A stretch of DNA of 52,437 nt from an uncultured Clostridia bacterium (GTDB lineage: Bacteria > Bacillota > Clostridia > Christensenellales > Borkfalkiaceae): assembly GCA_944375795.1 (NCBI GenBank), contig CALWAU010000057.1:1-52437 (forward strand), written 5' to 3'. The notes beneath the pieces are model-generated. The model saw only the letters and a program-made list of their open reading frames with translations. It ran no database searches and had not been told where the DNA came from. The position numbers were made by a program, and so were the translations under genes. Numbering within the stretch: position 1 is the stretch's first letter; each line of letters begins with the position of its first letter. Shown here piece by piece: positions 1-52,437 of this stretch.

Positions 1-149
1 TGAGGGCGGAGGCAGGGAAATTCCTGCGTTTTGCGGAAATCGACGGCACCCGCTTCGACTTCCCCGACGGACATGTGCGGGAATTGACCTTCCGCGCGCT
101 CGTCCGCCCTTCCGCAAACGATCTGTACATTTCGGCGGGGACGTACTGA
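1..149 (+). CDS. C-terminal end of an unidentified protein (partial)
   Basis: An open frame runs in from the left edge (frame starting at base 3) and stops at a TGA at 147-149, giving the last 48 residues. The fragment is rich in alternating hydrophobic and charged residues (RFAEIDGTRFDFPDGH, then LTFRALVRP) as in a beta-sandwich tail. It has no motif that I recognise, so no function is assigned. A strong intrinsic terminator 80 bases further on supports this being the real end of a plus-strand transcription unit. Confidence 0.6.
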   Translation, partial: RAEAGKFLRFAEIDGTRFDFPDGHVRELTFRALVRPSANDLYISAGTY

Positions 150-230
150 ACTCTGCCGGGAGGCGCAGGGCTCTGCTCCGAAAGCCGCCCGGATGCGATC
201 GACGAACAAAACGTTTTCCCACATGCGAAA

Positions 231-260
231 CGGGGCGGGAATGTTTCCCGCCCCGCTTTT
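231..260 (+). terminator. Intrinsic terminator after the partial gene
   Basis: An 11-bp perfect stem, CGGGGCGGGAA at 231-241 and its complement at 245-255, has a 3-base loop and is followed by CTTTT. It ends the plus-strand unit. In the other direction it is followed by only three T, so it may also help end the nitroreductase transcript that arrives from the right. Confidence 0.8.
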
Positions 261-324
261 ATCCTTATTCGCGGCTCGCCGTATCCCGAAAATCCGGGCA
301 CGGCGCCGTGCCGTACGGAATCCG

Positions 325-990
325 TCAGCGTTCCCAGCGAAAATTTTCGACGCCCGCTCCCAGCTCGAAATGGAGCCGTGCGATACCGAGATCGATTTTC
401 GAGTAAAACCCGGATGCCGTTTCCGCCCGGACGGTATCGCCGTTGAGAATAAAGCGGAATTTTTGCTGATTCATCGCCGTGGGCGCAAGGAGCGCCGCCC
501 GTACCCCTTCGATAAACCACGCGGGCGGATTTTCCGCCGAGGATACCTCGGCGACGGATTTTATCTTATGTCCGCTCCCCTGCGTCGCCCCGTACCCGAG
601 GGCGATGACGCAGCACAGTTTTTCGTCCTTTACCGTCGAAAACGCCGTTTTGACCTTTTTGTACGTCATTGCGACCCAACAGGTATTCAGCCCCAAAGTC
701 TGCGCGGCGAGAACGACTTTTTCGCCGTAATAGCCCGCCTTTTCCTGTAAATCGTCCCCCCTTTTCCCGACCAGAGCGACGTAATTTTTTACGCCCGAAA
801 ACTTTCCGTAATGCGCCATAAAACCCGAAAAAGCCTTCGGTTCGTCGGTAATCAGCTGAAAGTGCAGCCCTCCCTCGCGGTTGCAATCGTCGATCACCTC
901 CTTCAGCTTCCCGACGATTTCGGGTTCGATCGGCTTATCCGAATAAACCCGCACCGAATGCCTTTGTTCCATTGCCTCTTTCATATCCAT
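325..990 (-). CDS. Nitroreductase family protein
   Basis: A 221-residue flavin-dependent nitroreductase-like protein. The N-terminus has the family's FMN-phosphate-binding signature (QRHSVRVYSDKPIE, residues about 9-22). The middle has the GYYGEKVVLAAQTLGLNTCW segment typical of the group, and a second half resembles the fused putative nitroreductase TM1586-like type (PPAWFIEGVRAALLAPTAMNQQ). Such enzymes reduce nitro compounds or quinones with NAD(P)H; the substrate cannot be told from sequence. The ATG at 990 is preceded by AAAGGAG about 10 bases away. A 13-bp motif about 300 bases upstream is the same as the one in front of the neighbouring MarR gene, so this gene is probably a MarR target. 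No membrane segment or signal peptide is seen. Confidence 0.85.
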   Translation of the reverse strand: MDMKEAMEQRHSVRVYSDKPIEPEIVGKLKEVIDDCNREGGLHFQLITDEPKAFSGFMAHYGKFSGVKNYVALVGKRGDDLQEKAGYYGEKVVLAAQTLGLNTCWVAMTYKKVKTAFSTVKDEKLCCVIALGYGATQGSGHKIKSVAEVSSAENPPAWFIEGVRAALLAPTAMNQQKFRFILNGDTVRAETASGFYSKIDLGIARLHFELGAGVENFRWER

Positions 991-1294
991 GATACGTTTC
1001 TCCTTTCATCAATTCTATTTTCAACCGACGGCAGTCGATTCAATTTCTCGTGTCGTCCTCGGCAGAGTCGCCCGCTCCGCACCGCGGCCCCGAATCTGTT
1101 ATAAAATAATTTCTTTTATGCAAACCGATACCCCCGCGCCAACCGAACGGGGATACGGAAAGCCGGCCGAACCCTGCAGCGGATATGAGATTTTTCCCCA
1201 TTGCCGAAATTCCGGTCCTCGCCGCCGGACACGCGCTACGGGCCTTGCCGCGACATACCGCCAAAGCCTGTACGCATCGTTTCTTTGCAGTATA
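991..1294 (-). other. Long leader between the operator and the nitroreductase gene
   Basis: About 300 bases with no convincing gene. Short open frames here lack ribosome-binding sites and family resemblance. If transcription starts near the TATACT at about 1289-1294 beside the operator, this would be an unusually long leader. I did not recognise any known riboswitch in it. Confidence 0.4.
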
Positions 1295-1307
1295 CTAATG
1301 GTGTTAG
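1295..1307. promoter_or_regulatory. Probable MarR operator upstream of nitroreductase
   Basis: CTAATGGTGTTAG is an inverted repeat (CTAA, 5-base spacer, TTAG). It matches 12 of 13 bases of the site in front of the MarR gene at 1774-1786. On the minus strand a TATACT that could be a -10 box adjoins it, so bound repressor would block the nitroreductase promoter. Confidence 0.6.
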
Positions 1308-1348
1308 ATATTTTCCCCGTTAAAAAGGACAGCACAAAAATCTGCCCT

Positions 1349-1759
1349 TCAATTAAACAGCTCTCTGGCAAGACGCAAAAAGGTCCGCGCATCTTCCGCC
1401 GACAGCTTCCGCAAAATTCCCTCGATAAACGTATGCACCTCCCGTTCCCGCCTCTCCAGCGCCTGCAACCCCTCCGTCGTAGCGCGAACGATGAAACTGC
1501 GCCCGTCCTTTTCCGATCGCGTCCGGCAAATATATTTCTTTCTGGCCAGAGATTTCAGAATCGCCGCCACCCGCGCCGTGGAAATTCTCATCTGTTTGGC
1601 CAGCTCCCCGGGTACCGTTTCTCTGCCGTTCTCCCGCAGATACCGCAAGGCGACAAATTCCCCCCGATACCCCGCTTCGAGCAGATTGATCAGTTCATGC
1701 CACCCCTCTCCGCCGAAAGAGGTACATAATTCTTCTGTCAGCAGTTTATATTCGTCCAT
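1349..1759 (-). CDS. MarR family transcriptional regulator
   Basis: A 136-residue winged-helix regulator. The core (VPGELAKQMRISTARVAAILKSLARKKYICRTRSEKDGRSFIVRATTEG without its ends) is the MarR helix-turn-helix plus the beta-wing with the DxR motif (EKDGR). The flanking helices form the dimer interface. The start is taken as the ATG at 1759: it follows a perfect promoter and operator, while longer frames would run through that promoter. The ribosome-binding site is weak. The operator overlapping its transcription start suggests negative autoregulation, and the same operator lies upstream of the adjacent nitroreductase. Inducer unknown; phenolic or oxidant ligands are common in the family. 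Confidence 0.88.
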   Translation of the reverse strand: MDEYKLLTEELCTSFGGEGWHELINLLEAGYRGEFVALRYLRENGRETVPGELAKQMRISTARVAAILKSLARKKYICRTRSEKDGRSFIVRATTEGLQALERREREVHTFIEGILRKLSAEDARTFLRLARELFN

Positions 1760-1773
1760 ATCCCGTTCAAAAT

Positions 1774-1786
1774 CTAATAGTGTTAG
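1774..1786. promoter_or_regulatory. Probable MarR operator at its own promoter
   Basis: CTAATAGTGTTAG, an inverted repeat with 4-base arms and a 5-base spacer, lies 4 bases downstream of the -10 box and so covers the expected transcription start of the MarR gene. A near-identical copy is at 1295-1307. Confidence 0.65.
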
Positions 1787-1790
1787 CAAT

Positions 1791-1819
1791 ATTATAGGCC
1801 TTTTTAACGGCAATGTCAA
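1791..1819 (-). promoter_or_regulatory. Sigma-A promoter of the MarR gene
   Basis: On the minus strand TTGACA (1814-1819) and TATAAT (1791-1796) are separated by 17 bases: both hexamers and the spacing are ideal. Confidence 0.85.
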
Positions 1820-1901
1820 ACAAAATACGTGCCCGCCATAAGAAAAACAAATGAAAAAACGGTGACGAGCGGTTCCGCGCTTCCCTGCCCCGCTTCCCAA
1901 T

Positions 1902-1934
1902 AAAAAAACGGAACGAACGAATCTTTCCGTTTTT
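1902..1934 (-). terminator. Intrinsic terminator after the LacI gene
   Basis: Arms AAAAACGGAA (1904-1913) and TTCCGTTTTT (1925-1934) form a 10-bp stem with an 11-base loop. In minus-strand sense the stem runs directly into seven T, ending the LacI transcript 25 bases past its stop codon. Confidence 0.8.
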
Positions 1935-1958
1935 GTATCCGATGGCCGGCAAACCGCC

Positions 1959-2966
1959 CTACGGACGGGAAAAGACTTCCGCGTCTCCGCCCGTGAGATC
2001 TTTCACGGAATCCCGGACGATCAGCCTGGAATCGAGCGTTACCTTTTTTGTTTTTCCGTTATGTTCAATCTGCGCGAGGAGCAGGCGGAAAGCCTCCTCC
2101 GCCATCCGGTACTGCGGAATATCCACCGTCGTCAATCCGTAAGGAATCACCTCGATATTGTCGAAGCCGATGACGGAATAATCTCTCGGCACGTATTTCC
2201 GCACCTTCATAAGGCCCTGAATCACCGAACAGGCCCAGATATCGTTATAGCAAATCAGCAGGCTGTTTTCGGGACATTTTTTTAGGATAAGCCCGGCAAT
2301 TTCCTCCTTGGAGGGCGGATAAATCAGGCAATGCGCATAGGGCATTCCGCAATCCTGCAATCTCTTTCTGACGGTATCGGCACGGCGCATATCGAATATA
2401 TCGCCCCTGTTCCGGCCGATATAAAAAATATTTTTGTAGCCCATGCGGATTCCGTAATCCACGGCCTCCCGCGCGCCCGTAGTATCGTCCGTCTGCACAC
2501 AGCTGATATCCGCATCCACGTTCAGCCCGAAAATGACGGAGGGAATGGAGGATTCCACGAGACTTTTCACGATATTTTTATCGTAGCCGAAAAAATCGAG
2601 AATGATCCCCGACACCATTTTTTCCTTCATCAGATCGATGCCGCACTGCGTGCGCCTGCTGTCCCCGGCGAGATTATAAAAAATCGTCTCGTAATCGTTT
2701 TCTTCTGCCAGCTTGTCGATCGCGCAGAATACGTTTGCATAGAAAGGATTGGTCAAATCCCGCAAAATGACGCCGATCGTCCGGTAATCCTTGCTCGATA
2801 TTCTCCTCGCAAAATAATTGGGCGTATATCCCATCTCCTTGGCGATGCGGATAATTTCCTTTCTGCTTTCTTCGCCTACGCCCTCCTTGTTGTTGAGCGC
2901 ACAGGAAACGGTGCTTTTGCTGTAGCCCGTAATTTTCGCCAGATCTTTTATTGTTACTTTTGCCAT
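1959..2966 (-). CDS. LacI family transcriptional regulator
   Basis: A 335-residue sugar-responsive repressor. Residues 1-50 are the LacI helix-turn-helix (VTIKDLAKITGYSKSTVSCALN) followed by the hinge helix (PNYFARRISSKD, in which Ile takes the place of the usual minor-groove Leu). Residues about 60-325 are the periplasmic-binding-protein-like effector domain, ending with the typical SVIGFDNIEV and TTVDIPQYRMAEEAF segments. It lies directly downstream of the glycan-use operon on the same strand, which makes it the likely regulator of that operon. It has its own perfect promoter, whose -10 box sits inside a 38-base palindrome, indicating autoregulation. Effector unknown. Confidence 0.92.
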   Translation of the reverse strand: MAKVTIKDLAKITGYSKSTVSCALNNKEGVGEESRKEIIRIAKEMGYTPNYFARRISSKDYRTIGVILRDLTNPFYANVFCAIDKLAEENDYETIFYNLAGDSRRTQCGIDLMKEKMVSGIILDFFGYDKNIVKSLVESSIPSVIFGLNVDADISCVQTDDTTGAREAVDYGIRMGYKNIFYIGRNRGDIFDMRRADTVRKRLQDCGMPYAHCLIYPPSKEEIAGLILKKCPENSLLICYNDIWACSVIQGLMKVRKYVPRDYSVIGFDNIEVIPYGLTTVDIPQYRMAEEAFRLLLAQIEHNGKTKKVTLDSRLIVRDSVKDLTGGDAEVFSRP

Positions 2967-2984
2967 ACCCGTCTCCCCCGACAG

Positions 2985-3022
2985 TATAATGATGAAGATT
3001 GTATATTATCTTCATCATTATA
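2985..3022. promoter_or_regulatory. Large palindrome over the LacI promoter
   Basis: Two perfectly complementary 15-base arms, TATAATGATGAAGAT at 2985-2999 and its reverse complement at 3008-3022, are separated by 8 bases. One arm contains the -10 box of the LacI promoter; the other lies in the leader. It is much longer than the usual 20-bp LacI-type site and lacks a central CpG. No T-run follows, so it does not look like a terminator. An operator is the likely role. Confidence 0.7.
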
Positions 3023-3045
3023 CCAAATTTCGGGAAAAATGTCAA
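3017..3045 (-). promoter_or_regulatory. Sigma-A promoter of the LacI gene
   Basis: Minus-strand TTGACA (3040-3045), a 17-base spacer and TATAAT (3017-3022) match the consensus exactly. It lies right behind the stop codon of the last operon gene, with no terminator between them, so the regulator can be made both alone and by read-through. Confidence 0.85.
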
Positions 3046-3048
3046 GTT

Positions 3049-6000
3049 TTATGCTTTATTATTTTTTCGCCTGAGCGCAAATCCTCCCGACATCGCGAGC
3101 AGCGACAGAATGCAGATTCCGCCCGCGGAAAGCGAAGAACCGCAGCCGCCGTTTTCCGACCACGCCGCATGGAGCACGATATCGCCCGATTGCGAAGCGT
3201 CGATCTGCGTCACGGGGGTTCCGGACAAGAGCTCGTCGGTATACCAGCCCACAAAAGTATATCCCTGCCTCTCGGGAACGGGAAGGGTGACCGTCTGGCC
3301 CTGCTCGTAAACATTCACGGCGCCCTCGGGAAGCTGTCCTCCGTTGAGCTGGTACGAAATATCGTATCTGACATTGCCCAGCTGCTTGCGGGAAAGCAGA
3401 CGCAAATCGTCGATGACGAGATTGCAGCTGTATCCCTTTTCGTAATCGTAATAGCTTCCCCACACTCCGATGCCGACGGAGCGGAGCTTTTTCCAATCGA
3501 ACTCCCGTTTGTTTTCCGGGTCATAGCCGTCGTTATAATCGCATTCGGAAGCGGTGGCCGCGCCCAGAGGGATCTCCACCTTCATCCAACCGTCGTAGCA
3601 AAGGCCGTTATAGATGCCCTTTTCGGTGGCGATAAAATTCCAGGGGACTTCAAATTCCAATCCGTCGGTCTGAATGAGCTTAATCATAAAGCCGAGTTCG
3701 CCCGCGGGCACATACGTCTCGTTGTGCAGCCAGAAACTGAACCCGCATATTTCCTTATCGGTATTGGAGGAAACGATATCCTCCACGCTGAAATTGAGCT
3801 GTCCCCAGCTGAAAGCGCCCTTGAGATTTTCAAAGCGGAAGCGCATGGCGCCGCTTCCCACCTTTACGGTCGTCCTCTCCGTCGTCTTGACGACGGTCGT
3901 ATCCAGGTCTTTCACCACCGTCCATTTGTTGACCTGATCGGAAGTTTCAAAATCGGCGATCGGGCGGGAATACAGCTCCGTTTTTTCCGCCGCCGCGTCG
4001 CGCTCCGCCTCAATCCCCGTAATCGCCACCGACATCGCCGACGTTCCCGTCGCCGAAATTCTTATACCCGTCACATTGTCGGACGTCACATAATAGGGCA
4101 ATTCGGAAAAATCGATCGTTTCGCTCACCTCCGTCTCGTCCGCAAAGGAAACGGTAAACGCCCGATAGGCGGCCCCGGCGCCGGAGCCGTCGTCATAAAT
4201 GAGATCGACCCCCAGCGCATCGCCGTAATTTTCCTCCGCCTCGAAGGAGATTTTCAGCGACGTGTCCTCCGCGGTAAAGACATCTTCCAGCGTACGTTCG
4301 ACGGAGACCGAACCGCTTGCGCCGTCCGGCGCGACCGTAAGGCGGACGCCGCCCTCGATGCTCGCTATCTCCGCGTCATAAGACGCTTCCGCCTTTTCAA
4401 AATTTTCGGACGAAGGTTTTACCAATTCGATCGTTTCGCGCACGTCCACGGTCGCAGCCGCGGCATCGTCAAAGACGGAGAAATCCGAAAGATAGGCCTC
4501 GGCCTCCGCCGTTCCCCAGACGCCGACGATCAGACGGGGATACTCCCGTTCCGTCGCGTTCACCGAAACCGTATACTTTCTCCAGCCCACGAAGTCCAGG
4601 GCGTTCCCCGTGCCGAGATTGCCCTGCTCGTCCTCCCAGAAATAATTCCAGGTTTCATGCTCGCCGTCGGCGTCATCGACATATTTGATCGTTATGCCGT
4701 TGGCATTGTTCCCCTCCAGCGCCTTCGCATTGTAGAGCCAGAAACTGAACGAACGCGGCCTTTTCGCCCCGGAACCGTCCATCAGATGACTGTCGAAATC
4801 CTGCACGTAAATCTGCGCGACGCTCCATGCGGCGCTCGCCGAACGGGCGATTTTGACACAGTTCATATCCTCGCTGTGAGAATATTCTTCGCTCTGCATA
4901 TTGCCGATATCCGAAGTGAACGCCGGATCGTCCGACCACGCGAGGGTGGTAATCGTCAGGGAGCCGAGCGCCACGCTTTTATCTCCGATCACCGGCGTCA
5001 TATTGTCCAGAAAGGCAAAATCGGAAAAATGGAAGGCGAGTTCGCTCGACGCGCCCCAGACGCCCATCTCTATCTCGGACTTTGCCAACTGCGCGCAGCT
5101 AAGATTCATCACATACCGACGGAACCCGACGAAATTCAGGCCGAACGGATTGTCCGTGACGACGGAACCGCTCTCGTCGTACACGACGATCCCCAGATTT
5201 TCGTCCCCGTCCGTAAACTTGAAATAAATTCCGCCGCTTTCCGCCGCCGTTTCATTGTATACCCACAGAGAAAATCCCTTCGGATTGACGAGCTCCGTCT
5301 TGTTGCGCATTTCGTTGAAGGGGAAATAGACGGCATAATTCAGATTTTCCGCCGCCTCCGCGCTTTCCACGCCGACGGCGATCGATTTTCCGTCCTCCTG
5401 CTTGCTCTTGGCCGCATCCGTACTCGGTTCCGCCTTTACCGTAATGTCCTCCCCGCTGAACGAAGCGGCGCGCAGCCGTATATCGTCGATGGGCAGACGC
5501 ACGGGCGTCCTCGTCTCCTCCGCCTCCGCGGAAGAAGTGCAGATAAGCTCCAAATCGTACAGATAAAATTCCGCATCCGCGGCGCCGTCGATTCCGAAGG
5601 TCATGCTCTGAATATCCGCCACGGCAGCCCCTTCCGGAACGCAGGAAAAGTCTACGGCCACGGAAAATTCGCCCGTCTGCGTCAGGGACGGAACGGGGTC
5701 GCCGATCGTCTGATTGGCGCCTACTTTCCATTCCCCCTTTTCTCCGAGCCCCGCCCTGACGACAAATTCGTCCGAATCCGTCAATGCGACGGGGTTATAC
5801 AATTTGAAAGACATCCCGATCACCCCGGCAAAATTTTCCGACGCCTCGGCGATCTTGTCCGCCACGGCCGTGCTGACGCCGGCAAAGGCCTCGCCCTCTT
5901 TGTCCAAGGAGACCTTCAGAGACGCTCCGTCCTCGGCATACAGCTCGCTGTTCTCCATGGCGACGGTGGCACGGCCGCCCTCGACGGCCTTTGTCCAGCG

Positions 6001-6120
6001 TTCGAGCTCGCCCGAATCGCCGAACGAAGCAGACCCTTCGATCGCCGCTGCCGTTCCGCCCGCCACGGCTATCCCGAACACGCATCCGAACGAAAGAATC
6101 GCGCGTAAAAATTTGTTCAT
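3049..6120 (-). CDS. Large secreted wall-associated protein with repeated modules and an InlB-type repeat
   Basis: A 1023-residue exported protein. Residues 1-26 are a signal peptide (MNKFLRAILSFGCVFGIAVAGG). The body has a module seen three times: an FSxWxxN strand (about residues 278, 458, 800) followed by a GVWG strand (about 350, 532, 885). This reads as beta-sandwich, carbohydrate-binding-like domains (inference). Near residues 915-985 is a Listeria-Bacteroides/InlB B-repeat (YQLNGGQLPEGAVNVYEQGQ, then GYTFVGWYTD). The C-terminus is NGGCGSS, a hydrophobic segment and RRKNNKA, a membrane anchor resembling a sorting signal but without LPXTG. Its ATG overlaps the stop of the GH116-like gene (ATGA) and has GGGAGG before it. 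As the last operon gene it probably binds or presents the target glycan at the surface. No catalytic motif was recognised. Confidence 0.8.
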   Translation of the reverse strand: MNKFLRAILSFGCVFGIAVAGGTAAAIEGSASFGDSGELERWTKAVEGGRATVAMENSELYAEDGASLKVSLDKEGEAFAGVSTAVADKIAEASENFAGVIGMSFKLYNPVALTDSDEFVVRAGLGEKGEWKVGANQTIGDPVPSLTQTGEFSVAVDFSCVPEGAAVADIQSMTFGIDGAADAEFYLYDLELICTSSAEAEETRTPVRLPIDDIRLRAASFSGEDITVKAEPSTDAAKSKQEDGKSIAVGVESAEAAENLNYAVYFPFNEMRNKTELVNPKGFSLWVYNETAAESGGIYFKFTDGDENLGIVVYDESGSVVTDNPFGLNFVGFRRYVMNLSCAQLAKSEIEMGVWGASSELAFHFSDFAFLDNMTPVIGDKSVALGSLTITTLAWSDDPAFTSDIGNMQSEEYSHSEDMNCVKIARSASAAWSVAQIYVQDFDSHLMDGSGAKRPRSFSFWLYNAKALEGNNANGITIKYVDDADGEHETWNYFWEDEQGNLGTGNALDFVGWRKYTVSVNATEREYPRLIVGVWGTAEAEAYLSDFSVFDDAAAATVDVRETIELVKPSSENFEKAEASYDAEIASIEGGVRLTVAPDGASGSVSVERTLEDVFTAEDTSLKISFEAEENYGDALGVDLIYDDGSGAGAAYRAFTVSFADETEVSETIDFSELPYYVTSDNVTGIRISATGTSAMSVAITGIEAERDAAAEKTELYSRPIADFETSDQVNKWTVVKDLDTTVVKTTERTTVKVGSGAMRFRFENLKGAFSWGQLNFSVEDIVSSNTDKEICGFSFWLHNETYVPAGELGFMIKLIQTDGLEFEVPWNFIATEKGIYNGLCYDGWMKVEIPLGAATASECDYNDGYDPENKREFDWKKLRSVGIGVWGSYYDYEKGYSCNLVIDDLRLLSRKQLGNVRYDISYQLNGGQLPEGAVNVYEQGQTVTLPVPERQGYTFVGWYTDELLSGTPVTQIDASQSGDIVLHAAWSENGGCGSSLSAGGICILSLLAMSGGFALRRKNNKA

Positions 6121-8549
6121 CTTGCTCCCTCCCGATCAATTTTTATTTTTATGCCGTCCAGAGTGCCGCACAGCATCTGAACCTCATAATTCGTCCCGTC
6201 TATCCGGCACAGACCGAAGCCCTGTGCCGTCGTAAAAAATGTCGTATAGGCTTCCTTGCGCGCCCTGAAGGATATCTCCCCCCGCGTCATGTCGAAGCCG
6301 AAGCCGGAATACGCAAGCAACAGCCCGTAGCTTGCAAGGCTTCTCGCATAATGATTGCCGCACTCCACCTCGTTGAAGGGATTCCGGTTTTTGCCGTCGT
6401 AGCGCATGCGAACCCCTTTGACGATCTCGAGCGCCTCTTTCTCATAGCCCTCGTAAAGAAGGCAGGTCGCCACCTGATATTCTATGCCCGTCCAGACTTC
6501 GTCGGAATAAACGAAGGGAAGGCGGGGCCTCTTCGTGCCCTCGGGCCAGCTGCACACGAGAAGTCCCTTTTCGTCGTTCAGCGCATACACCCTCTGCACG
6601 TTGAGATGAGAGGAAAAATCCTCGCGGAAATTGTACCTGAAAATATTCCTGACGGCGCTCTTTACGTGTTCTTCGGGCAGTATATAACCCAGGCCGTCGA
6701 TATGCGCCAGGGTCTGCCCGAAAATCTGATCGGAAAGACAGCCGTCGCCGTATTGGTATTTGTATTTGTCCACGTCGTCGATCACCTGGACGTAATACCC
6801 GTTCCGATACAGCTTTTTATCCATGCGCTCGCTGCCCTTCTCAAACGCCGCAAGCCACCGCTCGGCCGCCTCGTCGTCCCCCATGCGGCGCGCCATCGCA
6901 CTGCCCGCTTTGAGCGCCGCAAAAAATATGGAATTGGTGAGGGAGCTCTCCCCGTAAAACTCAATGTCATAGGTATTGTGCTGACGGCTGTCCAGAACGC
7001 AGTCCCCGTCCGAATCCCAATAGGAAAACGCAAAATCCAGGGCCTTTTTCATCTTCGGATAGCATTCCCGGAGCAAATCGTCATTCCCCGAAAATTTCCA
7101 GTCGCGGTACAGGCGGACGATACAGCCCATCTGCCCGTCCGCGGCGGGCAGCATATCCCATTTTTTGTCCCCGAAAACCTGCATGGTACGGAAGGCCATA
7201 TTTCCGTCCTCGTCCGTTTCCAGCAAAAATTCCGTCCTGCGCATATTCTGTTCCAGCCGCGGGAACAAAAATGCCAGGGTCTGCGCATAATTCCACACGT
7301 GCGTGCAATTCCCCTCACAGCTTCCCGCGTGGTCGAAACACCCTTCCCAGCAGAGAAAGGTTCCTTCCCGGCCGATGCGGAAACAGGTCGTGGAGCGCAG
7401 GACGCTCAATGTCCCGTTGACGGCGTCGATAATCCACTTGTCGGCGTCGGAGGAAAAAAGCGCGTCCGCAAAATTCAGACTGTCCCCGTACAGCCGATCG
7501 TAATTTTCGTAAAAATATTTCGCGGCGGACAGAGCATCGGGAAAACGATAGGAGTAATAGTTTTTTACGATTTCGTCCCCGCAATCCCGGGCGGGACACA
7601 CGTGTCCCTCCCAGCTTTTCGGCCGATTCGGGAAACACCAGGACAAAACAAACTCAAATTCCGCCTTTTCGCCGGGCTGCAGAAGCGCGCCGCAGGCGAG
7701 CGAGCCCGTTTTGAGGCGCACGACAAATTCCAGCCTGCCCTCCCCCTGATTGGAATCGGCGGAATTGTAGCTGAGTTTGCCGTCCGCGGCAAATTCGTTG
7801 AAGAAATCATGCGCGCCGTCCCACCAGCCGCCCGCCAGCCACTCGGGCTTGACGGTGTAATTCCGGCAAGGAGTGGAAAGACACATCGTACCGTAGCGGC
7901 GGCTGTTTTCCGGCGCCTTGGAAGAAAAGATGAGCCCGCGGATTTTCCCGTCGTCGAAAAACTCGTTTTTCTGCTCGTCCCTAACGATCATATTGCCGAA
8001 AAGGTCGAACCCGCCGCAGGAAGTAAAATTGGACTGTGTGGCACAAACGGAAATTTCGCAGGGCTTATCCCCCTCGTTTCCGACGGTATAGCGGAAACAT
8101 ACGGCGGGAATCCCGCTGTCCTCCTCATTCCCGGGGATCAGGGGCGAAAAGGCCGTCATATTTACCGTCAACGGCAATTTGTCCGCGGACAAGTCGACGT
8201 TCACGAACGGTCCCCGCCCGTACAGTTCCGCGCGGTCGAACCGGGGAATGCCGGCCATTTCGTAGCTGGCATACCCCACGGGACGGCTGAAAGGTTCGCG
8301 GAGCCTGGATTCCAGAATGCGGACCTCCCCCTTTTCTCCTTCAAAGCGGGAGAACAGGGAAAAGAAGGTGTACGGATAGGGCGTGTTTTTGTTCGGTTTG
8401 TTGAAAATCTCCCAATCGCACAATTGTCCCCGGTTGCCGACGGAAATACTGCCCGTCCCTATTCCGCCGAGCAGAAACCGAAATTCGGTATCCGCGTCCG
8501 TAAAGCGCCTCGTATTGCTCTCTATCTTGTTTCTGTCGATCAGATTCAT
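6117..8549 (-). CDS. Glycoside hydrolase, GH116-like
   Basis: An 810-residue enzyme without signal peptide or membrane segment, so probably cytoplasmic. The first part has the GH116 N-terminal signature (LLGGIGTGSISVGNRGQLCDWEIF, residues about 26-50, shown in part) of the bile-acid beta-glucosidase GBA2 family. The catalytic (alpha/alpha)6 part has CWEGCFDHAG and CTHVWNYAQTLAFLFPRLE (residues about 398-430) and HNTYDIEFYG (about 524-533). By analogy with characterised GH116 enzymes, a Glu of the first region and the Asp of NTYD are candidates for nucleophile and acid/base; this alignment was done by eye. Known activities include beta-glucosidase, beta-xylosidase and N-acetylglucosaminidase. 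It would cleave oligosaccharides brought in by the adjacent CUT1 transporter. It starts 5 bases after the preceding gene's stop; the ribosome-binding site is weak, suggesting coupling. Confidence 0.78.
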   Translation of the reverse strand: MNLIDRNKIESNTRRFTDADTEFRFLLGGIGTGSISVGNRGQLCDWEIFNKPNKNTPYPYTFFSLFSRFEGEKGEVRILESRLREPFSRPVGYASYEMAGIPRFDRAELYGRGPFVNVDLSADKLPLTVNMTAFSPLIPGNEEDSGIPAVCFRYTVGNEGDKPCEISVCATQSNFTSCGGFDLFGNMIVRDEQKNEFFDDGKIRGLIFSSKAPENSRRYGTMCLSTPCRNYTVKPEWLAGGWWDGAHDFFNEFAADGKLSYNSADSNQGEGRLEFVVRLKTGSLACGALLQPGEKAEFEFVLSWCFPNRPKSWEGHVCPARDCGDEIVKNYYSYRFPDALSAAKYFYENYDRLYGDSLNFADALFSSDADKWIIDAVNGTLSVLRSTTCFRIGREGTFLCWEGCFDHAGSCEGNCTHVWNYAQTLAFLFPRLEQNMRRTEFLLETDEDGNMAFRTMQVFGDKKWDMLPAADGQMGCIVRLYRDWKFSGNDDLLRECYPKMKKALDFAFSYWDSDGDCVLDSRQHNTYDIEFYGESSLTNSIFFAALKAGSAMARRMGDDEAAERWLAAFEKGSERMDKKLYRNGYYVQVIDDVDKYKYQYGDGCLSDQIFGQTLAHIDGLGYILPEEHVKSAVRNIFRYNFREDFSSHLNVQRVYALNDEKGLLVCSWPEGTKRPRLPFVYSDEVWTGIEYQVATCLLYEGYEKEALEIVKGVRMRYDGKNRNPFNEVECGNHYARSLASYGLLLAYSGFGFDMTRGEISFRARKEAYTTFFTTAQGFGLCRIDGTNYEVQMLCGTLDGIKIKIDREGAR

Positions 8550-8554
8550 GATGG

Positions 8555-11020
8555 TTATCCCTTGATGAGTGTTATATCGTTAAATATCGCCTTATTGTAT
8601 CCGGTTGCGTTGCGATTGCTCGCCATGACCCCCACGAGGAGGGTATCGGGAAGCGTCTCATATTCCAGCTCGCTCACCTGCACAAAGTTTATTCCGTCCT
8701 CCGAAATATAGGTGGAAAGCTTGTTTCCGCTGCGCACGATGCGCAGGTAAGTGCCGAGCTCCGCGTGCCCGTAATTGCTGAAGGTGGCGGGCAGGCTCGT
8801 CGCCTTCCGGTGCAGCGCCAGATACATTCCGTTATTGTAGCAGCCGATAAAGGCCATTTTGGAAGCGGAAATGATCGATTCGCGCACCATCAGCCCGCCC
8901 TTGGCCCCGCTCGCCGAATAGTTGGTTTTGTCCATCCGGGCGGTATAGGTAAAGTCGCCGCTGACCGTGAGATAGGCAAACCGCCCGGAATCGGCCGAAG
9001 CGCCGATATCGTAACCGTTGGCGTAAATGGTCACGGAAGCCGCATTCTGCTTCGTATACGAAGCCGTGGGGACGAAATCGTCTCCGCCCGAAACGATGTC
9101 GCAGCTCTGGTAATAGTCCTCCGTCTTTACCACCTTCGCCGCAATATCGCGGGTAAAGGCGGGATAGGAGACTTCCAGGGCGCCGTTTTCGCCCGCCGTC
9201 GCGGTTACGGTATCTATCGTCTCATCCGCATAGGTATCGATAAATTCTATCGTATATTCGCCCGGCGCCATTCCCGTCAGGGAAATCGTCCCCGCCTGTA
9301 TCTGCAGAGGCTGCGTATAGCCTTCCAGCATATAGTTGTAATCGTGCTTGCTGTCCTTTATCCACAGATATGCCCTGTTGTTTCCGCACCGCAGACCCAT
9401 GTACCACATCACGCCGTCGCCCGCCGGCACGGAAAGATTGTCGAACGCCGCCGCATTCCGCAGGTCCGCGCCCTTGAAAAGCGTATTGACGGCACGATAA
9501 TGGGAATACAAATTATATTCGTCCACATACGAACCCCAGGTCCAATGCATGGTCGTGCCGAGGCTGTTGGAGAAGATGGAGGAATACAGTCCGTTGTGAA
9601 AGGACACGCCCTCCCGATCGTTTTCGCGCTGGATATCGCCCGAAGGAGAGAGCCCGTACTCGCCCAAAAAGGTCGGCTTATCCGCCGCGGCGAACCGCGC
9701 ATTGACGATGCGTTTGACCGCCTTTACCGACTCGTACTGCTGTTCTCCGAACCAATTGTTGTGAATCGTATACCGGTGGACGGTGGTCAGATCCATGGAT
9801 TCTAGCGCCCAGAGATCGGCGCCGCTGTCATCTGCGGAACTGCCGCAGCTGGTGGAAACGAGATGGTCGTAAATGTCGAGTGATTTTATATACTCGGCCA
9901 TTTCGGTATGCCAGGAGGTAATTCCCGACAGCGCGGTATAATAATCGCCGCCGTTCCCCCATACCATCAGCTCGGCGTCCACCTCATTCCACAGCTCGTA
10001 AAGCATCAGGGAAGGGCTGTATCCCCAGCGGGCCACCACGTAACGCAGATAATTTTTCGTCGCCCTCTTGGCCTCCGGGTCGGTAAAGAAATCGGTCACG
10101 TTGTCCACCGGGCCGCCGTTTGCGGAATTGTACGGATTGCGCGCCCAGCCCCACTCGGAGAAGGACTCCGTACCGATATCGAAATCACCCCAATGATATA
10201 AGGTAAGGCGATAAAACAGACCCAGTTCGTCGGCGAGATTGACCTTGTAATCCGTCTTGAAGCCGATTTTCTGGTTATAGTAACCCAGCCCGTTATAGCA
10301 ATCGCTCCATTCCAGTTCTCCGTCCTCTCTCGTCCATTCGAGCTGATCCCCCTCGCAGAGGTCGAACTGCGTCATGTTTCCGCCGTTGGCGGCGAGCTGC
10401 TGAAACCAGCGATCGTCCCCGTACGTGCCGTCGAGGTGGTCGTCGCCGGCCCATTCCCAGCCGCAGAAATTGTTTCCTATCCCCACGAAGGGACTGCCGT
10501 TGTCATATTCCAGGTGACGATGATCGTCCGAAACGGTCAGAAACGCGTCCTTCGTCCCGGGCTTGACGGAAAAGCTCCTGGTTCCCTCCTCGGGATAGCG
10601 CGACGCGACGCCGTTGCGCACGATGGAAATATAGTAGGTATATTCCCCGGCCGAACGGGGCGTAAACCGCATGCGGAACTGCCCCTCCCCCACCTTCGTC
10701 AGCACCTCCCTCTGCCCGTTGAGCCGACGGGAATATTCCTCGTACCAGAACATGGGTACGTTATAGGAATTTCCCTGTTCGTCCTCGATACAGGCGGCAA
10801 CATTGATCTGCGAGGCGTCGTAGACGTTGATATTCTCGTCGAGGTCGATTTCCACGCCGATTTCGGCAAGCTCGTACATCTGCGCATTGTCGAGATTGGA
10901 ATACACCTCTCTGACTGTCGGCCCCCCGCCCTTACACGCCGTAAACAGCGCAAGCAGCGCCGCAAAACATACATTCAGCATCAGCAGGCCGCAAACGAGC
11001 CTTTTCTTTGTTCTCTTCAT
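8555..11020 (-). CDS. Lipoprotein glycoside hydrolase, GH-A clan, with DUF5060-like N-terminal domain
   Basis: An 821-residue exported lipoprotein: signal peptide and lipobox LFTAC put the lipidated Cys at residue 29. Residues about 35-150 form an Ig-like domain of the DUF5060 type. Residues about 160-560 are a (beta/alpha)8 hydrolase of the GH5-like clan: LYELWNEVD (about 341-349) carries the expected acid/base Glu and FLGEYGLS (about 451-458) the nucleophile Glu. The C-terminal 200 residues are a concanavalin-like domain of the DUF1349 type (GGLMVRESI, LALHRK, YLRIVRSGNKLSTYISEDG). It should act outside the membrane as an endo- or exo-glycanase that feeds the co-transcribed transporter. The exact polysaccharide cannot be deduced. 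The next gene upstream is 9 bases away. Confidence 0.8.
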   Translation of the reverse strand: MKRTKKRLVCGLLMLNVCFAALLALFTACKGGGPTVREVYSNLDNAQMYELAEIGVEIDLDENINVYDASQINVAACIEDEQGNSYNVPMFWYEEYSRRLNGQREVLTKVGEGQFRMRFTPRSAGEYTYYISIVRNGVASRYPEEGTRSFSVKPGTKDAFLTVSDDHRHLEYDNGSPFVGIGNNFCGWEWAGDDHLDGTYGDDRWFQQLAANGGNMTQFDLCEGDQLEWTREDGELEWSDCYNGLGYYNQKIGFKTDYKVNLADELGLFYRLTLYHWGDFDIGTESFSEWGWARNPYNSANGGPVDNVTDFFTDPEAKRATKNYLRYVVARWGYSPSLMLYELWNEVDAELMVWGNGGDYYTALSGITSWHTEMAEYIKSLDIYDHLVSTSCGSSADDSGADLWALESMDLTTVHRYTIHNNWFGEQQYESVKAVKRIVNARFAAADKPTFLGEYGLSPSGDIQRENDREGVSFHNGLYSSIFSNSLGTTMHWTWGSYVDEYNLYSHYRAVNTLFKGADLRNAAAFDNLSVPAGDGVMWYMGLRCGNNRAYLWIKDSKHDYNYMLEGYTQPLQIQAGTISLTGMAPGEYTIEFIDTYADETIDTVTATAGENGALEVSYPAFTRDIAAKVVKTEDYYQSCDIVSGGDDFVPTASYTKQNAASVTIYANGYDIGASADSGRFAYLTVSGDFTYTARMDKTNYSASGAKGGLMVRESIISASKMAFIGCYNNGMYLALHRKATSLPATFSNYGHAELGTYLRIVRSGNKLSTYISEDGINFVQVSELEYETLPDTLLVGVMASNRNATGYNKAIFNDITLIKG

Positions 11021-11029
11021 AAAATCTCC

Positions 11030-11887
11030 TTATAATTTCAAACCCGTGCTGGCGATCCCCGAAATCAGCTTTTTCCGAAAGATAAAAAAGATGATCATGA
11101 CGGGGATACAGGATATGGTCAGCGCGGCCATCAGAACCGTAGGGTCCTGAGAACTCAGCGCCCCCATAATGACGGTGAGACCGACCGGAAGCGTCATCGC
11201 CGTCTGTTGTTTGAGAAATATCATCGGCGCAAAAAAGTCCCCCCAAACGCCGTTGAAACACAGAATCAGATTTACGACAATCGTGGGCACCGACAGCGGC
11301 GCGACGATGTGAAGAAAATTCTGAAAGGTATTGCAGCCGTCGATTTTCCCCGCCTCCTCCAGCTCCTTGGGCAGCCCCAGAAAAAACTGCCTCATCATAA
11401 AGATGCAGGAGGGAGAAAAGATGGAAATGATCACGAGGCTGTTGAGATTGTTGATGAGCTTCAGTTTTACGATCGTCCGGTAATTCTGAATGATCGTCAG
11501 CTGTCCCGGAAGCATCATCGCGACGACAAACAGCATAAAAATCAAATTCTTTCCCCGGAAATTCAGGCGCGAAAGCGCATAGGCCGCGGGCAGACACACC
11601 ACCGTCTGCAAAAGCGGAATCAATACGGAAACATACACGCTGTTCAGAAAGAAGCGCCCGAATATATCGATTTTGGCAAAAATGGTCTTATAGCCGAAAA
11701 CGGAAAAATCGTGCGGGAAAAAGGTGGGCTGGGGAGACATGTATTCCGCCGACGTCTTGAAAGAGCTGGTGATCATGAAATAGAAGGGAAAGAGCATGAA
11801 TATGCAGACCACCGCGCCGATCAGAAATACGCCGAGCTTTCCGATCGCCCTCTTTACCGCGCCCGGCTTCAAAGAAATCTCAATCAT
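11030..11887 (-). CDS. CUT1 sugar ABC transporter permease, MalG-like
   Basis: A 285-residue permease with six predicted membrane helices, the first at about residues 18-38. The cytoplasmic EAA loop is EAGKIDGCNTFQNFLHIVAPL minus its last residue (about 188-207), the docking site for the ATPase. The C-terminus is the usual short KKLISGIASTGLKL-type tail. It is the second membrane subunit of a carbohydrate importer and overlaps the other permease by 8 bases. No ATPase gene lies in the operon, so a shared MsiK-type ATPase encoded elsewhere is likely. Confidence 0.92.
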   Translation of the reverse strand: MIEISLKPGAVKRAIGKLGVFLIGAVVCIFMLFPFYFMITSSFKTSAEYMSPQPTFFPHDFSVFGYKTIFAKIDIFGRFFLNSVYVSVLIPLLQTVVCLPAAYALSRLNFRGKNLIFMLFVVAMMLPGQLTIIQNYRTIVKLKLINNLNSLVIISIFSPSCIFMMRQFFLGLPKELEEAGKIDGCNTFQNFLHIVAPLSVPTIVVNLILCFNGVWGDFFAPMIFLKQQTAMTLPVGLTVIMGALSSQDPTVLMAALTISCIPVMIIFFIFRKKLISGIASTGLKL

Positions 11888-12782
11888 CTTTTACCATCAC
11901 CCTCGACAACAAAAATTGTCCCAACGTCATCGCCAGAACGATGACAAAAATGACGATGGCGATCACGGAGGCATAACCTACATCCCGATAGAAAAATGCC
12001 TGCTGCCACATCATATAGCTTATGGTGACCTTGGTATCCCCGAACATGCCGTTCAGCATGATATAGATGGGGTCGAATACCTGGAAGGAGGAAATAAACG
12101 CCGTCACGAACAAAAATACGAGCGTGTTGCCGATGAGCGGCAGCGTAATTGCAAAAAACTGCCGGGTCTTCGTGCCCCCGTCTATTTCCGCGGCCTCGTA
12201 ATAGGCCCTGGGGATATTCCGTATCGCCACCAGCGCAATGATGAAGAAAAATCCCACGCCCTTGAAGATATCCACCAGCATGACGGAATTCAGCGCAATG
12301 TCTGCATCCGTCAGCCAGCCGACAGGCCCGAGCCCGAAAATCCGCAAAATTCCGTTCAGCACCCCGAACTCGTAATCGTACATTTTATTGAATACCAGGG
12401 CGACCACCGACATGGGGATGACGATCGGCATGAACAGCGCGCTTTCCATGACAAACTGTCCCACCCGGTTTCTGACGCGCGACGCGACGAAATTTGCCAG
12501 AATCACCCCCAGCCCCACCTTCGCCAGGACGGTGACGACGGTGAAATAAAAGGTATTTCCGATGACCGTCCTGAAATTTTCATCCTCGAACAGCTTGACG
12601 AAATTTTCGACGCCGACAAAAGTCATGTCGGGGCTGAGAAAATCCCATTCGTAAAAGGCGATGCGAAAGGTGAGACAGGCGGGAACCGCGGCAAAGATCA
12701 TAAACAGCGCAAACGCGGGCAGAACGAACAGATATCCGATATTGTCATATCTTTTCTTGAGCTTCGGACATTTCATCTTCAT
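11880..12782 (-). CDS. CUT1 sugar ABC transporter permease, MalF-like
   Basis: A 300-residue permease with six predicted membrane helices. The EAA loop is YEAAEIDGGTKTRQFFAITL (about residues 190-209). The start is placed at the ATG at 12782 because it overlaps the binding-protein stop as ATGA; a longer frame exists upstream but lies inside the binding-protein gene. A second ATG two codons later is an alternative. It forms the transmembrane pore with the adjacent MalG-like protein. Confidence 0.92.
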   Translation of the reverse strand: MKMKCPKLKKRYDNIGYLFVLPAFALFMIFAAVPACLTFRIAFYEWDFLSPDMTFVGVENFVKLFEDENFRTVIGNTFYFTVVTVLAKVGLGVILANFVASRVRNRVGQFVMESALFMPIVIPMSVVALVFNKMYDYEFGVLNGILRIFGLGPVGWLTDADIALNSVMLVDIFKGVGFFFIIALVAIRNIPRAYYEAAEIDGGTKTRQFFAITLPLIGNTLVFLFVTAFISSFQVFDPIYIMLNGMFGDTKVTISYMMWQQAFFYRDVGYASVIAIVIFVIVLAMTLGQFLLSRVMVKDD

Positions 12783-14146
12783 TCCCCGAGATACTGCTGA
12801 ATGGTGGCCGCCAGGGAATCCAGGCTGTTGCTGCCCGTCCCCGTCAGCGTAAATCCGTTGGTGTCGGACATATAGCCCCCGAACCACTTTCTCACTTCCA
12901 GCTCGATGGCGCTGTAAGAGCCGGGCGCGGGCACGGGCGTGGCGTATTGCAGCGCGTCATAGAAGAGTTCGCCGCTCTCCGGGAAGAAATCTTTCTGCAC
13001 CAGGATATCCATCGCCGACTTAATCGACGGAATCGCCCAGGGAGATTCCGTGAGATATTCCTCCTGGAATTTCTTGCTCGACAGGAATTTGGCAAGTTCC
13101 CATGCCTCTTCTTTGTTCTCGCTGGTCTTGAAGATGGGACAGGCCCCCACGCCGATGGTGGAATGCAGACTTCCGTCCACGGACGGGAAACTCACCACGT
13201 CGTAGCCCTCCCGCAGCTTGGAGACGTCGTTCGCGGAACCGTTGAAGCCTCCGTTATAGAGATAGCTGACATATTCCATCGTCACCGACATGAAGCCGAG
13301 GCGGTTGGTACAGAACAAATCGTATTCCGTCGTCCCCCCGAATTTCGGGCTGTACTGATGCTTCACGTCCTCCGCATTCATGATATCGTAAAGCATCTGA
13401 AAGCATTGCTTGGCATCGCCGTCGTTGATCTGCACGGTCTTCCAGTCCTCCGAAAGAATGGACGTCCCGTAGGCGTTCAGCCACGGCTCGATCGTGAGGA
13501 AATACTGGTTTTGCAACTTGATCCCGTACTTGTTGTTCACGCCGGAAACCACGTTGTTCGCCGTGATCTTTTCACAGCAATAGAGGAAATTTTCTATCGT
13601 CCACCCCTCGTGCGGATAATTGGGGTCGGTCGGGGCGATTCCGGCCTCCGAAAGCACGTTTTTGTTATAAAACAGGCATACCCGGTTCCAGGTCGTCGGA
13701 AGAGAATACATCTTTCCGTCATACTCGTGCGCACTATAGAGAATGGGCGCCATCTGGTCGAACGATTCCTGCATTTCCGCGCGGTCCCGCTCTATGTAGT
13801 CGTCGAGGGGCAGAAGCAAATCGCTCGCCACCAGGGACGCGATGGCCTCCGTCGCCAAATCCCCGCAGTCGGGAAGATTTCCCGAGTACGCCGACGTGGC
13901 GATCTGCTGCGCAAGCTCTCCCCAGCTGCCGGCCTGGACGCCCTCTACGCGCACCTCTATCCCCGTCTCCTCCGTAAACGCTTTCAGGCGTTCCTCCCAC
14001 TGCGAAATCAGGCCCGCGTTGCACCAGAACAGCAATTCCTTCGAGCCGCCTCCGCCGATGATGGGATTGTCTCCGCCGCAGGCACCCATGGGTGCGACCA
14101 TCGCAAAGCCCAAAATCCCCGCGAGCAATTTTGTGAGTCTTTTCAT
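12779..14146 (-). CDS. Sugar ABC transporter substrate-binding lipoprotein
   Basis: A 455-residue extracellular solute-binding protein of family 1 (CUT1). Signal peptide with lipobox PMGAC; the lipidated Cys is about residue 23, followed by a short Gly-rich linker. Features typical of the family are LLFWCNAGLISQWEERLKAF at the first strand, the MYSLPTTWNRVCLFYNKNVL hinge segment (about residues 143-162), and aromatic residues suited to stacking sugars. It captures the oligosaccharides released by the secreted hydrolase. A GGAGG ribosome-binding site lies 7 bases before the ATG, and the gap to the kinase gene is 53 bases. Confidence 0.92.
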   Translation of the reverse strand: MKRLTKLLAGILGFAMVAPMGACGGDNPIIGGGGSKELLFWCNAGLISQWEERLKAFTEETGIEVRVEGVQAGSWGELAQQIATSAYSGNLPDCGDLATEAIASLVASDLLLPLDDYIERDRAEMQESFDQMAPILYSAHEYDGKMYSLPTTWNRVCLFYNKNVLSEAGIAPTDPNYPHEGWTIENFLYCCEKITANNVVSGVNNKYGIKLQNQYFLTIEPWLNAYGTSILSEDWKTVQINDGDAKQCFQMLYDIMNAEDVKHQYSPKFGGTTEYDLFCTNRLGFMSVTMEYVSYLYNGGFNGSANDVSKLREGYDVVSFPSVDGSLHSTIGVGACPIFKTSENKEEAWELAKFLSSKKFQEEYLTESPWAIPSIKSAMDILVQKDFFPESGELFYDALQYATPVPAPGSYSAIELEVRKWFGGYMSDTNGFTLTGTGSNSLDSLAATIQQYLGE

Positions 14147-14199
14147 GATAAATCCTCCGAATGCATATATTTCGTTTTTTCGTCCCGCGCCGCCCTCAT

Positions 14200-15117
14200 T
14201 CAGCTCCGGGCGGCGATAAACGCCTCCACTTCTTCACGGCGGGGCAGCGAGGGAATGGCCCCCGCCCGCTGTACGGTCAAAGCGCCCGTCGCGTTGGCAA
14301 AGCGCACGGCCTCACGCAGCGTCCTCCCCTCCGAAAGCGCCACCGCCAACGCGCCGTTGAAACTGTCCCCCGCCGCGACGGTATCCACGGCCTTCACCGC
14401 ATAACCGGCAATCATCTCGCAGCCGTGTTTGTCCGCCACCAGCGCACCGCGGGCACCCAGGGTAGCGACGACCGCCCCTACCCCGCAGGCGAGCAGCGCC
14501 TTCGCCGCGGCCGTCACCTCCTCTTCCGTTTCCGTCGGCAGCCCCGTCAGGGCCGAAAGTTCCCTTTCGTTCGGCGTAAGATAATCCACTCTCCCGAACA
14601 GTTCTCTCTCCGGCTTTGCCGCGGGCGCGGGGTTGAGCAGCACCTTTGTCCCGTAAGACTTCGCCCGAACAATCAGTTCCCTCGTCACCTCGGGGCGCAG
14701 TTCAAATTGAAAAACCGCCAATTCGGCCCCCTTCAGTACCCCGTCTATCCTCTCGATTTCCCGCTGCCCGAAGGCATAATTCGCCGAGGGGATCACGCAG
14801 ATGCGGTTCTGTCCGCTCCCGTCCACCTGCACCTGGGCCACCGCCGTGGGCAGATCGCAGGAAAACACATATTCGTCGCTTATCCCCTCCGCCCTCAGGA
14901 TCTCCCGAAACGCCTCTCCGTCGGAATCCCGCCCGAGCATGCCGCACATGATCGCATCTCCCCCCAGCCGGGCGGCCGCCACGCACTGATTGGCGCCCTT
15001 TCCGCCCGGAAAGCGGGCGATGGATTCACCCGACACCGTCTCTCCCGCCGCGGGAAACTTCTGCATCCTCGCGACGTTATCCATCACGAAGGAACCTATC
15101 ACCGCGATCCGCGCCAT
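14200..15117 (-). CDS. rbsK: Ribokinase-family (PfkB) sugar kinase
   Basis: A 305-residue ATP-dependent sugar kinase. It has the N-terminal PfkB signature (FPGGKGANQCVAAARLGGDA, residues about 36-55) and the C-terminal signature DTVAAGDSFNGALAVAL (about 244-260), whose AAGD Asp is the catalytic base. Length and motifs match ribokinase, which phosphorylates O5 of D-ribose; enzymes of this type are known to accept other pentoses, including D-arabinose. The start codon lies one base after the stop of the SIS gene with GGAGGAGTGAG before it, so the two are translationally linked. The pairing with an arabinose-5-phosphate-isomerase-like gene suggests a pentose other than ribose (inference). Confidence 0.88.
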   Translation of the reverse strand: MARIAVIGSFVMDNVARMQKFPAAGETVSGESIARFPGGKGANQCVAAARLGGDAIMCGMLGRDSDGEAFREILRAEGISDEYVFSCDLPTAVAQVQVDGSGQNRICVIPSANYAFGQREIERIDGVLKGAELAVFQFELRPEVTRELIVRAKSYGTKVLLNPAPAAKPERELFGRVDYLTPNERELSALTGLPTETEEEVTAAAKALLACGVGAVVATLGARGALVADKHGCEMIAGYAVKAVDTVAAGDSFNGALAVALSEGRTLREAVRFANATGALTVQRAGAIPSLPRREEVEAFIAARS

Positions 15118-15118
15118 C

Positions 15119-15700
15119 TCACTCCTCCTCCCGCCGCAGCATTTCCCCCAGGGAGCCGTTGGGATGATACCTGTGAAAATCCGCGCGCGTAAATTTTCTC
15201 CGGCGGGAGAGCTCGCAGGCGATGGCGTCCCCCAATACCAGGGTCACGGTGCTCGACACGGTCGGCGCCAGGTTCCACTCGTCCGCCTCCGCAAGCTTCG
15301 GATAAAATATCCCGCAATCGCACAGCCTGGCCAGCTCGCTGTCCCTCCCCGACGTGAATGCGATCGTCTTTACCCCGTTCTCCTTCAGCGGAAGCACGTT
15401 CTGGACGACCTCCCTCGTATTGCCGCTGTTGGAGATCAACACGGCGACGTCGCCCCGCGCGATCATGCCCAGGTCCCCGTGCATCGCCTCCGTCGAATGC
15501 ACGAAGATGGCGGGAATCCCCAGCGACGAGAACGTCGCGGCGAGCTTCCCCGCGATGTGCCCGCTCTTTCCGACCCCCATGAACGCCACGCGGCCGGAGC
15601 ACGCCGAAAGCATCTCCAGCGCCTCCCCGTACTGCTCCTCGGGCTCCTCCATCAGCCGGGTTATCCCGTCCCGCTCCCTCTCCATCGTCTCTTTCAACAT
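15119..15700 (-). CDS. SIS-domain sugar isomerase, arabinose 5-phosphate isomerase-like
   Basis: A 193-residue single SIS domain. It has the KdsD/KpsF/GutQ hallmarks: MGVGKSGHIAGKLAATFSSL, VHSTEAMHGDLGMI, LISNSGNTREV, LAPTVSSTVTLVLGDAIA and the terminal HPNGSLG. These enzymes interconvert D-arabinose 5-phosphate and D-ribulose 5-phosphate. The two CBS domains of most KdsD proteins are missing; SIS-only forms are known. A Gram-positive cell should not need the enzyme for KDO, so a catabolic role next to the pentose-type kinase is likely, though a sugar-phosphate sensor role is possible. The start at 15700 was chosen for its GGAGG 7 bases upstream; an upstream in-frame start at 15781 lacks one. 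First gene of the operon, with a 130-base leader. Confidence 0.82.
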   Translation of the reverse strand: MLKETMERERDGITRLMEEPEEQYGEALEMLSACSGRVAFMGVGKSGHIAGKLAATFSSLGIPAIFVHSTEAMHGDLGMIARGDVAVLISNSGNTREVVQNVLPLKENGVKTIAFTSGRDSELARLCDCGIFYPKLAEADEWNLAPTVSSTVTLVLGDAIACELSRRRKFTRADFHRYHPNGSLGEMLRREEE

Positions 15701-15832
15701 CTCTACGCCTCCCCGCGGAGGCGCCGCTCCGCCGTTCTCCCGGTGCCGCCCGACGCGCTCCGCGCCCGAACATCCGGGCAAAAATTTCGATATATTTTCA
15801 ATAATTTCCTTATCCGGTACGTAAACTGAAAG

Positions 15833-15852
15833 TTACCGAACCGTTTCGGTAA
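15833..15852. promoter_or_regulatory. LacI-type operator of the glycan-use operon
   Basis: TTACCGAACCGTTTCGGTAA is a 20-bp palindrome with nine of ten base pairs matched and a central CpG, the hallmark of LacI/PurR-family sites. It begins 4 bases downstream of the -10 box, so a bound repressor would cover the transcription start. It does not fit the CcpA cre consensus. The LacI protein at the end of the operon is the obvious candidate to bind it. Confidence 0.75.
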
Positions 15853-15856
15853 ATAC

Positions 15857-15885
15857 ATTATATCACAACAAAACAGAAATTGCAA
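15857..15885 (-). promoter_or_regulatory. Sigma-A promoter of the glycan-use operon
   Basis: Minus-strand TTGCAA (15880-15885), a 17-base spacer and TATAAT (15857-15862). It is followed at once by the LacI-type operator and leads into the SIS-kinase-transporter-hydrolase operon. No other clear promoter was found inside the operon. Confidence 0.8.
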
Positions 15886-15997
15886 TACCTTTTGCGAAAA
15901 TTTTTTAATTTTTTTTCACCGCGCGAACACCTTCCTTATTATTATGCCGATGCGCCCGCGGCGCTCGTCCCCGCGGCGGAAGAACCGCCGGCGCGGC

Positions 15998-16026
15998 AAA
16001 AGAGCGGCGAGTCACCTCGCCGCTCT
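15998..16026 (-). terminator. Intrinsic terminator after malQ
   Basis: An 11-bp stem (AGAGCGGCGAG at 16001-16011 with its complement at 16016-16026) has a 4-base loop; in minus-strand sense it runs into TTTT. It separates malQ from the promoter of the glycan-use operon. Confidence 0.75.
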
Positions 16027-16093
16027 GCACCTCCGTTTCCCCGGGCCGCCGGAATTTTTCCGCCCGACCGACGCCGATACGCCCCCGCGGGCA

Positions 16094-17593
16094 CTACCTG
16101 CCGTATTTTTCCGCCAGGCGCCTGAGGCGGTTTGCCCGCACCGCCCCGAAATCCTCCGCGCGATAGCGATAGCTCCAATTGAGCGGGGACAGGACGGAGG
16201 GGCGGTTGATGCGCGCCTCCTCCCCGAGCCCCAAAACGTCGTGCACGGGCAGGACGACCGTCCCCGCCGCGGATGCGAACAGCGCCTCCGTCGCCGCCCG
16301 GCACTCCGACTTCGCGCCGCTGCCGCGCAGGCGCACCCCGAGCGCTTTACACATCCCCTTCAGGTCGGCGTCAAACACGTTCCGCCCCCCTTCGTCCAGG
16401 CCCTCGATGTAGCCGACGAGCGGAGAATTGTCGTGCGTGCCCGTATAAGCGACGCAGTTTGAGGGGAAATTCTGCGGCTTGTGCTCGCTGTGCGGGTCGC
16501 CGTTGAAACCGAATTCCATCACCTTCATGCCGGGATAACCCGTCTTTTGCAGGAGCGCCCGCACGCCGCCGTCGATGATACCGAGGTCCTCCGCGACGAT
16601 ATTCGCCCCCTCCAGCCCCTCGAACAGCGCCGCCCCGGGGCCCTTTTTCCACTCGCCGCCGCGGGCGTCCTCCGCCCCCGCCGGGATCGCGTAAAAGCGG
16701 TCGAAGCCGCGGAAATGGTCTATGCGCACGGCGTCGAACAATTTCAGCGCGCCGAGAATGCGGCGGCGCCACCAGCCGTAGCCGTCCCGCTTCATCTTCT
16801 CCCAATCGTAGACGGGATTGCCCCACAGCTGCCCCGTTTCGGAAAAGGCGTCGGGCGGCACCCCGGCCACCGCGGCGGGATTCCCTTCCGCGTCGAGCAA
16901 AAACAGCTCCCTGCGACGCTTCCACATCTCCGCGCTGTCGCCCGCCACGTAAATGGGCATATCCCCCATGATCGCGACGCCCCTTTCGCGCGCATAGTCG
17001 CGGAGCGCCCGCCACTGTTTCAGAAAGAGATACTGCGTAAACTGCCAGAAATGCAGCTCCTTCCCGTTCTCCGCCGCCCAGGCGCGCACCGCCTCTCCGT
17101 TCCCGTCGCGGAACGGCTCCGGCCACTCCGTCCAGGGGCGGTATCCGAAGCGCACTTTCAGCGCCATGAACAGCGCGAAATCGGCATACGTCCCCTCCCG
17201 CAGAAAGCGCTGCCAATCCTCCGCGGAAGTATCGAAACGGGCGAACGCCAACCGGAGCACGTCGGCGCGGCGGGAAAACAGCTTCGCGTAATCGACGCGG
17301 CGAGCGTCCTCTCCCCAATCGGCGTCCGCGTACTCTCCCTTTTCGAGCAGCCCTTCTTCCTTCAGCAGGTCGAGGTCGATGAAATAGTAATTGAGCGCGT
17401 CCGCCGAACACGATTGATAGGGGCTGTCCCCGTAGCCCGTGGGGCCGAGGGGGAGCACCTGCCAAAGTCTCATTCCCGCCGATTGCAGCCAATCGACAAA
17501 GCCGAACGCCGCTTTTCCCAGCGTGCCGATCCCGTACGGGGAGGGCAGCGCCGACACGGGCATCAGAATGCCCGCCCTTCTCTCTCGTTGCAT
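16094..17593 (-). CDS. malQ: 4-alpha-glucanotransferase (amylomaltase, GH77)
   Basis: A 499-residue GH77 enzyme that transfers alpha-1,4-glucan segments between maltodextrins or glycogen fragments in the cytoplasm. Visible motifs are WLQSAGMRLWQVLPLGPTGYG-type N-terminal sequence (SPYQSCSADALN follows), VRIDHFRGF with the nucleophile Asp, VAEDLGII with the acid/base Glu, and YTGTHDNSP with the third carboxylate. Length is standard. The start at 17593 has AAAGGAG 5 bases upstream; a longer frame would begin in the ATPase intergenic gap. It follows the cation ATPase by 94 bases on the same strand and has no clear promoter of its own, so it may be read from the ATPase transcript. Confidence 0.93.
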   Translation of the reverse strand: MQRERRAGILMPVSALPSPYGIGTLGKAAFGFVDWLQSAGMRLWQVLPLGPTGYGDSPYQSCSADALNYYFIDLDLLKEEGLLEKGEYADADWGEDARRVDYAKLFSRRADVLRLAFARFDTSAEDWQRFLREGTYADFALFMALKVRFGYRPWTEWPEPFRDGNGEAVRAWAAENGKELHFWQFTQYLFLKQWRALRDYARERGVAIMGDMPIYVAGDSAEMWKRRRELFLLDAEGNPAAVAGVPPDAFSETGQLWGNPVYDWEKMKRDGYGWWRRRILGALKLFDAVRIDHFRGFDRFYAIPAGAEDARGGEWKKGPGAALFEGLEGANIVAEDLGIIDGGVRALLQKTGYPGMKVMEFGFNGDPHSEHKPQNFPSNCVAYTGTHDNSPLVGYIEGLDEGGRNVFDADLKGMCKALGVRLRGSGAKSECRAATEALFASAAGTVVLPVHDVLGLGEEARINRPSVLSPLNWSYRYRAEDFGAVRANRLRRLAEKYGR

Positions 17594-17687
17594 ACCTGCT
17601 CCTTTGTTTTTGCAATTTGTATCGTACAAGGGCGCGCCCGCACGGGCACGCCCTCCGTCGATTCGGCCGCCGCGAAACGGCGCCGCA

Positions 17688-20360
17688 TCACTTTTGCTTT
17701 TTCTTGGAAATCTGCCTCGAAACGGCCTTGGTAATTTCCACGAACGGGATCACGGTAATCGCGAGCCCCAGGGCGATGAAATATTCCTTCGCGTTGATCG
17801 CGGCAAACTCGAACGCGGTGTTGAGGCCGGGAACATAGATGACCAGCAGCGTCGCGAGCAGCGAGAACAGGAAGGCGCCCCAAAGATACTTATTCTGTTT
17901 CTTCACGGAAAAGAGGGAATGATTGATGGAACGCACGTTGAAGGAATGGAACATCTCCGTCATGGACAGCGTAAGGAAGGCCATGGTCATGCCGTCCGCA
18001 CTCAGTTCCCCGATGGTGGAGAGCGCCCAATGCCCCGTCTCGATGCCGTGTCCTATCCAATAGGAGAGCAGCGTGAGAATGCCGATGAAAATGCCCTGCA
18101 GGACGACGTTTACGCCGACGCCGCCCGCAAAGATGCCCTCCTTGTCGTCGCGCGGCTTGCGCTTCATGAGGTCGCTCTCGCCCTCCTCCATGCCGAGCGC
18201 CAGCGCCGGGAAGGTGTCCGTGATGAGGTTGATCCACAAAAGGTGCATGGGCCGCAGCAGCGTAAACCCGAGCATCGTGGCCACAAACACGGCGACGACC
18301 TCGGCCAGGTTGCTGGACAGCAGAAACTGAATCGCCTTGCGGATATTGTCGTAAATGCGCCGCCCTTCGCCCACCGCCGTGACGATGGTGGCAAAGTTGT
18401 CGTCCTGCAAAACCATATCCGCGGCGCCCTTGGTGACGTCCGTGCCCGTAATGCCCATGCCGATGCCGATATCGGCGCTCTTGATGCTGGGCGCATCGTT
18501 GACGCCGTCCCCCGTCATCGCGGTGATGTAGCCCTTCGCCTTCCAGCCATTGACGATGCGCACTTTATGCTCGGGCTGCACGCGTGCGTACACCGAATAA
18601 TTGCCTATCTTTTCGGCAAACTCCTCGTCGCTCATGTCGTTGAGGGCCGCGCCCGTGATCGCCTGCGACTTGTCCGCGATGATCCCCAGCTCCAGCGCGA
18701 TCGCCACCGCGGTGTCGATATGGTCGCCCGTGATCATGATGGGGCGGATGCCCGCCTCCTTGCACTCCACGATGGCGGCCTTTACCTCGGGGCGGATGGG
18801 GTCTATCATGCCCGTCAAGCCGATAAAGGTGAGGTCCTTTTCGATATCCTCCGGCTCGAACCCGGAAGGGACGGAATCCAGCTTTTTATACGCCGCCGCG
18901 AGCACGCGCAACGCCCTGTCCGCCATGCCCTTGTTGGCGGCGAGGATCTCCGCCCGCTTTTCCTCCGTCAGCGGGATATCCTGTCCGCCGACGTGCACGC
19001 GGGTGCAGCGTTTCAGAATTTCATCGGGCGCCCCCTTGGTGTACTGCACGACGCCGGAGGGCGTCTCGTGAACGGTGGACATCATCTTGCGCATGCTGTC
19101 GAACGGCGCTTCCGTCACCCGTCTGTCCGCCGCGTCCAGCTCCGTCTTGTTCAGGCCCAGCTTCCAGGCGTAATTGACGAGGGCGCACTCGGTCGGCTCC
19201 CCCTTCGCCTCCTTGCTCTCGTCGTCCAGCACGGCGTCCGAGCACTGCGCCATCGCCCTCGCCAGCAACGCCTCGTCGTCGCCGTAATGGTCGACGACCG
19301 TCATCTTGTTCTGCGTCAGCGTGCCCGTCTTGTCCGAACAGATGATCTGCGTACAACCGAGCGTCTCCACGGCGGTCAGCCGCTTGACCACGGCTTTTTT
19401 CTTCGCCATCTTGGTCATGCCGAGGGAAAGCACGATGGTGACCACCGTCGCCAGCCCCTCGGGTATCGCCGCCACCGCCAGGGATACGGCGATGATGAAG
19501 CTGTCGAGAATGACTTCAAAGTGGAAATCGCGCTCGATGAGAAGCTTGAATACGAAAATGAACACGCAGATGCCGAGGACGATGAAGCTGAGGATCTGAG
19601 AGAGTTTGTTCAGCCTCTTCTGGAGGGGGGTCACCTCGTTTTTGGTCTGCGCGAGGATATCCGCGATCTTGCCCATCTCCGTCTGCATGCCCGTGGCGAC
19701 GACCACGGCGCGGGCGCGCCCGTACACGATGGTGCTGCCCATATATACCATGTTCTTTCTGTCGCCCAGCGGGATATCTTTGAGGTCGCCCAGCTCCAGC
19801 GCCTCCGCCTGCTTGTTGGCGGGCACGCTTTCGCCCGTCAGCGCGGCCTCCTCCGCTTTGAGAGAAGCGCATTCGAGAATGCGGCAGTCGGCGGGGACCG
19901 AATCGCCTGCTTCCAGAATCACGATATCTCCGACGACGATGTCCTCGCTCTTTACCGCCACGAGTTTTCCGTCGCGGAGCACCTTACAGGTGGAGGCGGT
20001 CATCTCTTTGAGCGCCTCTATCGCCTGTTCCGCCCGTCCCTCCTGCACGACGCCGAGAATGGCGTTGAGCAGGACGACCGCCACGATGATGAGGAACTCC
20101 GCAAACGATTCGTCGTTCCCCTGTGCCCGCTCGATGATGACGGTGACGAGATTGACCGCCGCCGCGACGAGCAGAACGATGATCATGGGGTTGACGAGCT
20201 GTTCGAGGAAACGCCTGAACAGGGATACCTTTTTGGCTTCGGCAAGCTTGTTTTTGCCGTCCCGTTCCAGCCGGGACGCCGCCTCCGCGGCTGTCAGCCC
20301 CTCCTCCGAAGAGTTTACCTCTTTCAGGACTTCGGGCGCCTGAGACAAATAATGTTTCAT
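17688..20360 (-). CDS. P-type cation-transporting ATPase (Ca/Mn type, P2)
   Basis: An 890-residue P2-type ATPase. It has a cation-ATPase N-terminal domain, the actuator motif LTGESVPA, the phosphorylated Asp in CSDKTGTLTQNKMT (about residue 342), the ATP-binding KGAPDEIL, the hinge GDGVNDAPSIKSADIGIGMG, and M4 AAIPEGLATVV and M6 LLWINLITDTFPALALGME, both typical of Ca pumps. About ten membrane helices are expected. Homologues export Ca or Mn from the cytoplasm. The leader carries what reads as a yybP-ykoY Mn-sensing riboswitch with a terminator, so Mn export is the more likely role (inference from regulation). The ribosome-binding site is AAAGGAG. Confidence 0.93.
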   Translation of the reverse strand: MKHYLSQAPEVLKEVNSSEEGLTAAEAASRLERDGKNKLAEAKKVSLFRRFLEQLVNPMIIVLLVAAAVNLVTVIIERAQGNDESFAEFLIIVAVVLLNAILGVVQEGRAEQAIEALKEMTASTCKVLRDGKLVAVKSEDIVVGDIVILEAGDSVPADCRILECASLKAEEAALTGESVPANKQAEALELGDLKDIPLGDRKNMVYMGSTIVYGRARAVVVATGMQTEMGKIADILAQTKNEVTPLQKRLNKLSQILSFIVLGICVFIFVFKLLIERDFHFEVILDSFIIAVSLAVAAIPEGLATVVTIVLSLGMTKMAKKKAVVKRLTAVETLGCTQIICSDKTGTLTQNKMTVVDHYGDDEALLARAMAQCSDAVLDDESKEAKGEPTECALVNYAWKLGLNKTELDAADRRVTEAPFDSMRKMMSTVHETPSGVVQYTKGAPDEILKRCTRVHVGGQDIPLTEEKRAEILAANKGMADRALRVLAAAYKKLDSVPSGFEPEDIEKDLTFIGLTGMIDPIRPEVKAAIVECKEAGIRPIMITGDHIDTAVAIALELGIIADKSQAITGAALNDMSDEEFAEKIGNYSVYARVQPEHKVRIVNGWKAKGYITAMTGDGVNDAPSIKSADIGIGMGITGTDVTKGAADMVLQDDNFATIVTAVGEGRRIYDNIRKAIQFLLSSNLAEVVAVFVATMLGFTLLRPMHLLWINLITDTFPALALGMEEGESDLMKRKPRDDKEGIFAGGVGVNVVLQGIFIGILTLLSYWIGHGIETGHWALSTIGELSADGMTMAFLTLSMTEMFHSFNVRSINHSLFSVKKQNKYLWGAFLFSLLATLLVIYVPGLNTAFEFAAINAKEYFIALGLAITVIPFVEITKAVSRQISKKKQK

Positions 20361-20402
20361 CGGCCGATTTTACAACTCCTTTCCATAAATTTATCGGTTA
20401 TC

Positions 20403-20462
20403 AAAAAAGACCCATACCCTATATTATCCTCATTTCCGTGAAAATAATATAGCGTACGAGTC
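20403..20462 (-). terminator. Riboswitch-controlled terminator before the cation ATPase
   Basis: In RNA sense, GACTCGTACGCTATATTAT pairs with ATAATATAGGGTATGGGTC over 18 of 19 positions (two G-U pairs), and the stem is followed by six T. The 5' arm contains the 3' strand of the aptamer closing stem (ACTCGTACGCT), so aptamer closure and this terminator exclude each other. Confidence 0.8.
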
Positions 20463-20563
20463 TCATTCTTTCAAACAGTTCCGGGCGAAACGGAGCCACG
20501 GCTCCGCCGCCGTCATGTCGGAACGGTTACGCCCGAAGGCGCAAACTACTCCCTCATTTCGCT
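20403..20563 (-). ncRNA. yybP-ykoY manganese riboswitch upstream of the cation ATPase
   Basis: The aptamer spans about 20451-20563. It has the class's GGGAGTAG element next to the 5' strand of the closing stem, a CGCC-TTCG-GGCG hairpin, the CGACATGAC loop segment, and a closing 3' strand that pairs AGCG with CGCT and GAG with CTC. The expression platform (20403-20462) is a terminator that overlaps the closing stem. This arrangement implies an ON switch: Mn binding closes the aptamer and lets transcription reach the ATPase. The class is known in front of Mn/Ca P-type ATPases. Identification rests on motif recognition by eye. Confidence 0.82.
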
Positions 20564-20586
20564 TGTTGTCAAAAGCTACGACCAAT

Positions 20587-20615
20587 AGTATATCCCCCTC
20601 TCTTTATTTTGTCAA
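20587..20615 (-). promoter_or_regulatory. Sigma-A promoter of the riboswitch-ATPase unit
   Basis: Minus-strand TTGACA (20610-20615), a 17-base spacer and TATACT (20587-20592). The predicted start is about 15 bases ahead of the aptamer. Confidence 0.8.
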
Positions 20616-20698
20616 CGGTTTTACGGAAGAAATTGCGCAAAATTACAAATATTTCACAATCCGGCAAAACCTTCCAAAGCTTTCCGCCCGCCTTTTTG

Positions 20699-21499
20699 TC
20701 AATCCACCCGATAGGCATCGTAATAGGGTTTGAGAATGCCGCGGTACTTTTCCTTCCAGGGCTTGTTCCGGCCGATGTAATGAATGATCTTCGCCCGTTT
20801 GTCCACCCAATCTTTGCCGATTTTTCCGTCGCCGCGATGGCGGCGGTTCCAGCCGCGGATCTTGCGCTCGTTCAGATTGTAGACATAGCCGTCCTCGATT
20901 TTGATTTTGTGCCCGTACAGGGTAGAGATGACGTCCTGATCGGGCAGCGTCAGAAAGAATTTCCGGCGCGCGATGTAGCCCAGCACTTCCTCCCGGCTCT
21001 GTTCGCGGCGCAGCTTTTCGAGGTTCATCAGCAAAACGCCCGTATTTACGTACACGGTCCCCCTGTCCGCCCCGTTCTTCACGCGGAGAAACCATTTGAG
21101 AAAGGGGGAATGGACGTTGGTCGTCGCCACGAAAAAATTGTCCTCGAAGGGAATGTCGTACAATCCGGAAATATCTCCCTTGACGATGATGTCGCTGTCG
21201 AGATAAAGCACCCTGTCCACGCTTTCGGGCAGGTATTCCGCTGCAAAAATCCGATAATAGATCTCCTTGGGCCAACGCTTTTCCGTCGGCGCCCCCTCCA
21301 GAATGTCCTCGCAAAAGGCGACGGGACAAAAGCGGACGCGCCCGGGAATGTACGGCCTGTATGCTTCCAGGTCCGCCTCCGTCACTTCCTTCGTCGCGAT
21401 ATAGACGGTGTGTTCCCCCGGATTGTTGTCCGCAAACGAACGGACCATCGCCGCAAAATAGGGCAGATATTTCTTATTGATGGCGGTGAGAATATTCAT
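20699..21499 (-). CDS. Glycosyltransferase family 8
   Basis: A 266-residue GT-A fold retaining glycosyltransferase. It has the family's DxD metal site in RVLYLDSDIIVKGDI (about residues 98-108), the acceptor-side VNTGVLLMNLEKLR, the LPDQDVISTLYG segment, and the C-terminal HYIGRNKPW form of the HxxGxxKPW motif. Such enzymes transfer glucose or galactose from UDP-sugars to cell-surface glycans or lipopolysaccharide-like acceptors. No membrane helix is seen. It is a single gene with its own promoter, and its leader contains a hairpin and a possible short peptide frame ending at its start codon. Confidence 0.9.
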   Translation of the reverse strand: MNILTAINKKYLPYFAAMVRSFADNNPGEHTVYIATKEVTEADLEAYRPYIPGRVRFCPVAFCEDILEGAPTEKRWPKEIYYRIFAAEYLPESVDRVLYLDSDIIVKGDISGLYDIPFEDNFFVATTNVHSPFLKWFLRVKNGADRGTVYVNTGVLLMNLEKLRREQSREEVLGYIARRKFFLTLPDQDVISTLYGHKIKIEDGYVYNLNERKIRGWNRRHRGDGKIGKDWVDKRAKIIHYIGRNKPWKEKYRGILKPYYDAYRVD

Positions 21500-21560
21500 C
21501 GGTCAGATATTTTGCCCGCCGCACGGGTGGCGGGCAAAAAGGACTCTCCTTTTACCGTTA
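21500..21560 (-). promoter_or_regulatory. Structured leader with possible leader peptide before GT8
   Basis: A strong AAAAGGAG lies near 21550, about 50 bases before the GT8 ATG, while the ATG itself has no good ribosome-binding site. Eight bases after this site a TTG opens a 13-codon frame (LPATRAAGKISDR) whose TGA overlaps the GT8 start as ATGA. The frame is almost wholly inside a hairpin with 11-base arms (TTTTGCCCGCC and its complement). Translational coupling through a leader peptide is possible; alternatively GT8 starts differently. Confidence 0.35.
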
Positions 21561-21567
21561 TGAGACT

Positions 21568-21596
21568 ATTGTAGCGCATTCGGGGAAAAAAGTCAA
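21568..21596 (-). promoter_or_regulatory. Sigma-A promoter of the GT8 gene
   Basis: Minus-strand TTGACT (21591-21596), a 17-base spacer and TACAAT (21568-21573). Confidence 0.75.
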
Positions 21597-21691
21597 CCGC
21601 TTGCACATACTTTTTCGGCTTTGCAGAAAAAACGCGTTTTCACTCCGGCTGTCCCGGACGGCCGTTTCGCGCCCGTCAAATCCCTGCCCCG

Positions 21692-23029
21692 TCACCCCTC
21701 CGGCCAGGTACGATTTTCGCGGAACCACTCGGTATCCTTGAAAAGGATATCGTTATTCGAGCAGCGAACGGAAAGCCCGCCCCCGACGGAGGTGACGACG
21801 ATGTTTCCGTTCATCGGTCCGAAGCCCTCTCCGTTTTCCCCGACGACGGTGGTCACGTAAATTTTGTCCGTATACTTTGCCACGCGGTCGACAAACGCCT
21901 GGGAAGGGAACATATTGGCGACGTCGTCGGTATATTCGTCGCTGCCGCAGCAACAGCACACGACGACGATCTCCGGGCGGATGACGGAGAGAAGAACGTC
22001 GTTGCTGGAAGTGGGACTGCCGTGATGCCCGGCCTTGAACAATTTACACTGCGGAAGCTCGTTGTTTTCCACCAAGGCCTCCTCCCCCTCCTTTTCCAAA
22101 TCGCCCGTAAAGAGGTAATGATTGCTCCCCTGGGTCAACAGCATGCACACCGAATAGTTGTTTTCGTCGGAGGAATGTTCCTCGTAAAAGACGTTGTAGA
22201 GAATGCTCATTTCGATGCCCTCGGCAAGCTCGTAGGTGCGCGAAGCCCCGTTTTCCCCGTTCCAGCAGTCGAGCGCGGTATACACTTTCGTCCCGTTGTC
22301 CGCCGCGTATTCCGTCGCCGTGACATAATTGGCGTACAGCGTGGGATTGCCGCTCTCCGTCGTCAACGATTTGTTGGTGCGGGCAAACTGAATGAGCGTC
22401 CCCACTTCATATTCGTACAAAATTCCGTTGTAGCTTCCGCCGCTCTTGGTCCCCACAAAACCCGCGATATGGTCCTGGTCGGCATGGGTGGCTATCACGT
22501 ATTCGAGGACGCCGTCCGTACAATATTCGTCGAGATAGGCGGAGATGGTCCGCGCCGAACTCTGCCTCGACCCCGCGTCGATCAACACCTCCGTATCTCC
22601 CGCTTTGATGAGCGTACAGTCCCCCGTATAGGCGTTGCCGAGCATGGGAAAATGGATGCTCAGTTCTTCCGTAACGATATCCCCGCCCGAGCTGCTATCC
22701 GAGCTACTGTCCGAACTGCTGTCCGAGCTACTGTCCGAACTGCTGTCCGAGCTACTGTCCGAACTGCTGTCCGAGCTACTGTCCGAGCTGCTGTCCGAGC
22801 TGCTGTCCGAGCTGCTGTCCGAGCTACTGTCCGAACTACTGTCCGAACTACTGTCCGAGCCGCCGTCCGAATACCCGCCGTCCGAATCGCTCGCGCCGCC
22901 GGGCGGCGGAATCAATCCGTCCAGATAGCCGCCCTGCCAAAGTATGTACCCGCCCGCGATGACGAGGGCGAGAAAAATGACGAGAATCAGCAGCCCGAGC
23001 CTGCCCTTTCTTTTCCTTCTTCCTGCCAT
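21692..23029 (-). CDS. Exported ComEC-type metallo-beta-lactamase-fold protein with Ser-Asp repeat linker
   Basis: A 445-residue protein. Residues 1-36 hold a basic start and one membrane helix (GLLILVIFLALVIAGGYIL), so it is membrane-tethered and faces outside. Residues about 45-118 are a linker that includes 14 SDSS units. The rest is a metallo-beta-lactamase domain of the ComEC C-terminal type: VLIDAGS, THADQDH (a HxxxDH-like metal motif in which Ala-Asp-Gln replaces the usual His-x-Asp layout), FTGDLEKEGEEAL and KAGHHGSPTSSN. ComEC-like domains of this type are nucleases; here the DNA channel is absent. A run of four Cys (VVCCCCGS) near residue 358 is unusual. Possible role: extracellular nuclease or phosphodiesterase. 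It starts 66 bases after grcA, behind a terminator. Confidence 0.82.
   Translation of the reverse strand: MAGRRKRKGRLGLLILVIFLALVIAGGYILWQGGYLDGLIPPPGGASDSDGGYSDGGSDSSSDSSSDSSSDSSSDSSSDSSSDSSSDSSSDSSSDSSSDSSSDSSSDSSSDSSSGGDIVTEELSIHFPMLGNAYTGDCTLIKAGDTEVLIDAGSRQSSARTISAYLDEYCTDGVLEYVIATHADQDHIAGFVGTKSGGSYNGILYEYEVGTLIQFARTNKSLTTESGNPTLYANYVTATEYAADNGTKVYTALDCWNGENGASRTYELAEGIEMSILYNVFYEEHSSDENNYSVCMLLTQGSNHYLFTGDLEKEGEEALVENNELPQCKLFKAGHHGSPTSSNDVLLSVIRPEIVVVCCCCGSDEYTDDVANMFPSQAFVDRVAKYTDKIYVTTVVGENGEGFGPMNGNIVVTSVGGGLSVRCSNNDILFKDTEWFRENRTWPEG
22691..22858 (-). repeat. 12-bp tandem repeat encoding (SDSS)14
   Basis: Fourteen units of 12 bases (plus-strand unit GCTACTGTCCGA, with A/G and C/T variants at two positions) lie in frame inside the metallo-beta-lactamase gene. 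They encode Ser-Asp-Ser-Ser. The flanking units degenerate into GGSD and GGYSD. The near-identity of the units makes length variation by slippage likely. Confidence 0.9.
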
Positions 23030-23047
23030 ATGACGTCCTCCTTACGG

Positions 23048-23070
23048 AAAAAGCCGGACTGTTATCCGGC
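23048..23070 (-). terminator. Intrinsic terminator after the pfl operon
   Basis: GCCGGA and TCCGGC (23053-23058 and 23065-23070) form a 6-bp stem with a 6-base loop; in minus-strand sense it runs into TTTTT. It lies between the glycyl-radical gene and the metallo-beta-lactamase gene. Confidence 0.75.
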
Positions 23071-23095
23071 CTCCCGACATCGATGCCCCCGATGC

Positions 23096-23329
23096 TTACA
23101 TGGACTCGTGAATGGTACGCGAAATCACGTCGTCCTGCTGCTCTTTGGTCAGCTTGTTGAAATTGACCGCATAACCGGAGACCCGGATGGTGAGCTGCGG
23201 ATACTTTTCGGGATGCTTCTGCGCGTCCAGAAGCGTTTCGCGATTGAACACGTTTACGTTGAGATGATAGCCGCCGTCCGCGACGTACGCGTCCAGCATG
23301 TTGACGAGATTGTCCACTTTGGTCGACAT
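23096..23329 (-). CDS. grcA: Stand-alone glycyl-radical domain of pyruvate formate-lyase (GrcA-like)
   Basis: A 77-residue protein equal to the C-terminal glycyl-radical domain of pyruvate formate-lyase. It has [20 protein letters not shown], then the radical loop RVSGYAV with the radical Gly at residue 52, then [17 protein letters not shown], which matches the extreme C-terminus of E. coli PflB. It follows the 676-residue pflB of the same operon, which ends just where this domain should begin. Its own AAAGGAG and ATG show it is a deliberate separate gene rather than a sequencing frameshift. The radical would be placed on Gly52 by PflA and used by the large subunit. In E. coli GrcA is a repair part for damaged PflB; here it looks essential. 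Confidence 0.9.
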
Positions 23330-23436
23330 AATTTATATCTCCTTTATCTTTTTTTCGGTTTGTTCCGCGGGATTATATTGCCTTCGCCGCTCCCCTGCCC
23401 GCCGCATTTTCGGGAAACAGCCGCCCTGCAGGAAGG

Positions 23437-25467
23437 TCAGTCGTCCTTCCCTAAAGAACCGGGCGTAATCGAGAAGGTATTGGAAATTCCGTCCCGCGAA
23501 TATTCGTAGGGAAGCTTCGCCACCGATTCCAGAGAGGCGAGCGCCCCGTTGGTGTCCCGGCCGTGCATGGGATTGGCGCCGGGGGCCAGAGGGGTGCCCG
23601 CGCGGCGGCCGTCGGGCGTGTTGCCCGTCTTTTTGCCGTACACGACGTTGGAGGTGATCGTGAGGATGGAAGTGGTGGGCACGCTCTCCCGATAGGTGTA
23701 CTGGCTGCGGATATCCGTCATGAACGTCTTTAACAGCCACACGGCGATCTCGTCCGCCCGATCGTCGTTGTTGCCGTACTTGGGGAAGTCCCCTTCGATG
23801 CGGAAATCGGTGACGATGCCCTCCTCGTTGCGGATGGGATACACCTTTGCGTATTTGATGGCCGACAGCGAATCGACGGCGCAGGACAGCCCCGCGATGC
23901 CCGTGGCGAAGAGGCGGCGCACCTGCGTGTCGTGAAGCGCCATTTCCAGCGCCTCATAGCTGTATTTGTCGTGCATATAATGAATGAGATTGAGGGTATT
24001 GACGTACAGCTCGGCCAGCCATTTCATCATCTGGCGGTACTTGCGCAGAACCTCGTCGTAATCGAGGGGGCCGTCGCCGAGGACGGGCGCGAACTCGGGA
24101 GAGACCTGCATGGGCTTGCCCGTCTTTTTGTCCTTCATGAACTCGTCCTTGCCGCCGTTGATGGCATACAGCAGGCACTTCGCGAGATTGGCGCGCGCGC
24201 CGAAAAACTGCATATCCTTGCCCACCCGCATGCAGCTGACGCAGCAGGCGATGCAGTAATCGTCCCCCATTTCGGGGCGCATGAGGTCGTCGCTCTCGTA
24301 CTGAATGGCGGAAGTGCGGATGGAGATTTCGGCGCAATAGCGCTTGAAATTGACGGGCAGGCGCTTGGACCAGAGCACCGTGAGGTTGGGCTCGGGCGCG
24401 GGGCCGAGATTGTCCAGCGTATGCAGGATGCGGAAGGAATTTTTCGTGACCAGCGTCCTGCCGTCCACGCCCATGCCGCCGATCGATTCGGTCACCCAGG
24501 TGGGGTCGCCCGAAAACAGCTCGTTGTATTCCTTGATGCGCATGAACTTGACGATGCGGAGTTTCATCACGAACTGATCGATGAGCTCCTGCGCCTCCGA
24601 CTCGGTAATGACGCCGTTTTTGAGGTCGCGCTCGATATAGATATCCAGGAAGGTGCTGTTGCGCCCGATGGACATCGCCGCGCCGTTCTGGTCCTTGACC
24701 GCCGCCAGATACCCGAAATAGAGCGCCTGCACCGCCTCCTGCGCCGTCGCCGCGGGCTGAGAAATGTCCCTGCCGTAAAGCGCCGCCATCTCTTTGAGGG
24801 CTTTCAGAGCCTTGATCTGTTCGGAAAGCTCCTCTCTGTCGCGCACTTTATCGGGGGTCATCACCCCGTTCATCGCCAGCTTGTCCTGCTCCTTTTTGCG
24901 GATGAGGTAATCCACCCCGTACAGCGCCACGCGGCGGTAGTCGCCGACGATCCGGCCGCGGCCGTAGGTGTCGGGCAGACCGGTGAGGATATGCGCGCTG
25001 CGCGCCGCCCGCATCTCGGGCGTATACGCGTCGTAAACGCCGTCGTTGTGCGTCTTGCGGTACTTGGTGAAAATCTCCTTGACCTGCGGGTCGAGGGTAT
25101 AGCCGTACATATTCAGCGCCTCCTCGGACATGCGGATGCCGCCGAAGGGCTGCAGGGCGCGCTTGAACGGTTTGTCCGTCTGCAAGCCGACGATTTTTTC
25201 CAGATCCTTGTCGAGATAGCCGGGGCCGTGCGAGGTGAGCGTGGACACGATTTTGGTGTCCGCATCGAGGACGCCGCCCGCCTCCCGCTCCTTCTTCGAC
25301 AGGTCGAGGACGATATTCCAAAGCTTCTTCGTCGCCTCCGTCGCGGGCGCGAGGAAGGACGCGTCCCCCTCGTAAGGGGTATAGTTGCGCTGAATGAAAT
25401 CGCGCACGTCCACCTCGTCGTTGTTCCATTTGCCGGGAACGAAACCTTCCCATCCTTTGTACTGCAT
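23437..25467 (-). CDS. pflB: Pyruvate formate-lyase catalytic subunit lacking its glycyl-radical domain
   Basis: A 676-residue protein that cleaves pyruvate with CoA to acetyl-CoA and formate. N-terminus ([20 protein letters not shown]) and core match PflB. The catalytic cysteine pair is in [12 protein letters not shown] (about residues 403-414), followed by [19 protein letters not shown]. The protein stops at [15 protein letters not shown], the point at which E. coli PflB (760 residues) runs on into the glycyl-radical domain. That domain is the next gene, 107 bases downstream. The enzyme is therefore split in two and would need both chains. Operon order is pflA, thioredoxin-like gene, pflB, glycyl-radical gene. 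Confidence 0.93.
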
Positions 25468-25549
25468 ATTCTACTCCTGATATGATAAAAAATTTTTTTC
25501 GGTCAGTATGCGCGAAAGAGGCGCTTTTTATACATTCGCCGCGCGCTCG

Positions 25550-25888
25550 TCACTTCCCTGCCCCGTGCTCTTCCATTTTGGCGTCTATCCAGAGTCCCAA
25601 AATCTCCTCCGGCTGAAACCCCGAACACCGCGCAAAAATTTCTCCGTCGTCCGTCAGCAGCACGGTGGGCACCCGGTCGATTTCCCATTCCCGCATCAGC
25701 TCCGCCGTGTCGGCGTCCGCCTCCACGTGCACGAGCGGAATGCCCCGCGCGTCCGCGATCGATTTGAGGACGGGCAGCAGCGTCGCGCAGTTGGCGCACG
25801 ATTCCCCGCTCACCTCGACGGCGCAAATGCGCCCTTTGAGCATGGCCTTATAATCCTTTTTCGCAAACATTTCGCCTATGGTCGTCAT
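25550..25888 (-). CDS. Thioredoxin-like protein in the pfl operon
   Basis: A 112-residue thioredoxin-fold protein. The active site is SCANC (Cys31, Cys34) in place of the classic WCGPC, and the cis-proline loop is RVPTVLLTDDG (about residues 71-81). It lacks a signal peptide, so it acts in the cytoplasm. It starts 3 bases after pflA stops and ends 82 bases before pflB begins. Its place between the activating enzyme and the lyase suggests a redox or maintenance role for this radical enzyme system, for instance reduction of oxidised cysteines (inference). Confidence 0.85.
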   Translation of the reverse strand: MTTIGEMFAKKDYKAMLKGRICAVEVSGESCANCATLLPVLKSIADARGIPLVHVEADADTAELMREWEIDRVPTVLLTDDGEIFARCSGFQPEEILGLWIDAKMEEHGAGK

Positions 25889-25891
25889 CTT

Positions 25892-26629
25892 TCAATTCTC
25901 CCGCCGCCCGGCGCCCAGAATGCGCTTCGCGTTTTCCACCCGCTCCTTTGCGGGCGGTTCCACCCCTTTGAGGGAATATTCGTAACCGAGTTTTTCGTAT
26001 TTCACCGCCCCCATGGTGTGATAGGGCAGCACCTCCACCTTTTCCACCGAGGAAAGGGTGTCGATAAAGGCGCGCAGGCGCTTCAAAGCGCCGTCGTCGT
26101 CCGTGATCCCCGGCACCAGAACGTGCCGTATCCACATGGGAATGCCGTTGTCGCTGAGGAACTTCGCAAACGCAAGGGTATGTTCGTTTCCCCTGCCCGT
26201 CAGCGCCCGATGCGCCTCCGTATCGATATGTTTGATGTCGAGCAGCACCAGGTCGGTGACCCCGATGAGCTTTCTGTGCTTTTCGACGCTTGCGGGATCT
26301 TCGGGGTCGAACGTCCAGCCGGAAGTATCCGCCGCCGTGTGCACCCCTCTGGCTTTGAGCAGCGTAAACAACTCGATGAGGAAATCCGTTTGCAGAAGCG
26401 GTTCGCCGCCCGAGGCGGTCACGCCGCCGTTATCCCCGAAATAACTTTTGTATTTCAGCGCCCGCTCGCAGACCTGCTCCGCCGAATACGCCGTTCCTCC
26501 CGGGAGCCAGGTATCGGGATTGTGGCAATACCGGCACCGGAGGGGACAGCCCTGCAAAAAGACCACGAAGCGGATACCCGGCCCGTCCACCGTCCCGAAC
26601 GATTCAAACGAATGGATATATCCTTCCAT
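25892..26629 (-). CDS. pflA: Pyruvate formate-lyase activating enzyme (radical SAM)
   Basis: A 245-residue radical SAM enzyme that abstracts hydrogen from the glycyl residue of pyruvate formate-lyase. The [4Fe-4S] motif CPLRCRYC gives Cys28, Cys32 and Cys35. The N-terminus (SFESFGTVDGPGIRFVVFLQG) and the later TASGGEPLLQ and LLDIKHID motifs are diagnostic for PflA. Length is standard. It is the first gene of the operon, with a consensus promoter 70 bases upstream, a hairpin in the leader and a GGAGGGGG ribosome-binding site. Confidence 0.95.
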   Translation of the reverse strand: MEGYIHSFESFGTVDGPGIRFVVFLQGCPLRCRYCHNPDTWLPGGTAYSAEQVCERALKYKSYFGDNGGVTASGGEPLLQTDFLIELFTLLKARGVHTAADTSGWTFDPEDPASVEKHRKLIGVTDLVLLDIKHIDTEAHRALTGRGNEHTLAFAKFLSDNGIPMWIRHVLVPGITDDDGALKRLRAFIDTLSSVEKVEVLPYHTMGAVKYEKLGYEYSLKGVEPPAKERVENAKRILGAGRREN

Positions 26630-26655
26630 GAGCCCCCTCCGACGAGTTCAAAAGA

Positions 26656-26681
26656 CAGCATACGCCCGCGTGCGTATGCTG
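26656..26681 (-). promoter_or_regulatory. Leader hairpin of pflA
   Basis: Ten-base perfect arms CAGCATACGC and GCGTATGCTG enclose a 6-base loop. In RNA sense it lies between the promoter and the ribosome-binding site and is followed by TCTTTT, so it could act as an attenuator, or simply stabilise the message. It does not match Rex or FNR sites. Confidence 0.5.
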
Positions 26682-26702
26682 CCCCCTTTTCTTCTCCTTA
26701 AT

Positions 26703-26732
26703 ATTATAGCAAAAAGCGGGCGCAAATGTCAA
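26703..26732 (-). promoter_or_regulatory. Sigma-A promoter of the pfl operon
   Basis: Minus-strand TTGACA (26727-26732), an 18-base spacer and TATAAT (26703-26708). Confidence 0.8.
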
Positions 26733-26838
26733 GCCTTTCCATAGTAAATCCGAAAAAGCGCCCCGCACCTTTTTCGCGCCCCGGCGGCCGCCCTCTTTTC
26801 CGCCGATTTTCCCCTTTCGCCCCGCGGCAAAAGGAGGG

Positions 26839-26873
26839 AAAAAGAGCGGGCCGCGATTCCCATCGCGGCCCGC
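26839..26873 (-). terminator. Strong intrinsic terminator of the candidate small RNA
   Basis: A 12-bp perfect stem, GCGGGCCGCGAT at 26846-26857 with its complement at 26862-26873, has a 4-base loop and runs into TCTTTTT in minus-strand sense. Confidence 0.8.
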
Positions 26874-27028
26874 CCCGACATCAAAAAAGGAGTCTAAACA
26901 CATCTTATAGTCATCATTTCCCGCAAATAAATCCGACCGCGAAAAAACGCGCCTGCACTCTGCACTGACCCTGTTCGCTATGCCCTCGTACAGGACAGGC
27001 GGAATTTTTCCGCTTCTTTTGTTTGCTT
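26839..27028 (-). ncRNA. Candidate small RNA of about 190 nt
   Basis: A strong promoter (27035-27063) and a strong terminator (26839-26873) bracket about 190 bases that hold no convincing gene. In RNA sense the two ends can pair in part (GACA with TGTC, AAAAGAAG with CTCCTTTT at 7 of 8 positions). Inside, CGCCTG and CAGGCG can pair and GCGGAA-AAA-TTCCGC forms a small hairpin. The CAGGCGCG-TTTTTT stretch could be an earlier stop near 26945. The length suits 6S RNA, but I could not match 6S, SRP or tmRNA sequence features, so the class is open. Tiny open frames inside lack ribosome-binding sites. Confidence 0.4.
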
Positions 27029-27034
27029 GTCTCT

Positions 27035-27063
27035 ATTATACAACATAATTGACAAAATTTCAA
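27035..27063 (-). promoter_or_regulatory. Promoter of the candidate small RNA
   Basis: Minus-strand TTGAAA (27058-27063), a 17-base spacer and TATAAT (27035-27040), 50 bases beyond the end of the GtrA gene. Confidence 0.7.
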
Positions 27064-27111
27064 CACCTTTCGCCAAAAAAATCAAAAATTTTCCAAAAAA
27101 TTTTTTTCGGG

Positions 27112-27612
27112 TCACCGGAACACGAACAATTTGCGCCCGAGATAGTTCCAGACGAGCACGATACAGGTCATCGCCGCCTTCATGAGCCACCAGGTCCAGG
27201 AGGTTCCCAAAAGGGTCGCCGAGCCGAAAAGGGAGATTTCGGGCAGGCGGGAAACGCCGAAATGCATTCCGAGCTCGGTGATGCCCAGCCCGATGAGCCC
27301 GATCAGCGCAAACACGGCGAAGGCCTTTCCCGAGCGGGATTTTTTCTTGTCCTTCACGTTTCTGAACACGAACAGCACGGATAAGATCCAATTCACCGCC
27401 AGCCCCACGCAAAATCCCACCGCCGTGGAGAGGACGAGCGAGGGCGTACCCCCGATGGCGGACGGCGGCAGCAGCCACTGATAGAACAGATACGCCGCTG
27501 CGTAATCGAACACCGTCGCCGTGCCGCCGACGAGAAGAAAGCGAAGTATTTCAAAGAAGAGGGACTTTCCGCTCTGTCTCCCCTCTTTTTTTTCCGAAGT
27601 AATCTCTTGCAT
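27112..27612 (-). CDS. GtrA family membrane protein
   Basis: A 166-residue protein with four membrane helices. It has the GtrA signature FLLVGGTATVFDYAAAYLFY (about residues 25-44) and the end motif WNYLGRKLFVFR. GtrA-like proteins are thought to flip or carry polyprenyl-phosphate-linked sugars for surface glycosylation. The start at 27612 has GAGGAG 7 bases before it and lies 8 bases after the stop of the GT39-like gene. Longer frames run antisense-like through that gene and are rejected. Together with its two upstream genes it forms a surface-glycan unit. Confidence 0.88.
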   Translation of the reverse strand: MQEITSEKKEGRQSGKSLFFEILRFLLVGGTATVFDYAAAYLFYQWLLPPSAIGGTPSLVLSTAVGFCVGLAVNWILSVLFVFRNVKDKKKSRSGKAFAVFALIGLIGLGITELGMHFGVSRLPEISLFGSATLLGTSWTWWLMKAAMTCIVLVWNYLGRKLFVFR

Positions 27613-27620
27613 AAAGCTCC

Positions 27621-29285
27621 TCAGATACACACCATATAAAACAGCGTCGAAAACAGCAGCGCCCCGCCGAAAGAAACCGCGGTGAGCCGGTTGAGCGCGA
27701 GGGAAAAGGCGTCCCCTTCCCTTTTCAGCCGCGCCCCCGTCAGCCAGATCGTAAGCGCGATTCCGGGAATCATCGGCATGATGTAGCGAAAATCCATCGT
27801 GCAGGCATACGGCATCCCGACATAGAAAAAGATTTCCGAAACCGCCTGGGACTGCACGAGCAGAAACACGAAAAGGACGTCCCGCCGCCCTTCTTCCGTC
27901 CCGAATCTGCCCCGTTTCCCGTCCCGCACGCACAACACGAGGACGCGGACGAGCGAAACCGCCAAAACGATTACCGCGACGTAGGCGAGCACGACGGCCG
28001 CCACGGCAAAGCCCTCGCCCTGCCAATAGGAAAATTCCCCGAAAATCGCCGAGCGGAGCGCATAGTGAAAGAGATTATAATTCCCATCGAAGGGACGGCA
28101 CCAGAGAGAGCCGAAACATTCGTCCGCGTCCAGCGCGATGAAAAAGCGCCCGAAAAAGGAATGGTCCCCCGTATACAGCCTTTGGTTGAGATTGGAAAAC
28201 ACAAATCCGAAGGGCTGATCGAAGCGGATTTTCGCATAGACCTGAAACCAGAGCCCGAGCGGCGCGCAGACGGCGAGAAACGCGGCGTATTCCCCCGCCA
28301 GCCTCGGAAAGGACAGCGCCCCGCCCTTCTTCTGCAGCGTCCGTACAAATTCGCAGACAAAAATGCCCGCGATCGGCAGACAGACGGTGGCGGACGTGAG
28401 CTTTGCCATCATGCCCGCGCCCACCGAAACGGCGCAGGCGAGAATGTTGGCAAAACTCTTTTTTTCCTTCTGCCACTTGACGGCAAAATACAGCGAAAGC
28501 ATGCTGCACATATAGGAAATCCCGTCGTTGTTGAGCTGCCCGGACATCTGGAAGTTCCGGGGGAAAAAGATGAGGAACGCCGAAAGCCCGACATACGTCC
28601 ACCCGCGCACCCCCATCCGTTTCAGCAGTTTCATGCCGACGTAACAGGTCACGACGGAATACAGCACGGACAGTATCTGACAGGACTGATAGAGAAAATA
28701 CCGCTCCGCCTCTATATACTCGGGCTTTGCGCTCAGAAACCGTCCGGGAAAATAGTCCCCGAGGGAAAACAGCGAGGTCAAAGACCCGGAAAAGTCCTGC
28801 ATGAAATGCATGAACGCCGCCTGCAAAAGGGCGTTGAGCGGGGGATGATAAAACTGATAATCGTTGACGGACGGAAGCTTGCCCGTCAAGAAAATCGTCC
28901 AGGCATACGCCTCGTGGCCGTTGAAATTGGAAGAATAGGTATCCTGCTGCCGGACGGAGGCGGGCGTATACAGCATATAGGCGATGCGCAGAATGACGCC
29001 GACCGCAAACAGCAGCGCTACCAGCCTCTCCTTCGTCAGCTTTCCCGACGCCGCCAAAAAAGCGCCCGCGAAAAGGCAGCCGCCCGCCGCCACCGCCGCG
29101 ATCGACTGCGCCACGACGCCGTTGCGGTCCGTTTCATAAAGGGGCTTTATCGTCAGAAAAAGCAAGAGGGCGAGCAAAAAGGTGCCGATATACACGGCCG
29201 CTTCGCGATACCCCTGCGTCCCCCTTTCGGAAAGCGGCTTTATCCCCGTATCTCCGCAGGGCACATCAGACGCGCGGCTCTGCAT
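27621..29285 (-). CDS. Multi-pass membrane glycosyltransferase, GT39-like
   Basis: A 554-residue protein with about 11 membrane helices, the first at about residues 31-48. The long extracellular loop after helix 3 holds [19 protein letters not shown] and [16 protein letters not shown], like the substrate loop of GT-C enzymes of the protein-mannosyltransferase/ArnT type. Such enzymes use polyprenyl-phosphate sugars as donors. The start overlaps the end of the FAD oxidoreductase gene by 20 bases and has GAGGTG before it. The linked GtrA protein could supply the flipped lipid-linked donor. The substrate sugar is unknown. Confidence 0.75.
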
Positions 29286-30858
29286 TTTTCACCTCGTTTT
29301 TCACCTCGTGATAGGCCTTTTCGGTGTTGACGTTCCAGAGCGCGGTCTTGTCCGGATCGCCGCTTAAAATATTCTCGCAGGCCACCATGGAAGTGACCAT
29401 CGAATGATCCATGTTGTTATAACGGTGCTGACCGTTGCGGCCGACGCAATAGAGATTTTCCAGCGAATCGAGATACGTCCGCACCCGCCCGAATTCCTTA
29501 TAGCTGCCGAAATAGGCGGGATATGCCTTTTTGACGTGCAGAATCGTGGAATCGAGCACGTTCTTTTCCGATTCTATGATGCCGATTTTCACAAGCTCGC
29601 CGATCGCTTTGCGGATAAAATCGGCGTCCGGGCAGGTCCAGGCTTCGTCCCCCTCGGTGCAGAAATATTCCAAACCTATCCACACCTTATGTTCGGGGTC
29701 CTCCACCATGTAGGGCGACCAATTGTTGAAAATCTGAATCCGCCCCAGCCGCACGTCCCTCTCCTGCACGTAAATCCAGCAATCGGGGACGATGCCGCCC
29801 AGCGTTTTCATTTTTGTTTTATTTTTTACTTTCAGCCCGTCGAGCAGTAGCCCCACCGTGATAAAATCCCGATAGGGAAGCTCGACGGCGACGCGGTATG
29901 CGTCCTCGGGCATATGCTCCCGCCCGATCGCCTCCGCCAGGTCCTTGACGGGCATGGACGAGATGAAATAATCCCCGCCGAACTCCCGTTCCCGGCCGTC
30001 CGCGTCCGAAGCGACGACGGACAGCACCTTTCCGCCTTCGACGTTCACCCTTTTCACGCAGGTATTCAGGCAAATTTCTCCGCCCATGGCGACGATCTCC
30101 GCCGCCATTTTTTCATAGAGCTGCCCGGGGCCCTTTTTCGGATACAGAAACTGCTCGATGAGGCTGGTTTCCACCTCCCCCTTCTTCCGCCCGAAAAGCC
30201 CGGAAAGGGCGTTTTTGATCGCCTTGGAGACGGACAGCCCCTTCACCCGCTGCGCGCCCCAATCCGCGGCGATCTTGCTCGGGTGGACGCCCCAGAGCTT
30301 CTCCGTGTAATCTTCGAAAAACATCGAATACAGGGGTTTGCCGAAACGATTGATATAGAAGTTTTCGAGGTTGGTCTCCTCGCGCTTGTGCAGGCAGCTT
30401 CCCAGATATCCGAACCCCGCCTTCAGCGTGCGCCCAAGCCCCATATTGATGAAGGTCTGAGGCTTCATGGAAATGGGATAATCGAAAAATTTCCGCAGAT
30501 AGACGATCCTGGACACCCTGTCCCTGACGAGCATCGCTTCGTCCGTCTTTTCGGGGTCGGGCCCGCCGGGAACCAGCGGCTTTTCCCTGTCCAAAATCAA
30601 ATCGTCCTTCGCGGGGCTTCCCTGAACGGGCAAAAGGCTTGTCCAAAGCGCCGTCACCCTGTCGTCCTTGGAGAAAAACCGATGCCCGCCGATATCCATG
30701 CGGTTCCCCTTATACTCCGCCGTGCGGGAAATTCCGCCGACGAAATTTTCCGCCTCCAAAATGACGGGCCGCACGTTTTCCGATTTTTTCAGAAGCTCGT
30801 AGGCGGCGGTGAGCCCCGCGGGCCCCGCGCCGATGATGATCGCCGTTTTTTTCTCCAT
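29266..30858 (-). CDS. FAD-dependent oxidoreductase, UDP-galactopyranose mutase-like
   Basis: A 530-residue flavoprotein. The N-terminal Rossmann motif [19 protein letters not shown] (residues 7-25) is followed by [13 protein letters not shown] and the [12 protein letters not shown] segment shared by UDP-galactopyranose mutase and protoporphyrinogen-oxidase-like proteins. The C-terminal FAD loop is [19 protein letters not shown]. It is first in a three-gene unit with a GT39-like transferase and GtrA, which points to sugar-nucleotide or polyprenyl-sugar chemistry for the envelope (inference). At 530 residues it is longer than true Glf (about 370-390), so a mutase activity is not assured. It has its own consensus promoter. 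Confidence 0.8.
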
Positions 30859-30943
30859 AAAAACCCCTTCCCTTTTACCGTTTGTCTATAAAGTAGAAAA
30901 ATCCCCCCGCCCGGTTGCACGGGAACGCTTTCCGCTTAAAAAG

Positions 30944-30972
30944 ATTATAGCATTCTCCGCCGCAAAAGTCAA
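30944..30972 (-). promoter_or_regulatory. Sigma-A promoter of the surface-glycan unit
   Basis: Minus-strand TTGACT (30967-30972), a 17-base spacer and TATAAT (30944-30949). Confidence 0.8.
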
Positions 30973-31038
30973 GCGGCGGCCGCCTTTCCGCAAAATCCGC
31001 CGCTCTTCGTTTTTTCCCGGCGCTCTTTCCGGGCAGAC

Positions 31039-31066
31039 AAAATCCCCTGCCGGGAAGGCAGGGGAT
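31039..31066 (-). terminator. Intrinsic terminator after rpoC
   Basis: ATCCCCTGCC (31042-31051) and its complement (31057-31066) form a 10-bp stem with a 5-base loop; in minus-strand sense it runs into TTTTG. Confidence 0.75.
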
Positions 31067-31077
31067 ACTTATCCGAA

Positions 31078-34000
31078 TCAGACGGGAACGCTTTCCTTTG
31101 CTTCCGCCTCCTGAGAAGGCGCGGAAGAAGCGGAAATTTCTCCCGAAACGCTCGCGGCCGAATCCTTGTAATTGCCGATAAACTGCGGCGAAAGGCCCTT
31201 GTAGTCCTTCATGCCCGTACCGGCGGGAATCAGCTTGCCGATGATGACGTTCTCTTTCAGTCCGACGAGGTAATCCCGCTTGGTGCGGATGGCCGCCTCG
31301 GTAAGGACGCGGGAAGTCTCCTGGAAGGAAGCCGCCGAAAGGAAACTGTCCGTCGCGAGCGACGCCTTGGTGATACCGAGCAGAACTCTCTTGGCCAGCG
31401 CGGGCGCGCCGCCCTTCTGCATCGCCTTGGCGCATTCGTCCTGGAAGGTGGTCATGTCCACGAGCTCGCCGGGAAGCAGCCCGGTATCCCCCGCGTTCTC
31501 CACGCGCACCTTTTTGAGCATCTGGCGGACGATGATCTCGATGTGCTTGTCGTTGATGTCCACGCCCTGGGAGCGATAGACGGACTGCACCTGTTCGAGG
31601 ATATAGTCCTGAACCCCCTTGACGCCCTGCACGCGCAGGATATCCTGGGGATAGACGCTGCCCGAATTGAGCAGGACGCCCGGCGTCACCTTGTCCCCCT
31701 TCTTCACGCGCACTTCGGCGTTGAAGGGAAGGATATATTCCTTTTTGAGTTCGCCCGTCGCCTCGTCTTTAATCTTGATGTGATTGAGGTTGTCGGCGTT
31801 GTCGATGTCCACGACGCCTTCCACCTCGCAGACGGTGGCGCAGCCCTTGGGCTTTCTGACCTCAAAGAGCTCCTCGACGCGGGGAAGACCCTGCGTGATG
31901 TCGCCCGTCGCCGCGATACCGCCCGTATGGAAGGTACGCATCGTAAGCTGGGTGCCCGGCTCGCCGATAGACTGCGCCGCGATCGTGCCGACCGCCTCGC
32001 CGACCTGAACGGGCAGGGTCGTCGCCATGTTCTTGCCGTAGCACTTGGCGCAGACGCCGAACTTGGAATTGCAGGTGAAGATGCTGCGGATGGAAACTTC
32101 CGCAATGCCCGCATCGCAGATATCCTTCGCGAGCTCCTCGGTGATAAATTCGTTGGTGCGTACCATCACCTCGCCCGTTTCGGGATGCACGATGTCCTCC
32201 GCCGCAAAACGTCCGGTGAGACGGTCGCGCAGGCTTTCGATTTCCCGCCCGTCGCTGCCGAAGATGGCGCGCACCTTCATGCCCTGCGGCTTTCTGCCCG
32301 CACAGCAATCCTCCTCGCGGACGATGATTTCGTGCGAGACGTCCACGAGACGGCGGGTGAGATAACCGGAGTCCGCCGTTTTCAGAGCGGTGTCGGTCAG
32401 GCCCTTGCGGCCGCCGTGCGAGGAAATGAAATATTCGAGCACGGAAAGCCCGTTGCGGAAGCAGGATTTGACGGGGACCTCGATCTTTTTACCCTGCGGG
32501 TTGACCATGAGTCCGCGCATGCCGGACAGCTGCTTGATCTGGTCGATGGAGCCGCGGGCGCCCGAATCCGCCATCATCCAGATGGGGTTGAATTTGTCCT
32601 CTTCGCCCTGCTTTTTCAAAAGCCCGGCGACCTTGTCCGTCGCCGCGTCCCACTGGGAGATGACGGCGAGATAGCGTTCCTCCTCGTTGAGGAGGCCCCT
32701 CGCGTACTTCTTGGCGATCCTGGACACTTCCTCCTCCGCGTGGGCGACGATTTCCTCCTTTTCGGGCGGAATCTTCATGTCGAACACGGACGTGGTGAGC
32801 GCCGCGAGCGTCGAATATTTGTATCCTCTCTCCTTGATGGCGTCGAGCACGTAGGACGCCTTGGGCGCCATGCCCGTCTTGAAGCTGGCCTCGACGATGC
32901 GGGAGAGATGCTTCTTGCCGATGGCGCGCGCGCCGCCGATAAACTCGGTATCGAGCTCCAGCCGCAGATAGGATTCGGGCGTGTCGCGCTTGACGAAGCC
33001 GAGGTCCTGCGGCAGGCCGTCGTTGTAAATGAGGCGGCCGATCGTCGTCTTGATGATGCCGCTCACCTCGCGCTTGCCCGTCTTGGGATTGAGCCGTACG
33101 GTGGCCTCTTTGATGAGCACCTCCTTCGACTCGTCGAAATCGGTATTGTCGATAGGGCAGGTATAGGGCAGTGCCTCCCCCGCAAGTTCGGGGAACTTAT
33201 CTTCGGGCAGCTCCACCACCCGCTTCAGATACATTTCGTCCTGTTCGTGCGCGGCCTTGGTCTGATAGGCGAGAATGGCCTCGTTCTCCGAACAGTACAC
33301 GGGCGGGACGTACACCTCGCCGTTCTCGTCCGGACGGCCCTGGGCGTCGTACTTTTTGCCCTCCTCCCGCCGCTTGATGGTCAGGCAGTAAGCGCCGATG
33401 ATCATATCCTGCGTCGGGGACATGACCGACTTGCCGTCCGCGAGCTTCAGGATGTTGTTCGCCGAAAGCATGAGGAAGCGGGCCTCCGCCTGCGCTTCGA
33501 TGCTCAAAGGAAGGTGCACGGCCATCTGGTCTCCGTCGAAGTCGGCGTTGAAAGGGCCACAGACGAGCGGCGAAATCTTGATGGCGCGGCCCTCGATGAG
33601 AACGGGCTCGAACGCCTGAATGGACAGCCTGTGCAGCGTGGGGGCGCGGTTGAGGAGGACGGGATGGTCCTTGATGACGTCCTCGAGGACGTTCCATACC
33701 ATGTCCTTCGCCTTTTCCACGGCGCGCTTGGCCGTCTTGATGTTGTGGCACTGCCCGCTCTCCACCAGCCGCTTCATGATGAAGGGCTTGAACAGCTCTA
33801 TCGCCATTTCCTTGGGCAGGCCGCACTGATAAATCTTCAGTTCGGGGCCGACGACGATGACCGAACGGCCGGAATAGTCCACGCGCTTGCCCAAAAGGTT
33901 CTGGCGGAAACGTCCCTGCTTGCCGCGCAGCATTCCCGAAAGGGATTTCAGCTCGCGGTTGGAGGGGCCGCTCAGAGGCTTGCCCCGCCTGCCGTTGTCG

Positions 34001-34905
34001 ATGAGGGCGTCCACCGCCTCCTGCAGCATGCGCTTCTCATTCTTGATGATCATTTCGGGCGCGCCGATCTCCATCATCTTTTTAAGGCGGTTGTTGCGGT
34101 TGATGACCCGCCGGTAGAGGTCGTTGAGGTCGGAGGACGCAAAGCGCCCGCCGTCCAGCTGCACCATGGGCCGGATATCGGGGGGAATGACGGGCAGGAC
34201 GGTGAGGATCATCCATTCGGGCCGGTTTCCGCTCTTGCGGAAGGACTCCACCACTTCGAGGCGCTTGATCGCCTTCACCGCCTTCTGGCCGGTCGGGTTG
34301 TCGCCGATGACCTTCTTGCATTCCTCGCTTTCCTTGTCGAGGTCCACCGCCATCAGAAGCTCGCGGATGGACTCGGCGCCCATGCCGACTTTCAGCCCGG
34401 TCACCGAGCTGTCCCCGTACTTTTCCTCGATTTCTCTCAGTTGCTTGTCGTTGATGACCTGTTTATAGCTCAGCTCGGTCACCTTGCCGGGGTCGATGAC
34501 GACGTAGGAAGCGAAGTAGATGACCTGCTCGAGCTGTTTGGGGCCCATGTCGAGCAGAAGCCCGATTTTGGAGGGCACCCCCTTGAAATACCAGATATGG
34601 GAGACGGGCGCGGCGAGCTCGATGTGCCCCATGCGCTCGCGGCGAACCTTGGAACGGGTGATTTCCACGCCGCACTTTTCGCAGATGTGCCCCTTGTATT
34701 TCACTCTCTTGTATTTTCCGCAGTGGCATTCCCAATCCTTCATCGGCCCGAAGATCTTTTCGCAGAACAATCCGTCCCGCTCGGGCTTCTGAGTGCGGTA
34801 GTTGATCGTCTCCGGCTTGGTCACCTCGCCGTACGACCATTCTCTGATTTTTTCGGGAGAAGCGATGCTGATCTGAATGGAATTGAAATCGTTTAATTCA
34901 TACAT
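31078..34905 (-). CDS. rpoC: RNA polymerase beta' subunit
   Basis: A 1275-residue subunit of the core polymerase. The N-terminal zinc site is [20 protein letters not shown] (residues about 60-79). The catalytic Mg loop [12 protein letters not shown] is at about residues 452-463. A second zinc site includes [16 protein letters not shown] and CAKC, and the trigger-loop/bridge-helix region follows [18 protein letters not shown]. It lacks the large lineage-specific insert of proteobacteria. It follows rpoB by 21 bases, with a ribosome-binding site GGAGG near the rpoB end, and is closed by an intrinsic terminator. The extreme C-terminus is a Ser/Ala-rich, disordered-looking tail. Confidence 0.98.
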
Positions 34906-34926
34906 ATGCTTTTTTGTCTCCTCCGA

Positions 34927-39000
<4,074 letters not shown>

Positions 39001-39101
39001 CGGTTGCTTTGTTGCTCCTTGACTTTGATTTTCCGAACCGATCTACCGAGTATATCTTTTCATCGATAAAAATCGAATTTTCGCTTTTTGCCGTCGTTTG
39101 C

Positions 39102-39130
39102 TTTACTTTTCCGCTCTCCCGCGCTATAAT
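39102..39130 (+). promoter_or_regulatory. Sigma-A promoter of the S4-ispDF unit
   Basis: TTTACT (39102-39107), a 17-base spacer and TATAAT (39125-39130) on the plus strand. It lies inside the rpoB leader, so the two divergent transcripts overlap for about 75 bases. Confidence 0.7.
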
Positions 39131-39217
39131 AGAAAGCGTAAATATTTCCCCCGCAGGGCATGAGAACCGTCGTACAGGGGACAATATTCCATAGTAAGCA
39201 TAATGATACATTATTCA

Positions 39218-39246
39218 ATTATAACGGCGAAAAGAAAAGATGTCAA
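39218..39246 (-). promoter_or_regulatory. Sigma-A promoter of rpoBC
   Basis: Minus-strand TTGACA (39241-39246), a 17-base spacer and TATAAT (39218-39223), an exact consensus. The leader to rpoB is about 210 bases; I recognised no L10-type leader or riboswitch in it. Confidence 0.85.
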
Positions 39247-39317
39247 GCGATTTTCGCCGCTGTTGCGCAACTAATTTTTTTTATTTTTTGCGTTTCGGCA
39301 AAAGGGGAGGTTTTTCC

Positions 39318-39563
39318 ATGCGAATCGACAAATTTCTGAAAGTTTCCCGGATCCTCAAACGCCGCACCGTGGCCCAGGAGGCCTGCGACGGAGACAAGGT
39401 GCTGCTCAACGGCAAACCCGCCAAGCCCTCCGCCGCCGTAAAGCCCGGCGACACCGTCGAAGTGCTGTATGCCTCCGGCAGCCTGAAAATCCGCGTCCTC
39501 GACGTAAAAGAAACGGTGAAAAAGGACGAGGCGGCCTCCCTGTACGAGGTGATCCCCCAATGA
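39318..39563 (+). CDS. rqcP: S4-domain RNA-binding protein, RqcP/YabO-like
   Basis: An 81-residue protein made of one S4 domain (MRIDKFLKVSRILKRRTVAQ, then LLNGKPAKPSAAVKPGDTVE). This matches RqcP (YabO), which binds 23S rRNA on stalled 50S subunits and supports alanine tailing in ribosome quality control. It also resembles HslR-type heat-shock S4 proteins, from which it cannot be told with certainty. The ATG at 39318 has GGGGAGG 7 bases before it; an earlier in-frame start has no ribosome-binding site. Its stop overlaps the ispDF start by 4 bases. Confidence 0.85.
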   Translation: MRIDKFLKVSRILKRRTVAQEACDGDKVLLNGKPAKPSAAVKPGDTVEVLYASGSLKIRVLDVKETVKKDEAASLYEVIPQ

Positions 39564-40699
39564 CCCCTTCCGTCTGTGCGATCGTCTGCGCCGCGGGCAG
39601 GGGGGAACGCGCCGGCTTCGGTAAAAACAAGCTGCTCGTCCCCTTCGGCGGAAGCACGGCGCTGGAAAAATCCGTCGCCGCCTTCGACCTCCCCGCCGTT
39701 TCGAAGATCCTCGTGACGGCTTCGGCGGAGGATTTCGGCGAAATTTCAAAGCTCTGCGCCCGCTTTCCCCGCACGCGCGCGGTGCGCGGCGGAGAGACGC
39801 GCTTTCTGTCCGTCCTTTCCGCTTTGCGGGAGGCGAAAAGCGAAATCGCGCTGGTGCACGACGGCGCCCGCCCCTTTGTCCGGCAAGAGACCGTCGAGGG
39901 CTGCATTTCCTCCGTGCTCCGCTTCGGCAGCGGCGTCTGCGCCGTACCCTCGGTGGATACCGTCGCCCTTTCGGACGGAAACGGATACATCGCTTCCGTC
40001 CCCCCGAGACAGCGCGCCTTTGCCCTGCAAACCCCTCAGGGTTTCCGCACCGCGGAGCTCCTCTCCGCCTACGAGGCAGCCGCCGCTCAAAAGCAATCCG
40101 CCGCCTACACGGACGACTCCTCGGTATACGCGGCCTTCGTCGCCCCGCCCCGCTTATGCGCGGGCTCGCGCGACAATATTAAATTGACCTTTTCGGAGGA
40201 CTTTTCCCCTCCCGCCCCGCCCGCCCGCGTGGGTCTGGGCATAGACACGCACGCTTTCGGAAAGGCGCAAAACTTCATTCTCCTGGCGGGCGTAAAGATC
40301 CCCTCGGAAAGCGGGCTGGTCGCGCACAGCGACGGAGACGTGCTGGCGCACGCCGTCATGGACGCGATGCTGTCGGCGGCGGGGCTGAAAGACATCGGGC
40401 ACTATTTCCCCGATACGGACGAAAAATGGGCGGGCGCCGATTCGATGCAGATGCTCTCCGAGGTGCGGAAAAAAGTGGAGGCGGAGGGCTTCGCGGCGGA
40501 AAATCTCTCCGTCGCCGTGCAGGCGGAAAAGCCGCGGCTGAAAAATTACATCGACGCGATGAAACGCGCCCTTTCGGCCGCGCTCGGCGTCGGGGAAAAC
40601 GCCGTCGGGATTTCGGCGGGCACCAACGAAGGGCTCGGGGATATCGGACGGGGAAAGGGTATCTGCGTCCGCGCCTGCGTCCTCCTGCGCCGCCTTTGA
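39560..40699 (+). CDS. ispDF: Bifunctional IspD-IspF isoprenoid enzyme
   Basis: A 379-residue fusion of two non-adjacent steps of the MEP pathway. Residues 1-about 220 are IspD (MEP cytidylyltransferase), with the nucleotide loop CAAGRGERAGFGKNK, VHDGARPFV and PRQRAFALQTPQGF. Residues about 223-379 are IspF (MEcPP synthase), with GLGIDTHAFG supplying the Asp/His metal ligands, AHSDGDVLAHAVMDAMLSAA and DIGHYFPDTD. Fused proteins of this kind are known in alphaproteobacteria, Campylobacter and some Clostridia. It is coupled to the S4 gene by an ATGA overlap. Confidence 0.95.
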   Translation: MTPSVCAIVCAAGRGERAGFGKNKLLVPFGGSTALEKSVAAFDLPAVSKILVTASAEDFGEISKLCARFPRTRAVRGGETRFLSVLSALREAKSEIALVHDGARPFVRQETVEGCISSVLRFGSGVCAVPSVDTVALSDGNGYIASVPPRQRAFALQTPQGFRTAELLSAYEAAAAQKQSAAYTDDSSVYAAFVAPPRLCAGSRDNIKLTFSEDFSPPAPPARVGLGIDTHAFGKAQNFILLAGVKIPSESGLVAHSDGDVLAHAVMDAMLSAAGLKDIGHYFPDTDEKWAGADSMQMLSEVRKKVEAEGFAAENLSVAVQAEKPRLKNYIDAMKRALSAALGVGENAVGISAGTNEGLGDIGRGKGICVRACVLLRRL

Positions 40700-40831
40700 C
40701 GGAACGGCTCGTCTCAACCCTGCCCCTCTGTTTTTCGTAAAGTTTCCCGTAAAATAAATGTTTCCGGACCCCCCTTTCGCGGTTTCCGTACATACCGCGG
40801 CGGACAAAACCGCCCCAAGGAGTAATCGACC

Positions 40832-42226
40832 ATGCCCTCGACAAAAGCGCCCGTTTCCCGTTTCGTCTGCTCGGAATGCGGCTATTCCGCCCCCAAATGG
40901 CTGGGGAAATGCCCCGGCTGCGGCAGTTTCAACACCATGCAGGAGGAGCTCGTCAAACCGGAGGAGCCCCGCAAATCCCGCCCCGCCGTAAGCGCGGCGC
41001 CCTCCCGCGCGCGTCCGCTGTCGCAAATCGGCTATGAAAAATTCGAGCGGGTGTCCTCGGGCATCGAGGAATTTGACACCGTTTTGGGCGGCGGCATCGT
41101 GCGGGGTTCCCTCGTTCTGCTCGGCGGCGATCCCGGCATCGGAAAAAGTACCCTTCTGACCCAGGTCTCCGCCCATCTGGCGCGGACGCACCGGGTGCTC
41201 TACCTCTCCGCGGAAGAGAGCTGCGCCCAGGTGAAAATGCGCTGCGACCGGCTGGAACTGAACTCGGACAACCTCTACCTGCTCAACGAAACCTGCCTGG
41301 AGGATGCGGAAAGCGCGATGACGGAAGCGGAATTTGTCGTCGTCGACTCGGTGCAGGCGGTATACACGGAGGCGCTGTCCTCCGCCGCCGGAAGCGTGGG
41401 CCAGGTACGCGAATGCGCTTCCAGGCTGATGCGCATCGCCAAATCCCGCGGGATCACCTTTTTCCTCATCGGGCACGTCACCAAGGAGGGCGCGCTGGCG
41501 GGGCCGAAGGTGCTCGAACACATCATGGACACCGTGCTCTATTTCGAGGGCAGGCAGGAGGAGAACGTCAAACTTCTGCGCGCCGTCAAAAACCGTTTCG
41601 GCTCGGTGCAGGAGGTGGGCGTGTTCGAGATGACGGAGGCGGGATTGAAAAGCGTCACCGACTATTCGGAAATTTTCCTCTCCGACAGCCGGGGCAGCGC
41701 GGCGGGCTCCGCCGTCACCCCTTCCGAGAGCGGAAACCGCTGCATGAACGTGGAGATCCAGACGCTGATCGCCAAGACGGCGTACGGGCTGCCCCGCCGC
41801 ATGTCGCTGGGCATCGACTACAACAAACTGGTGGTGCTCATCGCGGTGCTGGAAAAGCGTTGCGGAATCCCCTTCTATTCCTCCGACGTCTACATCAACG
41901 CGATGGGCGGCATCAAGCTCGCAGAGCCGTCGGTGGACCTTGCCGTATGCGCGGCGCTCGCCAGCGCCGCAAGCGATATCCCCGTGGACAAATACACCGC
42001 CGTATTCGGCGAAGTGGGCCTGACGGGAGAGGTGCGCCCCGTGAGCTGCGCCGAGAAGCGGGTGAACGAATGCGTGAAAACGGGGTTCCGTCGGGTGGTC
42101 CTGCCCGCCAAAAACATGAAAACGTGCGAAAAATTCAAGGGAAAAATCGAGCTCGTGCCCGTCTCCTACGTCAACCAGATGATCCAGGCGCTTTCCCTCC
42201 GCTCCCCCTTCAACCCGCAGGCCTGA
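40832..42226 (+). CDS. radA: DNA repair ATPase RadA (Sms)
   Basis: A 464-residue RecA-like branch-migration helicase in recombination. The N-terminal zinc finger is CSECGYSAPKWLGKCPGCG (Cys13, 16, 27, 30). The Walker A motif GGDPGIGKSTL is near residues 97-107. The RadA-specific KNRFGS motif is near residue 253. The C-terminal third is a Lon-protease-like domain without its catalytic Ser-Lys pair (MGGIKLAEPSVDLAVCAALAS). Length is normal. AAGGAG precedes the ATG by 10 bases. It lies 132 bases after ispDF and is probably part of the same transcript. Confidence 0.97.
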   Translation: MPSTKAPVSRFVCSECGYSAPKWLGKCPGCGSFNTMQEELVKPEEPRKSRPAVSAAPSRARPLSQIGYEKFERVSSGIEEFDTVLGGGIVRGSLVLLGGDPGIGKSTLLTQVSAHLARTHRVLYLSAEESCAQVKMRCDRLELNSDNLYLLNETCLEDAESAMTEAEFVVVDSVQAVYTEALSSAAGSVGQVRECASRLMRIAKSRGITFFLIGHVTKEGALAGPKVLEHIMDTVLYFEGRQEENVKLLRAVKNRFGSVQEVGVFEMTEAGLKSVTDYSEIFLSDSRGSAAGSAVTPSESGNRCMNVEIQTLIAKTAYGLPRRMSLGIDYNKLVVLIAVLEKRCGIPFYSSDVYINAMGGIKLAEPSVDLAVCAALASAASDIPVDKYTAVFGEVGLTGEVRPVSCAEKRVNECVKTGFRRVVLPAKNMKTCEKFKGKIELVPVSYVNQMIQALSLRSPFNPQA

Positions 42227-42244
42227 CTCTGCGGAAAAAACGCA

Positions 42245-42277
42245 GCCCCCGGATTCCTTCCGAATCCGGGGGCTTTT
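42245..42277. terminator. Bidirectional terminator between radA and dapL
   Basis: A stem of at least 11 bp (CCCCCGGATTC at 42246-42256 with its complement at 42262-42272) and a 5-base loop. It is followed by CTTTT on the plus strand and, 4 bases past the stem, by TTTTTT on the minus strand, so it can serve both convergent units. Confidence 0.85.
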
Positions 42278-42300
42278 CGCATGTTCCGAAAAGACACAAA

Positions 42301-43482
42301 TTATTTTTTCAAAAGCTTATACAGCCTCTCGCAGGCCTCTTTCGTATTGTCGCGGTCGCCGAACGCCGTCAGGCGGAAAAATCCCTCGCCGTTTTTTCCG
42401 AAGCCGCTGCCGGGCGTACCGACCACCTGCGCTTCGTTCAGAAGATAATCGAAAAATTCCCAGCTCTTCATGCCGTCGGGGCATTTCAGCCAGATATAGG
42501 GGGAATTTTTCCCGCCCGTATAGAAGATGCCGCACCCGTCCATGCAATCGGCAATGATGCGGGCGTTTTCCCGATAATAGGCGAGGTTGTCGCTTACCTG
42601 CCTCTGCCCTTCTTCGGTAAACACCGCCGCCGCACCCCTCTGCACGACATAGGAAACGCCGTTGAACTTGGTGGACTGACGGCGGAACCACATCTCTTTC
42701 AGCGAGACCCCGCCGCGCACGAGCGCGGAAGGAACGACGGTATACCCGCAGCGGGTACCCGTAAAGCCCGCCGTCTTGGAGAAGGAACACATTTCTATGG
42801 CGCACTTTTCCGCGCCCTTCGCCTCGTAGATGCTCCGCGCGGCGCCGTCCTGCACAAAGCATTCGTAAGCCGCGTCGTAAAGAATGACCGCGTCCCGCGC
42901 GTTGGCGTAATCCACCCATTTTTGCAGCTGTTCCTTGGTGTACGCCGCCCCCGTGGGGTTATTGGGAGAGCACAGATAGATGACGTCCGCCTTCACGCTT
43001 TCGTCCGGCATGGGCAGAAAGCCGTTCTCCTTGGCCGCGGCGGCGTATACGATCTTGCGGCCCGCCATCAGGTTGGTATCCACGTACACGGGATAGACGG
43101 GATCGGGCACGAGCACGAGGTTGTCCCTGTCGAACAGCTCGGGCAGATTGCCGCAGTCGGACTTCGCGCCGTCGGAAACGAAGATATCCGCAGCGGGGAC
43201 GTTTATCCCCCGGCGGGCATAGTAGCCGGCGATGCTTTCGCGCAGAAACTCGTAGCCCTCATAGGGCGGATAGCCGCGGAAGGTCTCCTTGCGCCCCATT
43301 TCGTCCACCGCCGCGTGCATGGCGGCGATCACGGCGGGCGCCAGCGGCAGCGTCACGTCCCCGATGCTGAGTTTGATGACCTTCTTATCGGGATGCGCCT
43401 CCGCGTACGCCGCCGATTTCTGCGCCACCGTCGCAAACAGATAGCTTTCGGAAAGCGCCGAGAAATTTTCGTTGAGTTTCAT
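42301..43482 (-). CDS. dapL: LL-diaminopimelate aminotransferase
   Basis: A 393-residue PLP-dependent class I/II aminotransferase that makes LL-diaminopimelate directly from tetrahydrodipicolinate. Family-specific segments are LSIGDVTLPL (residues about 40-49), YPPYEGYEFLRESIAGYY and VSDGAKSDCGNL. The PLP Lys lies in SFSKTAGFTGTRCGY (about residue 236-240) with YLCSPNNPTG before it. The start at 43482 has GGAGG 7 bases upstream. DapF, which uses the product, is encoded in the same cluster. The 150-base gap to pyrG contains a short GCGG hairpin followed by TTTTTT just ahead of the gene, perhaps a weak attenuator; no separate promoter is clear. Confidence 0.93.
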   Translation of the reverse strand: MKLNENFSALSESYLFATVAQKSAAYAEAHPDKKVIKLSIGDVTLPLAPAVIAAMHAAVDEMGRKETFRGYPPYEGYEFLRESIAGYYARRGINVPAADIFVSDGAKSDCGNLPELFDRDNLVLVPDPVYPVYVDTNLMAGRKIVYAAAAKENGFLPMPDESVKADVIYLCSPNNPTGAAYTKEQLQKWVDYANARDAVILYDAAYECFVQDGAARSIYEAKGAEKCAIEMCSFSKTAGFTGTRCGYTVVPSALVRGGVSLKEMWFRRQSTKFNGVSYVVQRGAAAVFTEEGQRQVSDNLAYYRENARIIADCMDGCGIFYTGGKNSPYIWLKCPDGMKSWEFFDYLLNEAQVVGTPGSGFGKNGEGFFRLTAFGDRDNTKEACERLYKLLKK

Positions 43483-43632
43483 AAAACAACCTCCGTACAA
43501 TACATAAAAAAGCGGACTTCCGCGCGGGTGCCGGGCCCGCCGGACAAACCGTTTTCACGCAGGCAGGGTTTTGATTATCGCCGTTATTGTCCTAAAAACG
43601 CCCCTCGCCGAAGCTCCGCCCCGAAAAGGCTT

Positions 43633-45246
43633 TCAGCCGCGGCGTTTTTTCTCCATGTGCGCCACCGCGCTCTTGATAAATTCGCGGAAAATGGGCTGGG
43701 CGCCGTTGGGACGGGACTTGAATTCGGGATGGAACTGCACGCCGATATAAAAATCGTCCGCGGGATACTCGATGGCTTCGCACAGATGGCCGTCGGGAGA
43801 GGTACCCGCGATGATCATGCCGTTCTCCTCGAATTGCTTGCGGTAATCGTTGTTGAACTCGAAACGGTGGCGATGGCGCTCCGCCACCTCCTCCTTCCCG
43901 CCGTAAGCGCGCTTCATGATGGGCCCTATCACCTTGCAGGGATACGCCCCCAGGCGCATCGTGCCGCCCAGCTTGACGCCGTATTGGTCGGGCATCAGGT
44001 CGATGACGTGATGGGTGCTCTCGGGCTCGAACTCCGAGGAATTGGCGTCCTTGTAACCGAGCACGTTGCGGGCAAATTCGATGGCGGCGATCTGCATGCC
44101 GAGGCAGATGCCGAAATAGGGCACGTTGTTTTCGCGCGCGTACTGCGCCGCCTGAATCATTCCCTCGATGCCGCGGTTGCCGAATCCGCCGGGAACGATG
44201 ATCCCGTCCGCATCGCCCAGCTTTTCCGCCACGTTTTCTTTGGTGAGGGATTCGGTGTCCACCCAATCGATGTCCACCTTGGCGTCGTTTTCGTAACCAC
44301 CGTGCGCCAGTGCTTCCGCCACCGAGAGGTACGCGTCGTGGAGCTGCACGTATTTCCCGCAGAGCGCGATTTTCACCGTCTTGCTCCGCGCGTGGACGCG
44401 GGCGAGCATATCCACCCATTCCGTCATGTCGATTTCCTTGGGGTCGAGGTGCAAAATTTTGCAGACGACCGTGGAGAAATTGCTCTTTTCCAGCATGAGC
44501 GGCGCCTCGTACAGGACGGGGACGGTCAGATTTTCGATACAGCACTCCGGCTCCACGTTGCAGAACATCGCGATTTTGTCCTTGACGTACTGGGGCATGG
44601 GCTGATCGACGCGCGCCATGATGATGTCGGGCGTGATGCCCATTCCCTGCAATTCCTTCACCGAATGCTGGGTGGGCTTGGACTTGAACTCGTCCGAGCC
44701 GGATATGTAGGGCACGAGCGTCACGTGGATAAAGCAGCAGTTTTCCCTGCCCGCCTCGCGCGCGACCTGGCGGATCGCCTCGATGAAGGGCTGGCTTTCG
44801 ATGTCGCCCGTCGTGCCGCCGATCTCCGTGATGACGACGTCCGCGTTCGACTTCTTGCCCACCTTATAGATGAACGTCTTGATCTCGTTGGTGATGTGCG
44901 GGATCACCTGCACCGTCTTGCCGAGATATTCCCCGCTCCGCTCCTTGTTGAGGACGTTCCAGTAGACTTTCCCCGTCGTGAGGTTGGAATATTTATTGAG
45001 ATTTTCGTCGATGAACCGCTCGTAATGCCCGAGGTCGAGGTCGGTTTCCGCCCCGTCCTCCGTCACGAACACCTCCCCGTGCTGAAAGGGACTCATCGTG
45101 CCGGGGTCGATGTTGATATAGGGGTCCAGCTTCTGCGCCGCAACCTTGTAGCCGCGCATTTTCAGAAGCCGCCCCAGCGATGCCGCCGTGATTCCCTTGC
45201 CCAGCCCGGAAACGACGCCGCCCGTCACAAAAATGTACTTCGTCAT
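43633..45246 (-). CDS. pyrG: CTP synthase
   Basis: A 537-residue enzyme that converts UTP, ATP and glutamine to CTP. The synthetase domain begins [20 protein letters not shown] and contains [20 protein letters not shown] and [11 protein letters not shown]. The glutaminase domain has the [12 protein letters not shown] oxyanion segment, the nucleophile Cys in YFGICLGMQ (about residue 382) and the terminal VQFHPEFKS. Length is standard. It lies 52 bases behind dapF and is probably read from the purA promoter. Confidence 0.98.
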
Positions 45247-45298
45247 GATTTATCTATGCTCCCGTATTATATTTTTCCGAATGGTTCCGTCCCCTTCG

Positions 45299-46138
45299 TC
45301 AAAGCGCGACCTCGCCCGAAAATACCAGCGTCGCCGTGCCCGTCATGAAAATCGTCTCCGCCGTGCGGCGCACGGTCAGGTCTCCCCCTTTGAGATGCAC
45401 CGTCACGTCCGCATCCATGTCCGCAAACCCGTTTTCGACGGCGGCGGCCGCCGCCGCGCAGGCGCCCGTACCGCAGGCGAGCGTCTCGCCGCTGCCGCGC
45501 TCCCAGACGCGCATTTTCAGCTCGTTCCGCCCCAACACCCGGACGAACTCCGTATTCGTCCTGTCGGGAAAAATCGGCGCGTTTTCAAACTTCGGCCCGA
45601 TTTCTTCCAGCCGGAGCCCGTCGGGATCGCCCCCGAACACGACGCAGTGAGGATTGCCCATCGAAACGCAGGTGATCGCAACCCTGCCCCCTGCAATTTC
45701 CGTTTCCCGGGCGACGATTTTCTCCCCCGGGAGGGAGACGGGAATGTGCGCGGGCTCAAAATCGGGCGCACCCATATCCACGCGCACGCTTTCCGCCTTT
45801 CCGCCCGAAAGGTTGAGAAACAGCGTCTTTATGCCGCTGAGCGTCTCTATTTTCAGCGCCGTCTTGTCCGTCTTGCCGAAGTCGTACAGGTACTTGCCCA
45901 CGCAGCGGATGGCGTTGCCGCACATCTTTCCCTCGCTGCCGTCCGCATTGAACATCCGCATTTTCGCGTCCGCGACCTCGCTCGGGCAAATGAGGACGAT
46001 CCCGTCCCCGCCGATCCCGAAATGCCGGTCGGAATACTTTTTCGCGACCGCGGCGGGGTCTTCCAGAGGCTTTTCCAGGCAGTCGAAATAGATATAGTCG
46101 TTTCCGATGCCGTGCATCTTATAAAATTTCCGCAGCAT
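45299..46138 (-). CDS. dapF: Diaminopimelate epimerase
   Basis: A 279-residue cofactor-free epimerase that turns LL-DAP into meso-DAP for lysine and peptidoglycan. The two catalytic cysteines are in FNADGSEGKMCGNAIRC (first Cys of MCGN) and LACGTGACAAA. The N-terminus KMHGIGNDYIYFD is typical. The start at 46138 has GGAGGAAC directly upstream and lies 26 bases after purA ends. Longer frames running into purA are rejected. Confidence 0.96.
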   Translation of the reverse strand: MLRKFYKMHGIGNDYIYFDCLEKPLEDPAAVAKKYSDRHFGIGGDGIVLICPSEVADAKMRMFNADGSEGKMCGNAIRCVGKYLYDFGKTDKTALKIETLSGIKTLFLNLSGGKAESVRVDMGAPDFEPAHIPVSLPGEKIVARETEIAGGRVAITCVSMGNPHCVVFGGDPDGLRLEEIGPKFENAPIFPDRTNTEFVRVLGRNELKMRVWERGSGETLACGTGACAAAAAAVENGFADMDADVTVHLKGGDLTVRRTAETIFMTGTATLVFSGEVAL

Positions 46139-46164
46139 AGTTCCTCCGCACCGTCCGCAACGGC

Positions 46165-47439
46165 TCAGTACATTTCCACGTAAGCGTCCCGCTCCGCGCC
46201 GACCGAGACGTATTTGATGCGGCAGCCGCACGCCTTTTCGAGATAGGCGATGTAATCGAGCGCCTCCTTGGGCAGTTCCTCCTTTTTGCGGCAGCCGGAA
46301 ATGTCGGTATGCCAGCCCTTGACGGTCTCGAACACGGGCTTGCACTTATCCAGCGCGTCGGTGAAAGGAAATTCGGCAATGCGCTCGCCGTCCAGCTCGT
46401 AGGCGGTGCACACCTCGATCTCCTCGTAATCGGAGAGAACGTCCAGCTTGGTGAGCGCGATCTCCTGCGCCCCCTGGCAGCGGATTCCGTAACGGGAAGC
46501 CACGACGTCGAAGGGCCCGACTCGGCGGGGCCTGCCCGTCGCCGCGCCGTATTCGCCGCCCAGCTTGCGGAGGCGTTCCGCCTTTTCGCCGAAATACTCG
46601 GCCGTGAACGGCCCTTCGCCCACGCAGGTGGAATACGCCTTCATGATGCCGACGGAATTGTCCAGCCGAAGGTTGGGCACGCCCGCGCCGATGGGCGCAT
46701 ACGCCGCGATCGTCGAAGAGGAGGAAGTATAGGGATAAATCCCGAAATCGATGTCGCGCAGCGCCCCGAGCTGCGCCTCGAACATGATGTTTTTGCCCGC
46801 CGCGTGCGCCTCGTTGAGATAGACGCCGACGTCGCAGATATAGGGAATCAGCTTGCTGCCGTATTCCTCGAAATAGGCGATCATGTCCTCCGCTTTGACG
46901 GGCTCCGCCTTGTAGCCGCCCGCAATGGTGAGATTTTTCCACTCCACGATGTCCTTTACGCGGGCATACAGGCGGTCCTTGTGCAGCAATTCGCCCATGC
47001 GGAACGCCTTTTTGAAATATTTGTCCGCATACACGGGCGCGATGCCGCGGCGGGTGGAGCCGAATTTTTTGCCTGCCAGTCTGTCCTCTTCGAGGCAGTC
47101 CTGCAGCACGTGATAGGGCATGGTGATGACGGCGCGGTCGCTGATTTTGAGATTGTCGGGCGTAATGACGATGCCCGCGGCGCGCAGTTTGTCCATTTCC
47201 CCGCACAGGTGCCTGATGTCGATGACCATGCCGTTGCCCATGACGTTGACGACGTTTTCGCGCAGAATCCCCGAAGGCAGAAGATTGAGGACAAATTCCC
47301 CGCGGTCGTTGATGACCGTGTGTCCCGCGTTGTTGCCGCCCTGATAACGGCAGACGATGTCGAACTTTTCGGAGAGCAGGTCCACCATCCGTCCCTTGCC
47401 CTCGTCGCCCCAATTGATGCCGCAGATAGATGTAAGCAT
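46165..47439 (-). CDS. purA: Adenylosuccinate synthetase
   Basis: A 424-residue enzyme that joins IMP and aspartate using GTP on the route to AMP. The N-terminus has ICGINWGDEGKGRMVDLLSE (catalytic Asp and P-loop), followed by YQGGNNAGHTV and the IMP-site STRRGIAPVYADK. The C-terminal GTP-base motif region is LTKLDVLSDYEEIEVCTAYE. The ATG at 47439 has AAAGGAG 6 bases before it; an in-frame GTG at 47487 lacks one. It is the first gene of a purA-dapF-pyrG-dapL cluster. The leader contains a terminator-like hairpin. Confidence 0.97.
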   Translation of the reverse strand: MLTSICGINWGDEGKGRMVDLLSEKFDIVCRYQGGNNAGHTVINDRGEFVLNLLPSGILRENVVNVMGNGMVIDIRHLCGEMDKLRAAGIVITPDNLKISDRAVITMPYHVLQDCLEEDRLAGKKFGSTRRGIAPVYADKYFKKAFRMGELLHKDRLYARVKDIVEWKNLTIAGGYKAEPVKAEDMIAYFEEYGSKLIPYICDVGVYLNEAHAAGKNIMFEAQLGALRDIDFGIYPYTSSSSTIAAYAPIGAGVPNLRLDNSVGIMKAYSTCVGEGPFTAEYFGEKAERLRKLGGEYGAATGRPRRVGPFDVVASRYGIRCQGAQEIALTKLDVLSDYEEIEVCTAYELDGERIAEFPFTDALDKCKPVFETVKGWHTDISGCRKKEELPKEALDYIAYLEKACGCRIKYVSVGAERDAYVEMY

Positions 47440-47489
47440 ATTTTTCTCCTTTCGCTGTTTATCGGAATCCGAGCGTACGGAAAACACGC

Positions 47490-47530
47490 AAAAAGCCGAG
47501 CACCCTTCGTAAGTTTTACGAAAAATGCTC
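47490..47530 (-). promoter_or_regulatory. Terminator-like hairpin in the purA leader
   Basis: In RNA sense, GAGCATTTTTCGTAA pairs with TTACGAAGGGTGCTC along 15 continuous positions (three of them G-U), with an AAC loop. It is followed by GGCTTTTT. It lies between the promoter and the purA ribosome-binding site, so most transcripts could stop about 60 bases in. It may be a transcription attenuator. No purine-riboswitch or PreQ1 sequence was recognised before it. Confidence 0.65.
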
Positions 47531-47555
47531 CGCGTACCTGTTCACTGTACACTTT

Positions 47556-47584
47556 ATTATACTGCATTTTTCTCTCGCTGTCAA
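47556..47584 (-). promoter_or_regulatory. Sigma-A promoter of purA-dapF-pyrG-dapL
   Basis: Minus-strand TTGACA (47579-47584), a 17-base spacer and TATAAT (47556-47561), an exact consensus. Confidence 0.85.
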
Positions 47585-47646
47585 GCCCTCGCGGGCGGGA
47601 GAACGACTTTCGCGGCGAAATTTATTGTTTCCCGCCCCGGAGCCGT

Positions 47647-47678
47647 TTTTCCGTCGGAGTTCTCCTTTTCCGTCGGAG
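47647..47678. repeat. Two direct copies of a 13-bp sequence
   Basis: TTTTCCGTCGGAG occurs at 47647-47659 and again at 47666-47678, a 19-base period, in the divergent region between purA and the Nudix gene. The right flank CCGTCC repeats part of the left flank CCGTTT. Nothing else is seen in 47590-47780. Confidence 0.6.
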
Positions 47679-47786
47679 CCGTCCTTTCCCGTCCCTGCGG
47701 GCGCGGCGCGGACGGACAAGCGGGCGAAAAATCTGTTTTTTCACACTTTTTTCCGAAAACGGATACACTATCCTCCCCGCGTTGAC

Positions 47787-47815
47787 TTGACAAAATCCGA
47801 AAAATGCGCTATTAT
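47787..47815 (+). promoter_or_regulatory. Sigma-A promoter of the Nudix gene
   Basis: TTGACA (47787-47792), a 17-base spacer and TATTAT (47810-47815), about 65 bases ahead of the start codon. Confidence 0.7.
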
Positions 47816-47879
47816 AATAGGAACAAATTTGCAAAGATGCGGCGAAGCGAAAAAGGAACGCCGCAAAGGAGGAAAATTT

Positions 47880-48374
47880 ATGTATTGCAGACAGTGCGGA
47901 GAAAAGCTTACGCTCCGGTTTTGTGAAAACGAGGGCCTGGTCCCCTATTGCGACAAATGCGAAGCGTATATGTTTCCTCAATTCAACGTGGCGGTGTCGA
48001 TGGTGGTGACCAACCGCGCCCAGGACAAAATTCTGCTTGCCAAGCACGTCGAGGACGAGGATTTCATACTCTTTGCCGGCTACATCAAAAAGGGGGAGAA
48101 CGCCGAAAAGACCGTCCCCCGCGAAATCAAGGAGGAGCTGGGCCTCAACGTCGTCAAGGCAAAATATATGTCCTCGCGCTACCACGCGCAGCGGGACGTG
48201 CTCATGCTCAATTTCATCGTCGTCGTGGAGGACACCCCCATCCGCCTCAAAGAGGACGAAATCGCCGAGGCGCGCTGGTGCACGCCGGACGAAGCCCTCG
48301 CGCTCATCCGCAAGGGCACCACGGCAGAATTTTTCCTCATCAATGCCGTCAAGGAATTGAAGCGTAAAATCTGA
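47880..48374 (+). CDS. Nudix hydrolase with N-terminal zinc ribbon
   Basis: A 164-residue protein. Residues 1-30 are a zinc ribbon (Cys3, Cys6, Cys24, Cys27). The Nudix box GYIKKGENAEKTVPREIKEE (then LG, about residues 67-88) fits G-x5-E-x7-RE-U-x-EE-x-G exactly, so it should hydrolyse a nucleoside diphosphate linked to another group. The zinc ribbon plus Nudix layout recalls NADH pyrophosphatase NudC, but the protein is shorter and lacks the SQPWPFPxS motif, so the substrate is open. AAAGGAGG lies 7 bases before the ATG. It is a single gene with its own promoter. Confidence 0.87.
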   Translation: MYCRQCGEKLTLRFCENEGLVPYCDKCEAYMFPQFNVAVSMVVTNRAQDKILLAKHVEDEDFILFAGYIKKGENAEKTVPREIKEELGLNVVKAKYMSSRYHAQRDVLMLNFIVVVEDTPIRLKEDEIAEARWCTPDEALALIRKGTTAEFFLINAVKELKRKI

Positions 48375-48384
48375 CTTTTGCCTA

Positions 48385-48470
48385 TCTTTTTTACAAAAGA
48401 TGACCCTTTGCAAAAGAGGATTTTTGCGGATTTACAAAAGAAGAATTTTTCCAAAAGACACAAAAGCCAA
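48385..48470. repeat. Degenerate ACAAAAGA repeats after the Nudix gene
   Basis: The motif TTTACAAAAGATGA, TTTGCAAAAGAGGA, TTTACAAAAGAAGA and shorter forms (CCAAAAGACA, ACAAAAGCC) recurs about every 20-30 bases. The first copy can pair with the preceding ATCTTTT to form a weak hairpin. No gene is seen here. Confidence 0.5.
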
Positions 48471-48474
48471 ACGC

Positions 48475-48500
48475 AAAGCGGAGCCTCTCGGCCCCGCTTT
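48475..48500. terminator. Possible shared terminator between the Nudix and leucine-rich genes
   Basis: AAAGCGG (48475-48481) and CCGCTTT (48494-48500) pair over 7 bp, extended inward by GCC-GGC. The T-runs on either side are interrupted, so it is a moderate candidate for ending the two convergent transcripts. Confidence 0.5.
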
Positions 48501-48526
48501 GTGCTTTATCCGGATGTTTTTTAATT

Positions 48527-51500
48527 TTATCTGCGCTTCCAATAATAATTGTAATAAGTCGACGTAAGATATCGCGCCGCAGTGAAAGGGTTGGAAAGTG
48601 AACTGCTTGAAATGCTCGTGCCGCTCGTCGCCGTACTAGTGGAAAAACGTCGCCACCCGTTCGGATTTTCAAACGTCACGCTCGTAAGGTTACGGCAACC
48701 ATTGAACGCATAAACACCAATACTTGTCACGTCATTCCCAATTATCACACTCGTCAATTCGCTGCAACCATTGAATGCATAATACCCAATACTCATCACG
48801 CTATCCGGTATCGTCACGCTCGTCAATCCACTGCAATTATAGAACGCAGCATTTCCGATGCTCGTCACGCTATTCGGTATCGCCACACTCGTCAGCCCGC
48901 TACAATAGAAGAACGCATATTCCCCGATACTCATCACACTGTTTCCAAGCGTCACATTCGTCAAACTTCTGCAATCCCCGAATGCTCTATCCCCGATGCT
49001 CGTTACACCGTTCCCGATCGTCACGCTCGTCAATCCGCTGCAATCAGAGAATGCATTATTCCCGATACTCTTCACGCTGTCCGGTATAGTCACGCTCGTC
49101 AATCCGCTGCAAGCATTGAACGCATAACTCCCGATACTTGTCACGCTGTCCGGTATAGTCACGCTCGTCAGCCCGCTGCAATCCCAGAATGCAAAATCCC
49201 CGATGTTCGTCACGCTGTCCGGTATCGTCACACTCGTCAGCCCGCTGCAATCCCAGAATGCAGAATCCCCGATGTTCGTCACGCTGTCCGGTATCGTCAC
49301 ACTCGTCAGTCCGCTGCAACCCTTGAATACAGAATCCCCAATGTTCGTCACGCTGTCCGGTATCGTCACGCTCGTCAACCCACTGCAATCCGAAAACGCA
49401 AAACTCCAAATGCCCGTCACACTGTCCGGTATCGTCACACTCGTCAGTCCGCTGCAACCACGAAATACTGAATCTCCGATACTCGTCACGCTGTCAGGAA
49501 TAATCAGTTCTCCCGTCAATCCGCTGCAACCATAGAACGCACTATCCCCGATACTCGTCACGCTGTCCGGTATAATCAGTTCTCCCGTAAGCCCTCTGCA
49601 ACCATCGAACGCATACCTCCCGATACTCGTCACACTGTTTCCAATCGTCACACTCGTCAATCCACTACAACTGTAAAATGCCCTATCCCCGATACTCGTC
49701 ACGCTGTCAGGAATAATCAGTTCTCCCGTAAGCCCTCTGCAATTGTAGAATGCATATTGATAAATCTCATACTTATCCACCTGCGTGCCGTCGTAAGCGG
49801 TAAAAGATTCAGGCAACGTGAGCGCCGTATCCGTTCCGTAATAACCAAGCAGGTATCCGACTTTTTCATTTCCGTCATAGAAGAATCGATAGCCATCTTC
49901 CGTATCTGTAAGCCAGGATTCACCTTCGACCTGCGTATAAACATTTTTCGCATAGTAGGCAACATAGCCGTTTTCTGAACTGCCAATTGTCAGAGAAAGA
50001 GTACTTTGGTTATACACTTCAATAAGTTTATAGCAATATTGGAACGCATAGTTTTCGATACTCGTTATGCTGCCCGGAATCGTCACACTCGTCAGCCCTC
50101 TGCAACCGGAGAACGCATCCTGCCCGATGCTCGTCACGCTGTCCGGTATCGTTATACTCGTCAATCCGCCGCAACCACGAAATGCTGAACCTTCGATACT
50201 CGTCACGCTGTCAGGAATAATCAGTTCACCCGTCAATCCGCTGCAACCACGAAATGCTGAACCTCCGATACTCGTCACGCTGTCAGGAATAATCAGTTCA
50301 CCCGTCAATCCGCTGCAACCATAGAACGCACTATACCCGATACTTGTCACGCTGTCCGGTATCGTCACACTCGTCAACCCGTTGCAATAGGAGAACGCAG
50401 AATCCCCGATACTCGTCACGCTGTCCGGTATAATCAGTTCTCCCGTAAGCCCTCTGCAACCAGAGAACGCATACCCCCCGATACTCGTCACGCTGTCCGG
50501 GATTTCCACGCTCGTCAATCCGCGGCATTTGTAAAACGCATTATACCCGATACTCGTCACAGGCAATCCGTTATATACGGAAGGGATTACGATATCGGTA
50601 TCCGTCGCGGTGCCGATACCCGTTACCGAATATTGATCTTCGGAATCGGAAAGAGTAAATTCCAATCCCTCGGTATAACGCTCCTCTTGCCCGCACACGG
50701 TACAAATTTTATCCGTGCCGAATTGATGTTCTTCCCTGTCTATCTGTTCGCCGCAGAGAAGGCATTTGTGCCAATGGGCGGCCGAATCAAAATCCCAGTC
50801 CTCCGAGGCAGTGTGGCCGGTGGCGGGAATGATTTCCGTCCGCTCGGCGCCGCATACCGTACAGGTATACAGCATTTCCCCGTTTTCCGCGCATGCCGAC
50901 TCATGAGAAACAGTGCCTTCGTCCCAAATATGTTCCGCTTTATCTTTCGTTTCCTCCGTATGGCCGCAAGTGGAGGCATGCCAATGATACGTGCCGTCCC
51001 CCGTCCATTCCTCCGAATATGTATGCCCCGTGGCTGCAATCGTTTCCATCTCCTCTTTATGGCACATGGAGCATTCCCGCCGACGGCTTCCTTCTTCCGT
51101 GCAGGTCGCTTCTTCTGTCACCGTCCACTCGCCGTAGCTGTGTTCGCCCGTCGCGGGGATTATTTCCGTTTCCTCCTTGTGGCATACGGAGCATTCCCGC
51201 CGACGACTTCCTTCTTCCGCGCAGGTCGCTTTTTCCGTCACCGTCCACTCGCCGTATACATGCCCCGTGGCTGCAATCGTTTCCGTCTCCTCTTTATGGC
51301 ACACGGAGCACTCACGCTGACGGCTTCCTTCTTCCGTGCAGGTAGCTTCTTCCGTCACCGTCCACTCGCCGTAACTGTGTTCGCCCGTCGCGGCAATCGC
51401 CTCCGTCTCCTCCTCTCCGCATTCCGAACAGACATGCTTGCGGCTTCCTTCCGTTCCGCATGTCGCTTCGGTCACAATTTCCCATTCCGCCCAACTGTGA

Positions 51501-51715
51501 CCCTTGGCGGGAATCTCCTCATATTCCACTTTTCCGCACCCGGAGTCCGTACACGTGTGCCGCCTTTCCCCCGGTTCCGTGCAAGTCGCCTCCTTGGTCA
51601 CCGTCCACCCGCCGTAATGATGCTGCTCCACGCCAACTACCATCGCACACGCGCCGCAGCCCCAAAACAGCATCGCCGCCGCCGCGACAATTACAATTTG
51701 TTTCCACTTTCTCAT
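48527..51715 (-). CDS. Leucine-rich-repeat surface protein (BspA-like) with cysteine-repeat front region
   Basis: A 1062-residue exported protein. Residues 1-about 28 are a signal peptide (RKWKQIVIVAAAAMLFWGCG); the Cys is in a poor lipobox context. Residues about 30-345 hold seven to eight repeats of about 38 residues, each with CxxC-type pairs (EATCTEEGSRRRECSVCHKE). The rest has about 23 BspA-type repeats of 23-25 residues (GLTSVTIPDSVTSIGDSAFY), in blocks of 8 and 15 separated by a 75-residue non-repeat stretch. No wall anchor is visible. BspA-like proteins bind host or bacterial surfaces. The start at 51715 has GAGGAGG 9 bases before it; a start 12 codons upstream lacks one. It is under a promoter packed with operators for the divergent XRE regulator. 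Confidence 0.9.
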   Translation of the reverse strand: MRKWKQIVIVAAAAMLFWGCGACAMVVGVEQHHYGGWTVTKEATCTEPGERRHTCTDSGCGKVEYEEIPAKGHSWAEWEIVTEATCGTEGSRKHVCSECGEEETEAIAATGEHSYGEWTVTEEATCTEEGSRQRECSVCHKEETETIAATGHVYGEWTVTEKATCAEEGSRRRECSVCHKEETEIIPATGEHSYGEWTVTEEATCTEEGSRRRECSMCHKEEMETIAATGHTYSEEWTGDGTYHWHASTCGHTEETKDKAEHIWDEGTVSHESACAENGEMLYTCTVCGAERTEIIPATGHTASEDWDFDSAAHWHKCLLCGEQIDREEHQFGTDKICTVCGQEERYTEGLEFTLSDSEDQYSVTGIGTATDTDIVIPSVYNGLPVTSIGYNAFYKCRGLTSVEIPDSVTSIGGYAFSGCRGLTGELIIPDSVTSIGDSAFSYCNGLTSVTIPDSVTSIGYSAFYGCSGLTGELIIPDSVTSIGGSAFRGCSGLTGELIIPDSVTSIEGSAFRGCGGLTSITIPDSVTSIGQDAFSGCRGLTSVTIPGSITSIENYAFQYCYKLIEVYNQSTLSLTIGSSENGYVAYYAKNVYTQVEGESWLTDTEDGYRFFYDGNEKVGYLLGYYGTDTALTLPESFTAYDGTQVDKYEIYQYAFYNCRGLTGELIIPDSVTSIGDRAFYSCSGLTSVTIGNSVTSIGRYAFDGCRGLTGELIIPDSVTSIGDSAFYGCSGLTGELIIPDSVTSIGDSVFRGCSGLTSVTIPDSVTGIWSFAFSDCSGLTSVTIPDSVTNIGDSVFKGCSGLTSVTIPDSVTNIGDSAFWDCSGLTSVTIPDSVTNIGDFAFWDCSGLTSVTIPDSVTSIGSYAFNACSGLTSVTIPDSVKSIGNNAFSDCSGLTSVTIGNGVTSIGDRAFGDCRSLTNVTLGNSVMSIGEYAFFYCSGLTSVAIPNSVTSIGNAAFYNCSGLTSVTIPDSVMSIGYYAFNGCSELTSVIIGNDVTSIGVYAFNGCRNLTSVTFENPNGWRRFSTSTATSGTSISSSSLSNPFTAARYLTSTYYNYYWKRR

Positions 51716-51754
51716 GTCCGAAAACCTCCTCTTGATCCCCGTTTTTTGCAAAAA

Positions 51755-51768
51755 TACCCTTTTAGGTA
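51755..51768. promoter_or_regulatory. XRE operator 1
   Basis: TACCCTTTTAGGTA, an inverted repeat (TACC and GGTA), lies just downstream of the -10 box of the leucine-rich gene promoter, over its expected transcription start. Confidence 0.7.
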
Positions 51769-51776
51769 CATTCTAT

Positions 51777-51805
51777 ATTATAGCATACCCTTTAAGGTAA
51801 GTCAA
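51777..51805 (-). promoter_or_regulatory. Sigma-A promoter of the leucine-rich surface protein
   Basis: Minus-strand TTGACT (51800-51805), a 17-base spacer and TATAAT (51777-51782). The spacer is occupied by operator 2, and operators 1 and 3 flank the promoter. Confidence 0.8.
51786..51799. promoter_or_regulatory. XRE operator 2
   Basis: TACCCTTTAAGGTA fits exactly between the -10 and -35 boxes of the leucine-rich gene promoter, so a bound protein would exclude RNA polymerase. Confidence 0.75.
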
Positions 51806-51819
51806 TACCTTTTTAGGTA
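51806..51819. promoter_or_regulatory. XRE operator 3
   Basis: TACCTTTTTAGGTA adjoins the -35 box of the leucine-rich gene promoter and lies 20 bases before the start of the XRE gene, so it may also control that gene. Confidence 0.7.
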
Positions 51820-51839
51820 TATTCTGTTAAAATAAGGAA

Positions 51840-52202
51840 ATGTTCAAGGAAATTTTATTGGATTTAATGGCCGAAAAGGGAATCAACCAGCGGCAATTGG
51901 GCGCGGGGGCGCAAATTCCGCCCACTACCATCAGCGGCTGGCTGAACGCGGACAGGCTTCCAGACTATACCGCTTTGAGTAAGCTTGCCGTTTACTTTGG
52001 CGTGACGGCGGATTATCTCCTCGGCCTTTCGGACGAATCTGACGCCCCGGCTTCTGGTTTCGGCGCTCTGCCTCCGAGCGAAAGCGAGCTTCTGAAAACC
52101 TATCGGCTGCTGTCCCCCGCGGGGAAAGCCCGCGCCGCAGCCTATATCGATTTGCTCCGGGAACAGGAAGAAAATCCGCGCGCAAAACTGCCGCGAAAAT
52201 AA
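51840..52202 (+). CDS. XRE family transcriptional regulator
   Basis: A 120-residue repressor-type protein. Residues about 5-62 are a phage-CI/Cro-like helix-turn-helix (MAEKGINQRQLGAGAQIPPT, then TISGWLNADRLPDYTALSKLAVYF), followed by the common VTADYLLGLSDE linker. The remaining 50 residues (SESELLKTYRLLSPAGKARA) form a helical dimerisation tail. It has only a short AAGGAA before the ATG and a short leader; no clear promoter of its own was found outside the operator region. Three matching inverted repeats between it and the leucine-rich surface gene are its likely binding sites, giving autoregulation and control of the surface protein. Confidence 0.9.
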   Translation: MFKEILLDLMAEKGINQRQLGAGAQIPPTTISGWLNADRLPDYTALSKLAVYFGVTADYLLGLSDESDAPASGFGALPPSESELLKTYRLLSPAGKARAAAYIDLLREQEENPRAKLPRK

Positions 52203-52236
52203 AAAGGAGCGGAAAACCGTTTCCGGATTCCGCTCC
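52201..52236 (-). terminator. Intrinsic terminator after the DUF1540 gene
   Basis: GGAGCGGAA (52206-52214) and TTCCGCTCC (52228-52236) form a 9-bp stem with a 13-base loop. In minus-strand sense it runs into TTTTTATTTT. It begins at the stop codon of the XRE gene and may serve it too. Confidence 0.75.
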
Positions 52237-52255
52237 CCATTTGCCGCGAAAGGAC

Positions 52256-52420
52256 TTATTTGCCCTCGTAGCTGTCGCAGCAGGTGCACTTCTGGCCGTC
52301 GCAGGCGTTACCTACATGGATCTTCGCGAGGGTGCAGTAGTCCCCCGCGCGGTTGTACTTGCAGCCGGTCACGTTGCAGCCGACGGCGGTGTTCACGCCC
52401 TGCATGTTTTCGTTCATCAT
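52256..52420 (-). CDS. Small cysteine-rich DUF1540 protein
   Basis: A 54-residue protein (MMNENMQGVNTAVGCNVTGC and onward) with the DUF1540 pattern CNVTGCKYNRAGDYCTLAKI, then a CxxxxCxCC end (Cys15, 20, 29, 40, 45, 47, 48). The cysteines suggest metal binding. DUF1540 proteins are common in spore-forming Clostridia and Bacilli; their function is not established. AAGGAGG lies 8 bases before the ATG (the second ATG, one codon on, is an alternative). The promoter lies outside the window. Confidence 0.85.
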   Translation of the reverse strand: MMNENMQGVNTAVGCNVTGCKYNRAGDYCTLAKIHVGNACDGQKCTCCDSYEGK

Positions 52421-52437
52421 AACTGAAACCTCCTTGC

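Follow-up and report, generated by a model that had tools for sequence, protein, structure and literature searches.

A CBS-less sugar-phosphate isomerase paired with a ribokinase-family kinase is a likely kinase-first entry route for D-arabinose in an uncultured Clostridia bacterium

Arabinose 5-phosphate is otherwise known from the making of lipopolysaccharide, and the finding of a predicted isomerase for this compound in a glycan-use operon of an uncultured Clostridia bacterium of the gut type raises the question of what it does there. The operon is located in a stretch of 52,437 nucleotides, called the window here, and all of its genes are encoded on the minus strand. The first gene (15119..15700) encodes a CBS-less SIS protein of the KdsD/KpsF type with 193 amino acids, a predicted D-arabinose 5-phosphate isomerase; it starts with the ATG at 15700 after a GGAGG-type ribosome site and stops with the TGA at 15121-15119. 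One base (15118) separates this stop from the ATG at 15117 of the second gene (14200..15117), which encodes a ribokinase-family kinase of 305 amino acids, a predicted D-arabinose 5-kinase. An earlier note on this DNA had described the two genes as lying one base apart at the head of a glycan-use operon and had read them as a possible D-arabinose catabolic route, and the arrangement proved exact to the coordinate.

Further genes follow on the same strand. An ABC importer is encoded by genes for a substrate-binding lipoprotein (Pfam SBP_bac_1/8, 12779..14146) and two permeases (both Pfam BPD_transp_1, 11880..12782, start from scripted gene calling, and 11030..11887). They are followed by a DUF5060/GH-A (GH5-like) lipoprotein (8555..11020), a GH116 protein (6117..8549), a secreted repeat protein of 1023 amino acids with a C-terminal anchor-like tail (3049..6120), and a LacI-family regulator (1959..2966). 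The DUF5060/GH-A lipoprotein is a probable extracellular glycanase, because it contains a lipobox, shows weak Pfam matches to DUF5060 and Cellulase, and is similar to the PDB entry 9gmj, named 'DUF5060 domain-containing protein' (E 2.5e-60), as well as to related entries; it may be a new enzyme that cuts the glycan targeted by the operon in an endo mode. A literature search on the function of DUF5060 gave no useful paper, and an AlphaFold model of the protein was discarded (mean pLDDT 39.5, two-row alignment). Upstream of the SIS gene, a sigma-70-like promoter (TTGCAA-17-TATAAT, 15857..15885, minus strand) was found, and just downstream of its -10 box the 16-bp palindrome ACCGAAACGGTTCGGT (15835..15850, minus strand) represents a candidate LacI-type operator. 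With up to one mismatch it is the single such site in its own genome, while the reversed control pattern was absent from this genome and from that of G102, a member of the same family. Probably, the LacI regulator controls the operon by acting on ACCGAAACGGTTCGGT. Elsewhere in the window (21692-23029), a metallo-hydrolase-like protein is encoded that is anchored to the membrane and has a long linker of Ser-Asp repeats.

The GH116 protein, the strongest clue in the window and one that the earlier note had not used, relates the operon to D-arabinan, the polymer that characterizes the cell walls of mycobacteria and corynebacteria. It matches the PDB entries 8ic6/8ic7 (ExoMA2) over its full length with E 2e-215, compared to about 1e-28 for GH116 beta-glucosidases. 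ExoMA2 is the crystallized exo-beta-D-arabinofuranosidase of Microbacterium arabinogalactanolyticum, in which His446 and Arg483 are key sugar-recognition differences from beta-glucosidase (PMC10509167). These residues align to H417 and R454 of the window protein, and the residues for catalysis, E431 and D557, to its E402 and D528. Full-length similarity as well as catalytic and arabinose-contacting residues place the protein among the exo-beta-D-arabinofuranosidases (subfamily 4), and the strong homology and active-site match predict that it frees D-arabinose from beta-D-arabinofuranosyl ends. A signal peptide is absent, as read from the sequence, in line with a predicted cytoplasmic location; ExoMA2 also works intracellularly on imported oligosaccharides (PMC10509167).

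A second copy of the gene pair exists in the same genome. The genome-wide search for SIS domains gave one further strong match, on contig C86, which is 61% identical to the SIS protein of the window and whose gene overlaps by four bases with a kinase gene (59% identical at the protein level to the kinase of the window). This pair is preceded by a LacI gene, two DUF4185 (GH183) genes, with no further DUF4185 gene elsewhere in the genome, a gene for a secreted protein of 1601 amino acids, and a DUF2961 (GH172) gene. GH183 enzymes are endo-D-arabinanases and GH172 enzymes exo-alpha-D-arabinofuranosidases, both degrading D-arabinan (PMC10509167, PMC10115798). Together with the GH116 in the window, the genome thus holds all three D-arabinan families known from the Microbacterium locus, distributed here between two loci that each have their own SIS-kinase pair, and the combination of GH183 and GH172 at C86 with the importer in the window is consistent with D-arabinan utilization. 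The secreted protein of 1601 amino acids (L023 13679-18484) has no Pfam match but is conserved at GH183/GH172 loci, with 76% identity in L065 and partial matches in L040, L067 and L069; it is possibly a new surface glycan-binding or glycan-active protein.

The assignment of the SIS protein can be narrowed down within its family. It contains the Pfam SIS domain (PF01380, E 5e-27), lacks a CBS domain, and is matched by the KdsD/KpsF models of NCBIfam at about E 1e-48, which is under their full-length cut-offs (163.5 bits compared to a cut-off of 203.7 for TIGR00393). Given its length of 193 amino acids, the missing CBS domain and this score, the protein is not a KdsD sensu stricto but belongs to a CBS-less branch next to 5uqi. 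The latter, which we take to be c3406 of E. coli CFT073, an arabinose 5-phosphate isomerase, is the best solved relative (E 4e-55), is likewise CBS-less, and is followed by KdsD (2xhz). The residues K45, H74, E97, E138 and H179 are invariant in five relatives and align to K59, H88, E111, E152 and H193 of KdsD, which presumably have catalytic roles. Hence, the protein shares family and catalytic residues with KdsD, KpsF and GutQ of E. coli, whereas KdsD differs in having two CBS domains in tandem and supplies the precursor of KDO. A maximum-likelihood tree places the SIS protein of the window in a clade of nine (support 99/93) that is sister to 5uqi (91/88) and lies outside both the branch of KdsD proteins with CBS domains and the 3fxa-like proteins; eight of the nine are kinase-paired or encoded beside D-arabinan genes. 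The c3406 gene is presumably part of a genomic island that also contains phosphotransferase genes, and we know of no D-arabinan enzymes linked to it; no paper on c3406 turned up in the literature searched. A function as hexulose-phosphate isomerase was rejected, because the HxlB model matched with E 5e-11, far under the KdsD/KpsF models. Family, catalytic residues and context suggest that the SIS protein converts D-arabinose 5-phosphate into D-ribulose 5-phosphate.

The kinase belongs to the PfkB family (PF00294, E 1e-65) and exceeds the curated cut-off of the NCBIfam ribokinase model TIGR02152 (313.9 compared to 299.65 bits). The earlier note had stated that ribokinases can phosphorylate D-arabinose at O5, but an ordinary ribokinase is very poor on this sugar, with a KM of 470 mM for the E. 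coli enzyme (PMC9604405); the case rather rests on the SIS-paired kinases, which are altered near the sugar C2. Ribose is contacted in E. coli ribokinase by N14, D16, G42, K43, N46, E143 and D255, D-arabinose loses the N14 bond in a molecular-dynamics model, and the exchange A98G increased kcat on D-arabinose 15-fold (PMC9604405). The window kinase shares with RbsK the family, the catalytic Asp255 and the sugar residues D16, G42, K43, N46 and E143, but Asn14 is replaced by Val. Position 14 is V, I or M in 16/16 paired kinases with a readable N-terminus, which keep the remaining ribose contacts. Many relatives from pairs also show Ala98 changed to Gly (12 of 18, plus one Ser), whereas Ala occupies this position in all 28 unpaired kinases from this order as well as in four PDB ribokinases (Fisher p 2e-8, descriptive here as below given the non-independence of related loci). 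In the window kinase itself, Ala98 is retained, and Q99 is present as in its nearest relatives.

The idea that the loss of Asn14 is exclusive to the pair was rejected, because position 14 is Val in 10 of the unpaired kinases, while 21 of the unpaired kinases and PDB ribokinases taken together have Asn. Moreover, an Asn-to-Ala mutant of the Arabidopsis ribokinase still used ribose (cited in PMC9604405), so that Asn14 is not an absolute criterion for ribose use. In L168, L182 and L185, a DeoC-like gene (confirmed by Pfam for L182 alone) is found no further than about 1.5 kb from a ribokinase-like gene with Val14, which encodes a probable deoxyribokinase. Since Val14 also occurs in unpaired kinases, several of them near DeoC-like genes, the loss of Asn14 indicates 'not ribose' rather than 'arabinose', and it seems to mark a substrate without the ribose-type 2-OH. 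This hydroxyl is missing in 2-deoxyribose, the 5-phosphate of which has no C2 hydroxyl and is not isomerizable by an aldose-ketose isomerase; hence, D-arabinose best fits both genes. Residues and context therefore predict, as the combined reading of the two genes, that the window kinase would phosphorylate D-arabinose at O5.

The combination is not restricted to this genome. SIS-based searches in the order, the phylum and 84,980 species genomes, with gene calls at related loci by a simple script, found genes for a CBS-less SIS protein and a ribokinase-like kinase side by side at 18 distinct loci, and this recurrence together with the second copy in the same genome argues against a chance pairing. 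GH183, GH172 or GH116 genes were found within 12 kb at 8 of the 18 paired loci compared to 1 of 70 CBS-bearing KdsD loci (descriptive Fisher p 5e-6). Kinase pairing was seen at 0/70 of the latter, while at least 21 of them have a kdsA-like neighbor in a simple motif test. The eight loci comprise the window, C86 of the same genome, G035, G296, two Clostridia MAGs (sheep colon, chicken), an Erysipelotrichaceae MAG and a Candidatus Izemoplasmatales MAG, so the check proposed in the earlier note, a search for the same pair beside known D-arabinan-degrading families, had a positive outcome in this genome and in others. In the phylum sample, DUF4185 (GH183) was found in only 4 of 398 genomes. At one of the G296 loci, the SIS gene is frameshifted (L041 9478-9726) beside an intact kinase gene, which could reflect decay or an assembly error; another SIS gene is present in G296 (L040).

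FucI is the usual D-arabinose isomerase, and in the usual route it forms D-ribulose, which is then phosphorylated by ribulokinase. G102 contains a homologous operon (identities of 60% for LacI, 37% for the secreted protein, 68% for GH116, 57% for GH-A, 70-75% for the permeases and 67% for the substrate-binding protein) without the SIS-kinase pair. Instead, a gene for L-fucose isomerase (PF07881, PF07882, PF02952; L024 16938-18683) is situated directly upstream of that operon. The sequence ACCGAAACGGTTCGGT is found there letter for letter, once before fucI (L024 18756-18771) and twice before the gene of the substrate-binding protein (L024 16695-16833), which makes three of the four exact sites of G102. 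The fourth (L162 8156-8171) lies on another contig before a DUF4886 lipoprotein gene (L162 7151-8119), a candidate for a further member of the D-arabinose regulon of G102. Absences in the window genome were tested family by family by profile search and are weak in a 93%-complete MAG; with this reservation, PF07881 had no match, which indicates that a FucI-type D-arabinose isomerase is absent, while ribulose-5-phosphate epimerase (RPE) is present. The simplest reading is that kinase and SIS protein do in the window genome what FucI and a presumed ribulokinase do in G102, which would make this a clear example of one pathway replacing another under the same regulon. FucI was found together with an FGGY kinase at two other GH116 or GH183 loci (L031, L150).

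Collectively, the GH116 match, the C86 pair, the recurrence, the replacement of FucI, the kinase residues and the absence of kdsA and fucI strongly support the D-arabinose catabolic reading of the earlier note. As judged from sequence comparison, the SIS-kinase pair very likely represents a kinase-first entry route for D-arabinose via arabinose 5-phosphate. The ABC importer would take in D-arabinan oligosaccharides, from which the cytoplasmic GH116 would release D-arabinose at beta-D-arabinofuranosyl ends; the ribokinase-like enzyme would form D-arabinose 5-phosphate by phosphorylation at O5, and the SIS enzyme would convert it to D-ribulose 5-phosphate that enters the pentose phosphate pathway. 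The second copy of the module would serve the GH183/GH172 alpha-D-arabinan locus on C86. Such a kinase-first route would replace the usual isomerase-first route.

It might also be that the pair handles another sugar from the operon, a hexose or other pentose; the SIS protein would then isomerize hexose phosphates or sugar phosphates in general, and the kinase would have a broad pentose or hexose range. Of the 18 paired loci, 10 have no D-arabinan genes but DapA-like aldolases, RbsD or other transporters as neighbors, so that the module may serve several sugars. However, the grouping of the SIS protein on the 5uqi/KdsD side, apart from 3fxa-like or other short SIS proteins, the recurrence with GH183/GH172/GH116 and the FucI replacement point to D-arabinose, and 2-deoxyribose 5-phosphate is an impossible substrate for the isomerase, all of which makes another sugar unlikely. 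In the absence of D-arabinan genes, SIS-kinase pairs adjoin DapA-family aldolase genes in L066 (9057-11520), L145 (9046-11941), L146 (7937-10948) and L042 (7650-12055), with TRAP or other transporter genes at the first three, RbsD-like genes at L145-L147 and ribose-type ABC transporters at L149. D-arabinose and pyruvate would be the products of a DapA-family KDO aldolase; hence, as a guess, the aldolase-linked pairs are possibly loci for KDO or ulosonate breakdown. Two Lactobacillaceae loci, L068 (3089-10329) and L070 (7232-11402), contain a CBS-less SIS gene, PTS subunits and DapA-like as well as KDPG-aldolase-like genes but lack a ribokinase, and L068 also carries transketolase and transaldolase-like genes. 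Rather tentatively, the pair could be considered a widespread, undescribed D-arabinose module with a ribokinase re-tooled at Asn14 and the 98/99 lid. Some bacteria would use it for D-arabinan; others, in which it is paired with a DapA-like aldolase, would use it for breaking down KDO-like ulosonates, with D-arabinose and pyruvate as products, and arabinose 5-phosphate would then be a general catabolic intermediate.

It is quite improbable that the kinase does the catabolic work while the SIS protein is accessory, regulatory or dispensable, for example only balancing ribulose 5-phosphate and arabinose 5-phosphate. A precedent exists in the Rbl system of Citrobacter rodentium, where the KpsF-like isomerase gene beside a ribulokinase gene was deleted without a growth defect and is dispensable for growth on D-ribulose (PMC12307932). 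That kinase is, however, an FGGY D-ribulokinase making ribulose 5-phosphate directly, whereas a ribokinase-type aldose kinase needs an isomerase, so the case differs from the window pair; moreover, paired genes overlap or sit a few bases apart in several lineages.

The earlier note had also held that Gram-positive cells should not need the isomerase for KDO. This is not generally true, because KDO clusters with CBS-type KdsD exist in Negativicutes and in the same order, as in L044 (8541-11527: kdsA, kdsB, kdsC-like, KdsD with CBS domains), and the order is thus not devoid of KDO synthesis; those isomerases nevertheless belong to a different family branch, and the proposed check for KDO genes found no match to TIGR01362 (KDO 8-phosphate synthase, kdsA) in the 93%-complete genome. 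A biosynthetic use of the SIS protein, supplying arabinose 5-phosphate to the synthesis of KDO or of a different cell-surface sugar, could draw on its KdsD homology and on these clusters, but it has hardly any likelihood given the absence of kdsA, by which a KDO role of the pair was rejected, the missing CBS domains, the position in an import and glycosidase operon, and the separate branch of CBS-bearing KdsD, which is kinase-paired at none of 70 loci.

Returning to the kinase-first route for D-arabinose, two described systems are close to it. The D-arabinan locus of M. arabinogalactanolyticum likewise combines an ABC importer with an SBP_bac_8-type binding protein, GH183, GH172, a GH116 of the same kind and sugar-metabolizing enzymes nearby, and its scheme leads to ribulose 5-phosphate by only 'a putative isomerase and kinase' (PMC10509167). 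Here, in contrast, the kinase is of the ribokinase type and the isomerase a phosphosugar isomerase, and the window operon has only GH116, with GH183 and GH172 at the second locus. PUL42 of Dysgonomonas gadei also degrades D-arabinan with GH172 and GH183 and has a dedicated D-arabinose entry enzyme, which is, however, a fucose isomerase for free D-arabinose instead of a kinase plus phosphosugar isomerase (PMC10115798). Our literature search found neither a catabolic arabinose 5-phosphate route for D-arabinose nor a kinase-first route in D-arabinan catabolism, which is not proof of being unpublished. Each enzyme family is known; what appears to be new, and is well supported by the sequence comparisons, is their combination into a predicted kinase-first D-arabinose route in D-arabinan loci.

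Research has only begun to clarify how D-arabinan is consumed by bacteria of the gut and of other habitats. If true, the kinase-first route would be a second solution to the entry of D-arabinose and would provide natural D-arabinose kinases; arabinoside synthesis depends on such kinases, and the E. coli enzyme was made suitable for it only by engineering (PMC9604405). Furthermore, arabinose 5-phosphate isomerases that stand as orphans in bacteria lacking KDO would gain a physiological role.
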